Source: Arenimonas sp. SCN 70-307 (GTDB lineage: Bacteria > Pseudomonadota > Gammaproteobacteria > Xanthomonadales > Xanthomonadaceae). Taken from it: 64,000 nt of DNA. A program made the translations under genes and the position numbers. The notes under the pieces are model-generated. The model saw only the letters and a program-made list of their open reading frames with translations. It made no database searches and had not been told where the DNA came from. Position 1 is the stretch's first letter; each line of letters starts with the position of its first letter. The stretch is from the NCBI RefSeq assembly GCF_001724815.1, contig NZ_MEDO01000019.1, forward strand, positions 1-64,000, in the 5' to 3' direction. Below, piece after piece: positions 1-64,000 of this stretch.

Positions 1-1
1 C

Positions 2-79
2 GCCTGCATGCGCATCCTGGCAATCCGCCTGAACGCCATGATCAGGGATCAGACCGACTGGAGGGTCCACCCGGCCTGA
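2..79 (+). CDS. Possible C-terminal end of an upstream gene (partial)
   Basis: An open frame enters from the left edge and stops at TGA 77-79, reading 25 residues that end in ...DWRVHPA. It sits 80 bases upstream of prfB on the same strand. In Xanthomonas the gene before prfB is recJ, but I do not recognise this tail as RecJ, and a fragment this short can be open by chance in GC-rich DNA. No function can be given. Confidence 0.25.
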   Translation, partial: ACMRILAIRLNAMIRDQTDWRVHPA

Positions 80-159
80 GCAAGACAGTTGCTCCTACAA
101 GGGAAGGTGGGCCGGGTGGTATCATCTGCGGCCTTTCGTGACACCAACCGCAGGACACC

Positions 160-1282
160 ATGGAACTCAATCCCGTCCGCCAGCGCATCGCCGACCTCCT
201 GGGCCGGCTGGATTCGCTCAGGGGGTATCTTTGACTTCGACCTGAAGGTCGAACGTCTCGAGGAAGTGAACCGGGAGCTTGAAAGCCCCGACGTCTGGAA
301 CGACCCCGAACGCGCCCAGGGCCTGGGCCGCGAGCGCGCCGCGCTCGAGAAGGTGGTCGGCGGCATCCGCACGCTCACCGACGGCCTCAAGGGCGCCGAC
401 GAGCTGCTCGACCTGGCCGAGATGGAAAACGACCAGGACACCGCCGACGCGGTGGTCGAGGATGTCGAGAAGCACGCGCGCGAGGTCGAGAAGCTCGAGT
501 TCCAGCGCATGTTCTCCGGCAAGATGGACTCGGCCAATGCCTACGTCGACATCCAGGCCGGCGCCGGCGGCACCGAGGCCCAGGACTGGGCCGAGATCCT
601 GCTGCGCATGTACCTGCGCTGGTGCGAGTCGCGCGGCTGGAAGACCGAGCTGATGGAAGTCAGCGGCGGCGAAGTGGCGGGCATCAAGTCGGCCACCGTG
701 CGCGTCGAGGGCGACTTCGCCTACGGCTGGCTCAAGACCGAGACCGGCGTGCACCGCCTGGTGCGCAAGTCGCCTTTCGACTCCGACAACCGCCGGCACA
801 CCAGCTTCACCTCGGTGTTCGTCTCGCCGGAAGTCGACGACAACATCGACATCACCATCAACCCGGCCGACCTCAAGACCGACGTGTACCGCTCGTCCGG
901 CGCCGGCGGCCAGCACGTGAACAAGACCGAGTCGGCCGTGCGCATCACCCACGTGCCCACCGGCATCGTGGTGGCCTGCCAGACCGGCCGCAGCCAGCAT
1001 TCCAACCGCGACACCGCGATGAAGATGCTCGCCGCCAAGCTCTACGAGCTCGAGATCCAGAAGCGCAATGCCGAGAAGGACGCGGTGGAAGCCACCAAGT
1101 CCGACATCGGCTGGGGCAGCCAGATCCGCAACTACGTGCTCGACCAGAGCCGCATCAAGGACCTGCGCACCGGCATCGAGCGCTCCGACACCCAGAAGGT
1201 GCTCGACGGCGACCTCGACGAGTTCATCGAAGCCAGCCTCAAGGCCGGCCTCGAGGTCGGCGCGAAACGCGCAGACGCCTGA
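160..1282 (+). CDS. prfB: Peptide chain release factor 2 (programmed +1 frameshift)
   Basis: Release factor 2 reads UGA and UAA stop codons in the ribosomal A site and triggers hydrolysis of the finished peptide. Translation starts at ATG 160 ([10 protein letters not shown]), runs 24 codons to CTT 229-231, meets in-frame TGA 232-234, and continues in the +1 frame from GAC 233. The product is joined from 160-231 and 233-1282, about 373 residues, close to the 365 of E. coli RF2. The stop-recognition tripeptide SPF is in [12 protein letters not shown], and the catalytic GGQ is in [15 protein letters not shown]. An open frame starting earlier at base 89 lacks the conserved N-terminus and is an artefact of the frameshift. 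The downstream neighbour is lysS, as in many proteobacteria. Confidence 0.97.
220..235 (+). promoter_or_regulatory. RF2 autoregulatory +1 frameshift site
   Basis: The site reads AGGGGGTATCTTTGAC. A Shine-Dalgarno-like AGGGGG precedes the slippery CTT codon and the in-frame UGA. In the known mechanism low RF2 lets the ribosome pause at UGA and slip by one base, so RF2 controls its own synthesis. The bases match my memory of the E. coli prfB site exactly. Confidence 0.95.
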
Positions 1283-1288
1283 GCCCCC

Positions 1289-1312
1289 TGTAGGAGCGCC
1301 TTCAGGCGCGAA
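1289..1312 (+). repeat. REP-like hairpin with TGTAGGAGCG seed
   Basis: Between prfB and lysS, TGTAGGAGCG is followed by a small hairpin (GCGCC-TTCA-GGCGC). This resembles the short interspersed palindromes of Pseudomonas and Xanthomonadales chromosomes. The same seed recurs at 19643-19652, and close reverse matches lie near 91-99 and 9504-9512. Confidence 0.5.
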
Positions 1313-1336
1313 TCCTTTCCAGAAGACGATGCCGCC

Positions 1337-2854
<1,518 letters not shown>

Positions 2855-2962
2855 GCAAGAATGTCGGGCAAGTGCTTGCCGGGGTTGAATTCCCGGGGGT
2901 AAGCTGCCGGTGAGCCGCGGGACCCCCGTGGCAATCACGGTGTGCGCACCCGGGAGCTTCAC

Positions 2963-4012
2963 GTGAACGTACTGATCGTCGATGACCAGCCCTCGCAACG
3001 GACCATGTTCCGCCACTTGCTGGAGGACATCAGTCCCGAAGTTAAGGTCACCGACTTCGGTGACCCGGTGGAGGCCCTGCTGTGGTCGCAGCGCAGCTCG
3101 CCCGACCTGCTGCTGCTCGACTACCGCATGCCCAAGCTCGACGGGCTGGAGTTCGCCCGTCGCTTCCGCCGGCCGCTGTCGCACCGCGACGTGCCGATCA
3201 TCCTGATCACCGTGGTCGGCGACGAGCCGATCCGCAACGCCGCCCTCGAGGCCGGCGTCATCGATTTCCTGGTCAAGCCGGTGCGCCCGCGCGAACTGCG
3301 CTCGCGCTGCCGCAACCTGCTGGCCCTGCGCCAGCAGCAGCAGAACCTCAAGACCCGCGCCCACGAGCTCGAGCGCCAGCTGCTGGCGCGCATGCACGAG
3401 CTCGACGACCGCGAGCGCGAGCTGCTGCACCGCCTGGCCAAGGCCACCGCCATGCACGACGGCGGCCCGGTGGCCAGTTTCGAGCGCCTGGGCCGCTATG
3501 CCGGCCTGATCGCCGAGGCCCTGGGCCAGTCCGAGGACGAGGTGCGCACCATCGAGCTGGGCGCGCCGCTGCGCGACATCGGCAAGCTGGCCATCTCCGA
3601 CACCATCCTGCGCAAGCCCGGGCCGCTCACCGACGCCGAGATGGCGGAAGTGCGCCGCCATCCCGCGCTGGGCCACGAGCTGCTCTCGGGCAGCGGCAGC
3701 CGCTTCGTGCAGGTGGGCGCCGCCATCGCCCTGGGCCACCAGGAACGCTGGGACGGCAGCGGTTACCCGCGCGGCCTGGCCGGCGAGGACATCCCGCTGC
3801 CGGCGCGCATCGTCGCCGTGGCGGACGTGCTCGACGCCATGACCTCGCCGCGACCCTGGCGCCCGGCGCATCCCTTCGCGGCCGCCATCGATTTCATCCG
3901 CGAAGGTTCGGGCACGCTGTTCGACCCCGCCGTGGTCTCGGCGACGCTGGCCCGCCGCGAGCGCCTCGAGGAAGTCTTCCGCTTCGTGACCCCGGGGCAA
4001 GCCAGCGCCTGA
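2963..4012 (+). CDS. rpfG: RpfG-like response regulator with degenerate HD-GYP domain
   Basis: In Xanthomonas RpfG is phosphorylated by RpfC on DSF binding and degrades cyclic di-GMP. Here the receiver domain (residues 1-125) has the acidic pair D7/D8 and phosphoacceptor D53 in [13 protein letters not shown] helical linker (about 125-160) leads to an HD-GYP domain (about 165-349). Several usual metal ligands of that domain are altered: the early ExxxH is P169/F173, the HD pair is R204-D205 (APLRDIGK) and HHE is H259-Q260-E261. The HP histidine, the DGSGYP motif (264-269) and the late Asp (VAVADVLDA) remain. This suggests little or no phosphodiesterase activity. I chose GTG 2963 because GGGAG lies six bases upstream; an earlier in-frame GTG at 2942 lacks this. 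rpfC starts 34 bases downstream. Confidence 0.9.
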
Positions 4013-4046
4013 GGCCCGCCCGGGGCCCGCGCGCAAGCGCCACGCC

Positions 4047-6176
4047 ATGATCCGCGCCTTCGCCAACCGCCCCGACAGCGAACATGGCCAGGCGCTGGTC
4101 CGCCTCGTCATCGCCGCGGTGCTGCTGGCCTACCTGGCCGGCCTGGCCTCGGGCAGCAACGCCGGCGCCGAGCTGCGACTGAGCGTGCTGATCCTGCTGG
4201 CCGAGACCCTGCTCGGCCTGGGCATCGTCATCGCCATCATCCTGCGCCCGGGCGTCTCGCACGGGCGGCGCGTGCTGGGCATGCTGGCCGACTACAGCAC
4301 GCTCGCGGCGATGATGATCCTCAAGGGCGAGGTGCTGGCGCCGCTCTACGTCATCATCCTTTGGGTGACCGTAGGCAACGGCCTGCGCTTCGGCACCACC
4401 TACCTGTTCGCGGCCATGGGCCTGGCGGTGGCCACCTTCCTGGCGGTGATCCTGTCCACGCCTTACTGGCAGGAGAATCCGTACATCGCCTGGGGCCTGC
4501 TGGTGGGCCTGGTGGCGATCCCGGCCTACCTGATCAGCCTGCTGCGCGACCTGCGCCGCGCCGGCGAGGAAGCGCGGCGCGCCAACGCCGCCAAGAGCCG
4601 CTTCCTGGCCAACATGAGCCACGAGTTCCGCTCGCCGCTCAACGGCATCATCGGCATGGCCGAGCTGCTCTCGGGCACGCGCCTGGCGCCCGAGCAGCGC
4701 GAGGCCGCCGACGTCATCCAGACCTCGGCGCAGACGCTGCTGCTGCTGGTCGAGGACGTGCTCGACATCTCGGCCATCGAGGCCGGCAAGCTCAAGCGCC
4801 AGGACAGCGAGTTCGCGCCGCGCGAGCTGGCCCGGCGCATCCGCACCATGCTCCAGCCGATGGCGGCCAACAAGAGCCTCGAGCTTTCGGTGGAGGTGCC
4901 GGAATCCATCCCGCAGCGCCTGCGCGGCGACGCCGGTCACCTGGGCCAGATCCTGCTCAACCTCACCCACAACGCCATCAAGTTCACCGAGGCCGGCAGC
5001 GTGCGGCTGACGTTCGAGCCACGCGCGCTGGAGGCGGGCAGGGCGGCACTGCGCTTCTCCGTGCGCGACACCGGCATCGGCGTGCCGGATTCGGCCAAGG
5101 CCACGCTGTTCCAGGCCTTCGAGCAGGTCGACAGCGGTCCGACGCGCCGTTTCGGCGGCACCGGCCTGGGCACGACCATCGCCAAGACGCTGACCGAACT
5201 GCTCGGCGGCAATATCGGCCTGGAGGACAACCCGGGTGGCGGAACGCATTTCTGGGTGGACCTGGAGTTCGAGGTGGTGGCCGGCAGCGAATCCGCCGCC
5301 GCGGCCCAGGACGAAGGCAAGGTCATCTCCTTCGACGATCCCTTCGTGCGCCATCGCGCGCGCGTGCGGCCGATGCGCGTGCTGGTGGCCGACGACCAGC
5401 CGGCCAACCGCCTCGTGCTGCAGCGCCTGCTCGAGCGCGCCGGCCACCAGCCGGTGTTCGCCGAGGACGGCGAGCAGGCGCTGGACCGCCTCGAGGCCGA
5501 AACGCTCGACGCGGCCATCGTCGACCTGCACATGCCGGGCGTGGACGGCCTGGAGGTGATCAAGCAGGCGCGCGTGATGCAGGCCGGCTCCACCCGCACG
5601 CCGATCGTGGTGCTCAGCGCCGACGCCACCGTGGACGCGGTGCGCGACGCCGAAGCCGCAGGCGCCTATACCTTCCTCACCAAACCCGTGGTGGCCGCGC
5701 GACTGCTCGACACCCTGGCCGAGATCGCCGGCGGCGCCGGCGGCGAGGCGAGCACGCCCCAGCGCAAGGACCAGCTGCCGACCCTGCGCACCGACGTGCT
5801 CGAGGAGCTGGCGGGCATGGGCCTGGGCACGCAGTTCCTGCGCGATTTCTCCGAGCAGTGCCTGCGCGACGCCAGCCGCTGCCTGGCCGAGGCCGAACGT
5901 TCGGCGGCGCAGGGGCGCTGGGACAGCCTGCGCGAGGCCGCGCATGCGCTCAAGGGCGTTTCCGAGAACCTGGGCGCGCAGGCGCTGGTGTCGCGCAGTA
6001 CGGAGCTCATGCGCGCCAGCGATGCGGTGCTGGCCAAGGAGTGGCGGCGCCTGGTGGGCAACATCGGTACCCAGCTCGAGGGCACGGCTGCGCAGGTGCG
6101 CAGCGAAGTGGCGCGTATCTCCGCGCGCCCGGTGCAAGGTGATTCCGGCCGGCCCACGGACAACGAGTCCGGCTGA
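4047..6176 (+). CDS. rpfC: RpfC-like hybrid sensor histidine kinase (DSF sensor)
   Basis: An inner-membrane hybrid kinase of 709 residues. Five or so hydrophobic segments fill residues 10-175 ([25 protein letters not shown] and so on), like the RpfC input region. Next come HisKA with the phospho-His in [14 protein letters not shown], and HATPase with an N box ([13 protein letters not shown]), DTGIGVPD and [13 protein letters not shown] receiver domain has Asp in [14 protein letters not shown]-terminal HPt domain has His in [15 protein letters not shown]. This is the domain order of Xanthomonas RpfC. In that genus unliganded RpfC also binds and restrains RpfF. It probably forms one transcript with rpfG, and faces rpfF tail to tail across about 50 bases. 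Xanthomonas rpfH, a membrane-protein gene between rpfG and rpfC in some strains, is absent. Confidence 0.93.
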
Positions 6177-6227
6177 GCCGCGTCGCGGGGGTGGCCGCCC
6201 CTTGCCTGGCGACCACCCCGTTTCGCG

Positions 6228-7121
6228 TCAGACCACCTGTCGCAGCGCGGCGGCGCCCGGAACACGGCGCTTCTGCGCCCGCACCAGCCGCTCCATGGTC
6301 TGCAGGCCGCGGTCGCCCAGTCGCATCGCGGCGTCCACCCAGGTGGTGGTGACGCGCATCAGCTCGTCCAGGCTCACCGGGTTGCAGGTCATGCGCACGG
6401 TGTTCATCGAGCGAAGGGCATTGCCCATGCGCTTGCGCCGGCGCACCAGTTCGCGGGCCGCCGAAAGGCCTTCGCCGCGCGGCACCAGGAAATCAACCAC
6501 GCCCATCCGGTGCAGTTCCTCGGCCGAATAGACGTTGCCGTCGAGCATCATGCGCTCGGCCTGGGCCGGGGTGACGCGGCGCGAGAGGAAGGTGTAGGCG
6601 CCCATGCCCGGGAACAGGTCGAACAGCACCTCCGGGAAGCCCATGCCGCTGCCTTCCTCGGCAATGATGGTGTGGCAGCACAGCGCGGCTTCGAAGCCGC
6701 CGCCCAGGGCCTCGCCCTGCACCACGGCGATCGAATGCACGCGGTCGTCGGCCAGCCGGGCGAAATGGAAGGCCACCGAAACGCAAAGCTGGGCATAAGC
6801 CAGCAGGCGGGCGCGGTCGCCGGTGCGGATCAGGCGCGAGAACAGCTCGAGGTCCCCGCCCAGGTTGAACACGTCGGAATGCGAGGCGAGCACCAGGTGG
6901 CGGACCTCGTTGCCCGGGTGGTTGGCGTCGTTGGCGATGCGGTTGGCGACCTGGCGCTGGCACTCGCGCAGGTCGACCAGCAGCTGCTCGCTGAAGCAGG
7001 GGCGGTAGGCTGGAGCAGGGTTGTGGTGCATGAAGCACCACTCGATGCCGGCTTCGGCTTCGGAGCGGTGGTCGACCAGGGTGAGGGCGGGCTCGCGGTT
7101 GATGCTTTCGACGACGGACAT
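6228..7121 (-). CDS. rpfF: DSF synthase, enoyl-CoA hydratase family
   Basis: A crotonase-fold enzyme that makes cis-2-unsaturated fatty acid signals (DSF) from acyl-ACP, with dehydratase and thioesterase activity. The 297 residues contain both catalytic glutamates of the RpfF family: E144 in GEALGGGFEAA and E164 in GMGFPEVLFDLFPGMG. They are twenty residues apart, as in Xanthomonas RpfF. I chose ATG 7121 (MSVVESINREP) because GGAGA precedes it at good spacing; an upstream in-frame TTG at 7139 is less likely. It follows rpfB on the minus strand and converges on rpfC, the same geometry as in Xanthomonas. It could only be confused with an ordinary enoyl-CoA hydratase, but neighbours and motifs argue for RpfF. 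Confidence 0.94.
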   Translation of the reverse strand: MSVVESINREPALTLVDHRSEAEAGIEWCFMHHNPAPAYRPCFSEQLLVDLRECQRQVANRIANDANHPGNEVRHLVLASHSDVFNLGGDLELFSRLIRTGDRARLLAYAQLCVSVAFHFARLADDRVHSIAVVQGEALGGGFEAALCCHTIIAEEGSGMGFPEVLFDLFPGMGAYTFLSRRVTPAQAERMMLDGNVYSAEELHRMGVVDFLVPRGEGLSAARELVRRRKRMGNALRSMNTVRMTCNPVSLDELMRVTTTWVDAAMRLGDRGLQTMERLVRAQKRRVPGAAALRQVV

Positions 7122-7220
7122 GGCGGTTTCTCCAGGCAAGGGGGTGGTGCCCTACACGTTCCTTCGGCGGAGCGCAAGGGGGCAGGGGCAGTCTACACCC
7201 GGGCCAACGCCCAAATGCCA

Positions 7221-7243
7221 GCGCCGCCCACGGGGGGCGGCGC
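7221..7243 (-). other. GC-rich hairpin between rpfB and rpfF
   Basis: A perfect 9-bp inverted repeat (GCGCCGCCC / GGGCGGCGC, loop of five bases) lies in the 145-base gap downstream of rpfB and about 100 bases before the rpfF start. No T-run follows on the minus strand, so it is not a classical terminator. It may act as an attenuator or a 3'-end stabiliser within the rpfB-rpfF transcript. Confidence 0.45.
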
Positions 7244-7266
7244 CGGGGACTTGCCTGGCAGGAGGG

Positions 7267-8949
7267 TCAGGCCGGGGTCTTGGGGGCGTCGCGCAGCTCG
7301 CGGCGCAGGATCTTCCCGACGTTGGACTTGGGCAGCTCGGTGCGGAACTCGACGTAGCGCGGGTGCTTGTAGCCGGTGAGGTTTTCCTTGCAGAAAGCCT
7401 TGACCTGCTCGGCCGTGAGCGCCGGGTCCTTCTTGACGATGACCACCTTCACCGCCTCGCCGGACTTCTCGTCGGGCACGCCGACCGCGGCGACCTCGAG
7501 CACGCCGGGCATCAGCGCGATCACGTCCTCGACCTCGTTCGGGTACACGTTGAAGCCCGAGACCAGGATCATGTCCTTCTTGCGGTCGACGATGTAGAAG
7601 AAACCCTTCTCGTCCATCTTGGCCATGTCGCCGGTGTGCAGCCAGCCGTCGGCGTCGATGACCTTGGCGGTTTCTTCCGGGCGCTGCCAGTAGCCGGCCA
7701 TCACCTGCGGACCTCGGATGCACAGCTCGCCGACCTCGCCGACCGGCAGCATGCGGCCTTCGTCGTCCTTGATGCAGGCGTCGGTGGACGGGATCGGCAG
7801 GCCGATCGAGCCGTTGTACTCGGGCAGGTCCATCGGGTTGATGCAGGCCGCCGGCGAGGTCTCGGTCAGGCCGTAGGCTTCGACCAGGGTGATGCCGGTG
7901 GCCTTCTGCCAGCGCTCGGCCACCGCGCGCTGCACGGCCATGCCGCCGCCGAGGGTGAGGTGCAGGCGCGAGAAGTCGATCTTCTCGAAGCCCGGGGTGT
8001 TGAGCAGGCCGTTGAAGAGCGTGTTCACGCCGGTGATGGCGGTGAACGGGATCTTCTGCAGCTCGGCCACGAAACCCTTCATGTCGCGCGGGTTGGTGAT
8101 CAGGTGGTTGAGGCCGCCGAACTTCATGAAGACCAGGCAGTTCGCCGTCAGCGCGAAGATGTGGTAGAGCGGCAGCGCGGTGATGATCACTTCCTTGCCC
8201 ATGCTGGCGTTCGCACCCAGCCAGGCCGAGGACTGCTGCATGTTCGCCACCAGGTTGCGGTGCGTGAGCATCGCGCCCTTGGCCACGCCGGTGGTGCCGC
8301 CGGTGTACTGCAGGAAGGCGATGTCCTCGGGGCGGATGTCGATGGCAGGCAGGGTCTTGCCGGCGCCGCGGGCGAGGGCGTCGTTGAAGCGCAGGTGGCC
8401 GGGCAGGTCGTACTCGGGCACCTGCTTCTTGACGTGGCGCAGCACGAAGTTGATCAGCGAGCCCTTGGGGAAGCCCAGCATGTCGCCCACGCCGGTGACG
8501 ATGACCTGCTTGATCGGCGTATCGCCGACGACTTCCTGCACCACGTGCGCGAAGTTCTCCAGCACCACGATGGCGCTGGCGCCGGAATCCACCAGCTGGT
8601 GCTTGAGCTCGCGGGCGGTGTACATCGGGTTGGTGTTGACCACCGTGAGCCCGGCGCGCAGCACGCCGAAGATGGCAACCGGGTACTGCAGGATGTTGGG
8701 CATCATCAGGGCGACGCGGTCGCCCTTCTTGAGCTTGAGCTCGTGCAGCAGGTAGTTTGCGAACTGGGTGCTGAGGCGGTCGACCTGGTCGTAGGTCAGC
8801 TGCTTGCCGAAATTGGCGAAGGCCGGGTTGTCGCGGTAGGTGCGGCAGGACTCCTCGAGCACTGAGACGATGGACGGGTACTGCCCGAGGTCGATCTCGG
8901 GACCGATGCCCTTCGGATAATTCGCCAGCCAAGGACGTTCAAAACCCAT
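7267..8949 (-). CDS. rpfB: RpfB-like long-chain fatty acid--CoA ligase (FadD family)
   Basis: Activates free fatty acids to acyl-CoA using ATP. In Xanthomonas RpfB is a FadD-type ligase needed for DSF turnover and fatty acid uptake. The 560 residues equal the E. coli FadD length. The AMP-binding signature [16 protein letters not shown] is near residue 215, the GLTETSP motif near 360, and the C-terminal [24 protein letters not shown] segment carries the adenylate-binding Asp and hinge. ATG 8949 ([14 protein letters not shown]) is preceded by GGGAG; longer in-frame extensions have no homology. It lies upstream of rpfF on the same strand and is divergent from a small lipoprotein gene. Confidence 0.93.
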
Positions 8950-9082
8950 GCGTTCACTCCCGAAAATCGAATCCAGCCGACCCGCCGGGGCGCATGGGGC
9001 TTGCGCCGCGCGGAATTTGAGTATTCGCTCGATTGGAGCATACCCCTCGGGGCAGGGCAAGGCAGAGCGGACCGGCTTTCGC

Positions 9083-9496
9083 ATGGCTTTCACGGCCGCG
9101 GTCGTGCTGGCGTTGGCGCTGGCCGCCGGCTGCGCGCGCACCCCGCCCGAGCAAGCCCTGCGCGAGGCGGTGGCGGCCATGGCCGAGGCGGCCGAGGCAC
9201 GCGACAGCGAGGCCCTGGCCAGCCACCTCGCCGACGACTTCGCCGGCCCGGACGGCATGGACCGCGAGCGCCTGCGTCGCTACCTGGCGGTGATCTGGCT
9301 GCGCAACCGCGAGGTCGGGGTCACGCTGGGCCCGCTGGACGTCGAGCTGATGGGCGACCGGGCCAAGGTCGGATTCACCGCCGCCGCCCGCGGCGGCGAG
9401 GGCCTTTTTCCCGACAGCGCCCGCGTCTACCAGGTCGAGACCGGCTGGCGGCTCGAGGGCGGCGAGTGGAAGCTCATCTCCGCCGACTGGCGCTGA
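9083..9496 (+). CDS. Small lipoprotein with NTF2-like fold
   Basis: A product of 137 residues. It starts [22 protein letters not shown], a lipoprotein signal with Cys at about residue 17; the residue at -3 is Ala rather than the favoured Leu. The mature part ([31 protein letters not shown], then [25 protein letters not shown]) looks like a nuclear-transport-factor-2-type fold of the kind in SnoaL/DUF4440 proteins. Its role is unknown. It sits in the rpf region, divergent from rpfB and convergent with acnA. ATG 9083 is the only start that places the signal peptide properly. Confidence 0.7.
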
Positions 9497-9530
9497 CCCG
9501 GCCGCGCTCCTACGGGAAGGCCCCGGGGAG

Positions 9531-9563
9531 AAAAGCGAAAGGCCCTCCGGGGAGGGCCTTTCG
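9531..9563 (-). terminator. Intrinsic terminator of acnA
   Basis: A perfect 13-bp inverted repeat (9536-9548 and 9551-9563, core GGCCCTCC/GGAGGGCC) lies between the convergent lipoprotein gene and acnA. On the minus strand the stem is followed by TTTCGCTTTT, which suits termination of acnA. It may also work for the plus-strand gene. Confidence 0.75.
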
Positions 9564-9586
9564 GGTAACGCGGCGACGCCGTGGAA

Positions 9587-12334
<2,748 letters not shown>

Positions 12335-12458
12335 GGACAGGCTCCGGGCTGGATCGACGGGGAGGGGCTGGGAGTGCCGCGCCCAAGGGCCGCGACAGCC
12401 CCATATTATGCCCCAAACCGTACCCTTCCGTCCGCGCGCGCGGCCTGCGCGCGCCGTT

Positions 12459-13070
12459 TCAGCGCGACTGTTCGAGCCAGTCGCGGGCGGCCTGCGTCAG
12501 GGCGCGGCGGCCGAACAGGAAGTCCCAGTAGCTGCCGCCGAGCTGGCGCCAGAGCACCGCCGCGCGCAGGGCCGCGAGCAGGGTGGCGCGCACTTCGCCG
12601 ACCACGTCGGGCTGGCCGAGGTAGACCGGGTTGCCCTGCACCAGCACGCGCGGGCCGATCGGGCTCACCTCGAGCGCATACAGCTCGCCCAGGCGGGCCA
12701 GCACGGTCGGGTGGGTCGGGCCGTTGAGCTGGCGCTGCCGGGCCACGTCCTCCAGCGCCTCGTGCACCACCTGCGGCGCGCGCGGGTGGGCGATGAACTT
12801 GCGCTCGAGGTGCAGCACCGTCATGGCCATGCGGGTGAGCGCGGGGTCGCGGCCGGCGCCACCGTCGAGCTGGGCGACCAGGCGCTCCAGGCCGGGGCGG
12901 AGGTTGGCGGCACCGTCGAACACGTCTTCCGGAGACTCGGCGTCGAAACGGAACAGGCTGTCGATGCTGGCGGCCAGGGGCGTGGTCTGGGCCTGGCCGG
13001 TCTGGGCCATCTGCTGCACCAGCTGCACGGCCTGCAGCAGGCCGGCGAGGGCGAGGGCACGATCCTTCAT
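12459..13070 (-). CDS. hflD: HflD family lysogenization regulator homologue
   Basis: A product of 203 residues, mostly helical, matching the HflD family. It begins [25 protein letters not shown] and contains [34 protein letters not shown] and [19 protein letters not shown]-like helices (seen here as [16 protein letters not shown]). E. coli HflD is a peripheral membrane protein that binds lambda CII; its cellular role is unclear. Its ATG overlaps the mnmA stop codon (ATGA, 13067-13070), so translation is probably coupled. The mnmA-hflD pair is conserved in gammaproteobacteria. Confidence 0.92.
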
Positions 13071-14188
13071 TGCGCGGGGTCCGGTCGGGTTTCGAGGGGG
13101 GCATCGGTGCGGGCGATGACGGCGCCTCCCAGGCAGGCGTCGCCCTGGTAGAGCACCACCGACTGGCCGGGGGTCACGGCCCGCTGCGGGGTGTCGAAGG
13201 CTACGGAAAGCGAGCCGTCGGCGTCCACCTCCACCGTGCAGGCCTGGTCGGCCTGGCGGTAGCGGGTCTTGGCGGTGCAGGCAAAGCGCGCGGCCGGCGG
13301 GGCGCCGTCGACCCAGTGCGCCGGCTCCGACCACAGGCGGGTGGACTGCAGCAAGCGGCTGTCGGCGCCCTGGTCGACGTAGACCACGTTGGCCTGCACG
13401 TCCTTGCCCACCACGTACCAGGGGGCGTCGGGGCGGCCCTTCACGCCGCCGATGTGCAGGCCCTCGCGCTGGCCGAGGGTGTAGTACCAAGCGCCGGCAT
13501 GCTCGCCCAGGCGCTGGCCGTCCGCGGTGCGCAGTTCGCCCGGCCGGGCCGGGATGTAGCGCGAGAGGAACTCGCGGAAATCGCGCTCGCCGATGAAGCA
13601 GATGCCGGTGGAATCCTTCTTGGCCGCGGTGGGCAGGCCGGCCTCGGCGGCCAGGCGGCGCACCTCGGCCTTGGGCAGGTGGCCGAGCGGGAAGAGGGTG
13701 GCGGCGAGCTGGGCCTGGCCGAGCTGGTGCAGGAAGTAGCTCTGGTCCTTGCCGGCATCGACGCCGCGCAGCAGGCGCCAGCGGCCGTCGCGCTGGTCGA
13801 CCCGCGCGTAATGGCCGGTGGCGATCTTCTCCGCGCCCAGGGCCCGGGCCTCGTCGAGGAAGACCTTGAACTTGATCTCGCGGTTGCACAGCACGTCCGG
13901 GTTGGGCGTGCGGCCGGCGCGGTACTCGGCCACGAAATGCTCGAACACGTCGCGCCAGTACTGGCCGGCGAAGTTGCGGACGTGGAAGGGGATGCCCAGC
14001 AGGCCGGCGACGCGAAGGGCATCGCGGCGGTCCTCTTCCGCCCGGCATCCGTCGCCGTCGCCTTCATCATCATTCCAGTTCTGCATGAACAAGCCGGCCA
14101 GCGATTCGCCGGCGCGCTGCAGCAGCAGCGCCGCCACCGAGGAATCGACGCCGCCCGACAGCCCGACGATGACCCGCGCCGTGCTCAT
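13067..14188 (-). CDS. mnmA: tRNA-specific 2-thiouridylase MnmA
   Basis: Adds sulfur to U34 of tRNA-Lys, tRNA-Glu and tRNA-Gln, using ATP and sulfur from the IscS-Tus relay. The 373 residues start [21 protein letters not shown] with the PP-loop SGGVDSS. Catalytic cysteines appear in [12 protein letters not shown] and [10 protein letters not shown]. The C-terminal barrel is present ([15 protein letters not shown]). The start at ATG 14188 is set by the PP-loop; the frame stays open upstream through nudJ only by chance. It overlaps nudJ by four bases at its start and hflD by four at its end. Confidence 0.96.
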
Positions 14189-14649
14189 GGACAGTGGTTG
14201 AGCGCCTGCAGCGGCAGCCTGCGGCCGGACAGGTAGTCCTCGGCCACCCGCCACACCAGCGGGCTGCGATGGCGGGCCGAGGCGGCAGCCAGTTCGGCCG
14301 GCGTCATCCACACGGCGCGCACGATGCCTTCGTCCAGCGGCCGGTCGGGGTGGTGGCGCAGCGGTTCGCCGGCGAAGGCCATGCGCAGGAAATGCCGGCC
14401 GTCGCGCGGCGACGTCCACTGGTAGGCGCCGATGAAGGCCGTGATCGCCACCTCCCAGCCGGTTTCCTCGAGCGTCTCGCGGAAGGCGGCGGCGGGCAGG
14501 GTCTCGTCGGGCTCGAGGTGGCCGGCGGGCTGGTTGATGACCAGTTCGCCCGCGACCGATTCCTCGACCACGAGCAGGCGCCCCTGGTGGGCGACGACGG
14601 TGGCGACGGTGACGTCGGGTTGCCAGAAGCGGCCGCTGCGATAGGTCAA
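14185..14649 (-). CDS. nudJ: NUDIX hydrolase, NudJ type
   Basis: Hydrolyses nucleoside and thiamine (hydroxymethylpyrimidine) pyrophosphates in E. coli. The NUDIX box is complete: [23 protein letters not shown], with the usual G...E..E......RE..EE.G pattern. The N-terminus should lie near [12 protein letters not shown], since NudJ begins MFKPHVTVA. No ATG is available. I chose TTG 14649 because it gives 154 residues, the NudJ length, with GGAG about ten bases upstream. GTG 14670 is an alternative. The end overlaps mnmA, as in the common nudJ-mnmA-hflD order. Confidence 0.88.
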
Positions 14650-14756
14650 AACAAGGATGCTCCGTTGCACGGGCCGGGCGGGGCGGCCGCGCCATTCTCG
14701 GCCGAAAGCCCGGAAAGTGTCCACGCGGCGGCGATGCCCGCCGGCGCGGCCGGACT

Positions 14757-14762
14757 TATACT
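14757..14762 (+). promoter_or_regulatory. Candidate -10 box (TATACT) just before clpS
   Basis: TATACT stands six bases before the clpS ATG, so a transcript starting at normal spacing would begin at or next to the start codon. I see no good -35 and no Shine-Dalgarno sequence for clpS. The placement suggests a leaderless mRNA, but this is inference. Confidence 0.35.
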
Positions 14763-14768
14763 GGCGCC

Positions 14769-15095
14769 ATGCCCCAGCACGAACAGCCCGAACACCAGCA
14801 CGACCAAGGCCTGGCCATCGAGGCGGCCCGCCCGGAAGTGGTGCGCCCGCCGCTCTACCAGGTGGTGCTTCTCAACGACGATTTCACGCCCATGGACTTC
14901 GTGGTCGAGGTCCTGCAGACCTTCTTCGCCATGAACCGCGAGCAGGCCACCCAGGTGATGCTCCACGTGCACACCCGCGGCAAGGGCGTTTGCGGCGTCT
15001 ACACGCGCGAGGTGGCTGAATCGAAAGTGACGCAGGTCAACGAGTTTTCCAGGCAGCACCAGCACCCCCTGTTGTGCACCATGGAAAAGGCCTAG
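14769..15095 (+). CDS. clpS: ClpS adaptor of the N-degron pathway
   Basis: Binds N-terminal Leu, Phe, Tyr and Trp residues and delivers such proteins to ClpAP. The 108 residues have the disordered His/Glu/Gln-rich N-terminal arm needed for ClpA engagement. The core is [20 protein letters not shown], containing the pocket Asn-Asp-Asp, followed by [33 protein letters not shown] with the second pocket His. clpA starts 38 bases downstream. Its functional partner aat lies about 2.7 kb away. Confidence 0.97.
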
Positions 15096-15133
15096 GCTGG
15101 CCCCATATCGGAGCAAACGTTCCGGAGCAGACC

Positions 15134-17410
<2,277 letters not shown>

Positions 17411-17423
17411 CCGCGGCCGGGCA

Positions 17424-17482
17424 AAGAAAGGGGGTCAGGTTCACTTACCGCGCAGCGGTAAGTGAACCTGACCCCCTTTCTT
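17424..17482. repeat. Perfect 27-bp inverted repeat between clpA and infA
   Basis: The arms 17424-17450 and 17456-17482 are perfect complements around a five-base loop. Each arm contains GGGGTCAGGTTCACTTACC or its complement. The right arm ends one base before the infA stop codon on the other strand. It can serve as a two-way terminator for convergent clpA and infA, since T-rich CTTTCTT follows the stem on either strand. The GGGGTCAGGTTCA core is like the palindromes moved by REP-associated tyrosine transposases; no such transposase gene is in the window. Confidence 0.85.
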
Positions 17483-17483
17483 G

Positions 17484-17702
17484 TTACTTCATGCGGTAGG
17501 TGATGCGACCCTTGGTCAGGTCGTAGGGCGTCATCTCGACCTTGACCTTGTCGCCGGTCAGGATGCGGATGTAGTTCTTGCGCATGCGGCCGGAAATGTG
17601 GGCCGTGATCACGTGGCCGTTCTCGAGCTTGACCCGGAACATGGTGTTCGGAAGGGTCTCGAGCACCGTGCCTTCGAATTCGATGGAATCGTCTTTGGAC
17701 AT
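17484..17702 (-). CDS. infA: Translation initiation factor IF-1
   Basis: A single OB-fold protein of 72 residues that occupies the 30S A site during initiation. The sequence has the IF-1 pattern: [20 protein letters not shown], then [19 protein letters not shown] and [21 protein letters not shown]. It begins at ATG 17702, about 80 bases after aat on the same strand. The clpS-clpA / infA-aat arrangement is shared with E. coli. Confidence 0.98.
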
Positions 17703-17782
17703 TCTTTGTGTCGCTGGGCGGGAAAACCGCGCTTGGAAGCCGCGCATTCTGCCATGCCCTTGCCCCGCTTGCAAAAATTTGG

Positions 17783-18526
17783 TTAAGCGGCGCTGACGCC
17801 GGCCAGCCGGGCTGCCGGCAGCGGGGCTTCCCGCCAGGGCCCGGGCCGCCCGGGCGCCGCCACCAGCCCGGCCCAGCGGGCCAGGAAGGCCGCGCGCGGC
17901 AGCTCGCGGGCGCCAAGACCGAGCAGGTGCGGATTGGCCACCTGGGCGTCGATCCAGGGCCAGCCCCAGGCCGCCAGCCAGTGCCCCAGCGCCGCCAGGG
18001 CCACCTTCGAGCCGCCGCTTTCGGCACTGAACATGCTTTCGGCGCTGAAGGCACGGCCGACCGCCACGCCGTACAGGCCGCCCACCAGCCTCGGCCCGTC
18101 GAAGACCTCGATGCTGTGCGCGTACCCAAGCTGGTGCAGGTGCCCGTAGGCGGCGCGCATCGCCGGCGTGATCCAGGTGCCGTCCTGGCCGGGGCGGGGC
18201 GCGCGGGCGCAGGCGGCGACCACGGCGTCGAAGCAGGTATCGGTGCGCACTTCCCAGCGGCTGCGCCGCAGCGTGCGCCGGAAGCGCGAGGACAGCCGTA
18301 TCGCGCCCGTGTCGAACACCGTGCGCGGATCCGGGCACCACCACAGCGGCGGCTGGCCTTCGGAATACCAGGGGAAGATGCCGCGCGAATACGCCGCCAC
18401 CAGCCGCGCCGGCGAGAGATCGCCGCCCCAGGCCAGCAGGCCGTTGGGCTCGTCCAGCGCCTGTTCCGCCGGCGGGAAGGCTTCGGGCCGGTCAGCGGGC
18501 AGGGCAGGGATCGGCAGGTAGCTCAC
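17783..18526 (-). CDS. aat: Leucyl/phenylalanyl-tRNA--protein transferase
   Basis: Adds Leu or Phe from aminoacyl-tRNA to proteins with N-terminal Arg or Lys, creating ClpS ligands. The 247 residues include [37 protein letters not shown], then [13 protein letters not shown] and the GNAT-like core [25 protein letters not shown]. The start overlaps the end of the upstream acyltransferase gene by 35 bases, so the two are probably cotranscribed. With clpS and clpA nearby it completes the bacterial N-degron route. Confidence 0.95.
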
Positions 18527-19634
18527 GGTAGGGATGATGCCCCAGCAGGCTGGCGCGGTGCCGGGCCACGGCCAAGCGCTCCTGCGCGCACCACTCGGCC
18601 AGCGCCGTCGCGAAGCGCGGTTCGGCCACGTGGTGGTGGCTGCGCGTGGCCACCGGCAGGAAGCCGCGGGCGATCTTGTGCACGCCCTGTGCGCCGGGCT
18701 CGAACACGGCCAGCTTCTCGCGCAGGCAGTACTCGATGCCCTGGTGGTAGCAGGTTTCGAAATGCAGGCCCGGCGCGTTTTCGCTGGCGCCCCAGTAGCG
18801 GCCGTAGAGCGTGTCGCTGCCGCGCAGGCACAGCGCGCCGGCCGCCACCTCGCCGGCGCGCTCGGCCAGCACCAGCACCAGCTGGCGCGGCATGGCCGTG
18901 GCCAGGTGCCGGAAGAACTCCAGAGACAGGGCGGGGTGGTTGCCGTAGTCGGCGAAGGTGCGGCAATAGAAGTAGTACATGGCCTCGAGGTCGGTGTCGC
19001 CCGCCTCGTCGCCGTGCACCACGCGGTAGCGGTAGCCCGCGCGCCGAACCTTTTCGCGCTCCTGGCGCAGGTTCTTGCGCTTCTTGGGCTGCAGGTCGGT
19101 CAGGAAGGCCTCGAAATCCGGCCAGCCGCGGTTGTGCCAGTGGAATTGCACGTCCTCGCGCGCCAGCCAGCCTTCGCCGAAGGCGGCGTCTTCGACGGCC
19201 GCATGGAAATTGACGTGCAACGACGACAGGCCGTCGCGGTCGGCCTGCCCGCGCATCGCCACCAGCAGCGCGGCGCGGTCGTTCTCGTCGCGGGCCAGCA
19301 GGCGCGGGCCGGTGACCGGCGTGTAGGGCACCGCCACCAGCCACTTGGGGAAGTAGTCCAACCCGGCCCGCGCGTAGGCATTGGCCCAGGCGTGGTCGAA
19401 GACGAACTCGCCGTGCGAATTGGCCTTCAGGTAGGCCGGCGCCGCCGCCACCAGCTCGCCGTCGCGCCAGAGCGTGGCGTGCCGCGGCGTCCAGCCCCAG
19501 GCCGGGCGCAGGCAGCCGTGGCGCTCGAGGCCGGCGAGGAAGGCGTGGGCCAGGAAGGGGTTGGCGCCGTCGTGCAACCCGTCCCAGGCCGTGGCCGGGA
19601 TCTCGTCGAGGCGCTCGTGCAGCTTCAGTCGCAT
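18492..19634 (-). CDS. GNAT/FemAB-like acyltransferase family protein (COG3146 type)
   Basis: A product of 380 residues. It resembles the proteobacterial family annotated as GNAT or 'peptidogalycan biosynthesis' proteins (DUF482), with paired GNAT folds as in FemAB enzymes. Recognisable parts are NPFLAHAFLAGLERHGC near the N-terminus, FLTDLQPKKRKNLRQEREKVRRAG in the middle, and GSDTLYGRYWGASENAPGLHFETCYHQGIEY. Its substrate is unknown. No signal peptide or membrane span is visible, so it is probably cytoplasmic. It precedes aat with an overlap and follows trxB by 24 bases on the same strand. A TGTAGGAGCG repeat seed lies at 19643-19652 just before its start. Confidence 0.82.
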   Translation of the reverse strand: MRLKLHERLDEIPATAWDGLHDGANPFLAHAFLAGLERHGCLRPAWGWTPRHATLWRDGELVAAAPAYLKANSHGEFVFDHAWANAYARAGLDYFPKWLVAVPYTPVTGPRLLARDENDRAALLVAMRGQADRDGLSSLHVNFHAAVEDAAFGEGWLAREDVQFHWHNRGWPDFEAFLTDLQPKKRKNLRQEREKVRRAGYRYRVVHGDEAGDTDLEAMYYFYCRTFADYGNHPALSLEFFRHLATAMPRQLVLVLAERAGEVAAGALCLRGSDTLYGRYWGASENAPGLHFETCYHQGIEYCLREKLAVFEPGAQGVHKIARGFLPVATRSHHHVAEPRFATALAEWCAQERLAVARHRASLLGHHPYRELPADPCPAR

Positions 19635-19658
19635 GGCGCCATTGTAGGAGCGCCGGGT

Positions 19659-20678
<1,020 letters not shown>

Positions 20679-20796
20679 TCAAGGCGAATGGCTGGTCCGC
20701 GCTGTTGCGCGACCGTGCCGGGGGGCAGTGGGCGCGGGGGCGCGAACTGCTGTATAAACAGCCGTCTATCACGTTTAGCTGAGGCAATTTCTCTCG

Positions 20797-23118
20797 GTGG
20801 CGCGCTCTCCCGATCGAACCAGCAAAACCGGCACCGACCGCCGCCAGAAACTCTGGCGCGAACTCGCGCTCGTCGCGATCTCGCCGCTGCTGCTCTATCT
20901 GCTGGCCAGCCTGCTCAGCTACCACACCGACGACCCGGGCCTGTCGCGCAGCGGCTCGGTCGCCGGGCCGCTGCACAACATCGGTGGCTACGTCGGCGCC
21001 TACCTCGCCGACATGGCCTTTTCGCTGTTCGGCTACATCTCCTACACGCTGCCGGTGGTGCTGGGCGGCGTGGCCTGGATCGCCCTTTTCGGCCTCGACT
21101 CCGACGGCGACGGCCGGGTGGACTTCGGCCCGGCCCTGCGCCTGGTCGGCATCGTCGGTTTCCTGGTGACCGGCTGCGGCCTGGCCCACGTGCTCGGCGG
21201 CGCCGCGCCCGACCTGCCGGCGGGTTCGGGCGGCATCCTCGGCGGCCTGGTCGGCGATTCGATGCGCAGCGTGTTCGGCGTGATGGGCGGCAACCTGTTC
21301 CTGCTGGCCGTGCTGCTGATGTCGGTCACCCTGGCCACTGGCCTGAGCTGGTTCGCGCTGATGGACTGGATCGGCGGCCAGGTGCTGGCGCTCGCGCGGC
21401 GCCTGGGCACCGGCACCCGCCAGGCGGCCGAGTGGCAGCGCGCCCGCGCCATGCGCGAGGAGCGCGAGGTGGTGCGCAAGGTCGAGACGGTCAAGCGCGC
21501 CAAGCGCGAGCCGGTGTACATCGAGCCGCCGCCGAAACCCGTGATCGAGAAGTCCGAGCGCGCCCAGCGCGAGCAGCAGATCCCGCTGTTCAACGCCGCC
21601 GGCGGCGACGGCCTGCCGCCGCTGTCGCTGCTCGACGACCCCAAGGAGCAGCCCAAGGGCTATTCCGAGGAGACGCTGGAAACCCTTTCGCGCCAGATCG
21701 AATTCAAGCTCAAGGACTTCCGTGTCGAGGTGCAGGTGGTCGGCGCCTACCCGGGCCCGGTGATCACCCGCTTCGAGATGGAACCGGCGCCGGGCGTGAA
21801 GGGCAGCCAGATCAGCTCGCTCGACAAGGACATCGCCCGCGGCCTGAGCGTGAAGTCGGTGCGCGTGGTGGACGTGATCCCGGGCAAGTCCGTGGTCGGC
21901 CTGGAAATCCCCAACGCCCACCGCGAGACGATCTACCTCAGCGAAATCCTGCGCTCGAAGGAATACGACAAGGTCACCTCGCCCCTGGCCATGGCCCTGG
22001 GCAAGGACATCGCCGGCCGCCCGGTGGTGGTCGACCTGGCGCGCATGCCGCACCTGCTGGTGGCGGGCACCACCGGTTCGGGCAAGTCGGTGGGCGTCAA
22101 CGCCATGGTCCTGAGCCTGCTCTACAAGAGCAGCGCCAAGGACGTGCGCATGCTGATGATCGACCCGAAGATGCTCGAGCTCTCGGTCTACCAGAACATC
22201 CCGCACCTGCTCGCGCCCGTGGTCACCGACATGAAGGAGGCCGCCAACGGCCTGCGCTGGTGCGTGGCCGAGATGGAGCGGCGCTACAAGCTGATGAGCG
22301 CGGTCGGCGTGCGCAACCTGGCCGGCTTCAACCGCAAGGTCAAGGACGCCCAGGACGCCGGCCAGCCGCTGGTCGACCCGCTGTTCCGCCCCAACCCGGA
22401 ACTGGGCGAGGTGCCGCGCCCGCTCGAGCCGCTGCCCTACATCGTCGTGTTCATCGACGAATTCGCCGACATGATGATGATCGTCGGCAAGAAGGTCGAG
22501 GAGCTCATCGCCCGCCTGGCGCAGAAGGCCCGCGCCGCCGGCATCCACCTGATCCTGGCCACCCAGCGCCCGTCGGTGGACGTGATCACCGGCCTGATCA
22601 AGGCCAACATCCCGACCCGCATCGCCTTCCAGGTGAGCTCGAAGATCGACTCGCGCACGATTCTCGACCAGTCGGGTGCCGAGACGCTGCTGGGCAACGG
22701 CGACATGCTCTACCTGCCGCCGGGCACGGCCATGCCCGAGCGCGTGCACGGCGCCTTCGTCAGCGACGACGAGGTGCACCGCGTGGTGGCCTTCCTGCGC
22801 CAGAACAGCAGCGGCCCGGACTACATCGAGGGCGTGCTCGAGGACGTGCAGTCCATGGGCGACGGCGTGGTGATCGGCCCCACCGGCCTGCCCGAATCGG
22901 GCGGCGGCGCCGGCGACGAGTCCGACCCGCTCTACGACGAGGCGGTGAAGGTGGTCACCGAGACCCGCCGCGCGTCCATCTCGGGCGTGCAGCGGCGCCT
23001 GAAGATCGGCTACAACCGCGCCGCCCGCCTGATCGAGGCGATGGAGGCCGCGGGCATCGTCTCGCCGCCCGAGCACAACGGCGACCGCAAGGTCATCGCG
23101 CCGCCGCCACCGCGCTGA
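20797..23118 (+). CDS. ftsK: DNA translocase FtsK
   Basis: A septal DNA pump that clears and aligns chromosomes for XerCD recombination at division. The 773 residues have four hydrophobic segments in the first 180, followed by a short linker (about 200-260), much shorter than in E. coli. The motor has Walker [14 protein letters not shown] near residue 425 and Walker [14 protein letters not shown] near 550. The C-terminal gamma winged helix ([22 protein letters not shown]) reads KOPS. It starts at GTG 20797, with a weak ribosome site. lolA and rarA follow in the same direction, an order (ftsK-lolA-rarA-serS) common in gammaproteobacteria. Confidence 0.96.
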
Positions 23119-23207
23119 GCGGTCGCTAAACCGGGCGCCGGCGCGCCGTTCTTTGTTCAGCCGCGCCGCGCCACACTCGCCTGCAACCACGCCACGGATC
23201 CAGACCC

Positions 23208-23855
23208 ATGCGCCTTCTCGCCCTGCTCGTGCTCGCCCTTGCCGCCCCGCTGGCCCAGGCCGGCGCGCGCGCCCAGCTCGACGCCTTCAGCCAGGGCGTG
23301 CAGGGCCTGTCGACCACTTTCGAGCAGCGCGTCTACGACCCGGACAAGCGCATGGTCGAAATGGCCACTGGCACGGTCAAGCTCAACAAGCCGCGGCAGT
23401 TCCGCTGGGAAGTGCTGCAGCCGTACCCGCAGCTGATCGTCGCCGACGGCGACCATGTCTGGATCCACGACCCCGACCTCGAGCAGGTGACGGTGCGCAA
23501 GCAGTCGCTGGAGGAGCAGGGCAGCCCGCTGTCGGTGCTCATCGACCCGACCGAGCTCGAGCGCCAGTTCAAGGTGGCCGAGGGCGCCAGCGCCAATGGC
23601 CTGTCCTGGCTCGAGCTGTCGCCGCGCCAGGCCGAGGACGCGCCCTTCGAGCGCGCCCGCCTGGGCTTCGACGGCAAGGGCCTGGCGGTGATGGAGATGT
23701 TCGACGGCCTGGGCCAGCGCACCGAGGTGCGCTTCGGCGCCTGGCAGCGCAACCCGCCCTTCGCCGCCGGTACCTTCGCCTTCGTGCCGCCGAAGGGCAC
23801 CGAGGTGGTCGGCGAGCAGATCCGCGCCGCCGAGGTCATCCCGCTGGGCGAGTGA
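23208..23855 (+). CDS. lolA: Outer-membrane lipoprotein carrier LolA
   Basis: A periplasmic shuttle that takes lipoproteins from LolCDE to LolB. The 215 residues start with a Sec signal (MRLLALLVLALAAPLAQAGA, cleavage after QAG or AQA). The mature part is an open beta barrel with the usual segments: FEQRVYDPDKRMVEMATGTV, KPRQFRWEVLQPYPQLIVADG and DHVWIHDPDLEQVTVR. It lies between ftsK and rarA on one strand. Confidence 0.94.
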   Translation: MRLLALLVLALAAPLAQAGARAQLDAFSQGVQGLSTTFEQRVYDPDKRMVEMATGTVKLNKPRQFRWEVLQPYPQLIVADGDHVWIHDPDLEQVTVRKQSLEEQGSPLSVLIDPTELERQFKVAEGASANGLSWLELSPRQAEDAPFERARLGFDGKGLAVMEMFDGLGQRTEVRFGAWQRNPPFAAGTFAFVPPKGTEVVGEQIRAAEVIPLGE

Positions 23856-23874
23856 GCGGCGCTAAACTGGCGGC

Positions 23875-25221
23875 GTGACGCGCAAAGCCCCCGCCAGCGA
23901 CTCCCTGTTCCAGGCCCCAGAGGCCCTCAAGCCGCTGGCCGAGCGCATGCGCCCGGCCTCGCTGGATGAAATGGTGGGCCAGCGCCGCCTGCTGGCGCCG
24001 GGCTCGGCGCTGCGCCGGGCGGTCGAGTCGGGCCGCGTGCATTCGATGATCCTCTGGGGCCCGCCGGGCTGCGGCAAGACGACGCTGGCCCTGCTGCTGG
24101 CGCGCTATGCCGAGGCCGAATTCGTCGCCATCTCCGCCGTGCTCTCCGGCCTGCCGCAGGTGCGCGAGGTGCTGGCGGCGGCCGAGGCGCGCTTCGGCCA
24201 GGGGCAGCGCACGGTGCTGTTCGTGGACGAGGTGCACCGCTTCAACAAGGCCCAGCAGGACGCCTTCCTGCCGCACATCGAGCGCGGCAGCATCCTGTTC
24301 GTCGGCGCCACCACCGAGAACCCCAGCTTCGAACTCAACTCGGCGCTGCTCTCGCGCTGCCGCGTGCACGTGCTCGAGGCCGTGTCGGCCGAGGACATCG
24401 TGCAGGCGCTGCAGCGCGCGCTTGGGGACGAGGGCCGGGGCCTGGGCGGGCAGGGCATCCGCGTCGACGAGGCGCGCCTGCGCGAGATCGCCGGCGCCGC
24501 CGACGGCGACGTGCGCCGCGCGCTGACCCTGCTCGAGATCGCCGCCGAGCTGGCCGCGGACGAGGGCGGGGAGATCACCGAGGCGACGCTGGTGCAGGTG
24601 CTGGCCGACCGCACGCGCCGCTTCGACAAGGGCGGCGAGCAGTTCTACGACCAGATCTCGGCCCTGCACAAGTCCGTGCGCAGCTCCAACCCCGACGCCG
24701 CGCTGTACTGGTTCGTGCGCATGCTCGACGGCGGCTGCGACCCGGGTTACCTGGCGCGGCGCATCACCCGCATGGCGGTGGAGGACATCGGCCTGGCCGA
24801 CCCGCGCGCGCTGCAGATGGCCCTCGAAGCGTGGGACGCCTACGAGCGCCTGGGCAGCCCCGAGGGCGACCTGGCGCTGGCGCAGGTGGTGCTTTATCTC
24901 GCCAGCACCGCCAAGTCCAACGCCGGCTACGTGGCCTTCAAGGCCGCCCAGGCCGACGTGCGCGAGACCGGCACGCAGGACGTGCCCCTGCACCTGCGCA
25001 ATGCCCCGACCAAATTGATGAAGCAGCTCGGTTACGGCAGCGGCTACCAGTACGACCACGACGCGCCCGAAGGCATCGCCCTCGACCAGACCGCGTTTCC
25101 CGACGCGATGGGCGAGCGCGAGTACTACCACCCGGTCGAGCGCGGCCTCGAGATCAAGCTCAGGGAAAAACTCGACCGCCTGCGCGCCGCGCGGGCGGCC
25201 GCACGTGGAGGCAAGGCATGA
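23875..25221 (+). CDS. rarA: Replication-associated recombination protein A (AAA+ ATPase)
   Basis: An AAA+ protein (MgsA/RarA/WRNIP1 family) that acts at stalled replication forks. The 448 residues have Walker A GPPGCGKTTLA near 60, Walker B LFVDEVHRFNKAQQD near 118, sensor 1 ATTENPSFELN and a C-terminal tetramerisation domain (SGYQYDHDAPEGI). It starts at GTG 23875, with no clear ribosome site. A TAAACT box ends six bases before the GTG, so the message may be leaderless. The stop overlaps the crcB start (ATGA). Confidence 0.95.
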   Translation: MTRKAPASDSLFQAPEALKPLAERMRPASLDEMVGQRRLLAPGSALRRAVESGRVHSMILWGPPGCGKTTLALLLARYAEAEFVAISAVLSGLPQVREVLAAAEARFGQGQRTVLFVDEVHRFNKAQQDAFLPHIERGSILFVGATTENPSFELNSALLSRCRVHVLEAVSAEDIVQALQRALGDEGRGLGGQGIRVDEARLREIAGAADGDVRRALTLLEIAAELAADEGGEITEATLVQVLADRTRRFDKGGEQFYDQISALHKSVRSSNPDAALYWFVRMLDGGCDPGYLARRITRMAVEDIGLADPRALQMALEAWDAYERLGSPEGDLALAQVVLYLASTAKSNAGYVAFKAAQADVRETGTQDVPLHLRNAPTKLMKQLGYGSGYQYDHDAPEGIALDQTAFPDAMGEREYYHPVERGLEIKLREKLDRLRAARAAARGGKA

Positions 25222-25607
25222 ACTGGCCGCTGCTGGGCATGGTGATGGCAGGCGGCGCGCTCGGCGCCGGCGCGCGCCACCTGATGGGCGCCTGGCTGCT
25301 GCGCCAGCTCGGCACTGGCCTGCCTTGGGGCACGCTCGCGGTGAACCTGCTGGGCAGTTTCCTGGCCGGCTTCATCGTGGTGTGGCTGCAGGAGCGCGGC
25401 GAGGGCGCGATGCTGCTGCGCGGTTTCCTGGTGGTGGGCCTGCTCGGTGGCTTCACCACCTATTCGGCGCTGATGCTTGAGTGCCTGCTGTATGCCCGCG
25501 AGGGACGATCCGGGCAGGTGATGGCCTACCTGGCGCTGACGCTGGTGGCCGGGCTGGCGCTGGTCTGGGCCGGTGCGCGGCTGGCGCAGTGGCTGCGGCC
25601 GGTCTGA
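25218..25607 (+). CDS. crcB: Fluoride exporter CrcB/Fluc
   Basis: A small dual-topology fluoride channel that lowers cytoplasmic fluoride. The 129 residues contain four membrane segments. Family motifs are GALGAGARHLMG, the pore Asn in GTLAVNLLGSFLAGF, and GGFTTYSALMLE with the phenyl-box region. It starts ATG 25218 inside the rarA stop, so translation is coupled. No fluoride riboswitch is visible upstream, as expected for a downstream gene in an operon. Confidence 0.93.
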   Translation: MNWPLLGMVMAGGALGAGARHLMGAWLLRQLGTGLPWGTLAVNLLGSFLAGFIVVWLQERGEGAMLLRGFLVVGLLGGFTTYSALMLECLLYAREGRSGQVMAYLALTLVAGLALVWAGARLAQWLRPV

Positions 25608-25614
25608 GCGTCGC

Positions 25615-26352
25615 TCAGAAGCGTTCCAGCACCGGCAGGTAGCGCCACTGCCCGGCGGGCATCTTCGACAGCGCGATGCGCCCCAGGCGCAGCCGCCGCA
25701 TCGCGGTGGCGCGCAGGCCCACTTCGGCGCACAGGTGCTCGAGCAGGCCCGGCCGCACGCCCTTGATGGCGAAGCGCAGGCGCTGCTCGCTCTGCCAGCT
25801 CACCTTGAACGGCGCCACCGGCCAGCCGTTGAAGCTCGTGCCGCCGACGAGGCGGTTCCAGCCGTAGGGCGCCAGTTCGCCCTCGACGTCGACCAGCCAT
25901 TCCTGCTCGAGCTTGTTGCCGTCCTCGGCCAGCTTGCGCAGCACGCGGCCGTCCTGGCTGTAGACCACCAGGCCGCTGGCCGCGGGCTCGATGGCCATGG
26001 CCGGCGACAGGCGCTGGAAATGCCGGCGCAGCAGGCGCCAGCCGGAGGCGTCCTCGGGCCAGCGGTGTTCGGGCGCCAGCAGGGCCAGCGCGGCCTCCGG
26101 CCCGGCGTCCATGTCGAAGCCGGCCGGCTTGTGCAGCAGCAGCGTGGCCGGCTCGGCCGGCTCCGGGCGGGCGCCCGGCAGCAAGGCCACGACCTCATCG
26201 CCCACGGGGTGCTGGGGCGCCTCGACCACGACGCCGTCCACCGTGACCCAGCCGCCCTGCACGTACAGCTCGGCCTCGCTGCGCGAGCAGCCGGTCAGCT
26301 CGACCACGCGGCGGGCGAGGCGGACCGGCTCGGTCATGACTTGCGGGCGCAT
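25615..26352 (-). CDS. RsuA/RluF-family pseudouridine synthase homologue, altered active site
   Basis: A product of 245 residues with an N-terminal S4 RNA-binding domain (RLARRVVELTGCSRSEAELYVQGGWVTVDG, about 10-60). A pseudouridine synthase domain of the small-subunit/RluF type follows (HKPAGFDMDAG, LEQEWLVDVEGEL, GLRATAMRRLRLGRIAL). The catalytic motif usually read as RLD-xx-(T/S)SGL is AIEPAASGL here, with E122 in place of the invariant Asp. It may be inactive, or an RNA-binding protein derived from the enzyme. I chose ATG 26352, with GGAG seven bases upstream. It converges on crcB and is divergent from serS. Confidence 0.85.
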   Translation of the reverse strand: MRPQVMTEPVRLARRVVELTGCSRSEAELYVQGGWVTVDGVVVEAPQHPVGDEVVALLPGARPEPAEPATLLLHKPAGFDMDAGPEAALALLAPEHRWPEDASGWRLLRRHFQRLSPAMAIEPAASGLVVYSQDGRVLRKLAEDGNKLEQEWLVDVEGELAPYGWNRLVGGTSFNGWPVAPFKVSWQSEQRLRFAIKGVRPGLLEHLCAEVGLRATAMRRLRLGRIALSKMPAGQWRYLPVLERF

Positions 26353-26469
26353 GGTCGTCTCCGTCCGGTGGCCGCACAGGATGCGCGCCCAGCCCCGGAA
26401 GCATGCGCCGACGGGCCCGGATTAGCCATGTTTTTCGTTGCGGACGCCGCCGTGAGGGCGCGATAATGA

Positions 26470-28748
<2,279 letters not shown>

Positions 28749-28770
28749 GCGCGGCGCCATGCGAAAGCGG

Positions 28771-28860
28771 GGAAGAGTGGCCGAGCGGTTTAAGGCACCG
28801 GTCTTGAAAACCGGCGAAGGGTCAAACCTTCCGTGGGTTCGAATCCCACCTCTTCCGCCA
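28771..28860 (+). tRNA. tRNA-Ser(UGA)
   Basis: A 90-base class II tRNA including an encoded CCA. The acceptor strands GGAAGAG and CTCTTCC pair around discriminator G. The anticodon loop CTTGAAA gives anticodon TGA, which reads UCA and UCG-type codons. The long variable arm (CGAAGGGTCAAACCTTCCG) is typical of tRNA-Ser. The T loop is GTTCGAATC. It stands between a LysR gene and a TauE-like gene. Confidence 0.97.
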
Positions 28861-28876
28861 ACCGCGGAGGGCTGAC

Positions 28877-29620
28877 GTGGACGCGACGCTGCTCGCCTGG
28901 CTGCTGCTCGCGGTCGCCGTCGTGGCGCTGCTGTATTCGAGCGTCGGCCACGCCGGGGCGTCGGGCTATATCGCGGTGATGACGCTGGCGGGGCTGGCGC
29001 CGGCCGAGATCCGGCCGCTGGCGCTGGCGCTGAACGTGGTCGTGGCCAGCATCGCCACCTGGCAGTTCTGGCGCGCCGGTCATTTCTCCTGGCGCCTGTT
29101 CTGGCCCTTCGCGCTGGCGGCGATGCCGATGGCGGCCCTCGGTGGCTCGCTGGACGTGCCGCTGCGACTGTTCCAGGTGCTGGTCGGCATCGTGCTGCTG
29201 CTCTCGGCGCTGCAGCTGCTGCTGCGCAAGCCGGCCGAACGGGCGCCGCGCCCGCCGTCCACCTCGCTGGCGCTGGTCGTGGGCGCGCTGCTCGGCCTGC
29301 TCGCGGGCCTGACGGGCACCGGCGGCGGCATCTTCCTCACGCCGCTGCTGGTGCTCTCGGGCTGGGCGCGGGCACCGTCGGCGGCGGCGGTGTCGGCACC
29401 CTTCATCCTGCTCAATTCGAGCGCCGGCCTGCTGGGACTGGCCTGGAGCGGCGGCGGGCTGGCGGTGCTTCCCGTGGAGTTTCCGGCGTTCGTGGTGGCC
29501 GTTGTCGGTGGTGGCCTGCTGGGATCGTGGCTGGGCAGCCGCCGGTTGCCGGGCCTGGTGATCCGGCGACTGCTGGCCGCGGTGCTGGTGGTGGCGGGCC
29601 TGAAGCTGCTGCTGACCTGA
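28877..29620 (+). CDS. TauE/SafE-family anion exporter
   Basis: An integral membrane protein of 247 residues with about eight hydrophobic segments in two related halves. The first half has SVGHAGASGYIAVMTLAGL and the second GLTGTGGGIFLTPLLVL, the twin glycine-rich motifs of the TauE/SafE (DUF81) family of sulfite or organosulfonate exporters. The substrate is not deducible here. It starts at GTG 28877, 6 bases after GGAGG and 16 bases after the tRNA-Ser gene. It ends two bases before the convergent protease gene. Confidence 0.88.
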   Translation: MDATLLAWLLLAVAVVALLYSSVGHAGASGYIAVMTLAGLAPAEIRPLALALNVVVASIATWQFWRAGHFSWRLFWPFALAAMPMAALGGSLDVPLRLFQVLVGIVLLLSALQLLLRKPAERAPRPPSTSLALVVGALLGLLAGLTGTGGGIFLTPLLVLSGWARAPSAAAVSAPFILLNSSAGLLGLAWSGGGLAVLPVEFPAFVVAVVGGGLLGSWLGSRRLPGLVIRRLLAAVLVVAGLKLLLT

Positions 29621-29622
29621 AC

Positions 29623-30594
29623 TCAGAGCAGGCCGGCATCGCGCAGCGCCAGCGCCGCGCCGTTGTATCCACCGTGCGCGATGATGCAGGCGAGCACCGA
29701 GCGGGTGCGCAGGAACAATGCCGCCAGCAGCGCGCCCAGGCCCAGTGCGGCCAGCGCCCCCGCCGCGCCGCCCGGCAGGTGCACCGCGGCGTAGGCGAGG
29801 GCGGACAACCCGGCCGCCGGCACGGCGCCGATGGCGCGGCGGGCGATGGGCACCAGCCAGCCGCGGAAAGCGACTTCCTCGAGGAAAGGCGCGTACACCG
29901 CGGCGACCAGCAGCATGCCGATCGAGAACGAGGGCAGGCGCAGCGCGTGCGCCGGCTCGCCGACGAGCAGTGGCCACAGCGCCTCGAGCACGCCCACCCA
30001 TGCCAGGCCCAGCACGGCGACCGCCAGCGCCAGCGCCAGGGTGGACGGCGCCGGGCGGTCGCTGCCCGCCAGGCGCGGCAGGCCGTGCTGCGCGCCGCAC
30101 GACCACCACGCCACCAGCACCGTGCCGCTGGGCAGCAACAGCATCAGCAGCACCATCGCCAGCGAGTCGCTCCATTCGCCCGGCACCAGCGGGTTGGGCA
30201 GGTCGTTGAAGACGAAGGCGTGGGCGCGGCAGGGCGTGGCGCCCGACTCGCGCACCAGGCCGTCGAGCGTGGTCTTGGCCACCAGCAACTCGTAGTCGTG
30301 CAGGCGCGAGAAGCTGGCCGAAACCATGTCGGGCGGGCAGCTGCGCGGGCGATGGCGCTCGAAGGCACCGGCCTCGACGCGGCCGTGGCGGAACACCGGG
30401 TGGCCGGTGACGTACTGCTCCAGCGCTTGCAGCTGCTGCGGCGTGCCCTGCACCCAGACCAGGCTCCGGTCGTGGTTTCCCATCGTGGTGAGCGCGAACA
30501 GGCAGGCGGCGGTGACCACGAGCATCAGCGCCGGAAGCGCCAGCGACAGCAGGAGCAGGCCGAGGCGCTGGAACGGTCCGGGGCGGGGCGTCAT
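29623..30594 (-). CDS. CPBP-family intramembrane glutamic endopeptidase
   Basis: A multi-pass membrane protein of 323 residues, with the CAAX-protease/bacteriocin-processing (CPBP, formerly Abi) domain in the last 120. Motif 1 is APFLEEVAFRGWLVP with the EExxxR signature. Motif 2 is the His in YAAVHLPGG, and motif 3 lies in CIIAHGGYNG. Between the first membrane span (residues 8-35) and the next (about 135) lies a predicted periplasmic domain with two cysteines. I chose ATG 30594 (MTPRPGPFQRLG), preceded by GGAG at five bases; the upstream extension is unstructured. No substrate can be named. Confidence 0.85.
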   Translation of the reverse strand: MTPRPGPFQRLGLLLLSLALPALMLVVTAACLFALTTMGNHDRSLVWVQGTPQQLQALEQYVTGHPVFRHGRVEAGAFERHRPRSCPPDMVSASFSRLHDYELLVAKTTLDGLVRESGATPCRAHAFVFNDLPNPLVPGEWSDSLAMVLLMLLLPSGTVLVAWWSCGAQHGLPRLAGSDRPAPSTLALALAVAVLGLAWVGVLEALWPLLVGEPAHALRLPSFSIGMLLVAAVYAPFLEEVAFRGWLVPIARRAIGAVPAAGLSALAYAAVHLPGGAAGALAALGLGALLAALFLRTRSVLACIIAHGGYNGAALALRDAGLL

Positions 30595-30857
30595 GCCGGC
30601 TCCGAAGGTGGCGGGATGGTCGAGCATGGCGTGGCCGGCGCGTCGGGGGCGTCGGCGCTTGGCGGCGGGCTGGGTAGGAATTCTCGGCTGCCGCGCCTGC
30701 CGATTCACGACGGCCCGCGAGTTTGTCCGCTCCGGATAACCGGGTTGCCGATGCTTGCGTGGCGTAGGAAATCGCTTAACGGCATAAGGGAGTCTTGCCA
30801 TTGCCGTGGCCGGGTGCCTGGCCTAGCGTGGTTCACGAGTCCGGGGAGGGACCGCAA

Positions 30858-31508
30858 GTGATCCGAGTCTTCATCATCGACGACCACGCGCTGGTGCGCA
30901 CCGGCTACCGGCTCATCCTCGAGCAGGGCGGCGAGGTCGAGATCGTCGGCGAGGCCGCCACCGGCGAGGAAGCGCTGGCGCGCATCCGCAAGCTGCGGCC
31001 CGACGTGGTGCTGTGCGACCTGCACCTTCCGGGCATCAGCGGGCTGGATGTCACCGAGCGCCTGGTGCGCTCCGACCTCGGCGTGCGCGTGGTCATCGTT
31101 TCGATCCAGGAAGACGGGCCGATGCCGCGGCGACTCATCGAGGCGGGTGCGTCGGGCTACCTGGGCAAGGGTTGCGACCCGCAGGAGCTGCTGCGGGCGG
31201 TGCGCGACGTGTTCCGCGGCCGCCGCTACCTCGCCACCGACGTGGCCCAGCGCATGGCCTTCGACGGCTTCGGCGGCCAGGCTTCGCCCTTCGACCAGCT
31301 CTCGCCGCGCGAGTTGCAGGTGGCGCGCCTGCTGTGCCAGGGCCTGCGCATGGAGGAAATCGGCCGTCGCCTCAGCCTCAGCGGCAAGACGGTGGCCACC
31401 CACAAATACCGCCTGTACGAAAAGCTCGGCATCCGCGACGCCATCGCGCTGGCGCGCCTGGCCGGCCAGCACGGCGTCTGCGATCCGGCGTCGGCGCTGA
31501 CGGTCTAG
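30858..31508 (+). CDS. GacA/UvrY-like response regulator
   Basis: A NarL/FixJ-type two-component regulator of 216 residues. The receiver domain has D-D in VFIIDDHALVRTGYRLIL and the phosphoacceptor Asp in VVLCDLHLPGISGLDV. The LuxR helix-turn-helix is at the C-terminus (LSPRELQVARLLCQGLRMEEIGRRLSLSGKTVATHKYRLYEKLGI). Overall likeness is to GacA/UvrY, which control small RNAs of the Csr/Rsm system. Residues SIQEDGPMPRRL and GKGCDPQELLRAV agree. No histidine kinase is adjacent. It starts at GTG 30858, seven bases after GGGGAGGG, and converges on rne. Confidence 0.85.
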   Translation: MIRVFIIDDHALVRTGYRLILEQGGEVEIVGEAATGEEALARIRKLRPDVVLCDLHLPGISGLDVTERLVRSDLGVRVVIVSIQEDGPMPRRLIEAGASGYLGKGCDPQELLRAVRDVFRGRRYLATDVAQRMAFDGFGGQASPFDQLSPRELQVARLLCQGLRMEEIGRRLSLSGKTVATHKYRLYEKLGIRDAIALARLAGQHGVCDPASALTV

Positions 31509-31531
31509 TCGGGGCCAGGCATCCGGAAAGA

Positions 31532-31557
31532 ACAAAGGCGCCTTGCGGCGCCTTTGT
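31532..31557. terminator. Two-way intrinsic terminator between the GacA-like gene and rne
   Basis: An 11-bp perfect stem (ACAAAGGCGCC / GGCGCCTTTGT, loop TTGC) lies in the 69-base convergent gap. T-rich sequence follows on both strands (TTTGTCTT on plus, TTTGTTCTTT on minus). Confidence 0.85.
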
Positions 31558-31577
31558 CTTGGAACGGAGTGGGGAGC

Positions 31578-34511
31578 TCAGCCGTTCTTTTCGGGCGCGT
31601 TCGCGTCCGGCTGGCCGGGTTCGGCCAGCGTCCAGTCCGGCGCGGCCGGCAGCTCGGGCGCCGGCTCGGCCTGGGGCGCCACCGGGGCCGCGGCCAGCGG
31701 CTCGGCCTCGAGCGGGATCAGGCTCGGCTGCATCGGCGCGGGCGGCGTCAGGCTGAAGCCGTTGGCCGGGGCCTGCGTGGCCGCCGGCACCACCACGGGG
31801 GCCGGGGCTTCGACGGTTTCCAGCGCAGCCGGCGCTTCCACCACCGGCTCGACGTCAGCGGTCTCGGCAGCAGCAAGCTCAACCACCACCGGCTCGTTCG
31901 CCGGCGCCAGCGGTGCGGGCGCGGCTTCCACCGACTCCATCGCATCGGCCGGCGGTACGTCGACCGAAACAACGGCCGCGACAACCGCCGGCGCCGCGGC
32001 AGCGACCACCGGAGCCGCCGCCGTCACGACCGGCGCGGCCACCGGGGCCGGACCGAGGTCATCGAAGTCAGACTCGGAGGCGCTCACCGGCGCAGCGGCG
32101 ACGGCCCGCGGCGCGGCCTCGCCTTCGGCCGAGCCTTCGCCATCCTCGTCGCCGGCATCGCCGGAATCGTCCAGCCCGTCCTCGCCATGGGCCTGGCCTT
32201 CGCCCGGCGTGCCATCGCCACGACGGCGACGACGGCCACCGCGACGACCGCGACGACGACGGCCGGTGCCCTCGGCCGCGGCGCCCTCGGCGCCCGGCAC
32301 GGCCACGCCCTCGACCACCTCGGCGGCGGACACGGCGCTGTCGACGTCGTCCAGGGTTTCGGCCGCGGCGCCTTCGGCCAGCGCAACACCGGCCACGCCG
32401 CCGGCGGCTTCGGCCGCCTGGCGGGCGGCGCGCGCCTCGCGGCGCTCCTGCTCACGCCGGATGTTCTCCTGGCGCTGCTGCTCGCGGCGCTCGGCGTCCT
32501 TCTTCTGGTTCTCTTCGCGGCGCTGCTGCGCCTCGAGGCGCTTGGCCTCCTCGAGCTTCTTCTGCTCCTCGCTGCGCTCGGGCTTGGGCGGCTTGCCCTT
32601 GCCCTGGCCCTGCGGCTGGGCCTGGCCCTGCGCCTGCTGCGGCTTGCCGCCGCGGTCGCGCTCGATGCGCTCGCGGCGGTTGCCGCGCTCGCCACGCTCG
32701 CGGCGACCACCGCGCTCGTTGCGCTCGGCGCGCTCGTCGCGGCCGTTGCGCTCGCCGCGGCGCGGCTGCGCCGCCTCGGCGGCCGGCGCGTCGTCGCCGG
32801 TGAAGACGGCCATCAGGCGGGCGAAGAAGCCGCGCTTGGGCGCCGGGGCCTGCACGAACACCGGGGCCGGGGCGGCCTGCGGGGCGGGCGCCTCTTCGCG
32901 CACCGGCGCCGGGTTCGGCGGGCGCACGGCGGTGACGGCCGGCAGGTCGGGCACGTTGATGTGGGCCTTGGTCAGCGAATGCACGGCCAGCTTGCGCGGG
33001 GTGGTGCGGTGGTAGCTGGGCTTGCCCGACTCCTCGCCCAGCTCGTTCTCGCGCAGGCGGCTGATGTTGAAGTGCGGCGTCTCGAGCTGGTCGTCGGCGA
33101 CGATGACCACCGGCGCCTCGTGGCGCTGCTCGATCTCGATCAGGGCGCGGCGCTTCTCGTTGAGCAGGTAGTTGGCGATTTCCGGCGGGGCCTGCACCAG
33201 CACCTGCCCGGTGTTCTCCTTCATCGCGTGCTCCTCGAGCAGGCGCAGGATCGACAGCGACAGCGACTCGACGCTGCGCATGCGGCCGTGGCCTTCGCAG
33301 CGCGGGCAGACGATCTGGCTCGATTCGCCCAGCGACGGACGCAGGCGCTGGCGGCTCATCTCGAGCAGGCCGAAGCGCGAGATGCGGCCGATCTGCACGC
33401 GGGCGCGGTCCTGCTTGAGCGCCTGCTGCAGGCGCTCCTCGACCTGGCGCTGGTGCTTGCCCGAGCTCATGTCGATGAAGTCGATCACCACCAGGCCGCC
33501 CAGGTCGCGCAGGCGCATCTGGCGGGCCACCTCGTCGGCGGCCTCGAGGTTGGTGTTGAACGCCGTCTCCTCGATGTCGCCGCCCTTGGTGGCGCGCGCC
33601 GAGTTGACGTCGATGGCGGTCAGCGCCTCGGTCTGGTCGACCACGATCGAGCCACCCGAGGGCAGGCGGACCTGGCGCTCGTAGGCGTTCTCGATCTGCG
33701 ATTCGATCTGGTAGCGGTTGAACAGCGGCGTCGGGTCTTCGTAGAACTTGAGCTTGCGCAGGTTCTGCGGCATCACCGACTGCATGAAGTCGCGCGCTTC
33801 GTCGTAGAGCTCCCTGGTGTCGACCAGGATCTCGCCCACGTCGGCGCGCAGGTAGTCGCGCAGGGCGCGGATGATCAGGCGCGATTCCTGGTAGATCAGG
33901 AAGGGCGCCGGCTTGCTCAGGGCGGCATCGGTGATCGACTTCCAGACCTGCAGCAGGTAGTCCAGGTCCCACTGCAGCTCGTCGGCGGCGCGGCCGACGC
34001 CGGCGGTGCGGATGATCACGCCCATCTCCTCGGGGATGGTCAGCGCGTCCATCGCCTCCTTGAGGGCGGCGCGGTCGTCGCCCTCGACCCGGCGCGAGAC
34101 GCCGCCGGCGGTGGGCGAGTTGGGCATCAGCACCATGTAGCGGCCGGCCAGCGAGATGAAGGTGGTCAGGGCGGCGCCCTTGTTGCCGCGCTCCTCCTTG
34201 TCCACCTGCACGACCACTTCCTGGCCTTCGCGCAGGAACTCCTTCAGGCCGGCCTTGTTCGGGTCGACGCCGGGCACGAAGTAGTCGCGGGAGATTTCCT
34301 TCAGCGGCAGGAAGCCGTGGCGCTCGCCGCCGTATTCAACGAAGGCCGCCTCGAGGGACGGCTCGAGCCGGACGATGCGGCCCTTGTAGATGTTGGACTT
34401 CTTCTGCTCTTTCGAGGGCTGCTCGATGTCGATGTCGTACAGGTTCTGGCCATCGACGATCGCCACGCGCAGTTCTTCGGCCTGCGTGGCATTGATCAGC
34501 ATACGCTTCAT
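31578..34511 (-). CDS. rne: Ribonuclease E
   Basis: An essential single-strand endoribonuclease for mRNA decay and rRNA/tRNA maturation, and the scaffold of the degradosome. Of 977 residues, the first half is catalytic: S1 domain ([34 protein letters not shown]), 5' sensor, and the DNase I-like core with metal Asp in [10 protein letters not shown] and VVIDFIDM. The Zn-link cysteines are in [11 protein letters not shown] near 404. The second half is of low complexity, with an Arg/Glu-rich region (about 540-700) and a Pro/Ala/Val-rich tail (780-977). It starts at ATG 34511 after GAGG. A long leader precedes it, where E. coli rne is feedback-controlled. Confidence 0.96.
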
Positions 34512-34876
34512 GGTGGATTCCTCACGCGCTCTACCGCGAGGAACGCCGGGGTCCGCGCCCGATGTTTCGGGCCCGGGGCGCGTTGCGCACCCGGGCCTGG
34601 CAGGAACTTCCAGCGCTACAAACCTTGGGCGAACCCACGGGAGCGCTTGTCTTGTTTTGTTCGGTCGTTGGGCCCGGACCCCGCCTGGCGGCGTCCGGTG
34701 TTCGCAGGCCCGCAGGCCGGCGGCAATATCCGTCCGCCTTCGGCACCGGCTAACATGGTCACCCCCGTGGGGTGTGGTAGCGGTTCCTCGGGATTCGGCG
34801 GGGTCGGCTTTCGGCCGGGGAGCCCCTTCGAAATCAGGACGTTATCTCGCGAAGCGATTGTATAGGGGCAACCCCC
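34512..34876 (-). promoter_or_regulatory. Intergenic region with the probable rne leader (divergent from rluC)
   Basis: This 365-base gap between divergent rne and rluC holds no convincing gene. Read on the rne strand, I see a small hairpin just before the rne ribosome site (CCTCGCG ... CGCGTGAGG, within 34524-34545). A larger one is formed by 34570-34577 and 34590-34597, with a GC-rich internal part. A short TGGG-CGAA-CCCA stem lies near 34626. RNase E commonly controls its own mRNA through such a leader, so this is a candidate autoregulatory UTR. On the rluC side a TATAGG box stands ten bases before the rluC start. Confidence 0.4.
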
Positions 34877-35836
34877 ATGGCGGCAAACGATGTCTCGACC
34901 GGCGTGAGACTGGTCCGGGTCCCGGCGGACCGGGACGGCCAGCGGCTGGACAATTTCCTGCTGCTGCAGCTAAAGGGCGCCCCGCGCAGCCTGGTCTACA
35001 AGCTGGTGCGCAGCGGGCAGGTGCGCATCAACGGCAAGCGGGCCAAGGCCGACAGCCGCCTGGCCGGGGGCGACGAGGTGCGCATCCCGCCGGTCCGGCT
35101 CGAGGCCCCGGGCGAGGCCCGGACCCCGCCCAAGGGCATGCTCGAGCGCCTGGCGGCCAGCATCGTGTTCGAGGACAAGGCCATCCTGGCCCTCAACAAG
35201 CCCAGCGGCATCGCCACCCACGGCGGCAGCGGCATCAGCTTCGGCGTCATCGAGGCGCTGCGGGCGCTGCGCCCGGACGAGCCGCTGGAACTGGTGCACC
35301 GCCTGGACCGGGACACCTCGGGCGTGCTGGTGCTGGCCAAGAAGCGCTCGGCCCTGCTCGAGCTGCAGGCCCTGATGCGCGCCGGCGAGGACGACGAGGG
35401 CCCGGCCAAGCGCTACCTGGCGCTGCTGGTGGGGCGGGTGCCCAACGGCACGCTGACGGTGGACGCGCCGCTGCAGAAGTCGGTGCTGCAGGGCGGCGAG
35501 CGCATGGTGCGGGTCGATCCCTCCGGCAAGCCCTCGACCAGCCACTTCAAGGTGCTCGAGCGCCGCGGCGGCCACAGTTTCTGCGAGGTGCGCATCGAAA
35601 CCGGCCGCACCCACCAGATCCGCGTGCACGCGGCGCACCTGGGCCACCCGGTGGCCGGCGACGAGAAATACGGCGACCGCGAGGCCAACAAGCGCCTGGC
35701 CGAGCAGGCCGGCCTGCGCCGGCTGTTCCTGCACGCGGCCTCGATCGAGTTCGCCCTCGAGGGTGGCGCCAAGCCCTACCTCATCAACGCGCCGCTGGCC
35801 GACGAACTCACCGCCGTGCTCGATCGCCTCGGCTGA
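34877..35836 (+). CDS. rluC: 23S rRNA pseudouridine synthase RluC
   Basis: Makes pseudouridines in 23S rRNA helices (955, 2504 and 2580 in E. coli numbering). The 319 residues match RluC. An S4 domain occupies about 17-75 (GQRLDNFLLLQLKGAPRSLVYKLVRSGQVRING). The catalytic domain has NKPSGIATHGG and the intact active-site motif HRLDRDTSGVLVLAKK, then IETGRTHQIRVHAAHLGHPVAGDEKYG. The rne-rluC divergent pair is conserved in gammaproteobacteria and is good support for the name. Confidence 0.95.
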   Translation: MAANDVSTGVRLVRVPADRDGQRLDNFLLLQLKGAPRSLVYKLVRSGQVRINGKRAKADSRLAGGDEVRIPPVRLEAPGEARTPPKGMLERLAASIVFEDKAILALNKPSGIATHGGSGISFGVIEALRALRPDEPLELVHRLDRDTSGVLVLAKKRSALLELQALMRAGEDDEGPAKRYLALLVGRVPNGTLTVDAPLQKSVLQGGERMVRVDPSGKPSTSHFKVLERRGGHSFCEVRIETGRTHQIRVHAAHLGHPVAGDEKYGDREANKRLAEQAGLRRLFLHAASIEFALEGGAKPYLINAPLADELTAVLDRLG

Positions 35837-35851
35837 GGTGAGGCAGGGCCT

Positions 35852-36202
35852 TCAGCGGGACTGCGCGGCGAGCCGCTCGGCTTTCGCGGCGCAGGTGAAG
35901 TCGTTTTCGCTCAGGCCGCCCACGTCGTGGGTGGAAAAGCGCACCACGGCGCGGTCGTAGTGCACGCCCAGGTCGGGGTGGTGGTCCTCGGCGTGGGCGA
36001 CGTAGGCCAGCGCGTTCACGAAGGCCATCGTGCGGTGGTAGTCCGGGAAGCGGAAGGTCTTGCTGATGGCCGCGCCGTCCTCGATGGCCGACCAGCCGGG
36101 CAGGGCGGCAAGGCGGGTGGCCACGGTGGCGGCGTCGAGCTGGTGCTGCGGGCCCTTGAGCGGCTGGCAGCGGCGGTCGGCGAGTTCATTGATCGTGGTC
36201 AT
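35852..36202 (-). CDS. phhB: Pterin-4a-carbinolamine dehydratase
   Basis: Recycles the oxidised pterin cofactor of aromatic amino acid hydroxylases. The 116 residues contain the family signature [51 protein letters not shown], with the paired histidines of the active site; the motif is split here by a few residues only. It is alone on the minus strand between rluC and nfuA. No phenylalanine hydroxylase is in the window. ATG 36202 has GGA upstream. A candidate -10 lies about 28 bases before it. Confidence 0.93.
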
Positions 36203-36229
36203 GACAGCGTTCCGGTCCGGGAGGGGCGA

Positions 36230-36252
36230 AGTATAGGTCGCGGCGGTAGAAT
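36230..36252. promoter_or_regulatory. Back-to-back candidate -10 boxes for phhB and nfuA
   Basis: On the minus strand TATACT (36235 to 36230) could serve phhB with a leader of about 20 bases. On the plus strand TAGAAT (36247-36252) lies seven bases before the chosen nfuA ATG, so nfuA may start at or very near its own initiation codon. Neither has an obvious -35. Inference from sequence only. Confidence 0.35.
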
Positions 36253-36259
36253 GCGCGCC

Positions 36260-36847
36260 ATGATCAACCTCACCGACGCTGCACAGGGTTACTTCCGCCG
36301 CCTGCTCGAATCGCAGGGTGGCGACGTGGTGGGCATCCGCCTCTCGGCCGTCGAGCCCGGCACGCCTCGCGCCGACGCGCGCCTGGAGTTCTGCGAGCCG
36401 GTCGACCTGCGCGGCGACGAGTGGGCCATCGAGTGCCAGGGTTTCGTGCTGTATGTCGACTCCGACAGCGTGCCCTGGCTGGATGCCGCCGAAATCGATT
36501 TCGCCGCCAATGCCACCGGCGGCCAGCTCAGCATCCGCGCCCCGCGCATCAAGGGCGAGGCGCCGGCGGGCAACGCCAGCCTGGTCGAGCGCGTGCGCTG
36601 GATGATCGAGTCGGAGATCAACCCGCAGCTGGCTTCGCACAAGGGACGCGTCGCGCTCGATTCGATCGACGCCGACGGTGTCGTGTACCTGCGTTTCGGC
36701 GGCGGCTGCCACGGTTGCGGCATGGCCGACGTCACGCTCAAGCAGGGCATCGAAAAGCAGATGGTGGCGCGTTTCCCCGAGGTGACCGCCGTGCGCGACG
36801 CCACCGACCACAGCACCGGCAGCGCGCCCTACATAGCCCGCGGCTGA
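36260..36847 (+). CDS. nfuA: Fe-S biogenesis protein NfuA
   Basis: A carrier that receives [4Fe-4S] clusters and passes them to apoproteins such as aconitase, especially under oxidative stress. The 195 residues have an N-terminal degenerate A-type domain ([33 protein letters not shown]) and a C-terminal Nfu domain with the cluster CxxC in [24 protein letters not shown] chose ATG 36260 because it aligns with the E. coli start (MIRISDAAQ). ATG 36251 is nine bases upstream and possible. Confidence 0.95.
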
Positions 36848-36934
36848 ATATCGCCGTCCGGCGGGTTCACGGCTTAACCGATTTTTTGCGTGGCTTGCCG
36901 GTAGTCTCTGCGGGCCCTCCCCAGACGCCGGCCC

Positions 36935-38308
<1,374 letters not shown>

Positions 38309-38328
38309 GGCCGCGCCGGGACGAAAAG

Positions 38329-38355
38329 AAAAGGCCCCGCGATGCGGGGCCTTTT
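38329..38355. terminator. Two-way intrinsic terminator
   Basis: A 12-bp stem (AAAAGGCCCCGC / GCGGGGCCTTTT, loop GAT) lies between the Pro-Glu repeat gene and the convergent cytochrome c gene. Runs of T follow on both strands. Confidence 0.9.
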
Positions 38356-38375
38356 ATTGATGCGTCGGGCGCGGA

Positions 38376-38729
38376 TCAGCGCTCGTCGATCTTGCTCAGG
38401 TCGCGCAGGTCGCCCTTCTGGGCGGCGTAGAACGCCGAGAGGTCGTCGATGTCGGCGTCGCTCAGCGGCGCGGCCATGCCGGCCATGATGGCGTTCTGGC
38501 GGTCGCCGGAACGATAGTCGCGCAGCGACTTGGCCAGGTACTCGGGGTACTGGCCGGCCAGCTTCGGGTAGCTCGGGTCGAGCGACTCGTTGCCGGTGGG
38601 GCCGTGGCAGGCGGCGCAGGACTTGGACTTCTCCTGGCCGGCGGCGACGTTGCCCTTGGGCGCGGCAGCGAAGGCCGGCGCGGCGAGGGCGAGCAGGGAA
38701 ACCAGGGCGATGCGGCGGACGTTGGTCAT
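38376..38729 (-). CDS. c-type cytochrome (class I, small)
   Basis: A periplasmic monohaem cytochrome of 117 residues. The Sec signal is MTNVRRIALVSLLALAAPAFA, the haem site SCAACHGPTGNES, and the axial Met is probably in AIMAGMAAPLSDADIDDLSAFYAAQ. It is of the cytochrome c553/c5 kind that often feeds terminal oxidases. It follows another small cytochrome gene by 11 bases on the same strand, so the two are an operon and perhaps partners in a relay. Confidence 0.92.
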   Translation of the reverse strand: MTNVRRIALVSLLALAAPAFAAAPKGNVAAGQEKSKSCAACHGPTGNESLDPSYPKLAGQYPEYLAKSLRDYRSGDRQNAIMAGMAAPLSDADIDDLSAFYAAQKGDLRDLSKIDER

Positions 38730-38740
38730 TTTCGCGGCCC

Positions 38741-39067
38741 TCACTTCGCCGGCTTGATGCTGGACAGGTAGGCGGCGATGTCGGCGATCTCCTGGTCGGA
38801 GAAGGACTCGGCCTGGGCCTGCATGGTCGGGTGCTTGCGCTCGCCCTTCTTGTAGGCGACCAGCGCGGCCACGAGGTAGGCCTCGTTCTGGCCGCCGACC
38901 TTGGGCACGCGGTAGGTCGGGTAGGCGTTCTTGTAGTCGGCGATGCCGTGGCAGCCGGTGCAGGTGTAGAACAGGGCCTTGCCGTTTTCCGGGTCGCCGC
39001 TGGCGGCGGCGGGCAGGGCGGCGAGGGCGAGCACGAGGCTGGCGGCGGGCAACAGGATTCGCTTCAT
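38741..39067 (-). CDS. c-type cytochrome (class I, small)
   Basis: A periplasmic monohaem cytochrome of 108 residues. The signal peptide is MKRILLPAASLVLALAALPAAAS, the haem site YTCTGCHGIADYKN, and the probable axial Met is in HPTMQAQAESFSDQEIADIAAYLSS. It is the first gene of a two-cytochrome unit. Upstream lies a 202-base gap to the divergent RND efflux operon, in which I see no further gene. Confidence 0.92.
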   Translation of the reverse strand: MKRILLPAASLVLALAALPAAASGDPENGKALFYTCTGCHGIADYKNAYPTYRVPKVGGQNEAYLVAALVAYKKGERKHPTMQAQAESFSDQEIADIAAYLSSIKPAK

Positions 39068-39269
39068 CAGGTGTCGTTCCGGCTCGAAAGGGTCGGGCGG
39101 CGTTAAACCGAAAGTATAGCCGCAGCATCGGACGCTAGACGAGGGGGTTGGTCCGGGGAGCGCCGGGGGGACGATCCGGCCGTCACATGGACTTCCGGCA
39201 TATGCGCACCGACCCGCCCGAGCTGTACTGTCCTATTCAACTAAAACACCCCCGCCAGAAGCCCTGCCC

Positions 39270-40427
39270 ATGAAGACTTCCCGCCGCGTCCCCCTGTCCC
39301 GCACCGCCGCCGCCCTGGCGCTGGCGATTTCCCTGGCCCTGGCTGGCTGCGGGGGCGGTGGCGCCCCCTCGGGTGAAGGCGCCGAGGCCGCCAAGACCGC
39401 CGACGGCAAGCCCGCGGAAAAGAAGGTCGAGGCGGTGGCCGTCGAAGTGGCCGCCGTGGCGCGCCGCCCGATCTCGGCCAGCTACACCGGCACCGCCAAC
39501 CTCGAGGCGCCGTCCGAGGCCCAGGTGGTGGCCAAGACCTCCGGCGTGCTGCTGCAGCTGCTGGCCGAGGAGGGCGACAAGGTGAAGGCCGGCCAGGTGC
39601 TGGCGCGCATCGACCCCGACCGCCCGCGCCTGGAGATGGAGCGCGCCCGCGCCACCGTCAGCAAGCTCGAGAACAACTACCGCCGTTCGCAGGAGCTGCT
39701 GGCCTCCAAGATGGTCAGCGCCGAGGCCAGCGACCAGATCCGCTTCGACCTCGAGGCCGCGCGCGCGGCCTACCAGATCGCCCAGCTCGAGCTGTCGTAC
39801 ACCAACATCGTCGCGCCCATCGACGGCGTCATCGCCAGCCGCGCGGTCAAGCCCGGCAACCTGATCCAGCTCAACTCCTCGCTGTTCCGCATCATCGACG
39901 ACTCGCGCCTGGAGGCCGTGCTCAACGTGCCCGAGCGCGACCTGGCGACGATGCGCGAAGGCCTGGCCGTTCGCATGGTGGCCGACGCCCTGCCGGGACA
40001 GGTGTTCGAAGGCGTCATCGACCGCGTCAGCCCGGTGGTCGACGGCGGCAGCGGCACCTTCCGCGTCGTCACCGCCTTCCCGGGCGGCCAGGGCCTGCGC
40101 CCGGGCATGTTCGGCCGCATCGAGGTGGTCTACGACCAGCGCGCCAATGCCCTGACCGTGCCGCGCGCGGCCCTGGTCGAGGACGCCGGCCAGGCCTCGG
40201 TGTACGCCGTTCGCGAGAACAAGGCCGTGCGCGTGCCGGTCGAGCTCGGGCACCTGAGCGGCGAGCTGGCCGAGATCCGCAGGGGCCTGTCCGAAGGCGA
40301 GCAGGTCGTCACCGCCGGCAAGGTCACGCTGCGCGACGGCGCGGCGGTCGAAGTCATCAACGCCCCGTCCGCGGCCGCCGCCACGGACGTGGGCCAGGTC
40401 GCCGCCGCCGCCACCGCCGGGAACTGA
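39270..40427 (+). CDS. RND efflux periplasmic adaptor (membrane fusion protein)
   Basis: A lipoprotein adaptor of 385 residues that links an inner-membrane RND pump to an outer-membrane channel. The signal ends in LALAGC with Cys near residue 27. A low-complexity linker follows. Then come the lipoyl half-motifs (EAQVVAKTSGVLLQLLAEEGDKVKAGQVLARID), a short alpha-hairpin (about 100-145), the second lipoyl half (NIVAPIDGVIASRAVKPGNLIQ) and beta-barrel and proximal domains. It is the first gene of an operon with two pumps. No TolC-type gene follows. It starts at ATG 39270. Confidence 0.92.
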   Translation: MKTSRRVPLSRTAAALALAISLALAGCGGGGAPSGEGAEAAKTADGKPAEKKVEAVAVEVAAVARRPISASYTGTANLEAPSEAQVVAKTSGVLLQLLAEEGDKVKAGQVLARIDPDRPRLEMERARATVSKLENNYRRSQELLASKMVSAEASDQIRFDLEAARAAYQIAQLELSYTNIVAPIDGVIASRAVKPGNLIQLNSSLFRIIDDSRLEAVLNVPERDLATMREGLAVRMVADALPGQVFEGVIDRVSPVVDGGSGTFRVVTAFPGGQGLRPGMFGRIEVVYDQRANALTVPRAALVEDAGQASVYAVRENKAVRVPVELGHLSGELAEIRRGLSEGEQVVTAGKVTLRDGAAVEVINAPSAAAATDVGQVAAAATAGN

Positions 40428-40430
40428 GCC

Positions 40431-43400
40431 ATGAGCCTTGCCGAGTTTTCCGTACGCCGTCGCGTCACCGTGCTGATGGCGACGGCGACGATGGTGCTGT
40501 TCGGCCTGATCGGGCTGTTCGGCCTGCCGGTGAACCTGCTGCCGGACCTGAGCTACCCGACCCTGACCGTGCGCACCGAGTACACCGGCGCCGCACCCTC
40601 GGAAATCGAAACGCTGATCACCGAGCCGGTCGAGGAGGCCGTGGGCGTGGTCAAGGGCTTGCGCAAGCTCAAGTCGGTCTCGCGCACGGGCCAGAGCGAC
40701 GTGGTGCTCGAGTTCGCCTGGGGCACCGACATGGACCGCGCCAGCCTCGAGGTCCGCGACAAGCTCGAGACCCTGCGCCTGCCGCTGGAGGCCGAGGCCC
40801 CGGTGCTGCTGCGCTTCAACCCGTCCACCGAGCCGGTGATGCGCCTCGTGCTGGCCGACGCCGGCCGCTCCGAGGACGCCGCCGCGCTGGTGGCGCTGCG
40901 CCGCTACGCCGACGAGGAGCTCAAGAAGCAGCTCGAGCCGGTCGAGGGCGTCGCCGCGGTGAAGGCCGGCGGCGGCCTGGAGGACGAGATCCAGGTCGAG
41001 ATCGACCAGCAGAAGCTGGCGCGCCTGAACCTGGGCATCGGCACCGTGATCGACCGCCTGCGCGCCGAGAACGTGAACATCTCAGGCGGCCGCATCGAGG
41101 ACGGCAGCCAGCGCTACCTGGTGCGCACCATCAACCAGTTCGCCGACGTGGACCAGATCCGCGACCTGCTGGTGACCCCGCGCAGCACCGGCGGCGGCGA
41201 CAGCGCCGCGCAGGAAGCCGCGGCGGCCGCCGCGCGCGTGGCGGCCATCACCGGTTCGGCCGAGGCGCTGGCCGCCTCGGCCTCGGCGCAGAGCGCCGCC
41301 CGCGGCGGCGGCAACGCCGCGGCCGGCGGCCAGGCCGTGCGCCTGCGCGACGTCGCCACCATCACCCAGGGCTTCAAGGAACGCGAGTCGATCATCCGCC
41401 TCGGCGGCATGGAGGCCGTGGAGCTGGCCATCTACAAGGAAGGCGACGCCAACACCGTCAGCGTGGCCGACGCGGTGCACGAGTCGCTCGAACGCATCCG
41501 CAAGGAGCTGCCCGCCGGCGTCGAGCTGACCGTGGTCGACGACCAGGCCATCTTCATCCGCCAGGCCCTGGCCGACGTGCGCTACGACGCCCTGCTGGGC
41601 GGCGGCCTGGCCATCCTGCTGATTTTCTTCTTCCTGCGCGATGGCTGGTCCACCTTCGTCATCTCGCTGTCGCTGCCGATCTCGCTGATCGCCACCTTCT
41701 TCTTCATGGACCAGATGAGCCTGAGCCTGAACGTCATGTCGCTCGGCGGCCTGGCGCTGGCCACGGGCCTGGTGGTGGACGACTCGATCGTGGTGCTCGA
41801 ATCGATCGCCAAGGCGCGCGAGCGCGGGCTGGGCATCGTCGAGGCGGCCGTGGCCGGCACCCGCGAGGTGAGCATGGCCGTGGTCGCTTCCACGCTGACC
41901 AACGTGGCGGTGTTCCTGCCGCTGGTGTTCGTCGAGGGCGTGGCCGGCCAGCTGTTCAAGGACCAGGCGCTGACGATCTCGATCGCCATCCTGATGTCGC
42001 TGGTGGTCTCGCTGACCCTGATCCCGATGCTGTCCTCGCTCAAGGCCAAGGCGCCGCTGGCCTTCCCGGCCGAGGCGCCCGCGCCGCGCTGGGAGCCGAA
42101 GAACCCCGCGCTGCGCGCGGTGGCCTCCGGCCGCCGCGGCCTGGGCGCGGTCGCGGGCGGCCTGGTGTTCGGACTTGCCTGGCTGGTGACCACGGTCTTC
42201 CGCGGAATCATCGTGCCGCTGGGACGCGGCCTGTCCTGGCTGGGCCACTACGTCATGCTGCCCTACGAGTGGGCCGAGCGCCGGTACGCCCGCCTGCTGC
42301 CGGCCGCGCTGGCCCGCCCGGGCCGCGTGCTGGGCTTCGCCGCCGCCGCCTTCGCGGTGTCGCTGGCGATGGTGCCGACCCTGGGCCTGGACATGATCCC
42401 GCCCCTGGCCCAGGACCGCTTCGAAATGACCGTCAAGCTGCCCGCCGGCACCCAGCTGCGCGACACCGACGCCGTGCTGCGCGCGGTGCAGGAGCAGCAC
42501 GCCGACGAGCCGGGCGTGCGCGCCCTGTACGGCGTCAGCGGCAGCGGCACGCGCCTGGACGCGAACCCGACCGAGTCGGGCGAGCACATCGGCAAGCTCA
42601 CCGTGGTGCTGGGCGAGGGCCACACGCCGGCCACCGAGGCCGCCGCCACCGCCAGCCTGCGCCAGACCATGGCCACCCGCTTCCCCGGCGCCGAGGTGAA
42701 GTTCGGCCGGCCGGAGATCTTCAGCTTCTCCACGCCGCTGGAGATCGAACTGCACGGCGCCGACCTGGCCGAGCTGGAGGCCGCGGGCCGCCAGCTGGTG
42801 CAGCTGATGGAAGGCTCCGACCGCTTCGTGGACATCAAGTCCACCGTCGCCGAGGGCTACCCGGAGATCCAGATCCGCTTCGACCAGGAGCGCGCCGCGG
42901 CCCTGGGCCTGACCACGCGCCAGATCGCCGACCAGGTGGTGCGCAAGGTGCGCGGCGAAGTGGCCACGCGCTACAGCTTCCTCGACCGCAAGATCGACGT
43001 GCTGGTGCGTACCCAGGCCGCCGACCGCGCCTCGGTGCAGGACATCCGCAAGCTCATCGTCAATCCCGAGTCGGCCGTGCCGGTGACGCTCGATTCCGTG
43101 GCCGAGGTCATCCAGACCACTGGCCCGGGCGAGATCCACCACGCCAACCAGGGCCGCGTGGCCGTGGTGTCGGCGGGCCTGGCCTACGGCGACCTGGGTT
43201 CGGCCGTGGCCGAGGTCCAGCAGCTGGTGGCCGACAATCCGCTGTCGGGCGGCGTCGGCCTGCGCATCGGCGGCCAGGGCGAGGAACTCGCCGCGTCGGT
43301 GGCCTCGCTGGTGTTCGCCTTCGGCCTGGCCATCTTCCTGGTCTACCTGGTGATGGCTTCGCAGTTCGAGTCGCTGCTGCATCCGTTCGTGATCATGTTC

Positions 43401-43865
43401 ACCATCCCGCTGGCCATGGTCGGCGCGGTGCTGGCCCTGCTGGTGACCCGCTCGAGCCTGTCGGTGGTGGTGTTCATCGGCCTGATCCTGCTGGTGGGCA
43501 TCGTGGTCAAGAACGCCATCCTGCTGATCGACAAGGTCAACCAGCTGCGCATGGCCGGCGTGCCCAAGCACCAGGCCCTGGTCGAGGGCGCCAGTTCGCG
43601 CCTGCGGCCGATCGCCATGACCTCGCTGACCGCGCTGCTGGGCTTCCTGCCCATGGCCCTGGCCACGGGCGAGGGCGCCGAGGTGCGCGCGCCGATGGCG
43701 GCCACGGTGATCGGCGGCCTGGCCGTGTCCACGCTGCTGACGCTGGTGGTGATCCCGGTGGTCTACAACCTGATGGACCGCCGCAGCGACGAGAGCTATG
43801 TCGAACGCGCCAGGCCCATCGTGATCGACGAGGGCGAGGGCGAGGCGGAAGGAGCGCGCGCATGA
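40431..43865 (+). CDS. RND efflux pump, first subunit (Asp-Asp/Lys relay)
   Basis: An inner-membrane proton-driven transporter of 1144 residues, longer than the usual 1020-1050. The N-terminal TM1 is VRRRVTVLMATATMVLFGLIGLF. TM4 carries GLALATGLVVDDSIVVLES with the Asp-Asp pair of the proton relay, and TM10 has GIVVKNAILLID with the matching Lys. Extra length comes from an Ala/Gly-rich insertion (about 253-303) in the first periplasmic half and a loop with Pro and Arg before TM7 (about 535-590). It begins three bases after the adaptor gene, and its stop overlaps the second pump's ATG. Confidence 0.93.
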   Translation: MSLAEFSVRRRVTVLMATATMVLFGLIGLFGLPVNLLPDLSYPTLTVRTEYTGAAPSEIETLITEPVEEAVGVVKGLRKLKSVSRTGQSDVVLEFAWGTDMDRASLEVRDKLETLRLPLEAEAPVLLRFNPSTEPVMRLVLADAGRSEDAAALVALRRYADEELKKQLEPVEGVAAVKAGGGLEDEIQVEIDQQKLARLNLGIGTVIDRLRAENVNISGGRIEDGSQRYLVRTINQFADVDQIRDLLVTPRSTGGGDSAAQEAAAAAARVAAITGSAEALAASASAQSAARGGGNAAAGGQAVRLRDVATITQGFKERESIIRLGGMEAVELAIYKEGDANTVSVADAVHESLERIRKELPAGVELTVVDDQAIFIRQALADVRYDALLGGGLAILLIFFFLRDGWSTFVISLSLPISLIATFFFMDQMSLSLNVMSLGGLALATGLVVDDSIVVLESIAKARERGLGIVEAAVAGTREVSMAVVASTLTNVAVFLPLVFVEGVAGQLFKDQALTISIAILMSLVVSLTLIPMLSSLKAKAPLAFPAEAPAPRWEPKNPALRAVASGRRGLGAVAGGLVFGLAWLVTTVFRGIIVPLGRGLSWLGHYVMLPYEWAERRYARLLPAALARPGRVLGFAAAAFAVSLAMVPTLGLDMIPPLAQDRFEMTVKLPAGTQLRDTDAVLRAVQEQHADEPGVRALYGVSGSGTRLDANPTESGEHIGKLTVVLGEGHTPATEAAATASLRQTMATRFPGAEVKFGRPEIFSFSTPLEIELHGADLAELEAAGRQLVQLMEGSDRFVDIKSTVAEGYPEIQIRFDQERAAALGLTTRQIADQVVRKVRGEVATRYSFLDRKIDVLVRTQAADRASVQDIRKLIVNPESAVPVTLDSVAEVIQTTGPGEIHHANQGRVAVVSAGLAYGDLGSAVAEVQQLVADNPLSGGVGLRIGGQGEELAASVASLVFAFGLAIFLVYLVMASQFESLLHPFVIMFTIPLAMVGAVLALLVTRSSLSVVVFIGLILLVGIVVKNAILLIDKVNQLRMAGVPKHQALVEGASSRLRPIAMTSLTALLGFLPMALATGEGAEVRAPMAATVIGGLAVSTLLTLVVIPVVYNLMDRRSDESYVERARPIVIDEGEGEAEGARA

Positions 43866-46800
43866 GCATCGCCGAGCTGAGCATGCGCCGTCCGGTGACG
43901 GTGATCATGTTTTTCATCTCGATGGTGGTGATCGGCCTGATCGCCGCCTTCCGCCTGCCGCTGGAGCAGTTCCCGGACCTCAACGCCCCCTTCATCGCGG
44001 TCGAGCTGCCGTACCCGGGCTCGACCCCCGAGGAGGTCGAGCGCGGCCTGGTGCGGCCGGTGGAGGAGGCCCTGTCCACCCTGCAGGGCATCAAGAACAT
44101 CAACTCGATGAGCCGCGCCGACGGCGGCAGCGTCTGGATCGAGTTCACCGACTGGGACCGCGACGTCGAGGTGCTGGCTTCGGAGGCGCGCGAGCGCATC
44201 GACGCCATCCGCGACGAGCTGCCGGACGACTTCCAGCGCTACCAGGTGATGAAGTTCTCCACCAGCGACAGCCCGATCCTGCGGGTGCGCCTGGCCAGCG
44301 AGCGCGACCTCACCGACGACTACGACCTGATCGACCTGAAGATCAAGCGCGAGCTCGAGCGCCTGCCGGGCGTGGCCCGCGTGGAGATTTCCGGCGCGAC
44401 CCCGAACGAGGTCGAGATCGCCATCCAGGCCAACCGCCTCGCGGCGCACGGCCTGAGCCTCAACGACCTGGCGCGCACCCTGCAGCAGGTCAACTTCTCG
44501 GTCTCGGCCGGCAACATCGACGACGGCGGCCGCCGACTGCGCGTGCAGCCGGTGGGCGAACTGCGCGACGTGCAGGAGCTGCGCGACCTGGTCATCGGCG
44601 CCAACGGCCTGCGCCTGTCGGACGTGGCCGACGTGCGGCTCAAGCCGCAGCGGATGAACTACGGCCGCCGCCTCGAGGGCCGGCCGGCGGTCGGCATCGA
44701 CGTGTTCAAGGAGCGCAACGCCAACCTGGTCGAGGTGGCGCGCAACACCCTGGCCGAGATCGAGCGCATCGGCACCGACCCGGACCTGCGCGGCGTGCGC
44801 ATGATCCTGATCGAGGACCAGGGCGACAACGTCACCAGCTCCCTGCTCGAGCTCACCGAGGCCGGCATCATCGGCCTGGTGCTCTCGGTGGCGGTGTTGT
44901 TCTTCTTCCTGCGCCACTGGCCGTCCACGCTGATGGTCAGCCTGGCCATCCCGATCTGCTTCATCATGACCCTGGGCTTCATGCACTTCCTGGGCGTCAC
45001 GCTCAACGTGCTGACCATGATGGGCCTGCTGCTGGCGGTGGGCATGCTGGTGGACAACGCCGTCGTGGTGGTCGAGAGCATCTACCAGGAGCGCGAGAAG
45101 CACCCGGGCAACCCGCGCTGGGCCTCGGTGGTGGGCACGCGCCACGTCGCCATCGCGCTTTCGGCCGGCACGCTGAGCCACTGCATCGTCTTCGTGCCCA
45201 ACCTGTTCGGCGAGACCAACCAGATCTCGATCTTCATGGTGCAGATCGCCGTGACGATCACCGTCTCGCTGCTGGCCTCCTGGCTGGTGGCCATCAGCCT
45301 GATCCCGATGCTGTCGGCGCGCATGAAGACGCCGCCGGCGGCCACCGCCCGCACCGGCATGATCGCCCGCATGCAGGATGGCTACGCGCGCTTCCTGGAG
45401 TGGACCTTGCGCCACCGCTGGACCAGCGTGGGCGGCATCCTGCTGATCGTGGCGGTGAGCATCGTGCCCATGACCCAGACCAAGACCGACTTCTTCTACC
45501 AGGAGCCGGGCCGCGAGCTGGACATGTTCTACCGCTGGAACAGCGCCTATTCGCTGCCGCAGATCTCCGAGGAAGTGGCCCGGGTCGAGCGCTACCTCGA
45601 CGAGAACCGCGAGGCCCTGCAGATCGAGCAGATCTACTCGTGGTACAGCGAGCAGGGCTGGGCCGGCACCAAGATCACGCTGCGCAGCGACGGCCGCGGC
45701 CTGCGCGACCCGCTCGAGGTGATGGAGCAGATCCGCCGCGAGATGCCCAAGTCGGCCCGCGGCACCGTCGGCTTCGAGCAGGGCGGCAACCAGGGCGGGC
45801 AGGGCGGCGGCGACAAGGTGCAGGTCTCCCTGATCGGCGATTCCTCGGCCCAGCTCAAGCTGCTGGCCGAGGCGCTGGTGCCTCAGCTGGCGACCCGCAA
45901 GGAGGCCCTGCGCGACGTGCGCGTGGATACCGGCGACGAGAACGCCGAGCTGGCCATCAGCGTCGACCGCGAGAAGGCCCTGACCTACGGCTTCAGCGCC
46001 GAGGAAGTGGCGCGCTACGTCGGCACCGCCCTGCGCGGCACGCCGCTGCGCGAGTTCCGCCGCGGCGAGACCGAGGTGCCGGTGTGGGTGCGTTTCGACG
46101 GCTCCGAGCAGTTCGGCCTCGAGGACCTGGCCGGCTTCACCCTGCGCGCACCCAATGGCACCTCCATCCCGCTGCTGGCGCTGGTGAACGTCAACACCCA
46201 GGCCGCGGCCACGCAGGTGTTCCGCCAGAACCGCCGCACCACCCTCAACATCGAGGCCAACCTGGCCGAGGGCGCCACCGCGCCCGATGCCCGCAAGGCG
46301 ATGGAGGAGGTGCTGTCGGCCACCGAGCTGCCCGCGGGCTACACCTGGAGCTTCGACGGCGTGTTCCGGCGCAACGACGAGGCCGGCGCGCAGATGGCCT
46401 TCAACACCCTGATCGCGCTGCTGATGATCTACGTGGTGATGGCGGCGGTGTTCGAGTCGCTGCTGTTCCCGGCGGCGATCATGAGCTCGATCGTGTTCTC
46501 GATCTTCGGCGTGTTCTGGCTGTTCTGGATCACCGGGACGGTGTTCACGATCATGGCCTCGATCGGCATATTGGTGTTGATGGGCGTGGTGGTGAACAAC
46601 GGCATCGTGATGGTCGAGCACATCAACACGCTCAGGCGACAGGGCCTGGATCGCACGACGGCGTTGGTGCAGGGCAGCCGCGACCGCCTGCGACCGATCC
46701 TGATGACCATGGGCACGGCGATCCTGGGCATGGTGCCGATCGCGCTGAGCAGCACGCAGATGGCCGGCAGCGGCCCGCCGTACTACCCGATGGCCCGCGC

Positions 46801-46957
46801 CATCGCCGGCGGCCTGGCGTTCTCGACCCTCGTCAGCCTGCTGTTCCTGCCGACGATCTACGCCATCCTCGACGACATGGCCGCGGGCGTTTCCGCCCGC
46901 ATCGCCAGGGCCCGGGCCAAGGCCCCGCTGGCGGGAGCCGCCCCGGCCGTCAGGTGA
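43862..46957 (+). CDS. RND efflux pump, second subunit (Asp-Asn relay variant)
   Basis: An inner-membrane RND transporter of 1031 residues. TM1 is MRRPVTVIMFFISMVVIGLI. TM4 reads LLLAVGMLVDNAVVVVES, so the second Asp of the usual pair is Asn. TM10 reads LVLMGVVVNNGIVMVEH, with Asn where AcrB has the relay Lys. This belongs to a different RND subgroup from its neighbour. The start ATG 43862 overlaps the upstream stop (ATGA). Two dissimilar pumps behind one adaptor recall the hetero-trimeric MdtBC design. The end overlaps the convergent TraB-family gene by eight bases. Confidence 0.92.
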   Translation: MSIAELSMRRPVTVIMFFISMVVIGLIAAFRLPLEQFPDLNAPFIAVELPYPGSTPEEVERGLVRPVEEALSTLQGIKNINSMSRADGGSVWIEFTDWDRDVEVLASEARERIDAIRDELPDDFQRYQVMKFSTSDSPILRVRLASERDLTDDYDLIDLKIKRELERLPGVARVEISGATPNEVEIAIQANRLAAHGLSLNDLARTLQQVNFSVSAGNIDDGGRRLRVQPVGELRDVQELRDLVIGANGLRLSDVADVRLKPQRMNYGRRLEGRPAVGIDVFKERNANLVEVARNTLAEIERIGTDPDLRGVRMILIEDQGDNVTSSLLELTEAGIIGLVLSVAVLFFFLRHWPSTLMVSLAIPICFIMTLGFMHFLGVTLNVLTMMGLLLAVGMLVDNAVVVVESIYQEREKHPGNPRWASVVGTRHVAIALSAGTLSHCIVFVPNLFGETNQISIFMVQIAVTITVSLLASWLVAISLIPMLSARMKTPPAATARTGMIARMQDGYARFLEWTLRHRWTSVGGILLIVAVSIVPMTQTKTDFFYQEPGRELDMFYRWNSAYSLPQISEEVARVERYLDENREALQIEQIYSWYSEQGWAGTKITLRSDGRGLRDPLEVMEQIRREMPKSARGTVGFEQGGNQGGQGGGDKVQVSLIGDSSAQLKLLAEALVPQLATRKEALRDVRVDTGDENAELAISVDREKALTYGFSAEEVARYVGTALRGTPLREFRRGETEVPVWVRFDGSEQFGLEDLAGFTLRAPNGTSIPLLALVNVNTQAAATQVFRQNRRTTLNIEANLAEGATAPDARKAMEEVLSATELPAGYTWSFDGVFRRNDEAGAQMAFNTLIALLMIYVVMAAVFESLLFPAAIMSSIVFSIFGVFWLFWITGTVFTIMASIGILVLMGVVVNNGIVMVEHINTLRRQGLDRTTALVQGSRDRLRPILMTMGTAILGMVPIALSSTQMAGSGPPYYPMARAIAGGLAFSTLVSLLFLPTIYAILDDMAAGVSARIARARAKAPLAGAAPAVR

Positions 46958-48164
46958 GCTTGCTGACCAGGTTGGCACCGCCGATCCACACCGCGACGGC
47001 GGTGCCCAGGCTGGTGAGGAAGAAGTTCACCAGCACCCGGGCCACGCGGTTCTTCCACCAGCCGGTGACGTGGCCGGTGTCGTCGCGCAGGCGCAGGAAG
47101 TCCGCATAGGTGGGCTTGCGCACCCAGGCCTCGACCGCGGCGCTGACCGTGCCCGAGGCCAGGGCCGGGTGCAGCGGGGTGAAGGGCGAGGAGATCGCCG
47201 CGGCCAGGATGCTCAGCGGGTGGCCGCCGGCCGCCAGGCAGCCCAGCGCGCCGCCGACGGCGGTGATCAGCGCCCACTGGAGCACCAGCTCGCCGCCGAA
47301 GGCCGCGCCGCCCTGGACCCAGCCCCAGGCGAAGCCGCCGAGCAGGAACACCGCCAGGAAGATCGTGAACCACGGGATGTTGCTGCTGCGCGGCAGCGCG
47401 TCGAGCTCCGACAGCGCGGCCGCCGGGTCGTCCTGGTCGCCACGCAGGTGCTCGGCCAGGCCCTTGAGGTGGCCCGCGCCGACCACCGCCAGCACCTCGC
47501 GGCCGCCGTCGGCAGCCACCTGGCGCAGGCGCGCGGCCATGTAGCGGTCGCGCTCGGCGATCACGGCGCGGTAGAGCGGCGGGCTGCCCTCGGCGAACTC
47601 GCCGAAGCTCGATTCGAGCACGTCGCCCTGCTTGAGCTTCTCGATCTCGCCGGCCTCGACTTCCTCGTCGGCCAGCAGGCTGGCGCCCAGACCGGCGATG
47701 AGCTTGGTGCGGCCCCAGAAACCCAGGCCGCCGAAGGCCCGGCGCAGGGTGATGCCCACGTCGCGGTCCACCAGCGCCAGGCGCAGCCCGCGCTCGGTGG
47801 CGCCCACGGCCGCGGCCTTGAGTTCGGCGCCTGGCTCGACCTTGAGCTGCTCGGCCAGGCGCCGCTGGTAGGCGGACAGCGCGAGGTTGGCGGCCACCAG
47901 GCCGGTCTTGCCCTCGCGCAGGATCTGGAACAGGTCCAGGCGCGAGAGCGCGTCGGGGTCGGTCAACGCGACATGGCGCTGGGCGTCGAGCTCGACCGCG
48001 ATGGTGTCGTAGCGGCCGCTGGCCAGCGCAGCCTCGACCGCCTCGACGCTGGCCTGCGACACGTGCGCGGTGCCGAGCAGGGTGTAGCGCACGCCCTCGC
48101 GTTCGACGATGGCGTAGGGCTGGTCGTGCAGGCCGTCCGGGACGGCGCCGTCCGCGGCGTTCAA
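46950..48164 (-). CDS. TraB/PrgY family membrane protein
   Basis: A product of 404 residues with an N-terminal TraB/TIKI-type domain, of the fold shared with erythromycin esterase-like and Tiki metalloproteases. It includes YTLLGTAHVSQASVEAVEAAL with the conserved GTAHV motif, then DTIAVELDAQRH and EVLAVVGAGHLKGLAEHL with a second conserved GAGH. About four hydrophobic segments follow (from residue 275). Enterococcal relatives (PrgY, TraB) lower peptide pheromone levels; the role in proteobacteria is unknown. Its ATG overlaps the aguB stop. Confidence 0.85.
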   Translation of the reverse strand: MNAADGAVPDGLHDQPYAIVEREGVRYTLLGTAHVSQASVEAVEAALASGRYDTIAVELDAQRHVALTDPDALSRLDLFQILREGKTGLVAANLALSAYQRRLAEQLKVEPGAELKAAAVGATERGLRLALVDRDVGITLRRAFGGLGFWGRTKLIAGLGASLLADEEVEAGEIEKLKQGDVLESSFGEFAEGSPPLYRAVIAERDRYMAARLRQVAADGGREVLAVVGAGHLKGLAEHLRGDQDDPAAALSELDALPRSSNIPWFTIFLAVFLLGGFAWGWVQGGAAFGGELVLQWALITAVGGALGCLAAGGHPLSILAAAISSPFTPLHPALASGTVSAAVEAWVRKPTYADFLRLRDDTGHVTGWWKNRVARVLVNFFLTSLGTAVAVWIGGANLVSKLT

Positions 48165-49005
48165 TCGCGGTACCGCTTGAGCAGGTCGGCGTAGGCGTCG
48201 ATGCGGCGGTCGCGCAGGAAGGGCCAGATGCGGCGCACGTGTTCGCTGCGGCCCAGGTCCACGTCGGCCACCAGCACCTGCGGCTCATCGGTGCCGGCCT
48301 CGGCGATGAATTCTCCCTGCGGGCCCAGCACGTGGCTGGTGCCCCAGAAGCGGATGCCCGAGGCACCGAGCGGCGAGGGCTCGTGCCCGATGCGGTTGCA
48401 GCTGAGCACCGGCAGGCCGTTGGCGACCGCGTGGCCGCGGTGGCTGAGCACCCAGGCGCCGCGCTGCCGGTCCTTCTCGTCCTGGACGTCGTCCGGGTCC
48501 CAGCCGATGGCGGTGGGGTAGAGCAGCAGCTCGGCGCCGGCCAGCGCCATCAGGCGCGCGGCTTCCGGATACCACTGGTCCCAGCACACCAGCACGCGCC
48601 CGGCGTGAAGTAGAACTTCTCGTAAAAGCCCGGGTCGTCGGGGATGTGCATCTTGCGGTACTTGCCGGCGATGGAGCCGTCGGTTTCGAACACCACCGCG
48701 GTGTTGTGGTACAGGCCCGCGGCGCGGCGCTCGAACAGCGAGGACACCAGCACCACGCCGTGCTTTTTCGCCAGCGCGCCCAGTCGCCCGGTGCTCGGCC
48801 CGGGGATGGGCTCGGCGCGGTCGAATTCGTGGGTGGACTCGTGCTGGCAGAAATAGGCGCCGTTGTGCAGTTCCTGCAGCAGCACCAGCTTCGCGCCGGC
48901 CGCGGCGGCCTCGGCCACGCGCAGTTCGATGTTGGCCAGGTTGGCCTCGACGTCGCCGTGGTCGCGGTCCTGGACCAGGGCGACGCGCAGGGTTTTGTTG
49001 TTCAT
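48161..49005 (-). pseudogene. aguB: N-carbamoylputrescine amidase, frameshifted with internal loss
   Basis: The intact enzyme is a nitrilase-fold amidase that converts N-carbamoylputrescine to putrescine. Frame 1 (49005 to 48550) gives the N-terminal part with catalytic Glu (VLLQELHNGAYF) and Lys (YRKMHIPDDPGF), up to YFTPG. It then runs into unrelated residues and a stop. Frame 2 continues from near 48598 with VLVCWDQWYPEAARLM, holding the catalytic Cys, through to the normal end (DLLKRYRD). The two parts total about 283 residues against about 292 in the family. About ten residues after TPG are missing, and the loss is not a multiple of three. Either the gene is broken or the assembly has an error near 48600. 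Both ends keep ATGA overlaps with aguA and the TraB-family gene. Confidence 0.85.
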
Positions 49006-50033
49006 GCCAGCAGGCCTTCGGGAAGTTGCATGGTGACGCAGTGCAGGCTGCCGTTCTGCCAGATCAGCGGCCGGCAGTTCACCGGCACGATCTCGCGGCC
49101 CGGGAAGGCAGCGGCCAGCACCTCGGCGGCACGGCCGTCGGCCGGATCGCCATAGGCCGGCATCAGCACGGCGCCGTTGATGATCAGGAAATTGGCGTAG
49201 GACGCCGCCAGGCGCCGGCCTTCGTCCAGCACCGGGCGGGCCCAGGGCAGGGGGAAGAGACGGTAGGGGCGGCCGTCGGCGGTGCGCAGGGCGGCGATCT
49301 CGCCGGCCATGGCGGTCAGCTCGTGGTAGTGGCTGTCGGACGGGTCGTCGCAGGCCTGGAAGACGATGGCGTCGCCGGGTGCGAGGCGCGCAAGGGTGTC
49401 GATATGGGCGTCGGTATCGTCGCCCTCGAGGTAGCCGTGCTCGAGCCAGAGCGTGCGCGACTGCACCAGCTCGCGCTCGAGCAGGGCGGTGATTTCCTCG
49501 CGGCTGCGGTCCGGGTGGCGCTCGTGCAGGCAGCGCCAGGTGCTCAGCAGGGTGCCGGCGCCGTCGGTCTCGATGCCGCCGCCCTCGAGCGCGAAGTCCA
49601 CGCGGCGGTGGCTGGCAGCGCGGAACAGGCCGGCGGCGTGCAGCTTGCCGACGATCTGGTCGTCCAGCCCGGCCTCGAACTTGCCGCCCCAGGCGGTGAA
49701 GTGGAAGTCGAGCAGGCGGAAACCTTCGCCCTCGCGCAGGGTGATCGGGCCGGAGTCACGCAGCCAGGTATCGTCGTACTCGACCTCGAAGAAGCGCACG
49801 CGGCCGAGGTCCACGCCGGCCGAGCCGAGCTGGGCGGCGGCGCGGGCGCGCAGTTCCGGGCCCGCCACGCAGACCAGGGCCGGCTGGAAGCGGGTGATGG
49901 CGGCCACCAGGGCCACGTAGGTCTGCTCGACCTGGGCCAGGCGGTCGGCCCAGTCGGTGCCTTCGTGCGGCCAAGCGAGCAGGACGGCGGACTGGGGTTC
50001 CCATTCCGCCGGGAAGCGTAGGTTTGCAGGCAT
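49002..50033 (-). CDS. aguA: Agmatine deiminase
   Basis: Hydrolyses agmatine to N-carbamoylputrescine and ammonia, the step before AguB in putrescine synthesis. The 343 residues have the guanidino-group modifying enzyme motifs: YDDTWLRDSGP, FALEGGGIETDG, HGYLEGDDTDAHIDTLARL, and catalytic Cys in NGSLHCVTMQLPEG at the C-terminus. It starts at ATG 50033, seven bases after the stop of the preceding small secreted protein gene. Its stop overlaps the aguB ATG, so the two were a translationally coupled pair. Confidence 0.95.
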   Translation of the reverse strand: MPANLRFPAEWEPQSAVLLAWPHEGTDWADRLAQVEQTYVALVAAITRFQPALVCVAGPELRARAAAQLGSAGVDLGRVRFFEVEYDDTWLRDSGPITLREGEGFRLLDFHFTAWGGKFEAGLDDQIVGKLHAAGLFRAASHRRVDFALEGGGIETDGAGTLLSTWRCLHERHPDRSREEITALLERELVQSRTLWLEHGYLEGDDTDAHIDTLARLAPGDAIVFQACDDPSDSHYHELTAMAGEIAALRTADGRPYRLFPLPWARPVLDEGRRLAASYANFLIINGAVLMPAYGDPADGRAAEVLAAAFPGREIVPVNCRPLIWQNGSLHCVTMQLPEGLLA

Positions 50034-50039
50034 CAGGGT

Positions 50040-50378
50040 CTACTGGACGGGCTTGGGGCCGACCTCGGCCGGGTGGCTCTTGGCCTGCACGGCGTCGATG
50101 ACGTGGCTGTGCTCGAAATACACCGAGAAGCCGGCGTAGTCCCAGCGGGTGATCGGCGGGTTGTGCTTGCGGTCGCCGGGGCCGGCCACCGGGGCGTGCT
50201 TGCGCTCGGGGGCGCCGAAACGCGCCTCGACCTGGGCCATGGACTGGCCGCGGGCCGGCAGGTTGCCGGATTCGGCGCGCACACGCTCGACCAGCAGGGT
50301 GTCGGCAGACGCCGGGGCGGCCTGCAGCAACAGGCCGGTGGACAGCGCCAGGGCCAGGAACAGGGGATGGGCCTTCAT
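50040..50378 (-). CDS. Small secreted protein, possibly BamE/SmpA-like
   Basis: A product of 112 residues. It has a clear Sec signal (MKAHPLFLALALSTGLLLQAAPASA). The mature part, RGQSMAQVEARFGAPERKHAPV then ITRWDYAGFSVYFEHSHVIDAV, follows the pattern of small periplasmic proteins with the BamE/SmpA two-helix plus beta-sheet shape (Gxs...V...fG.P...w.Y....v.f....V). There is no lipobox. Its function is unknown. It stands upstream of aguA on the same strand, which may reflect only a shared promoter. Confidence 0.75.
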   Translation of the reverse strand: MKAHPLFLALALSTGLLLQAAPASADTLLVERVRAESGNLPARGQSMAQVEARFGAPERKHAPVAGPGDRKHNPPITRWDYAGFSVYFEHSHVIDAVQAKSHPAEVGPKPVQ

Positions 50379-50471
50379 GGTGCACCTCCGCGGGTTCGTC
50401 GGGATGACGGTTGGGCCGAGGATAATCGCAAATGCGGCCCGGCGGCGCCATCGGGCGCCGGCCGGGGCGCG

Positions 50472-50499
50472 GAAACGAAAACGCCGGCTTTCGCCGGCG
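50472..50499 (-). terminator. Intrinsic terminator of rpmJ
   Basis: A 7-bp stem (CGCCGGC / GCCGGCG, 50482-50488 and 50493-50499) is followed on the minus strand by TTTTCGTTT. It lies about 28 bases after the rpmJ stop. Confidence 0.8.
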
Positions 50500-50526
50500 C
50501 CTTCGGGTCCAACCTGCCTGCCTGGC

Positions 50527-50652
50527 TTAGCGCTGGCGGGCCTTGAAACGCGGGTTGGACTTGCAGATCACGAAGACCTTGCCGCGGCGGCGCACGACCT
50601 TGCAGTCGCGATGGCGGGTCTTCGCCGACTTCAGGGACGAGAGCACTTTCAT
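50527..50652 (-). CDS. rpmJ: 50S ribosomal protein L36 (zinc-ligand-poor form)
   Basis: A product of 41 residues: [17 protein letters not shown] followed by [19 protein letters not shown] and a basic tail. It has two cysteines. The first Cys and the final His of the C-C-C-H zinc site of standard L36 are replaced (Arg/His and Phe). This is the C-minus form, the same type as the second L36 (YkgO) of E. coli and as in Xanthomonas. It stands alone rather than in the spc operon. In species with both forms the C-minus version is made under zinc shortage; I see no Zur box here. Confidence 0.95.
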
Positions 50653-50735
50653 GGCAGTTCCTTGGATAGGGTTGGGGCAATAAAGAAGCGGGATTATAGC
50701 GGGGTCCAAAACAGCTTGCAATACAACCCCTTGCC

Positions 50736-51362
50736 TTACTGCCGGTAGGCCTGGGTCAGGTTGTTCAGGTGCAGGCGCTCGGCGTCCCGGAGCAGGGGCG
50801 AGAGCAGCATCATCACCTGCACGATGCCGGCCCGGATGGCTTCGTGCTCGTCCCGGTCGCCGCGGACGGAGGCGTAGTTGAGCCAGAAGGTGGCCAGGAC
50901 CAGGATGTTGGTGGCCGTGGCCTCGACCTCGGCGGCCGAGGCCCGCATCACCCCGGCCTGGACCAGGCCGCGCATGCCCGAGGTGGCGTTGTCGGCCGCC
51001 CGCTTGAGGATGCGGGCGAAGCGCAGGCGCAGCCGGCGGTTGCGGCTGAGGATGTCCACCAGGTCGCGGTAGAGGAAGCGGTAGTCCCAGATCGCCTCGA
51101 ACACCAGGTGCAGCTGCAGCCAGATGTCCTCCAGGTCCCGCAGCCGCCCCTCGGGCGCCACCAGGGCCGTGTCCATGCGCTCTTCGTAGCGCGCGAACAG
51201 CTGCTCGATGATGTCGTCCTTGTTGCGGAAGTGGTAATAGAGGTTGCCCGGGCTGATTTCCAGCTCGTCGGCGATATGGTTGGTCGTGACGTTGGGCTCG
51301 CCCTGTTCGTTGAACATGGCGAGCGAGGCATCGAGGATGCGCTGGCGGGTCTGCCTGGCCAC
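50736..51362 (-). CDS. TetR-family transcriptional regulator
   Basis: A product of 208 residues. The N-terminal helix-turn-helix is [47 protein letters not shown]. The ligand domain is all-helical (residues 60-205). GNLYYHF with a helical C-terminus resembles regulators beside fatty acid genes. It starts at GTG 51362, seven bases after the acyl-CoA-binding protein gene, so both are on one transcript. The divergent fatty acyl reductase gene across the 148-base gap is a likely target, by position only. Confidence 0.9.
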
Positions 51363-51368
51363 GCCGGG

Positions 51369-51626
51369 TCAGCCGCGCAGGGTCTTCACGAGGTCGACGT
51401 ACTTCTTCATCGCCTGCTCGCTGGACATGCCGGCGAGCTTTTCCCAGGCCTCGTACTTGGCGGTGCCCACGAAATCGAAGAAACCGGGCTTGGGGCCCTT
51501 GGCGTCGCCCTCGGAGCCCTGCTTGTAGAGCGCGTAGAGCCTGAGCATGGTGTCGTTGTCGGGCCGCTCGGCAAGGCCCATCACGTCCTTGGCGGCTTTC
51601 TGGAACTGTTCTTTCAGGTCGGCCAT
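51369..51626 (-). CDS. Acyl-CoA-binding protein
   Basis: A four-helix cytoplasmic protein of 85 residues that binds long-chain acyl-CoA. Signature segments are [39 protein letters not shown], then [35 protein letters not shown]. The acyl-CoA-binding Tyr and Lys (YALYKQ, KYEAW) are kept. Such proteins are universal in eukaryotes and patchy in bacteria. It is divergent from a fatty acyl reductase and upstream of a TetR gene, which fits handling of acyl-CoA for that enzyme. Confidence 0.95.
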
Positions 51627-51774
51627 CGTCTTGCATCCCCCGGGTCAGGCCCCGGTGATATCACGGCCCCCATGGTCGGTCAACGCGGGGTTTGCCGCGC
51701 GCGGTGGGCTCTGGCAATTTAGGCCGTGTAACCGGCCGTCCGGCCGGGCCACGGACACGGGCAGGGGAGAGGTC

Positions 51775-53763
51775 ATGTCTTATTTCGTCACCGGCGCCAC
51801 GGGTTTCATCGGGCGCTTCCTGGTCAGCAACCTGCTCAAGCGCAAGGGCACCATCCACGTGCTGCTGCGCAAGGGTTCCGAGAAGAAGCTCGACGCCATC
51901 GCCGCGTCGATGGGCTGGGACCGCAAGCGCATCGTGGTCGTCACGGGCGACCTGTCCAAGCCCAGGCTCGGCCTGCCGGCGGCCAGGATCAAGGCGCTGC
52001 AGGGCAAGGTGCAGCACTTCTTCCACCTGGCCGCCATCTACGACCTCTCGGCCGACGCGGCCTCGCAGCAGGTGGCCAACATCGACGGCACCCGCAACGC
52101 CATCGAGCTGGCCGGCGCGATCAAGGCCGGCTGCTTCCACCACACCAGCTCGATCGCCGCCGCCGGCCTCTACCCGGGCGTGTTCCGCGAGGACATGTTC
52201 GACGAGGCCGAGGGCCTGAAGGATCCCTACCTGCGCACCAAGCACGAGTCGGAAGGCATCGTGCGCAAGGAGTGCAAGGTGCCGTTCCGCATCTACCGCC
52301 CCTCGATGGTCATCGGCCACTCCAAGACCGGCGAGATGGACAAGATCGACGGCCCCTACTACCTGTTCACCCTGATCAAGAAGATGCGCCAGGCGCTGCC
52401 GCAGTGGGTGCCCACGCTGGGCATCGAGGGCGGGCGCATCAACGTGGTGCCGGTGGACTTCGTGGCCGACGCCATGGACCACATCGCCCACAAGAAGGGC
52501 CTGGACGGCCAGTGCTTCCACCTGGTCGACCCCGAGCCGATGCGCTTTGGCGAGCTGATGAACACCTTCTGCCGCGCCGCCCACGCGCCCGAGATGACCA
52601 TGCGCCTCGACGCCCGCATGCTGGCCGTGGTGCCGGGCGCGGTCCGCAGCGCGGCGTTGAACCTGCCGCCGATCAAGCGCTTCACTAACATGGTCCTGCG
52701 CGACCTCAAGCTGCCGCCGCAGACGCTGTCGTTCATCACCTACCCGACGCGCTTCGACACCCGCGTCGCCGAGCGCGCCCTCAAGGGCAGCAAGGTGGAG
52801 CTGCCGCGGCTCGAGGACTACGCCTGGCGCATCTGGGACTACTGGGAGCGCCACCTCGACCCGGACCTGTTCATCGACCGCACCCTGCGCGGCCACGTGG
52901 CCGGCAAGGTGGTGCTGATCACCGGCGGTTCCTCGGGCATCGGCAAGGCCAGCGCCATCAAGGTGGCCGAGGCCGGCGCCAAGGTCATCATCGTCGCCCG
53001 CGGCCAGGAAGAGCTCTATGCCACCCGCGACGAGATCATCGCCGCCGGCGGCAAGTGCTGGGCCTACACCTGCGACCTGACCGACATGTCCAGCTGCGAC
53101 GAGCTGGTCAGGACCGTGCTGGCCGAGCACAAGGCCGTGGACATCCTGGTCAACAACGCCGGCCGCTCGATCCGCCGCTCGGTCGAGCTCAGCTACGACC
53201 GCTTCCACGACTTCGAGCGCACCATGCAGCTCAACTACTTCGGCTGCCTGCGCCTGATCCTGGGCTTCCTGCCGGCCATGACCCAGCGCCGCAAGGGCCA
53301 CGTCATCAACATCAGCTCGATCGGCGTGCTGGCCAGCTCGCCGCGCTTCTCGGCCTACGTGGCCTCCAAGGCCGCGCTCGACGCCTTCAGCCGCTGCGCC
53401 CAGGCGGAATTCAGCGGCAAGAACATCGCCTTCACCACCGTCAACATGCCGCTGGTGAAGACACCGATGATCGCCCCGACCAAGATGTACGAGTCGGTGC
53501 CCACGCTCACGCCCGACGAGGCCGCCGACCTGGTGGTCAAGGCCATCATCGAGCGGCCCAGCCGCGTGGCCACCCGCATGGGCATCTTCGCCGCCACGCT
53601 CAACGCGCTGGCGCCGAAGGCCTACGAGGTGATCATGAACACGGCCTTCGAGATGTTCCCCGACTCCGCCGCCGCCAAGGGCGACCGCAAGGCGCTCAAG
53701 GACGAGCAGCCGACCAACGAGCAGGTGGCCTTCGCCGCGCTGATGCGCGGCGTGCACTGGTAA
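51775..53763 (+). CDS. Two-domain fatty acyl-CoA reductase (SDR-SDR fusion)
   Basis: A fusion of two short-chain dehydrogenase units, 662 residues, the same size and order as the Marinobacter fatty acyl-CoA reductases that make fatty alcohols for wax esters. The N-terminal extended SDR (1-370) has the NADPH site YFVTGATGFIGRFLV and YLRTKHE as the YxxxK catalytic pair. The C-terminal classical SDR (about 375-662) has VLITGGSSGIGKASAI, NNAGRSIRR, a Ser in INISSIG, and YVASKAALDAF. I chose ATG 51775 with GGGGAGAGG upstream; the frame extends further back without homology. The alternative is an aldehyde- or ketoacyl-reducing enzyme of related build. Confidence 0.85.
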   Translation: MSYFVTGATGFIGRFLVSNLLKRKGTIHVLLRKGSEKKLDAIAASMGWDRKRIVVVTGDLSKPRLGLPAARIKALQGKVQHFFHLAAIYDLSADAASQQVANIDGTRNAIELAGAIKAGCFHHTSSIAAAGLYPGVFREDMFDEAEGLKDPYLRTKHESEGIVRKECKVPFRIYRPSMVIGHSKTGEMDKIDGPYYLFTLIKKMRQALPQWVPTLGIEGGRINVVPVDFVADAMDHIAHKKGLDGQCFHLVDPEPMRFGELMNTFCRAAHAPEMTMRLDARMLAVVPGAVRSAALNLPPIKRFTNMVLRDLKLPPQTLSFITYPTRFDTRVAERALKGSKVELPRLEDYAWRIWDYWERHLDPDLFIDRTLRGHVAGKVVLITGGSSGIGKASAIKVAEAGAKVIIVARGQEELYATRDEIIAAGGKCWAYTCDLTDMSSCDELVRTVLAEHKAVDILVNNAGRSIRRSVELSYDRFHDFERTMQLNYFGCLRLILGFLPAMTQRRKGHVINISSIGVLASSPRFSAYVASKAALDAFSRCAQAEFSGKNIAFTTVNMPLVKTPMIAPTKMYESVPTLTPDEAADLVVKAIIERPSRVATRMGIFAATLNALAPKAYEVIMNTAFEMFPDSAAAKGDRKALKDEQPTNEQVAFAALMRGVHW

Positions 53764-53787
53764 GCGGGTTGGTGGGGCGGCGGTGCC

Positions 53788-54807
53788 TTACTGGCACTGC
53801 CGCCAGCGCACCGGGGCGGTGCTGTCGGACGGCGGCTCGAGCTGCAGGCGCGAATAGCGCAGCTCCTCGTACTGCACGAGGATGGCGCAGGCCTCGTTGA
53901 CCAGGCCGGTATCGATGCCGTCGGCGCGGTGCATGCGGATGACGAGGGTCGACTGGGTCGACCAGGCCGCATTGTCGACCTGCTCGAGCGAGCCCACGGC
54001 ACTGGCCGCGGCCAGGCGCCGCTCAATGCGTTCCTGCTCGGTGAGCGCCGCCACCTCGCGCAGTTCCCGCAGGGCCTCGTCGGCCTGGCGCGAAGCCTCG
54101 TCCGCGAAGCGCGGGGCGGTTTCGGCGGGAGCCGGGGCGTCCTCGCCGGCCGGCGTGGCCGGGCTGGCCGCCGGGGCCAGCACCGGGGCCGGTGGCAGCG
54201 GCGCGGCCGGCTGCATCAGGGTCGCGCCGCCGAACACCAGCAGGCCCAGCAACAGGCTGGCGGCGACGCCCACGCGCTGGCCCTTGCGGATCTCCTCGGC
54301 GGCCTGCTCGCGGATGGCCACTACCATCTGCGGCGGCGCGAAAGGCTCTACCTGCGGCCACAGGCTGTCGCCATCGGTGAGGTCGACGCCGTAGCGCCGG
54401 GCGAGGTCGCGGGCGAAACCTTCGGCGCTGCCCAGGGTCACCAGCATGCCGGTGGTCGCGCCCTGCAGCTGCACGCCGTTGGCGAAGTCGCGCACGTTGG
54501 CCTCGCCCAGGCGGTAGGCCGTGCCGTGCTTGTATCCCAGCAGGCAGCGCTCGTCGCCCTTGGCCAGCAGGAACTCGGCGCCACCGTCGCCCGGCTGGCG
54601 GCTGGAGGGCAATTCCTTGTAGCCCTTCTCCTCCATCGCCTGCAGCACCAGGCCGGCGCACTCGCGCCACTTCATGCCGGCCAGGGCCTGCACGCCGGCG
54701 CGGGTCTCGGCGCGACGGCGGCGATGCACGCCGAACCACCAGGTGCTGGCCGCGAGTGCGACGAGGGTGGCGCCGATGGCGGCGACGAGCGGGCTGAGGC
54801 CGAACAT
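53788..54807 (-). CDS. Membrane-anchored Mrr-like nuclease-fold protein
   Basis: A product of 339 residues. An N-terminal membrane segment (LSPLVAAIGATLVALAASTWWFG) is followed by a domain of Mrr/restriction-endonuclease-like build (about 40-160): MKWRECAGLVLQAMEEKGY, GDGGAEFLLAKGDERCLLGYK, ATTGMLVTLGSAEGFARDLARRYGVDL, then DGDSLW. The expected D-x(n)-(D/E)-x-K pattern is partial: GGAE and YK are present but the usual QCK is GYK. A second membrane span (about 195-215) leads to a Pro/Ala linker and a C-terminal domain ending ...VRWRQCQ. It is probably not a DNA-cutting enzyme, and its function is unknown. Confidence 0.7.
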   Translation of the reverse strand: MFGLSPLVAAIGATLVALAASTWWFGVHRRRRAETRAGVQALAGMKWRECAGLVLQAMEEKGYKELPSSRQPGDGGAEFLLAKGDERCLLGYKHGTAYRLGEANVRDFANGVQLQGATTGMLVTLGSAEGFARDLARRYGVDLTDGDSLWPQVEPFAPPQMVVAIREQAAEEIRKGQRVGVAASLLLGLLVFGGATLMQPAAPLPPAPVLAPAASPATPAGEDAPAPAETAPRFADEASRQADEALRELREVAALTEQERIERRLAAASAVGSLEQVDNAAWSTQSTLVIRMHRADGIDTGLVNEACAILVQYEELRYSRLQLEPPSDSTAPVRWRQCQ

Positions 54808-54887
54808 CAATGGACTCCGGGGGCGGTCTGGCAGGTGCCAGAGGATAACGCGGAAACCCGGCGGCCCGGGACCGGGGACCAGACGCA

Positions 54888-54914
54888 CGAAGCCCGGCTT
54901 TCGCCGGGCTTCGT
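54888..54914. other. Strong hairpin without T-run
   Basis: CACGAAGCCCGGC and its near-complement GCCGGGCTTCGTG flank a short loop (TTTC) between the phasin terminator and the Mrr-like gene. No T-run follows on either strand. It may be a back-up terminator or a REP-type singleton. Confidence 0.5.
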
Positions 54915-54923
54915 GGTGCATCA

Positions 54924-54989
54924 AAACCGTCCGCCAGCCAGAAACCGCAAGGGGAGGGAGCGAGCGGGTCCTGCTTGGCTGGCGGACGG
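54924..54989 (-). terminator. Intrinsic terminator of the phasin gene
   Basis: A 14-bp perfect inverted repeat (54928-54941 and 54976-54989, arms CCGTCCGCCAGCCA and its complement) encloses a 34-base loop. On the minus strand TTTT follows directly (54927-54924). It starts five bases after the phasin stop codon. Confidence 0.75.
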
Positions 54990-54994
54990 AAAGG

Positions 54995-55627
54995 TCAGCC
55001 GGCCTGCTGCGGCGCGACCGGCTTGGGGGCCTTGGGCAGTGCGCGCTTGCGGGTGGGCTTGGCGGCGGCCGGCTTGGCCTTGGCGGCCTTGGGCCTGGAC
55101 GCGGCCTTCGCGGCCGGCTTCTTCGCGGCGGGCTTGGCCTTGGCGCTGGCGCGGCCGGCCGGCTTGGAGAGCTTGCGCAGCTCGGCGTTGAGTTCGTTTA
55201 CGCGCTGGGTGAGCTCGGCCAGGTCCTCGCGGCCGGGCACGCCCAGGCGGTTGAGGGCGCGCTGCACGCGGGTCTCGAACACGTTCTCGAGGCGGTCCCA
55301 GGTGTCGACGGCGCGCTCGCGCACCACGCCGACGCGGTCCTCGACGGCGTCGCGCACCGCATCGACCTTGCCGGTGGCGAGCTTGCGGGTGCTCTGCTCG
55401 ATGCTCATGCCTTCCTTCACCAGGGCCTCGAACAGCTTCGAGCCTTCGCCCTGGGCGCGGTGGAAGGCGCCCATGCCGGCCATCCAGATCTGCTGGGCGG
55501 AACCGACGATCGAGCGCGACACCTGCTCGGCGCGGGCCTGCAGCTCGGCGGCGGGGGTGGCGGACTTGCCGGTGGCGCGCTTGGCGCCGGCGGACTTGGA
55601 GCGGACGTTCTTCTTGAGCTTGGCCAT
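54995..55627 (-). CDS. Phasin-family protein with histone-like C-terminal tail
   Basis: A product of 210 residues. The phasin domain (about 30-135) is amphipathic and helical: ELQARAEQVSRSIVGSAQQIWMAGMGAFHRAQ, then TWDRLENVFETRVQRALNRLGVPGREDL. A short leucine-heptad segment (LTQRVNELNAELRKL) follows. The last 60 residues are Lys/Ala/Pro repeats (AKAKPAAKKPAAKAASR and so on) like the H1-type tail of Pseudomonas PhaF, which ties PHA granules to the nucleoid. I chose ATG 55627, with GGGAG nine bases upstream. The gene ends at an intrinsic terminator. Confidence 0.88.
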   Translation of the reverse strand: MAKLKKNVRSKSAGAKRATGKSATPAAELQARAEQVSRSIVGSAQQIWMAGMGAFHRAQGEGSKLFEALVKEGMSIEQSTRKLATGKVDAVRDAVEDRVGVVRERAVDTWDRLENVFETRVQRALNRLGVPGREDLAELTQRVNELNAELRKLSKPAGRASAKAKPAAKKPAAKAASRPKAAKAKPAAAKPTRKRALPKAPKPVAPQQAG

Positions 55628-55719
55628 GGTGCTTGACTCCCTGGGAATGCGGTCCGGCTTGCCGCCGGTTTCGGCCAATTTCGGCCGATTGTCTAGAGTT
55701 TTCACACCAAGGCCGCGAC

Positions 55720-56982
55720 TCAGCGGCGGCGGCTGGTGCCGGTCCGGCGGCGGTTGGGGCGGCGCGCGCGCACCAGCATGTCAACGTCGTCGAGGGCGCG
55801 GCGCAGGCGGGCGGTGGTTTCGGTGGGCTTCGCCGCCAGGCCCAGGCCGTCCATGATCGAGGCGGCCGGGTTGTCGAGCACCGACTGGCGCAGCGACAGG
55901 CCGTGGCGGGCCAGCACCGGGGCCAGTTCGTCGCGGCGGCGGCGCAGGTCGTTGAGCGTGGAGCGGAAGGCGTGCTCGGTGACGCGCTGGCGCGAGGAGT
56001 AGCTGAAGACGTTGGTGAAGAACATCTCGCCGTCGTCCTCGTTGGGCTCGAACACGACCTGGTCGACGTCGGGGTAGCGCTCGGCGTATTTCTCCAGGCC
56101 CACGCGCATGCGCGACTGCAGCAGGGTGCGGAAGGTCTGGGAGAGCACCACCGGCAGGCCGCCCTCGCTGAGCTTGTCCATGCCGTCGGGCGGGCGGCCG
56201 GCGGTCTTGGCGTTGAAGGGCACGAAGGGGTTCACGCCCAGCATCAGGTCGATGCCGTGGTCGAGCACCACCGAAGCATGCATGGTGCGGCGCAGGGCGC
56301 CGTCGACGAAGTGGTGGCCGCGGATGTCCACCGGCGGGTACAGGCCGGGCAGGGCGGAGCTGGCCTGGACGGCGCGCGAGATGCTCACGTCGTCCCAGCC
56401 GGGGCTGCCGAAGCGCACCGCTTCGCCGCTGTCGAGGTCCACCGCCACCACGTAGAGCTTGGCGGCCAGCTCGCGGAAGTCGTTGCTGCGGCCGCGGATG
56501 GTGAACACCTCGCGCAGGAAGCGCTCGATGCCGCGGTTGTCGAACAGGCCGGTGGGGATGGCGCCGCCGAAGCGGCCGACCAGCTCGCTCAGGTGCGAGC
56601 CGGTCGGGTCGGTGAGCAGGTCCTTCCACCAGTCGAAGGCCAGGCGCGGCACCGCCGCGGCGCGGCGCAGGTATTCCATGAAGGCCGGGCGCAGGAACAT
56701 CTGCGGCTGGAACTTCACCTGGTCGCTGTCGCCGGTGATGAAGATGCGGCACATCTCGGCGGTGTCGAGGCGATTGGCCAGGCCCGCGGCGAGGAAGGCG
56801 CCCGAGCTCACGCCCACGTAGACCTCCAGCCGGGTCAGGTCCAGGCCCTCGATGGCCACGTCGAGCGCGCGCAGGGCGCCGAGCTCGTACATGCCGCCGA
56901 TCGGCCCGCCGCCGGCGATGGCCAGCCCGATGCGGCCCTGGCTGGGCGGTTGGCGCTTCCGGGCGGGTTGCAGAACCAGCAT
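55720..56982 (-). CDS. Patatin-like phospholipase/acyl hydrolase
   Basis: A lipid acyl hydrolase of 420 residues with the patatin Ser-Asp dyad. The oxyanion loop is IAGGGPIGGMYELGALRAL, the nucleophile Ser is in VYVGVSSGAFLAAGLA (GxSxG), and the catalytic Asp is in GHHFVDGALRR. A long helical C-terminal region (from about 300) ends in Arg-rich residues. There is no signal peptide. It lies just upstream of the phasin gene on the same strand, so granule or membrane lipid turnover is plausible. ATG 56982 is chosen; GGGAG stands about eleven bases upstream. Confidence 0.88.
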   Translation of the reverse strand: MLVLQPARKRQPPSQGRIGLAIAGGGPIGGMYELGALRALDVAIEGLDLTRLEVYVGVSSGAFLAAGLANRLDTAEMCRIFITGDSDQVKFQPQMFLRPAFMEYLRRAAAVPRLAFDWWKDLLTDPTGSHLSELVGRFGGAIPTGLFDNRGIERFLREVFTIRGRSNDFRELAAKLYVVAVDLDSGEAVRFGSPGWDDVSISRAVQASSALPGLYPPVDIRGHHFVDGALRRTMHASVVLDHGIDLMLGVNPFVPFNAKTAGRPPDGMDKLSEGGLPVVLSQTFRTLLQSRMRVGLEKYAERYPDVDQVVFEPNEDDGEMFFTNVFSYSSRQRVTEHAFRSTLNDLRRRRDELAPVLARHGLSLRQSVLDNPAASIMDGLGLAAKPTETTARLRRALDDVDMLVRARRPNRRRTGTSRRR

Positions 56983-57082
56983 GCTATGGAGGACTCCCGA
57001 GATGACCGGCCGATTGTAGCCGCTGCCGAGCCCGCCCCGCTGTGAACCCCTGCACGCGTCCGTCCAACCCCGCCCTAACGGC

Positions 57083-57850
57083 ATGAGCCAGGTCCTGCGC
57101 CAGCGCATCGGGCACCGGCTGGCCTGGCAGCAGGCCATCAACGACCCGCGCCGCGAGCCGCGCAACCGGCTGCCGCAGCTTCGGGCGCTGCAGTCGTGGC
57201 AGGCGGCGCGCCTGGCCGGCAGCTTCACCGACTTCCTGGCCGACCCGCGCATGCGCCCGGCGGCCGAATTCTTCCTCACCGACCTGTACGGCGAGCGCGA
57301 CTTCTCCGGCCGCGACCGCGACGTGGCCCGGATCATGCCGCTGATGGCGCGCCTGCTGCCCGATTCGCTGGTGGCCGCGGCGGCCGACGCGATCGGCCTG
57401 GCCGTGCTCAGCCACGCCTTCGACCTGCGCATGGCCGAGGCGCTGGCGCGGCGGCCGCGGCCGGACGATCCGATCAGCCTGGCCGACTACGGCGAGGCCT
57501 ACCGGGCCACCGGCTGCCCGCGCCTGCGCCGTCGGCAGATCGAGATGATCCTGGGTGTGGGCTGGACCCTGGACGCGGCGGTGAAGAAGCACGGCGTGTA
57601 CAAGCTGCTGCGCGCCTCGCGCCTGCCGGCGCGGGCGGCCGGGCTGAGCGAGCTGCAGGGATTCCTCGAGCGCGGCTTCGCGGCCTTCGATGCGCTCGGC
57701 GGCGCCGGCGATTTCCTCGAAGCCATCGGCCACCGCGAGCGCGAGGCATCGCGGCGACTGTTCGCGGGCCACCCGGACCCGTTCGGGATTACGCCGGGCC
57801 GAACTCGCGGTCGAGGTACTGGTGGATCTCGCGCTCGATCGGGCCCTTGA
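57083..57850 (+). CDS. Helical protein with FFLTDLY motif (FFLEELY-like family)
   Basis: A product of 255 residues, all helical by appearance, with no signal or membrane segment. The segment AAEFFLTDLYGERDFSGRDRDVARIMPLM matches, as far as I remember, a family named for an FFLEELY motif in Lysobacterales. No biochemical role is known to me. It is divergent from the patatin gene, and its last 62 bases overlap the 3' end of the convergent PHA-system gene. The tail beyond residue 235 is Arg/Gly-rich and looks like translated antisense of that gene. Confidence 0.75.
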   Translation: MSQVLRQRIGHRLAWQQAINDPRREPRNRLPQLRALQSWQAARLAGSFTDFLADPRMRPAAEFFLTDLYGERDFSGRDRDVARIMPLMARLLPDSLVAAAADAIGLAVLSHAFDLRMAEALARRPRPDDPISLADYGEAYRATGCPRLRRRQIEMILGVGWTLDAAVKKHGVYKLLRASRLPARAAGLSELQGFLERGFAAFDALGGAGDFLEAIGHREREASRRLFAGHPDPFGITPGRTRGRGTGGSRARSGP

Positions 57851-58070
57851 TGGCGAACAACAGGAAGCCCAGGGTCGCGGTGACGCGGACCTCCTTGGCG
57901 CCAACGGCGATGTGGCCGTCCACGCCGCCGCGCGAGAACTGCATCGTGTCGCCGTCCCAGCCGTACTCGACGTCGAACTTCTCGGCCAGGTGTTCGGCCA
58001 CGCGCTCGATGGCGGCCTTGGCCTCCTTGACCGGGCGGCCGTGCTTGCGACGGATGTCGATGTGGGACAT
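57789..58070 (-). CDS. Polyhydroxyalkanoic acid system family protein
   Basis: A product of 93 residues. It matches the small family (PHA_gran_rgn) found beside polyhydroxyalkanoate genes: MSHIDIRRKHGRPVKEAKAAIERVAEHLAEKF, then GWDGDTMQFSRGGVDGHIAV and LGFLLFAIKGPIEREIHQYLDREF. It is probably cytoplasmic and granule-associated. With the phasin and patatin genes within 3 kb, it suggests a storage-granule neighbourhood, though no synthase gene is present here. Confidence 0.88.
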   Translation of the reverse strand: MSHIDIRRKHGRPVKEAKAAIERVAEHLAEKFDVEYGWDGDTMQFSRGGVDGHIAVGAKEVRVTATLGFLLFAIKGPIEREIHQYLDREFGPA

Positions 58071-58168
58071 GGGTTCCTCCTTGGCGGCCTATTCTGCGCG
58101 GACAAGCCGTATCCACCAAGCATGGCCGGGGACCGGGCCATGCTAGATTCGCGGTCGGAGGAGGCCGG

Positions 58169-59032
58169 ATGCAACTGACGTTCCCGAATGGCGAACACCC
58201 CAACGTGCCACTGCAGGGCGAGGTTGCCGTCGGCAGCCGCGCCGGCCTGCGCGTGAGCCTGCCGGGCAGCGGGCTGGCCCCGCACCACGCCAGCTTCCTC
58301 AGCGACCGTCGCGGCCTGTGGCTGCGCGTGCCCAACGGCGCGCCGGCCGTGCACCTCAACGCCCGGCCCGTGCAGCGCCTGGCCCAGCTGCGCGCCGGCG
58401 ACCTGGTCTGCCTGGACGCCTTGCGCGTGGTGGTGCGCGCCGACGACCAGCCGGCGATCGATCGCCAGATTCCCGCCAGCGCGCCCGCCCCCCTGGGCGA
58501 GGCCCAGCGCGTGGCCGCCGCGCGGGTGGTGCTGCGCGGGCTCAGCGGCGCCCACTTCGGGCGCAGCTACACCCTGACCGAGCCGCGCGTGTTCGGCCGC
58601 TCGCCGGCCGCCGACGTGCGCCTGGACGACCCGGCCGTGGCCGAGCGCCACGCCGTGGTCGAACTCCACGGCGACCGCGTCGTGCTCCGTGCGATGGCGA
58701 ACGGGGGCGAAACGACCCTGGTCAACGGCGTACCGGTGCGCGATGCCATGCTGGCGCCGGGCGACCAGCTGGTCATCGAGCAGCATCGTTTCGTGCTCGA
58801 GGCCCCGGGCCTGCCGCCGCGCGGCCAGTCCAGCCTGGGCAAGTCGGCGGCCAACCCGCACACCCAGACCATGAAGGCCGTGAACGTGGCGGTCGCCAAG
58901 GACCCGGTCCCGGCGCCGGACGCTCCCGAGCCGGCGCCCGCCACCCGCGATCCGGGTGCGCTGTGGTGGCTGATCGCCGCCGCGATGGTGCTGGGCGCGG
59001 CGCTGACGGCGTTGCTCGTCTACGCGCCCTGA
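58169..59032 (+). CDS. Tail-anchored protein with two FHA domains
   Basis: A product of 287 residues. The first FHA-like domain (1-95) is degenerate (VAVGSRAGLRVSLPGSGLAPHHASFLSDRRG). The second (about 115-215) is better kept, with VFGRSPAADVRLDDPAVAERHAVVELHGDRVVL, the phosphothreonine-binding Arg and Ser/His region, and TTLVNGVPV. A Pro/Ala linker and one C-terminal membrane segment (LWWLIAAAMVLGAALTALLVY) place the FHA domains in the cytoplasm. No Ser/Thr kinase or secretion system genes are adjacent. ATG 58169 has GGAGGAGG upstream, and TAGATT (58144-58149) is a candidate -10. Confidence 0.85.
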   Translation: MQLTFPNGEHPNVPLQGEVAVGSRAGLRVSLPGSGLAPHHASFLSDRRGLWLRVPNGAPAVHLNARPVQRLAQLRAGDLVCLDALRVVVRADDQPAIDRQIPASAPAPLGEAQRVAAARVVLRGLSGAHFGRSYTLTEPRVFGRSPAADVRLDDPAVAERHAVVELHGDRVVLRAMANGGETTLVNGVPVRDAMLAPGDQLVIEQHRFVLEAPGLPPRGQSSLGKSAANPHTQTMKAVNVAVAKDPVPAPDAPEPAPATRDPGALWWLIAAAMVLGAALTALLVYAP

Positions 59033-59624
59033 GCCGGGGCGGCCCCGCGCCGCCAGCGCCAGCGCAGGCCCAGCAGCAAGGCCAGGATCGCCGCGTAGAC
59101 CAGCGGCTCGCGCAGGTCGGCCTTCACCAGCCACAGGTAATGCAGCACCGCCAGCACGGCGGCGGCGTAGACCAGCTTGTGCAGCTGGCCCCAGCGTCGA
59201 CCCAGTCGCCGCATCCAGCCCCGGGTGGAGGTCAGCGCCAGCGGGACCAGCAGCAGCCAGGCGCTGAATCCCAAGGTGATGTAGGGCCGTTTGGCGAGGT
59301 CGTCGAACACCTGGGTCCAGTAGCCGCCCAGGTCCAGCACCAGCCAGGTGGCCAGGTGCAGGCAGGCATAAAAGAAGGCGTACAAGCCGACCAGCCGGCG
59401 GAAGCGGATCGGCCAGGCCTGGCCGCTGAACCGGCGCAGCGGCGTCAGCGCCAGCCCGAGCAGCAGCAGGCGCAGCGCCCAGGTGCCGGTGTCGTGGGTG
59501 ATGCGCGCCACCGGGTCGGCGCCGAGCGTGTCGTTGGCGATGCCCAGCACCAGAATGGCCAGCGGCCACAGGGCCAGCGCGTGGGCGCCGGCCTTGAGCC
59601 CGACCCAACGCCAGTCAATGCCGC

Positions 59625-59634
<10 letters not shown>
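59020..59634 (-). CDS. msrQ: Haem-binding membrane subunit MsrQ
   Basis: A ferric-reductase-like b-type cytochrome that passes electrons from the quinone pool or flavin reductase to MsrP. The 204 residues span about six membrane segments. Conserved haem histidines lie in FFYACLHLATWLVLDLGGYW and WGQLHKLVYAAAVLAVLHYLWLVKAD, and the family stretch RPYITLGFSAWLLLVPLALTS is present. The start overlaps the msrP end by ten bases, and the end overlaps the convergent FHA gene by 13. Confidence 0.94.
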
Positions 59635-60596
<962 letters not shown>

Positions 60597-60672
60597 GTTC
60601 GGTTCTCCTTCACGCCGCGCAGGACCGGAGGGGGTGGCATACTGCCTCCAGTGGGGGCCAGCGGGGGATCGG

Positions 60673-63474
60673 ATGCGCCTGGTCGATGCGTTCCAATCGT
60701 CCACCAGCGTGGTCGCGGTGATGCGTGCCAGCGACGGGGTCTTCCTCGGCGTCAACCCTGCGTTCGAGCGTAGCACCGGCTACCGTCGCGACCAGGTGAC
60801 AGGCCGCTTGCCGGTGGAGATCGGGCTGTGGCCCGACCCGGCCTTCCGCTCGCAGATCTGGAGCCTGCTGCGCGGCGACCATCGCGCGGTGGCGCTGCCG
60901 ATGCACCTGCGCCACGCCGACGGCCGCATCCTGCCGGGGCACCTGAATGTCGAATTCGCCACCGACGCCGACGGCGAAACGGTGGTGTTCTGCCTGCTGC
61001 ACCTGGCCACCGAACCGGCCGCGCCCGGGGAAACGGCGCCGTCGGCGCCGCCGGGCTTCTACCGCGCGCTCTACCTCGCCGCCTCCGAGGGCATCTACCG
61101 CAGCTTGCCGGGCGGCGGTTTCCTGGACGTGAACCCGGCGATGGCGCGCATCCTGGGCTACGACTCGCCCGCGCAGCTGCTGCAGGAAGTGGCCCGCGAA
61201 GCATCGAGCCTTTACGTCGACCCGGAGTCGGCCACCCATTTCCATACCCGCCTGCAGGCCGGCGAGCGGCTCGAGCGCGTCCGCGCCCGCGTGCGCCGGC
61301 GCGACGGCGGGATCATCTGGGTCAGCGAGAATGCCCGCGGCATCTTCGACGAGCAGGGCAAGGTGCTGTTCTACGAAGGCTCGCTGGTCGACATCACCGC
61401 CCAGGTCGAGGCCGAGGAGGCGCTGCGGCAATCGCGCACGCTCTACCAGGTGCTGGTGGAAAACAGCCGCGACGGCGTCTTCCTCATCCAGCGCGGCAAG
61501 GTCGCGTTCGCCAACCAGGCCCTGGCCAGCATCCTCGGCTACGAGGTGCCGGAGCTGACCGGCATGGACTACATGTCGCTCGTCGACCCCGCCGACATCG
61601 AGGCGCAGATGGCGCGCCGGGCGGCCCGCGAGGCGGGCTCGCCCGCGCCGCAGGTGTACGAGGTGCGGCTGCGCCGGCGCGACGGCCGGGTGATCCTGTG
61701 CGAGGTGCGCGCCGACGCCGTGCAGTACGAAGGCGACATCGCCTCCACCGGCACCCTGCGCGACGTCACCGAGGAGCGCGCCCGCCAGCGCGCCATCGAG
61801 GACGCCGAGCGGCGCTACCGCACCCTGGTCGAACACAGCCAGGTCGGCGTGTTCATCATGGACGGCGACCGCTACACCTATGCCAACACCGCCTTCACCC
61901 AGATGCTGGGCCTGGGCGAGGGCGAACTGGTGGGCCGCGGGTACCGCGAGATCATGGCGCCCGAGGCGGTGCCGGCCTCGGAGCAGCGCGACCGCGACCG
62001 CGCCGCCGGGCGGCCGGTGCCCTCGGATTTCGAAACCTGCCTGCTGCACCGCGACGGGCGGCGGGTGTTCGTGCGGGTGAGCATCGGGCCGGTCGAGCTC
62101 GACGGGGTCGAGCACCTCACCGGCACGGTGCTCGACGTCACGCGCCAGCGCGAGGCCGAGTCGCGGCTGCGCTTCCACGCCACCCACGACCCGCTCACCG
62201 GCTTGCCCAACCGCATGCTGTTCAACCAGAAGCTGGCCGGCGCGATGCTGGCGGCCGGGCGCGCGGGCGGGCAGCCCTATGCCGTGCTCTTCCTCGACCT
62301 CGACGGCTTCAAGTGGGTCAACGACAGCCTCGGCCACGGCGCCGGCGACGGCCTGCTGGTGCAGATCGCCCGGCGCCTTGAGGACAGCCTGCTCCAGGAC
62401 GTGCTGATCGCCCGCTACGGCGGCGACGAGTTCACGCTGCTGCCCGAAGGGCCCTGCGACGAGGCGCGGGCCGCCGCCATCGCGCGCCAGGTGATCGCGC
62501 TGTTCGAGCAGCCTTTCGATGCCGGCGGCCAGCAGGTGTTTTCCTCGGCCAGCCTGGGCATCGTGCTCGGGCGACCCGACTACGAGTCGCCCGAACAGGT
62601 GCTGCGGGACGCCGACACGGCGATGTACCGGGCCAAGTCGGCCGGCAAGTCGGGTTTCGTGGTGTTCGACGAAGGCATGCACCAGCAGGCCCTGAGCCGC
62701 CTGCAGCTCGAGACCGACCTGCGCCTGGCCTTCGAACGCGCCGAGTTCCGCGTGCACTACCAGCCCATCATCGAACTGGCCAGCGGCCGCCTGGTCGGCG
62801 CCGAAGCGCTGGTGCGCTGGCTGCACCCGCGCCGGGGCCTGCTGGCGCCGGCTGAATTCCTGCCGCTGGCCGAAGAAAGCGGCCTGATCACCCAGCTCGA
62901 CGCCTGGGTGCTGGGCGAGGCCTGCGCCCAGCTCGGGCAGTGGCGGCAGGTGGCGCCGGGGCTGTCGATGAACGTCAACGTGGACGAGCGCCAGATGGTG
63001 GCGCCCGGCCTGGTCGACGAAGTGCTGGCGCTGCTTCACCGGCACCAGCTGCCCGCCGACAGCCTGCGGCTCGAGGTCACCGAAACGGCCTTCCGCTCCG
63101 GCCGCGGCGAGGCCGAGCGGCACCTGCTTTCGCTCAAGGCGATTGGCGTCGGCCTGGTGGTGGACGACTTCGGCACCGGCTATTCCTCGCTCGAATCGTT
63201 CGCGTCCTCGCCCTTCGATGCGCTCAAGATGGACCAGGTGTTCATCCGCGACATCGAAACCAACCCGCGCCACCGCGCCATCGTGCGCACCATCAACGGC
63301 TTCGCCGGCGAGCTGGGCCTGGCCCTGACCGCCGAAGGCATCGAAACCGAGGGCCAGCGTGAGATGCTGCGCGCCATCGGCTGCCAGTTCGGGCAGGGCT
63401 TCCTGTTCTCGCGGGCGCTGCCGCCCGAGCAATTCGAGCAAATGCTCTCGGCCGGGGCGGGCATCGTCGGATGA
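60673..63474 (+). CDS. PAS-GGDEF-EAL cyclic di-GMP protein
   Basis: A protein of 933 residues with both cyclic di-GMP output domains. It has no membrane segment, so it is cytoplasmic. Four PAS modules occupy about residues 5-500 (VDAFQSSTSVVAVMRASDGVFLGVNPAFERSTGY; FYRALYLAASEGIYRSL; YQVLVENSRDGVFLIQRGKVAFANQAL; YRTLVEHSQVGVFIMDGDRYTYANTAF). GGDEF is intact (LIARYGGDEFTLLP, near 580) but no RxxD product-inhibition site stands just before it. EAL is intact (VGAEALVRWLHPRRG near 709; VDDFGTGYSSLE). Both activities are possible. ATG 60673 (MRLVDAFQ) follows GGGGGA; an earlier frame opening overlaps msrP. Confidence 0.93.
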   Translation: MRLVDAFQSSTSVVAVMRASDGVFLGVNPAFERSTGYRRDQVTGRLPVEIGLWPDPAFRSQIWSLLRGDHRAVALPMHLRHADGRILPGHLNVEFATDADGETVVFCLLHLATEPAAPGETAPSAPPGFYRALYLAASEGIYRSLPGGGFLDVNPAMARILGYDSPAQLLQEVAREASSLYVDPESATHFHTRLQAGERLERVRARVRRRDGGIIWVSENARGIFDEQGKVLFYEGSLVDITAQVEAEEALRQSRTLYQVLVENSRDGVFLIQRGKVAFANQALASILGYEVPELTGMDYMSLVDPADIEAQMARRAAREAGSPAPQVYEVRLRRRDGRVILCEVRADAVQYEGDIASTGTLRDVTEERARQRAIEDAERRYRTLVEHSQVGVFIMDGDRYTYANTAFTQMLGLGEGELVGRGYREIMAPEAVPASEQRDRDRAAGRPVPSDFETCLLHRDGRRVFVRVSIGPVELDGVEHLTGTVLDVTRQREAESRLRFHATHDPLTGLPNRMLFNQKLAGAMLAAGRAGGQPYAVLFLDLDGFKWVNDSLGHGAGDGLLVQIARRLEDSLLQDVLIARYGGDEFTLLPEGPCDEARAAAIARQVIALFEQPFDAGGQQVFSSASLGIVLGRPDYESPEQVLRDADTAMYRAKSAGKSGFVVFDEGMHQQALSRLQLETDLRLAFERAEFRVHYQPIIELASGRLVGAEALVRWLHPRRGLLAPAEFLPLAEESGLITQLDAWVLGEACAQLGQWRQVAPGLSMNVNVDERQMVAPGLVDEVLALLHRHQLPADSLRLEVTETAFRSGRGEAERHLLSLKAIGVGLVVDDFGTGYSSLESFASSPFDALKMDQVFIRDIETNPRHRAIVRTINGFAGELGLALTAEGIETEGQREMLRAIGCQFGQGFLFSRALPPEQFEQMLSAGAGIVG

Positions 63475-63479
63475 ACTTC

Positions 63480-63497
63480 CGGGGCCAATCGGCCCCG
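63480..63497. other. Short hairpin before serC
   Basis: A 7-bp stem (CGGGGCC / GGCCCCG, loop AATC) lies just after the PAS-GGDEF-EAL stop codon. No T-run follows, so termination here would be weak at best. Confidence 0.4.
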
Positions 63498-63531
63498 TGC
63501 TAACGTCCCGACCATTCCCACGAGGTGAACG

Positions 63532-64000
63532 ATGTCACGCGCGTACAACTTCAGCGCCGGCCCGGCCGCGCTGCCCGAGCCCGTCCTGCGGCAGGTCCGG
63601 GACGAACTGCTGGAGTGGCGCGACGAGCGCGCGTCGGTCATGGAGGTCAGCCACCGCGGCAAGGCCTTCATCGAGTGCGCCGCCGAGGCCGAGCGCGACC
63701 TGCGCGAGCTGATGGCCATCCCGGCCGACTACCACGTGCTGTTCCTGCAGGGCGGCGCCACCACGCTCTCGGCCCTGCTGGCGCTGAACCTGGCCCGTGC
63801 CGACCAGACCGCCGACATCGTGCTCACCGGCCACTGGGGCGAGAAGGCGCTCGAGAACATGAAGCCCTCGCTGCAGGTGAACGTGGCCGCCACGGCCAAG
63901 GCCGGCGGCTACACCGGCCTGCCGGCCCGCGAGGGCTGGCGGTTGACCCCGGGCGCCGCCTTCCTGCACTACACGCCGAACGAAACCATCCACGGCGTCG
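63532..64000 (+). CDS. serC: Phosphoserine aminotransferase (partial, runs off the right edge)
   Basis: A PLP enzyme of serine and vitamin B6 synthesis that converts 3-phosphohydroxypyruvate and glutamate to phosphoserine. Only the first 156 codons are in the window. They match SerC: MSRAYNFSAGPAALPEPVLRQ, then SVMEVSHRGKAFIE, YHVLFLQGGATTLSALLALN and FLHYTPNETIHGV. ATG 63532 is preceded by GAGG at seven bases. The PLP Lys lies beyond the edge. Confidence 0.96.
   Translation, partial: MSRAYNFSAGPAALPEPVLRQVRDELLEWRDERASVMEVSHRGKAFIECAAEAERDLRELMAIPADYHVLFLQGGATTLSALLALNLARADQTADIVLTGHWGEKALENMKPSLQVNVAATAKAGGYTGLPAREGWRLTPGAAFLHYTPNETIHGV

Follow-up and report, generated by a model that had tools for sequence, protein, structure and literature searches.

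RpfG with a degenerate HD-GYP active site and a near-invariant receiver in a clade of Arenimonas

Introduction

RpfG, a response regulator that joins a receiver (REC) to an HD-GYP domain, has been credited with different shares of enzymatic and contact-based signalling, with work on Xanthomonas pointing to c-di-GMP breakdown and work on Lysobacter to an adaptor role, as set out in one report (PMC9758175). The RpfG of Lysobacter enzymogenes has this architecture and acts in the DSF pathway; according to the published accounts it binds the cyclase WspR with a Kd of 0.15 µM (0.2 µM for the H190A variant) and inhibits it independently of its activity (PMC9758175), and it controls HSAF through HtsH proteins without any need for phosphodiesterase activity (PMC8463545). 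That protein retains the HD dyad and is enzymatically active, whereas in the RpfG described here the dyad is naturally lost. A described case of an inactive variant is PA2572 from Pseudomonas aeruginosa, a YN-GYP protein with a receiver, for which no detectable activity and a contact between its receiver and PA2573 have been reported (PMC3411652). Judged by its description, PA2572 resembles the protein studied here in its altered HD-GYP domain and in the receiver-mediated contact that we predict, but it is not encoded by an rpf gene and its partner is an orphan chemotaxis sensor.

The columns of the HD-GYP active site are taken here from PmGH from Persephonella marina (4mcw), a solved HD-GYP protein with eight metal ligands and a GAF domain instead of REC. 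Xanthomonas campestris RpfG, which is described as enzymatically active and as binding GGDEF proteins, shares the GYP motif and has Gly and Phe at the columns of two of these ligands, E185 and H189 (PMC4159591). Here we compare these proteins with the RpfG encoded in a 64,000-nucleotide stretch of Arenimonas sp. SCN 70-307 (hereafter the window), in which Arg204 and Gln260 set the active site apart from that of the X. campestris enzyme.

Results

The rpf locus and the domain layout of RpfG

The window encodes RpfG between lysS and rpfC in the order prfB-lysS-rpfG-rpfC on the forward strand, followed by rpfF, rpfB and acnA on the opposite strand (prfB, lysS, rpfB and acnA being names that we assume for these genes). 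Related loci show the same order, which bears out the first-pass annotation in its view that the DSF locus is otherwise canonical. The features are as follows, with the core sequences defined below.

2963..4012, + strand: rpfG, encoding REC, linker and degenerate HD-GYP domain; GTG start, 349 amino acids
2963..3325, + strand: REC domain, residues 1–121; Asp53 retained
3326..3397, + strand: linker, residues 122–145, predicted to be helical; varies solely at residue 131 across the 14 core sequences
3398..3967, + strand: HD-GYP domain, residues 146–335; 111 of 190 positions variable in the 14 core sequences
3464..3478, + strand: Gly168 and Ser172, at the PmGH E185 and H189 columns; variable across the sampled RpfG sequences
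3572..3577, + strand: Arg204-Asp205, replacing the HD dyad
3737..3745, + strand: His259-Gln260-Glu261, replacing HHE
3761..3769, + strand: Gly267-Tyr268-Pro269, the GYP motif; Tyr268 in 112 of 112 sequences
4047..6176, + strand: rpfC, hybrid sensor kinase; kinase His192, receiver Asp493 and HPt His633 all intact
6228..7139, − strand: rpfF, DSF synthase homologue; Glu150 and Glu170, which we take to be the catalytic glutamates, are present
7267..9258, − strand: rpfB-type acyl-CoA ligase, presumably so, as named from its position in the locus

The assignment as RpfG agrees with the REC and HD-GYP architecture (Pfam Response_reg at residues 3–115 and HD_5 at residues 163–324), with the phospho-acceptor Asp53, and with a tree that places the protein among the RpfG sequences of other Arenimonas and Xanthomonadaceae.

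RpfG matches were found in 188 of 247 family genomes, and 99 of the 188 were taken, including 27 lower-scoring ones, which makes the sample non-random. To these were added six further genus members, five sequences from other families of the order and two outgroups (Dyella and Pseudorhodoferax), giving 112 sequences after the removal of eight duplicate loci. The nearest named relatives of the window's genome place it in Arenimonas. The core is the 14-sequence Arenimonas clade of the RpfG tree. Within the genus, rpfG and rpfF co-occur in the same 18 of 27 genomes, some of which are incomplete.

Active-site residues

Residue columns were set by alignment to PmGH, which the window RpfG matches at E 7.8e-41. 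Arg204 and Asp205 stand at H221 and D222, and Gln260 stands at H277, in agreement with the annotation made at first pass, which had read the HD pair as Arg204-Asp205 and the HHE motif as His259-Gln260-Glu261 and had noted that Asp53 and the GYP motif remain. Also kept are Lys208 (K225), His233 (H250), His259 (H276) and Asp288 (D305), as well as Asp166 and Asp291. Of the features of an HD-GYP phosphodiesterase, the GYP motif at 267–269 and the loop residue Ile277 are thus present, and the His-Asp dyad and the HHE ahead of DGxGYP are missing; an absent HD dyad with a retained receiver is the pattern of a non-catalytic HD-GYP adaptor of the PA2572 kind.

Four of the eight PmGH ligands differ in the window RpfG, but they do not weigh equally. 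The two early ligands had been placed at Pro169 and Phe173, one residue off; the correct columns hold Gly168 and Ser172. Residue 168 is Gly in 92 of the 112 sequences and residue 172 is His in just 19, and since the X. campestris enzyme likewise has neither ligand, these two losses say little. Gln260 is found in 18 of the 112 sequences, nine of them among the 83 main-clade sequences and with the HD dyad intact, and judging from this spread it may be tolerated. The same HQE motif, together with Asn172 and an intact HD dyad, occurs in all seven sampled species of one genus (g48; L074, L075, L076, L081, L087, L123 and L145), which are well suited to showing whether an enzyme with HQE has activity. 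The predicted degeneracy rests on Arg204, together with Gln260, rather than on four lost ligands, and Arg204 is the telling change. Hydrolysis is reported to be almost abolished in the H190A variant of L. enzymogenes RpfG (PMC8463545), whose HD-to-GYP spacing (190 to 253) equals that in the window protein (204 to 267), and H221A and H277A are reported to nearly abolish the activity of PmGH (PMC4159591).

Turnover of c-di-GMP is still encoded elsewhere in the genome, where we found 40 GGDEF matches, 18 EAL matches and two further HD-GYP proteins, of which one keeps both HD and HHE. A second HD-GYP protein (G000:C14:86466-86936; L162) has no HD dyad (Leu-Asp, judged by eye) and keeps HHE and GYP. 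The window itself contains, at 60589–63471, a frame of 961 codons that encodes PAS, GGDEF and EAL domains and in which the GGDEF and EAL motifs are intact.

Distribution of the active-site changes

The HD histidine is lost in eight of the 112 sequences, which parsimony explains by five changes, or in seven of 109 by four changes if the two outgroups and G041 are left out. The G041 protein is probably not an orthologue, as RpfG was the sole match at its locus among nine query proteins from the rpf region. These seven losses fall into an RD group (the window, A. caeni and A. donghaensis; G021 and G016, L035 and L036), an RG group (G002 and G010) and the single sequences G068 (ND) and G058 (YD), and the loss is absent from all 83 sampled main-clade sequences. 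Both A. caeni and A. donghaensis also share Gln260 with the window, and one of them encodes Arg204 by a different synonymous codon. A single origin of Arg204, with RD and RG as one clade, was rejected (p-AU 0.003), and His204 has changed to Arg twice independently in core Arenimonas. The alignment that had been proposed for deciding whether the loss is clade-wide therefore gives an intermediate answer, with neither a single lineage nor the whole clade affected but two independent losses within 14 species.

Three sisters of the RD clade (G011, G019 and G022) keep His204 and already have Gln260 and Ser172, so the erosion of the site was probably stepwise. We scored such lesions at nine positions whose alanine mutants lost activity or had it strongly reduced in PmGH. 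At least one change was found in 12 of the 14 core sequences, the exceptions being G026 and G023. Leaving position 260 aside, nine of 14 core sequences carry a lesion against none of 83 in the main clade (Fisher p 1e-9, a value that ignores kinship and hence cannot be read as a probability). In two of these nine the sole lesion is D291E, a mild change, and some core members other than the RD clade are altered at Asp205, His233 or Asp288. Among the 15 other sequences outside the main clade, 11 have changes, including those of the remaining four genus members (D166E, K208N). Erosion as predicted from these residues is not unique to the core, and it is the main clade that is the uniform group. 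Separately, rpfG of G009 (L033:293-1315) contains an internal TAA stop and sits on a long branch of the tree.

Receiver conservation and selection on the HD-GYP domain

The receiver is identical at the amino-acid level in 10 of the 14 core sequences, the window counted, and 97–99% identical in the other four, while the HD-GYP domains of the other core species are 63–89% identical to that of the window. This freeze is limited to the 14-species core. It does not extend to the remaining four members of the genus, whose receivers are 57–83% identical to that of the window and 57–90% to one another. At equal lysS divergence (0.08–0.12), the receiver differs by 0.006 in 48 core pairs and by 0.115 in 30 main-clade pairs, and for the HD-GYP domain of the same pairs the values are 0.284 and 0.150. 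The codon model gave omega values of 0.0054 for receiver plus linker, 0.071 for HD-GYP and 0.046 for lysS in the 14 core species, and of 0.0424, 0.054 and 0.073, respectively, in 14 selected main-clade species; the receiver gap between the groups is thus about eightfold, and the HD-GYP gap, large in the pairwise comparison, is modest in the model. Among sites with a main-clade conservation of 98% or more, 24 of 60 in HD-GYP (146–345) and five of 59 in receiver plus linker are changed in some or all core sequences.

As a control we used a regulator that we take to be of the OmpR type (best match, 12 of these genomes), with a divergence of 0.058 in its receiver and 0.120 in its output domain; the receiver of RpfC diverges by 0.128 in eight type-A species. 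Set against these two, the RpfG receiver is unusually conserved. It is equally frozen in G026 and G023, whose active sites are intact, and lost catalysis is therefore not what brought the freeze about.

Other origins of the pattern were considered and set aside. Gene conversion of the receiver is unlikely, with a synonymous divergence of 0.29 that is close to the 0.33 of lysS in the same 49 pairs and with 83 of 121 codons variable, although the value of 0.47 for HD-GYP in these pairs counts against this argument. The idea of an antisense gene freezing the receiver met partial counter-evidence in the wobble-aligned antisense frame, which has one or two stops within residues 1–145 in 11 of 11 species; a 110-codon antisense ORF at 3121–3453 does not extend over the whole of the frozen region. 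A signature in the linker confined to Arenimonas was rejected, as several outgroups also differ there from the main clade.

In the HD-GYP domain of the RD clade, omega is 0.103 against 0.062 elsewhere (LRT 5.36 with one degree of freedom), and omega = 1 is rejected (LRT 124.7); for the RG clade the values are 0.078 and 0.070 (LRT 0.18), again with omega = 1 rejected (LRT 88.1). Extra relaxation is modest in the RD clade and absent in the RG clade, and the rejection of omega = 1 in both indicates a domain that is kept rather than freely decaying. All 14 core sequences have Tyr268, Ala292 and Arg297 and show no change at those GYP-loop positions that were checked, and two further columns that contact c-di-GMP in PmGH hold Lys or Arg (residue 300) and Leu or Met (residue 293). 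As the domain differs more among core than among main-clade species, no broad conserved contact surface is apparent besides the GYP loop.

The rpfC-rpfF pair of Arenimonas occurs in two types that are 49–55% identical (L037, L038, L039, L043 and L045 versus window 4047-7139), and their presence beneath a near-constant rpfG receiver suggests that the cassette may have been exchanged. A case with two rpfC-rpfF types has been described in S. maltophilia (PMC4517397). In G002 (L046:3009-7359) there is a third pair, which is highly divergent (about 30% and 37%) and is adjoined by a beta-ketoacyl synthase gene (Pfam). The L039 record is titled Rhizobium sp. (MAG) and looks like Arenimonas by its rpfG (85%) and lysS (90%) identities.

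Discussion

Our preferred reading, held tentatively and at close to even chances, is that RpfG of the core type is a pseudo-phosphodiesterase that has been retained as an adaptor switched by phosphorylation. DSF made by RpfF would be sensed by RpfC and phosphate passed to Asp53 of the RpfG receiver, as the intact residues of these proteins suggest. With Arg for the HD histidine and Gln for the second histidine of HHE, the HD-GYP domain would be unable to build a working metal centre, yet it remains under selection and retains the GYP loop and the positions that contact c-di-GMP. Output may then come from a phosphorylation-dependent contact of receiver, linker and GYP loop with, for example, GGDEF proteins or hybrid kinases, and catalysis may have been lost repeatedly in Arenimonas under selection that keeps the contact role and not hydrolysis. 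From the observed residues, phylogeny, selection and context we infer that the protein hydrolyses c-di-GMP little if at all and that its output runs through contact.

The first-pass annotation had likewise proposed protein contact instead of c-di-GMP breakdown, and with the Lysobacter precedent this is the best-supported reading; what did not stand is the argument from four missing ligands. Nor need the contact run through GYP, as had been implied, since the strong conservation lies in receiver and linker and not in the HD-GYP surface. Several points speak against an adaptor: a dependence of DSF output on the activity of RpfG is reported for X. campestris and S. rhizophila (PMC9758175), the HD-GYP domain shows no broad conserved surface apart from the GYP loop, the receiver freeze rests on one clade and is shared by intact-site species, the extra relaxation is modest in one loss clade and absent in the other, and Gln260 may be tolerated.

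The nearest rival is a non-hydrolytic c-di-GMP receptor, in which the pocket persists without the metal site and binding of the nucleotide, perhaps with Arg204 replacing the charge of the metal, switches contacts. The contact residues kept throughout the core would fit this, as would the end of both histidine losses at Arg and the report that degenerate EAL proteins act as receptors (PMC10333796). The same residues may equally support the GYP fold, however, His to Arg is an easy change of which two instances prove little, and a phosphate of c-di-GMP is described as contacting iron in PmGH (PMC4159591), so that affinity may drop without metal; we consider this role unlikely.

We regard it as rather improbable that the protein is still an active phosphodiesterase whose metal centre is reduced or altered. 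The RD clade retains Asp205, Lys208, His233, His259, Asp288, Asp291 and Asp166, proteins with Gln260 and an intact HD dyad are common, and RpfG is reported to function already without the E185 and H189 ligands (PMC4159591). Against this stand the near-complete loss of activity on removal of the HD histidine in both L. enzymogenes RpfG (PMC8463545) and PmGH (PMC4159591), and the core species altered at further catalytic residues.

Less probable still is that the receiver alone matters, whether as a sink for phosphate or as a partner in cross-talk with several kinases, with an unused HD-GYP domain drifting to loss. A near-invariant receiver and linker beside a domain variable at more than half its positions, and the somewhat raised omega of the RD clade, would agree with this. 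But all 14 core sequences have the HD-GYP domain, with omega far below 1 and invariant GYP-loop positions, and a search of the 27 genus genomes (E 1e-20) gave no receiver-only match above 44% identity and no receiver-only RpfG. A sequencing or assembly error, which the earlier annotation had named as grounds for refutation, is practically ruled out by the recurrence of both residues in two other assembled species, one with its own Arg204 codon.

Since catalysis-independent function is already established in Lysobacter, the core RpfG would be a natural and recurrent variant of a known mode. In the accessible parts of the literature on RpfG and degenerate HD-GYP proteins we found no prior report of this active-site loss, and a literature search gave no paper on HQE in connection with HD-GYP.

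A near-frozen receiver beside a changing output domain raises the question of what the receiver binds. One possible though doubtful answer is that the DSF pathway of core Arenimonas has shed its second-messenger chemistry, leaving RpfG as a switch that works by contact or by reading c-di-GMP, with the receiver locked because several partners depend on RpfG; the active site would hence have been lost more than once, and the rpfC-rpfF cassette exchanged, beneath a nearly unchanged receiver. The core clade in any case amounts to a natural experiment, in which catalytic residues were removed repeatedly alongside two closely related species whose sites are intact, and it makes the question of enzyme versus contact testable with purified proteins and gene deletions.
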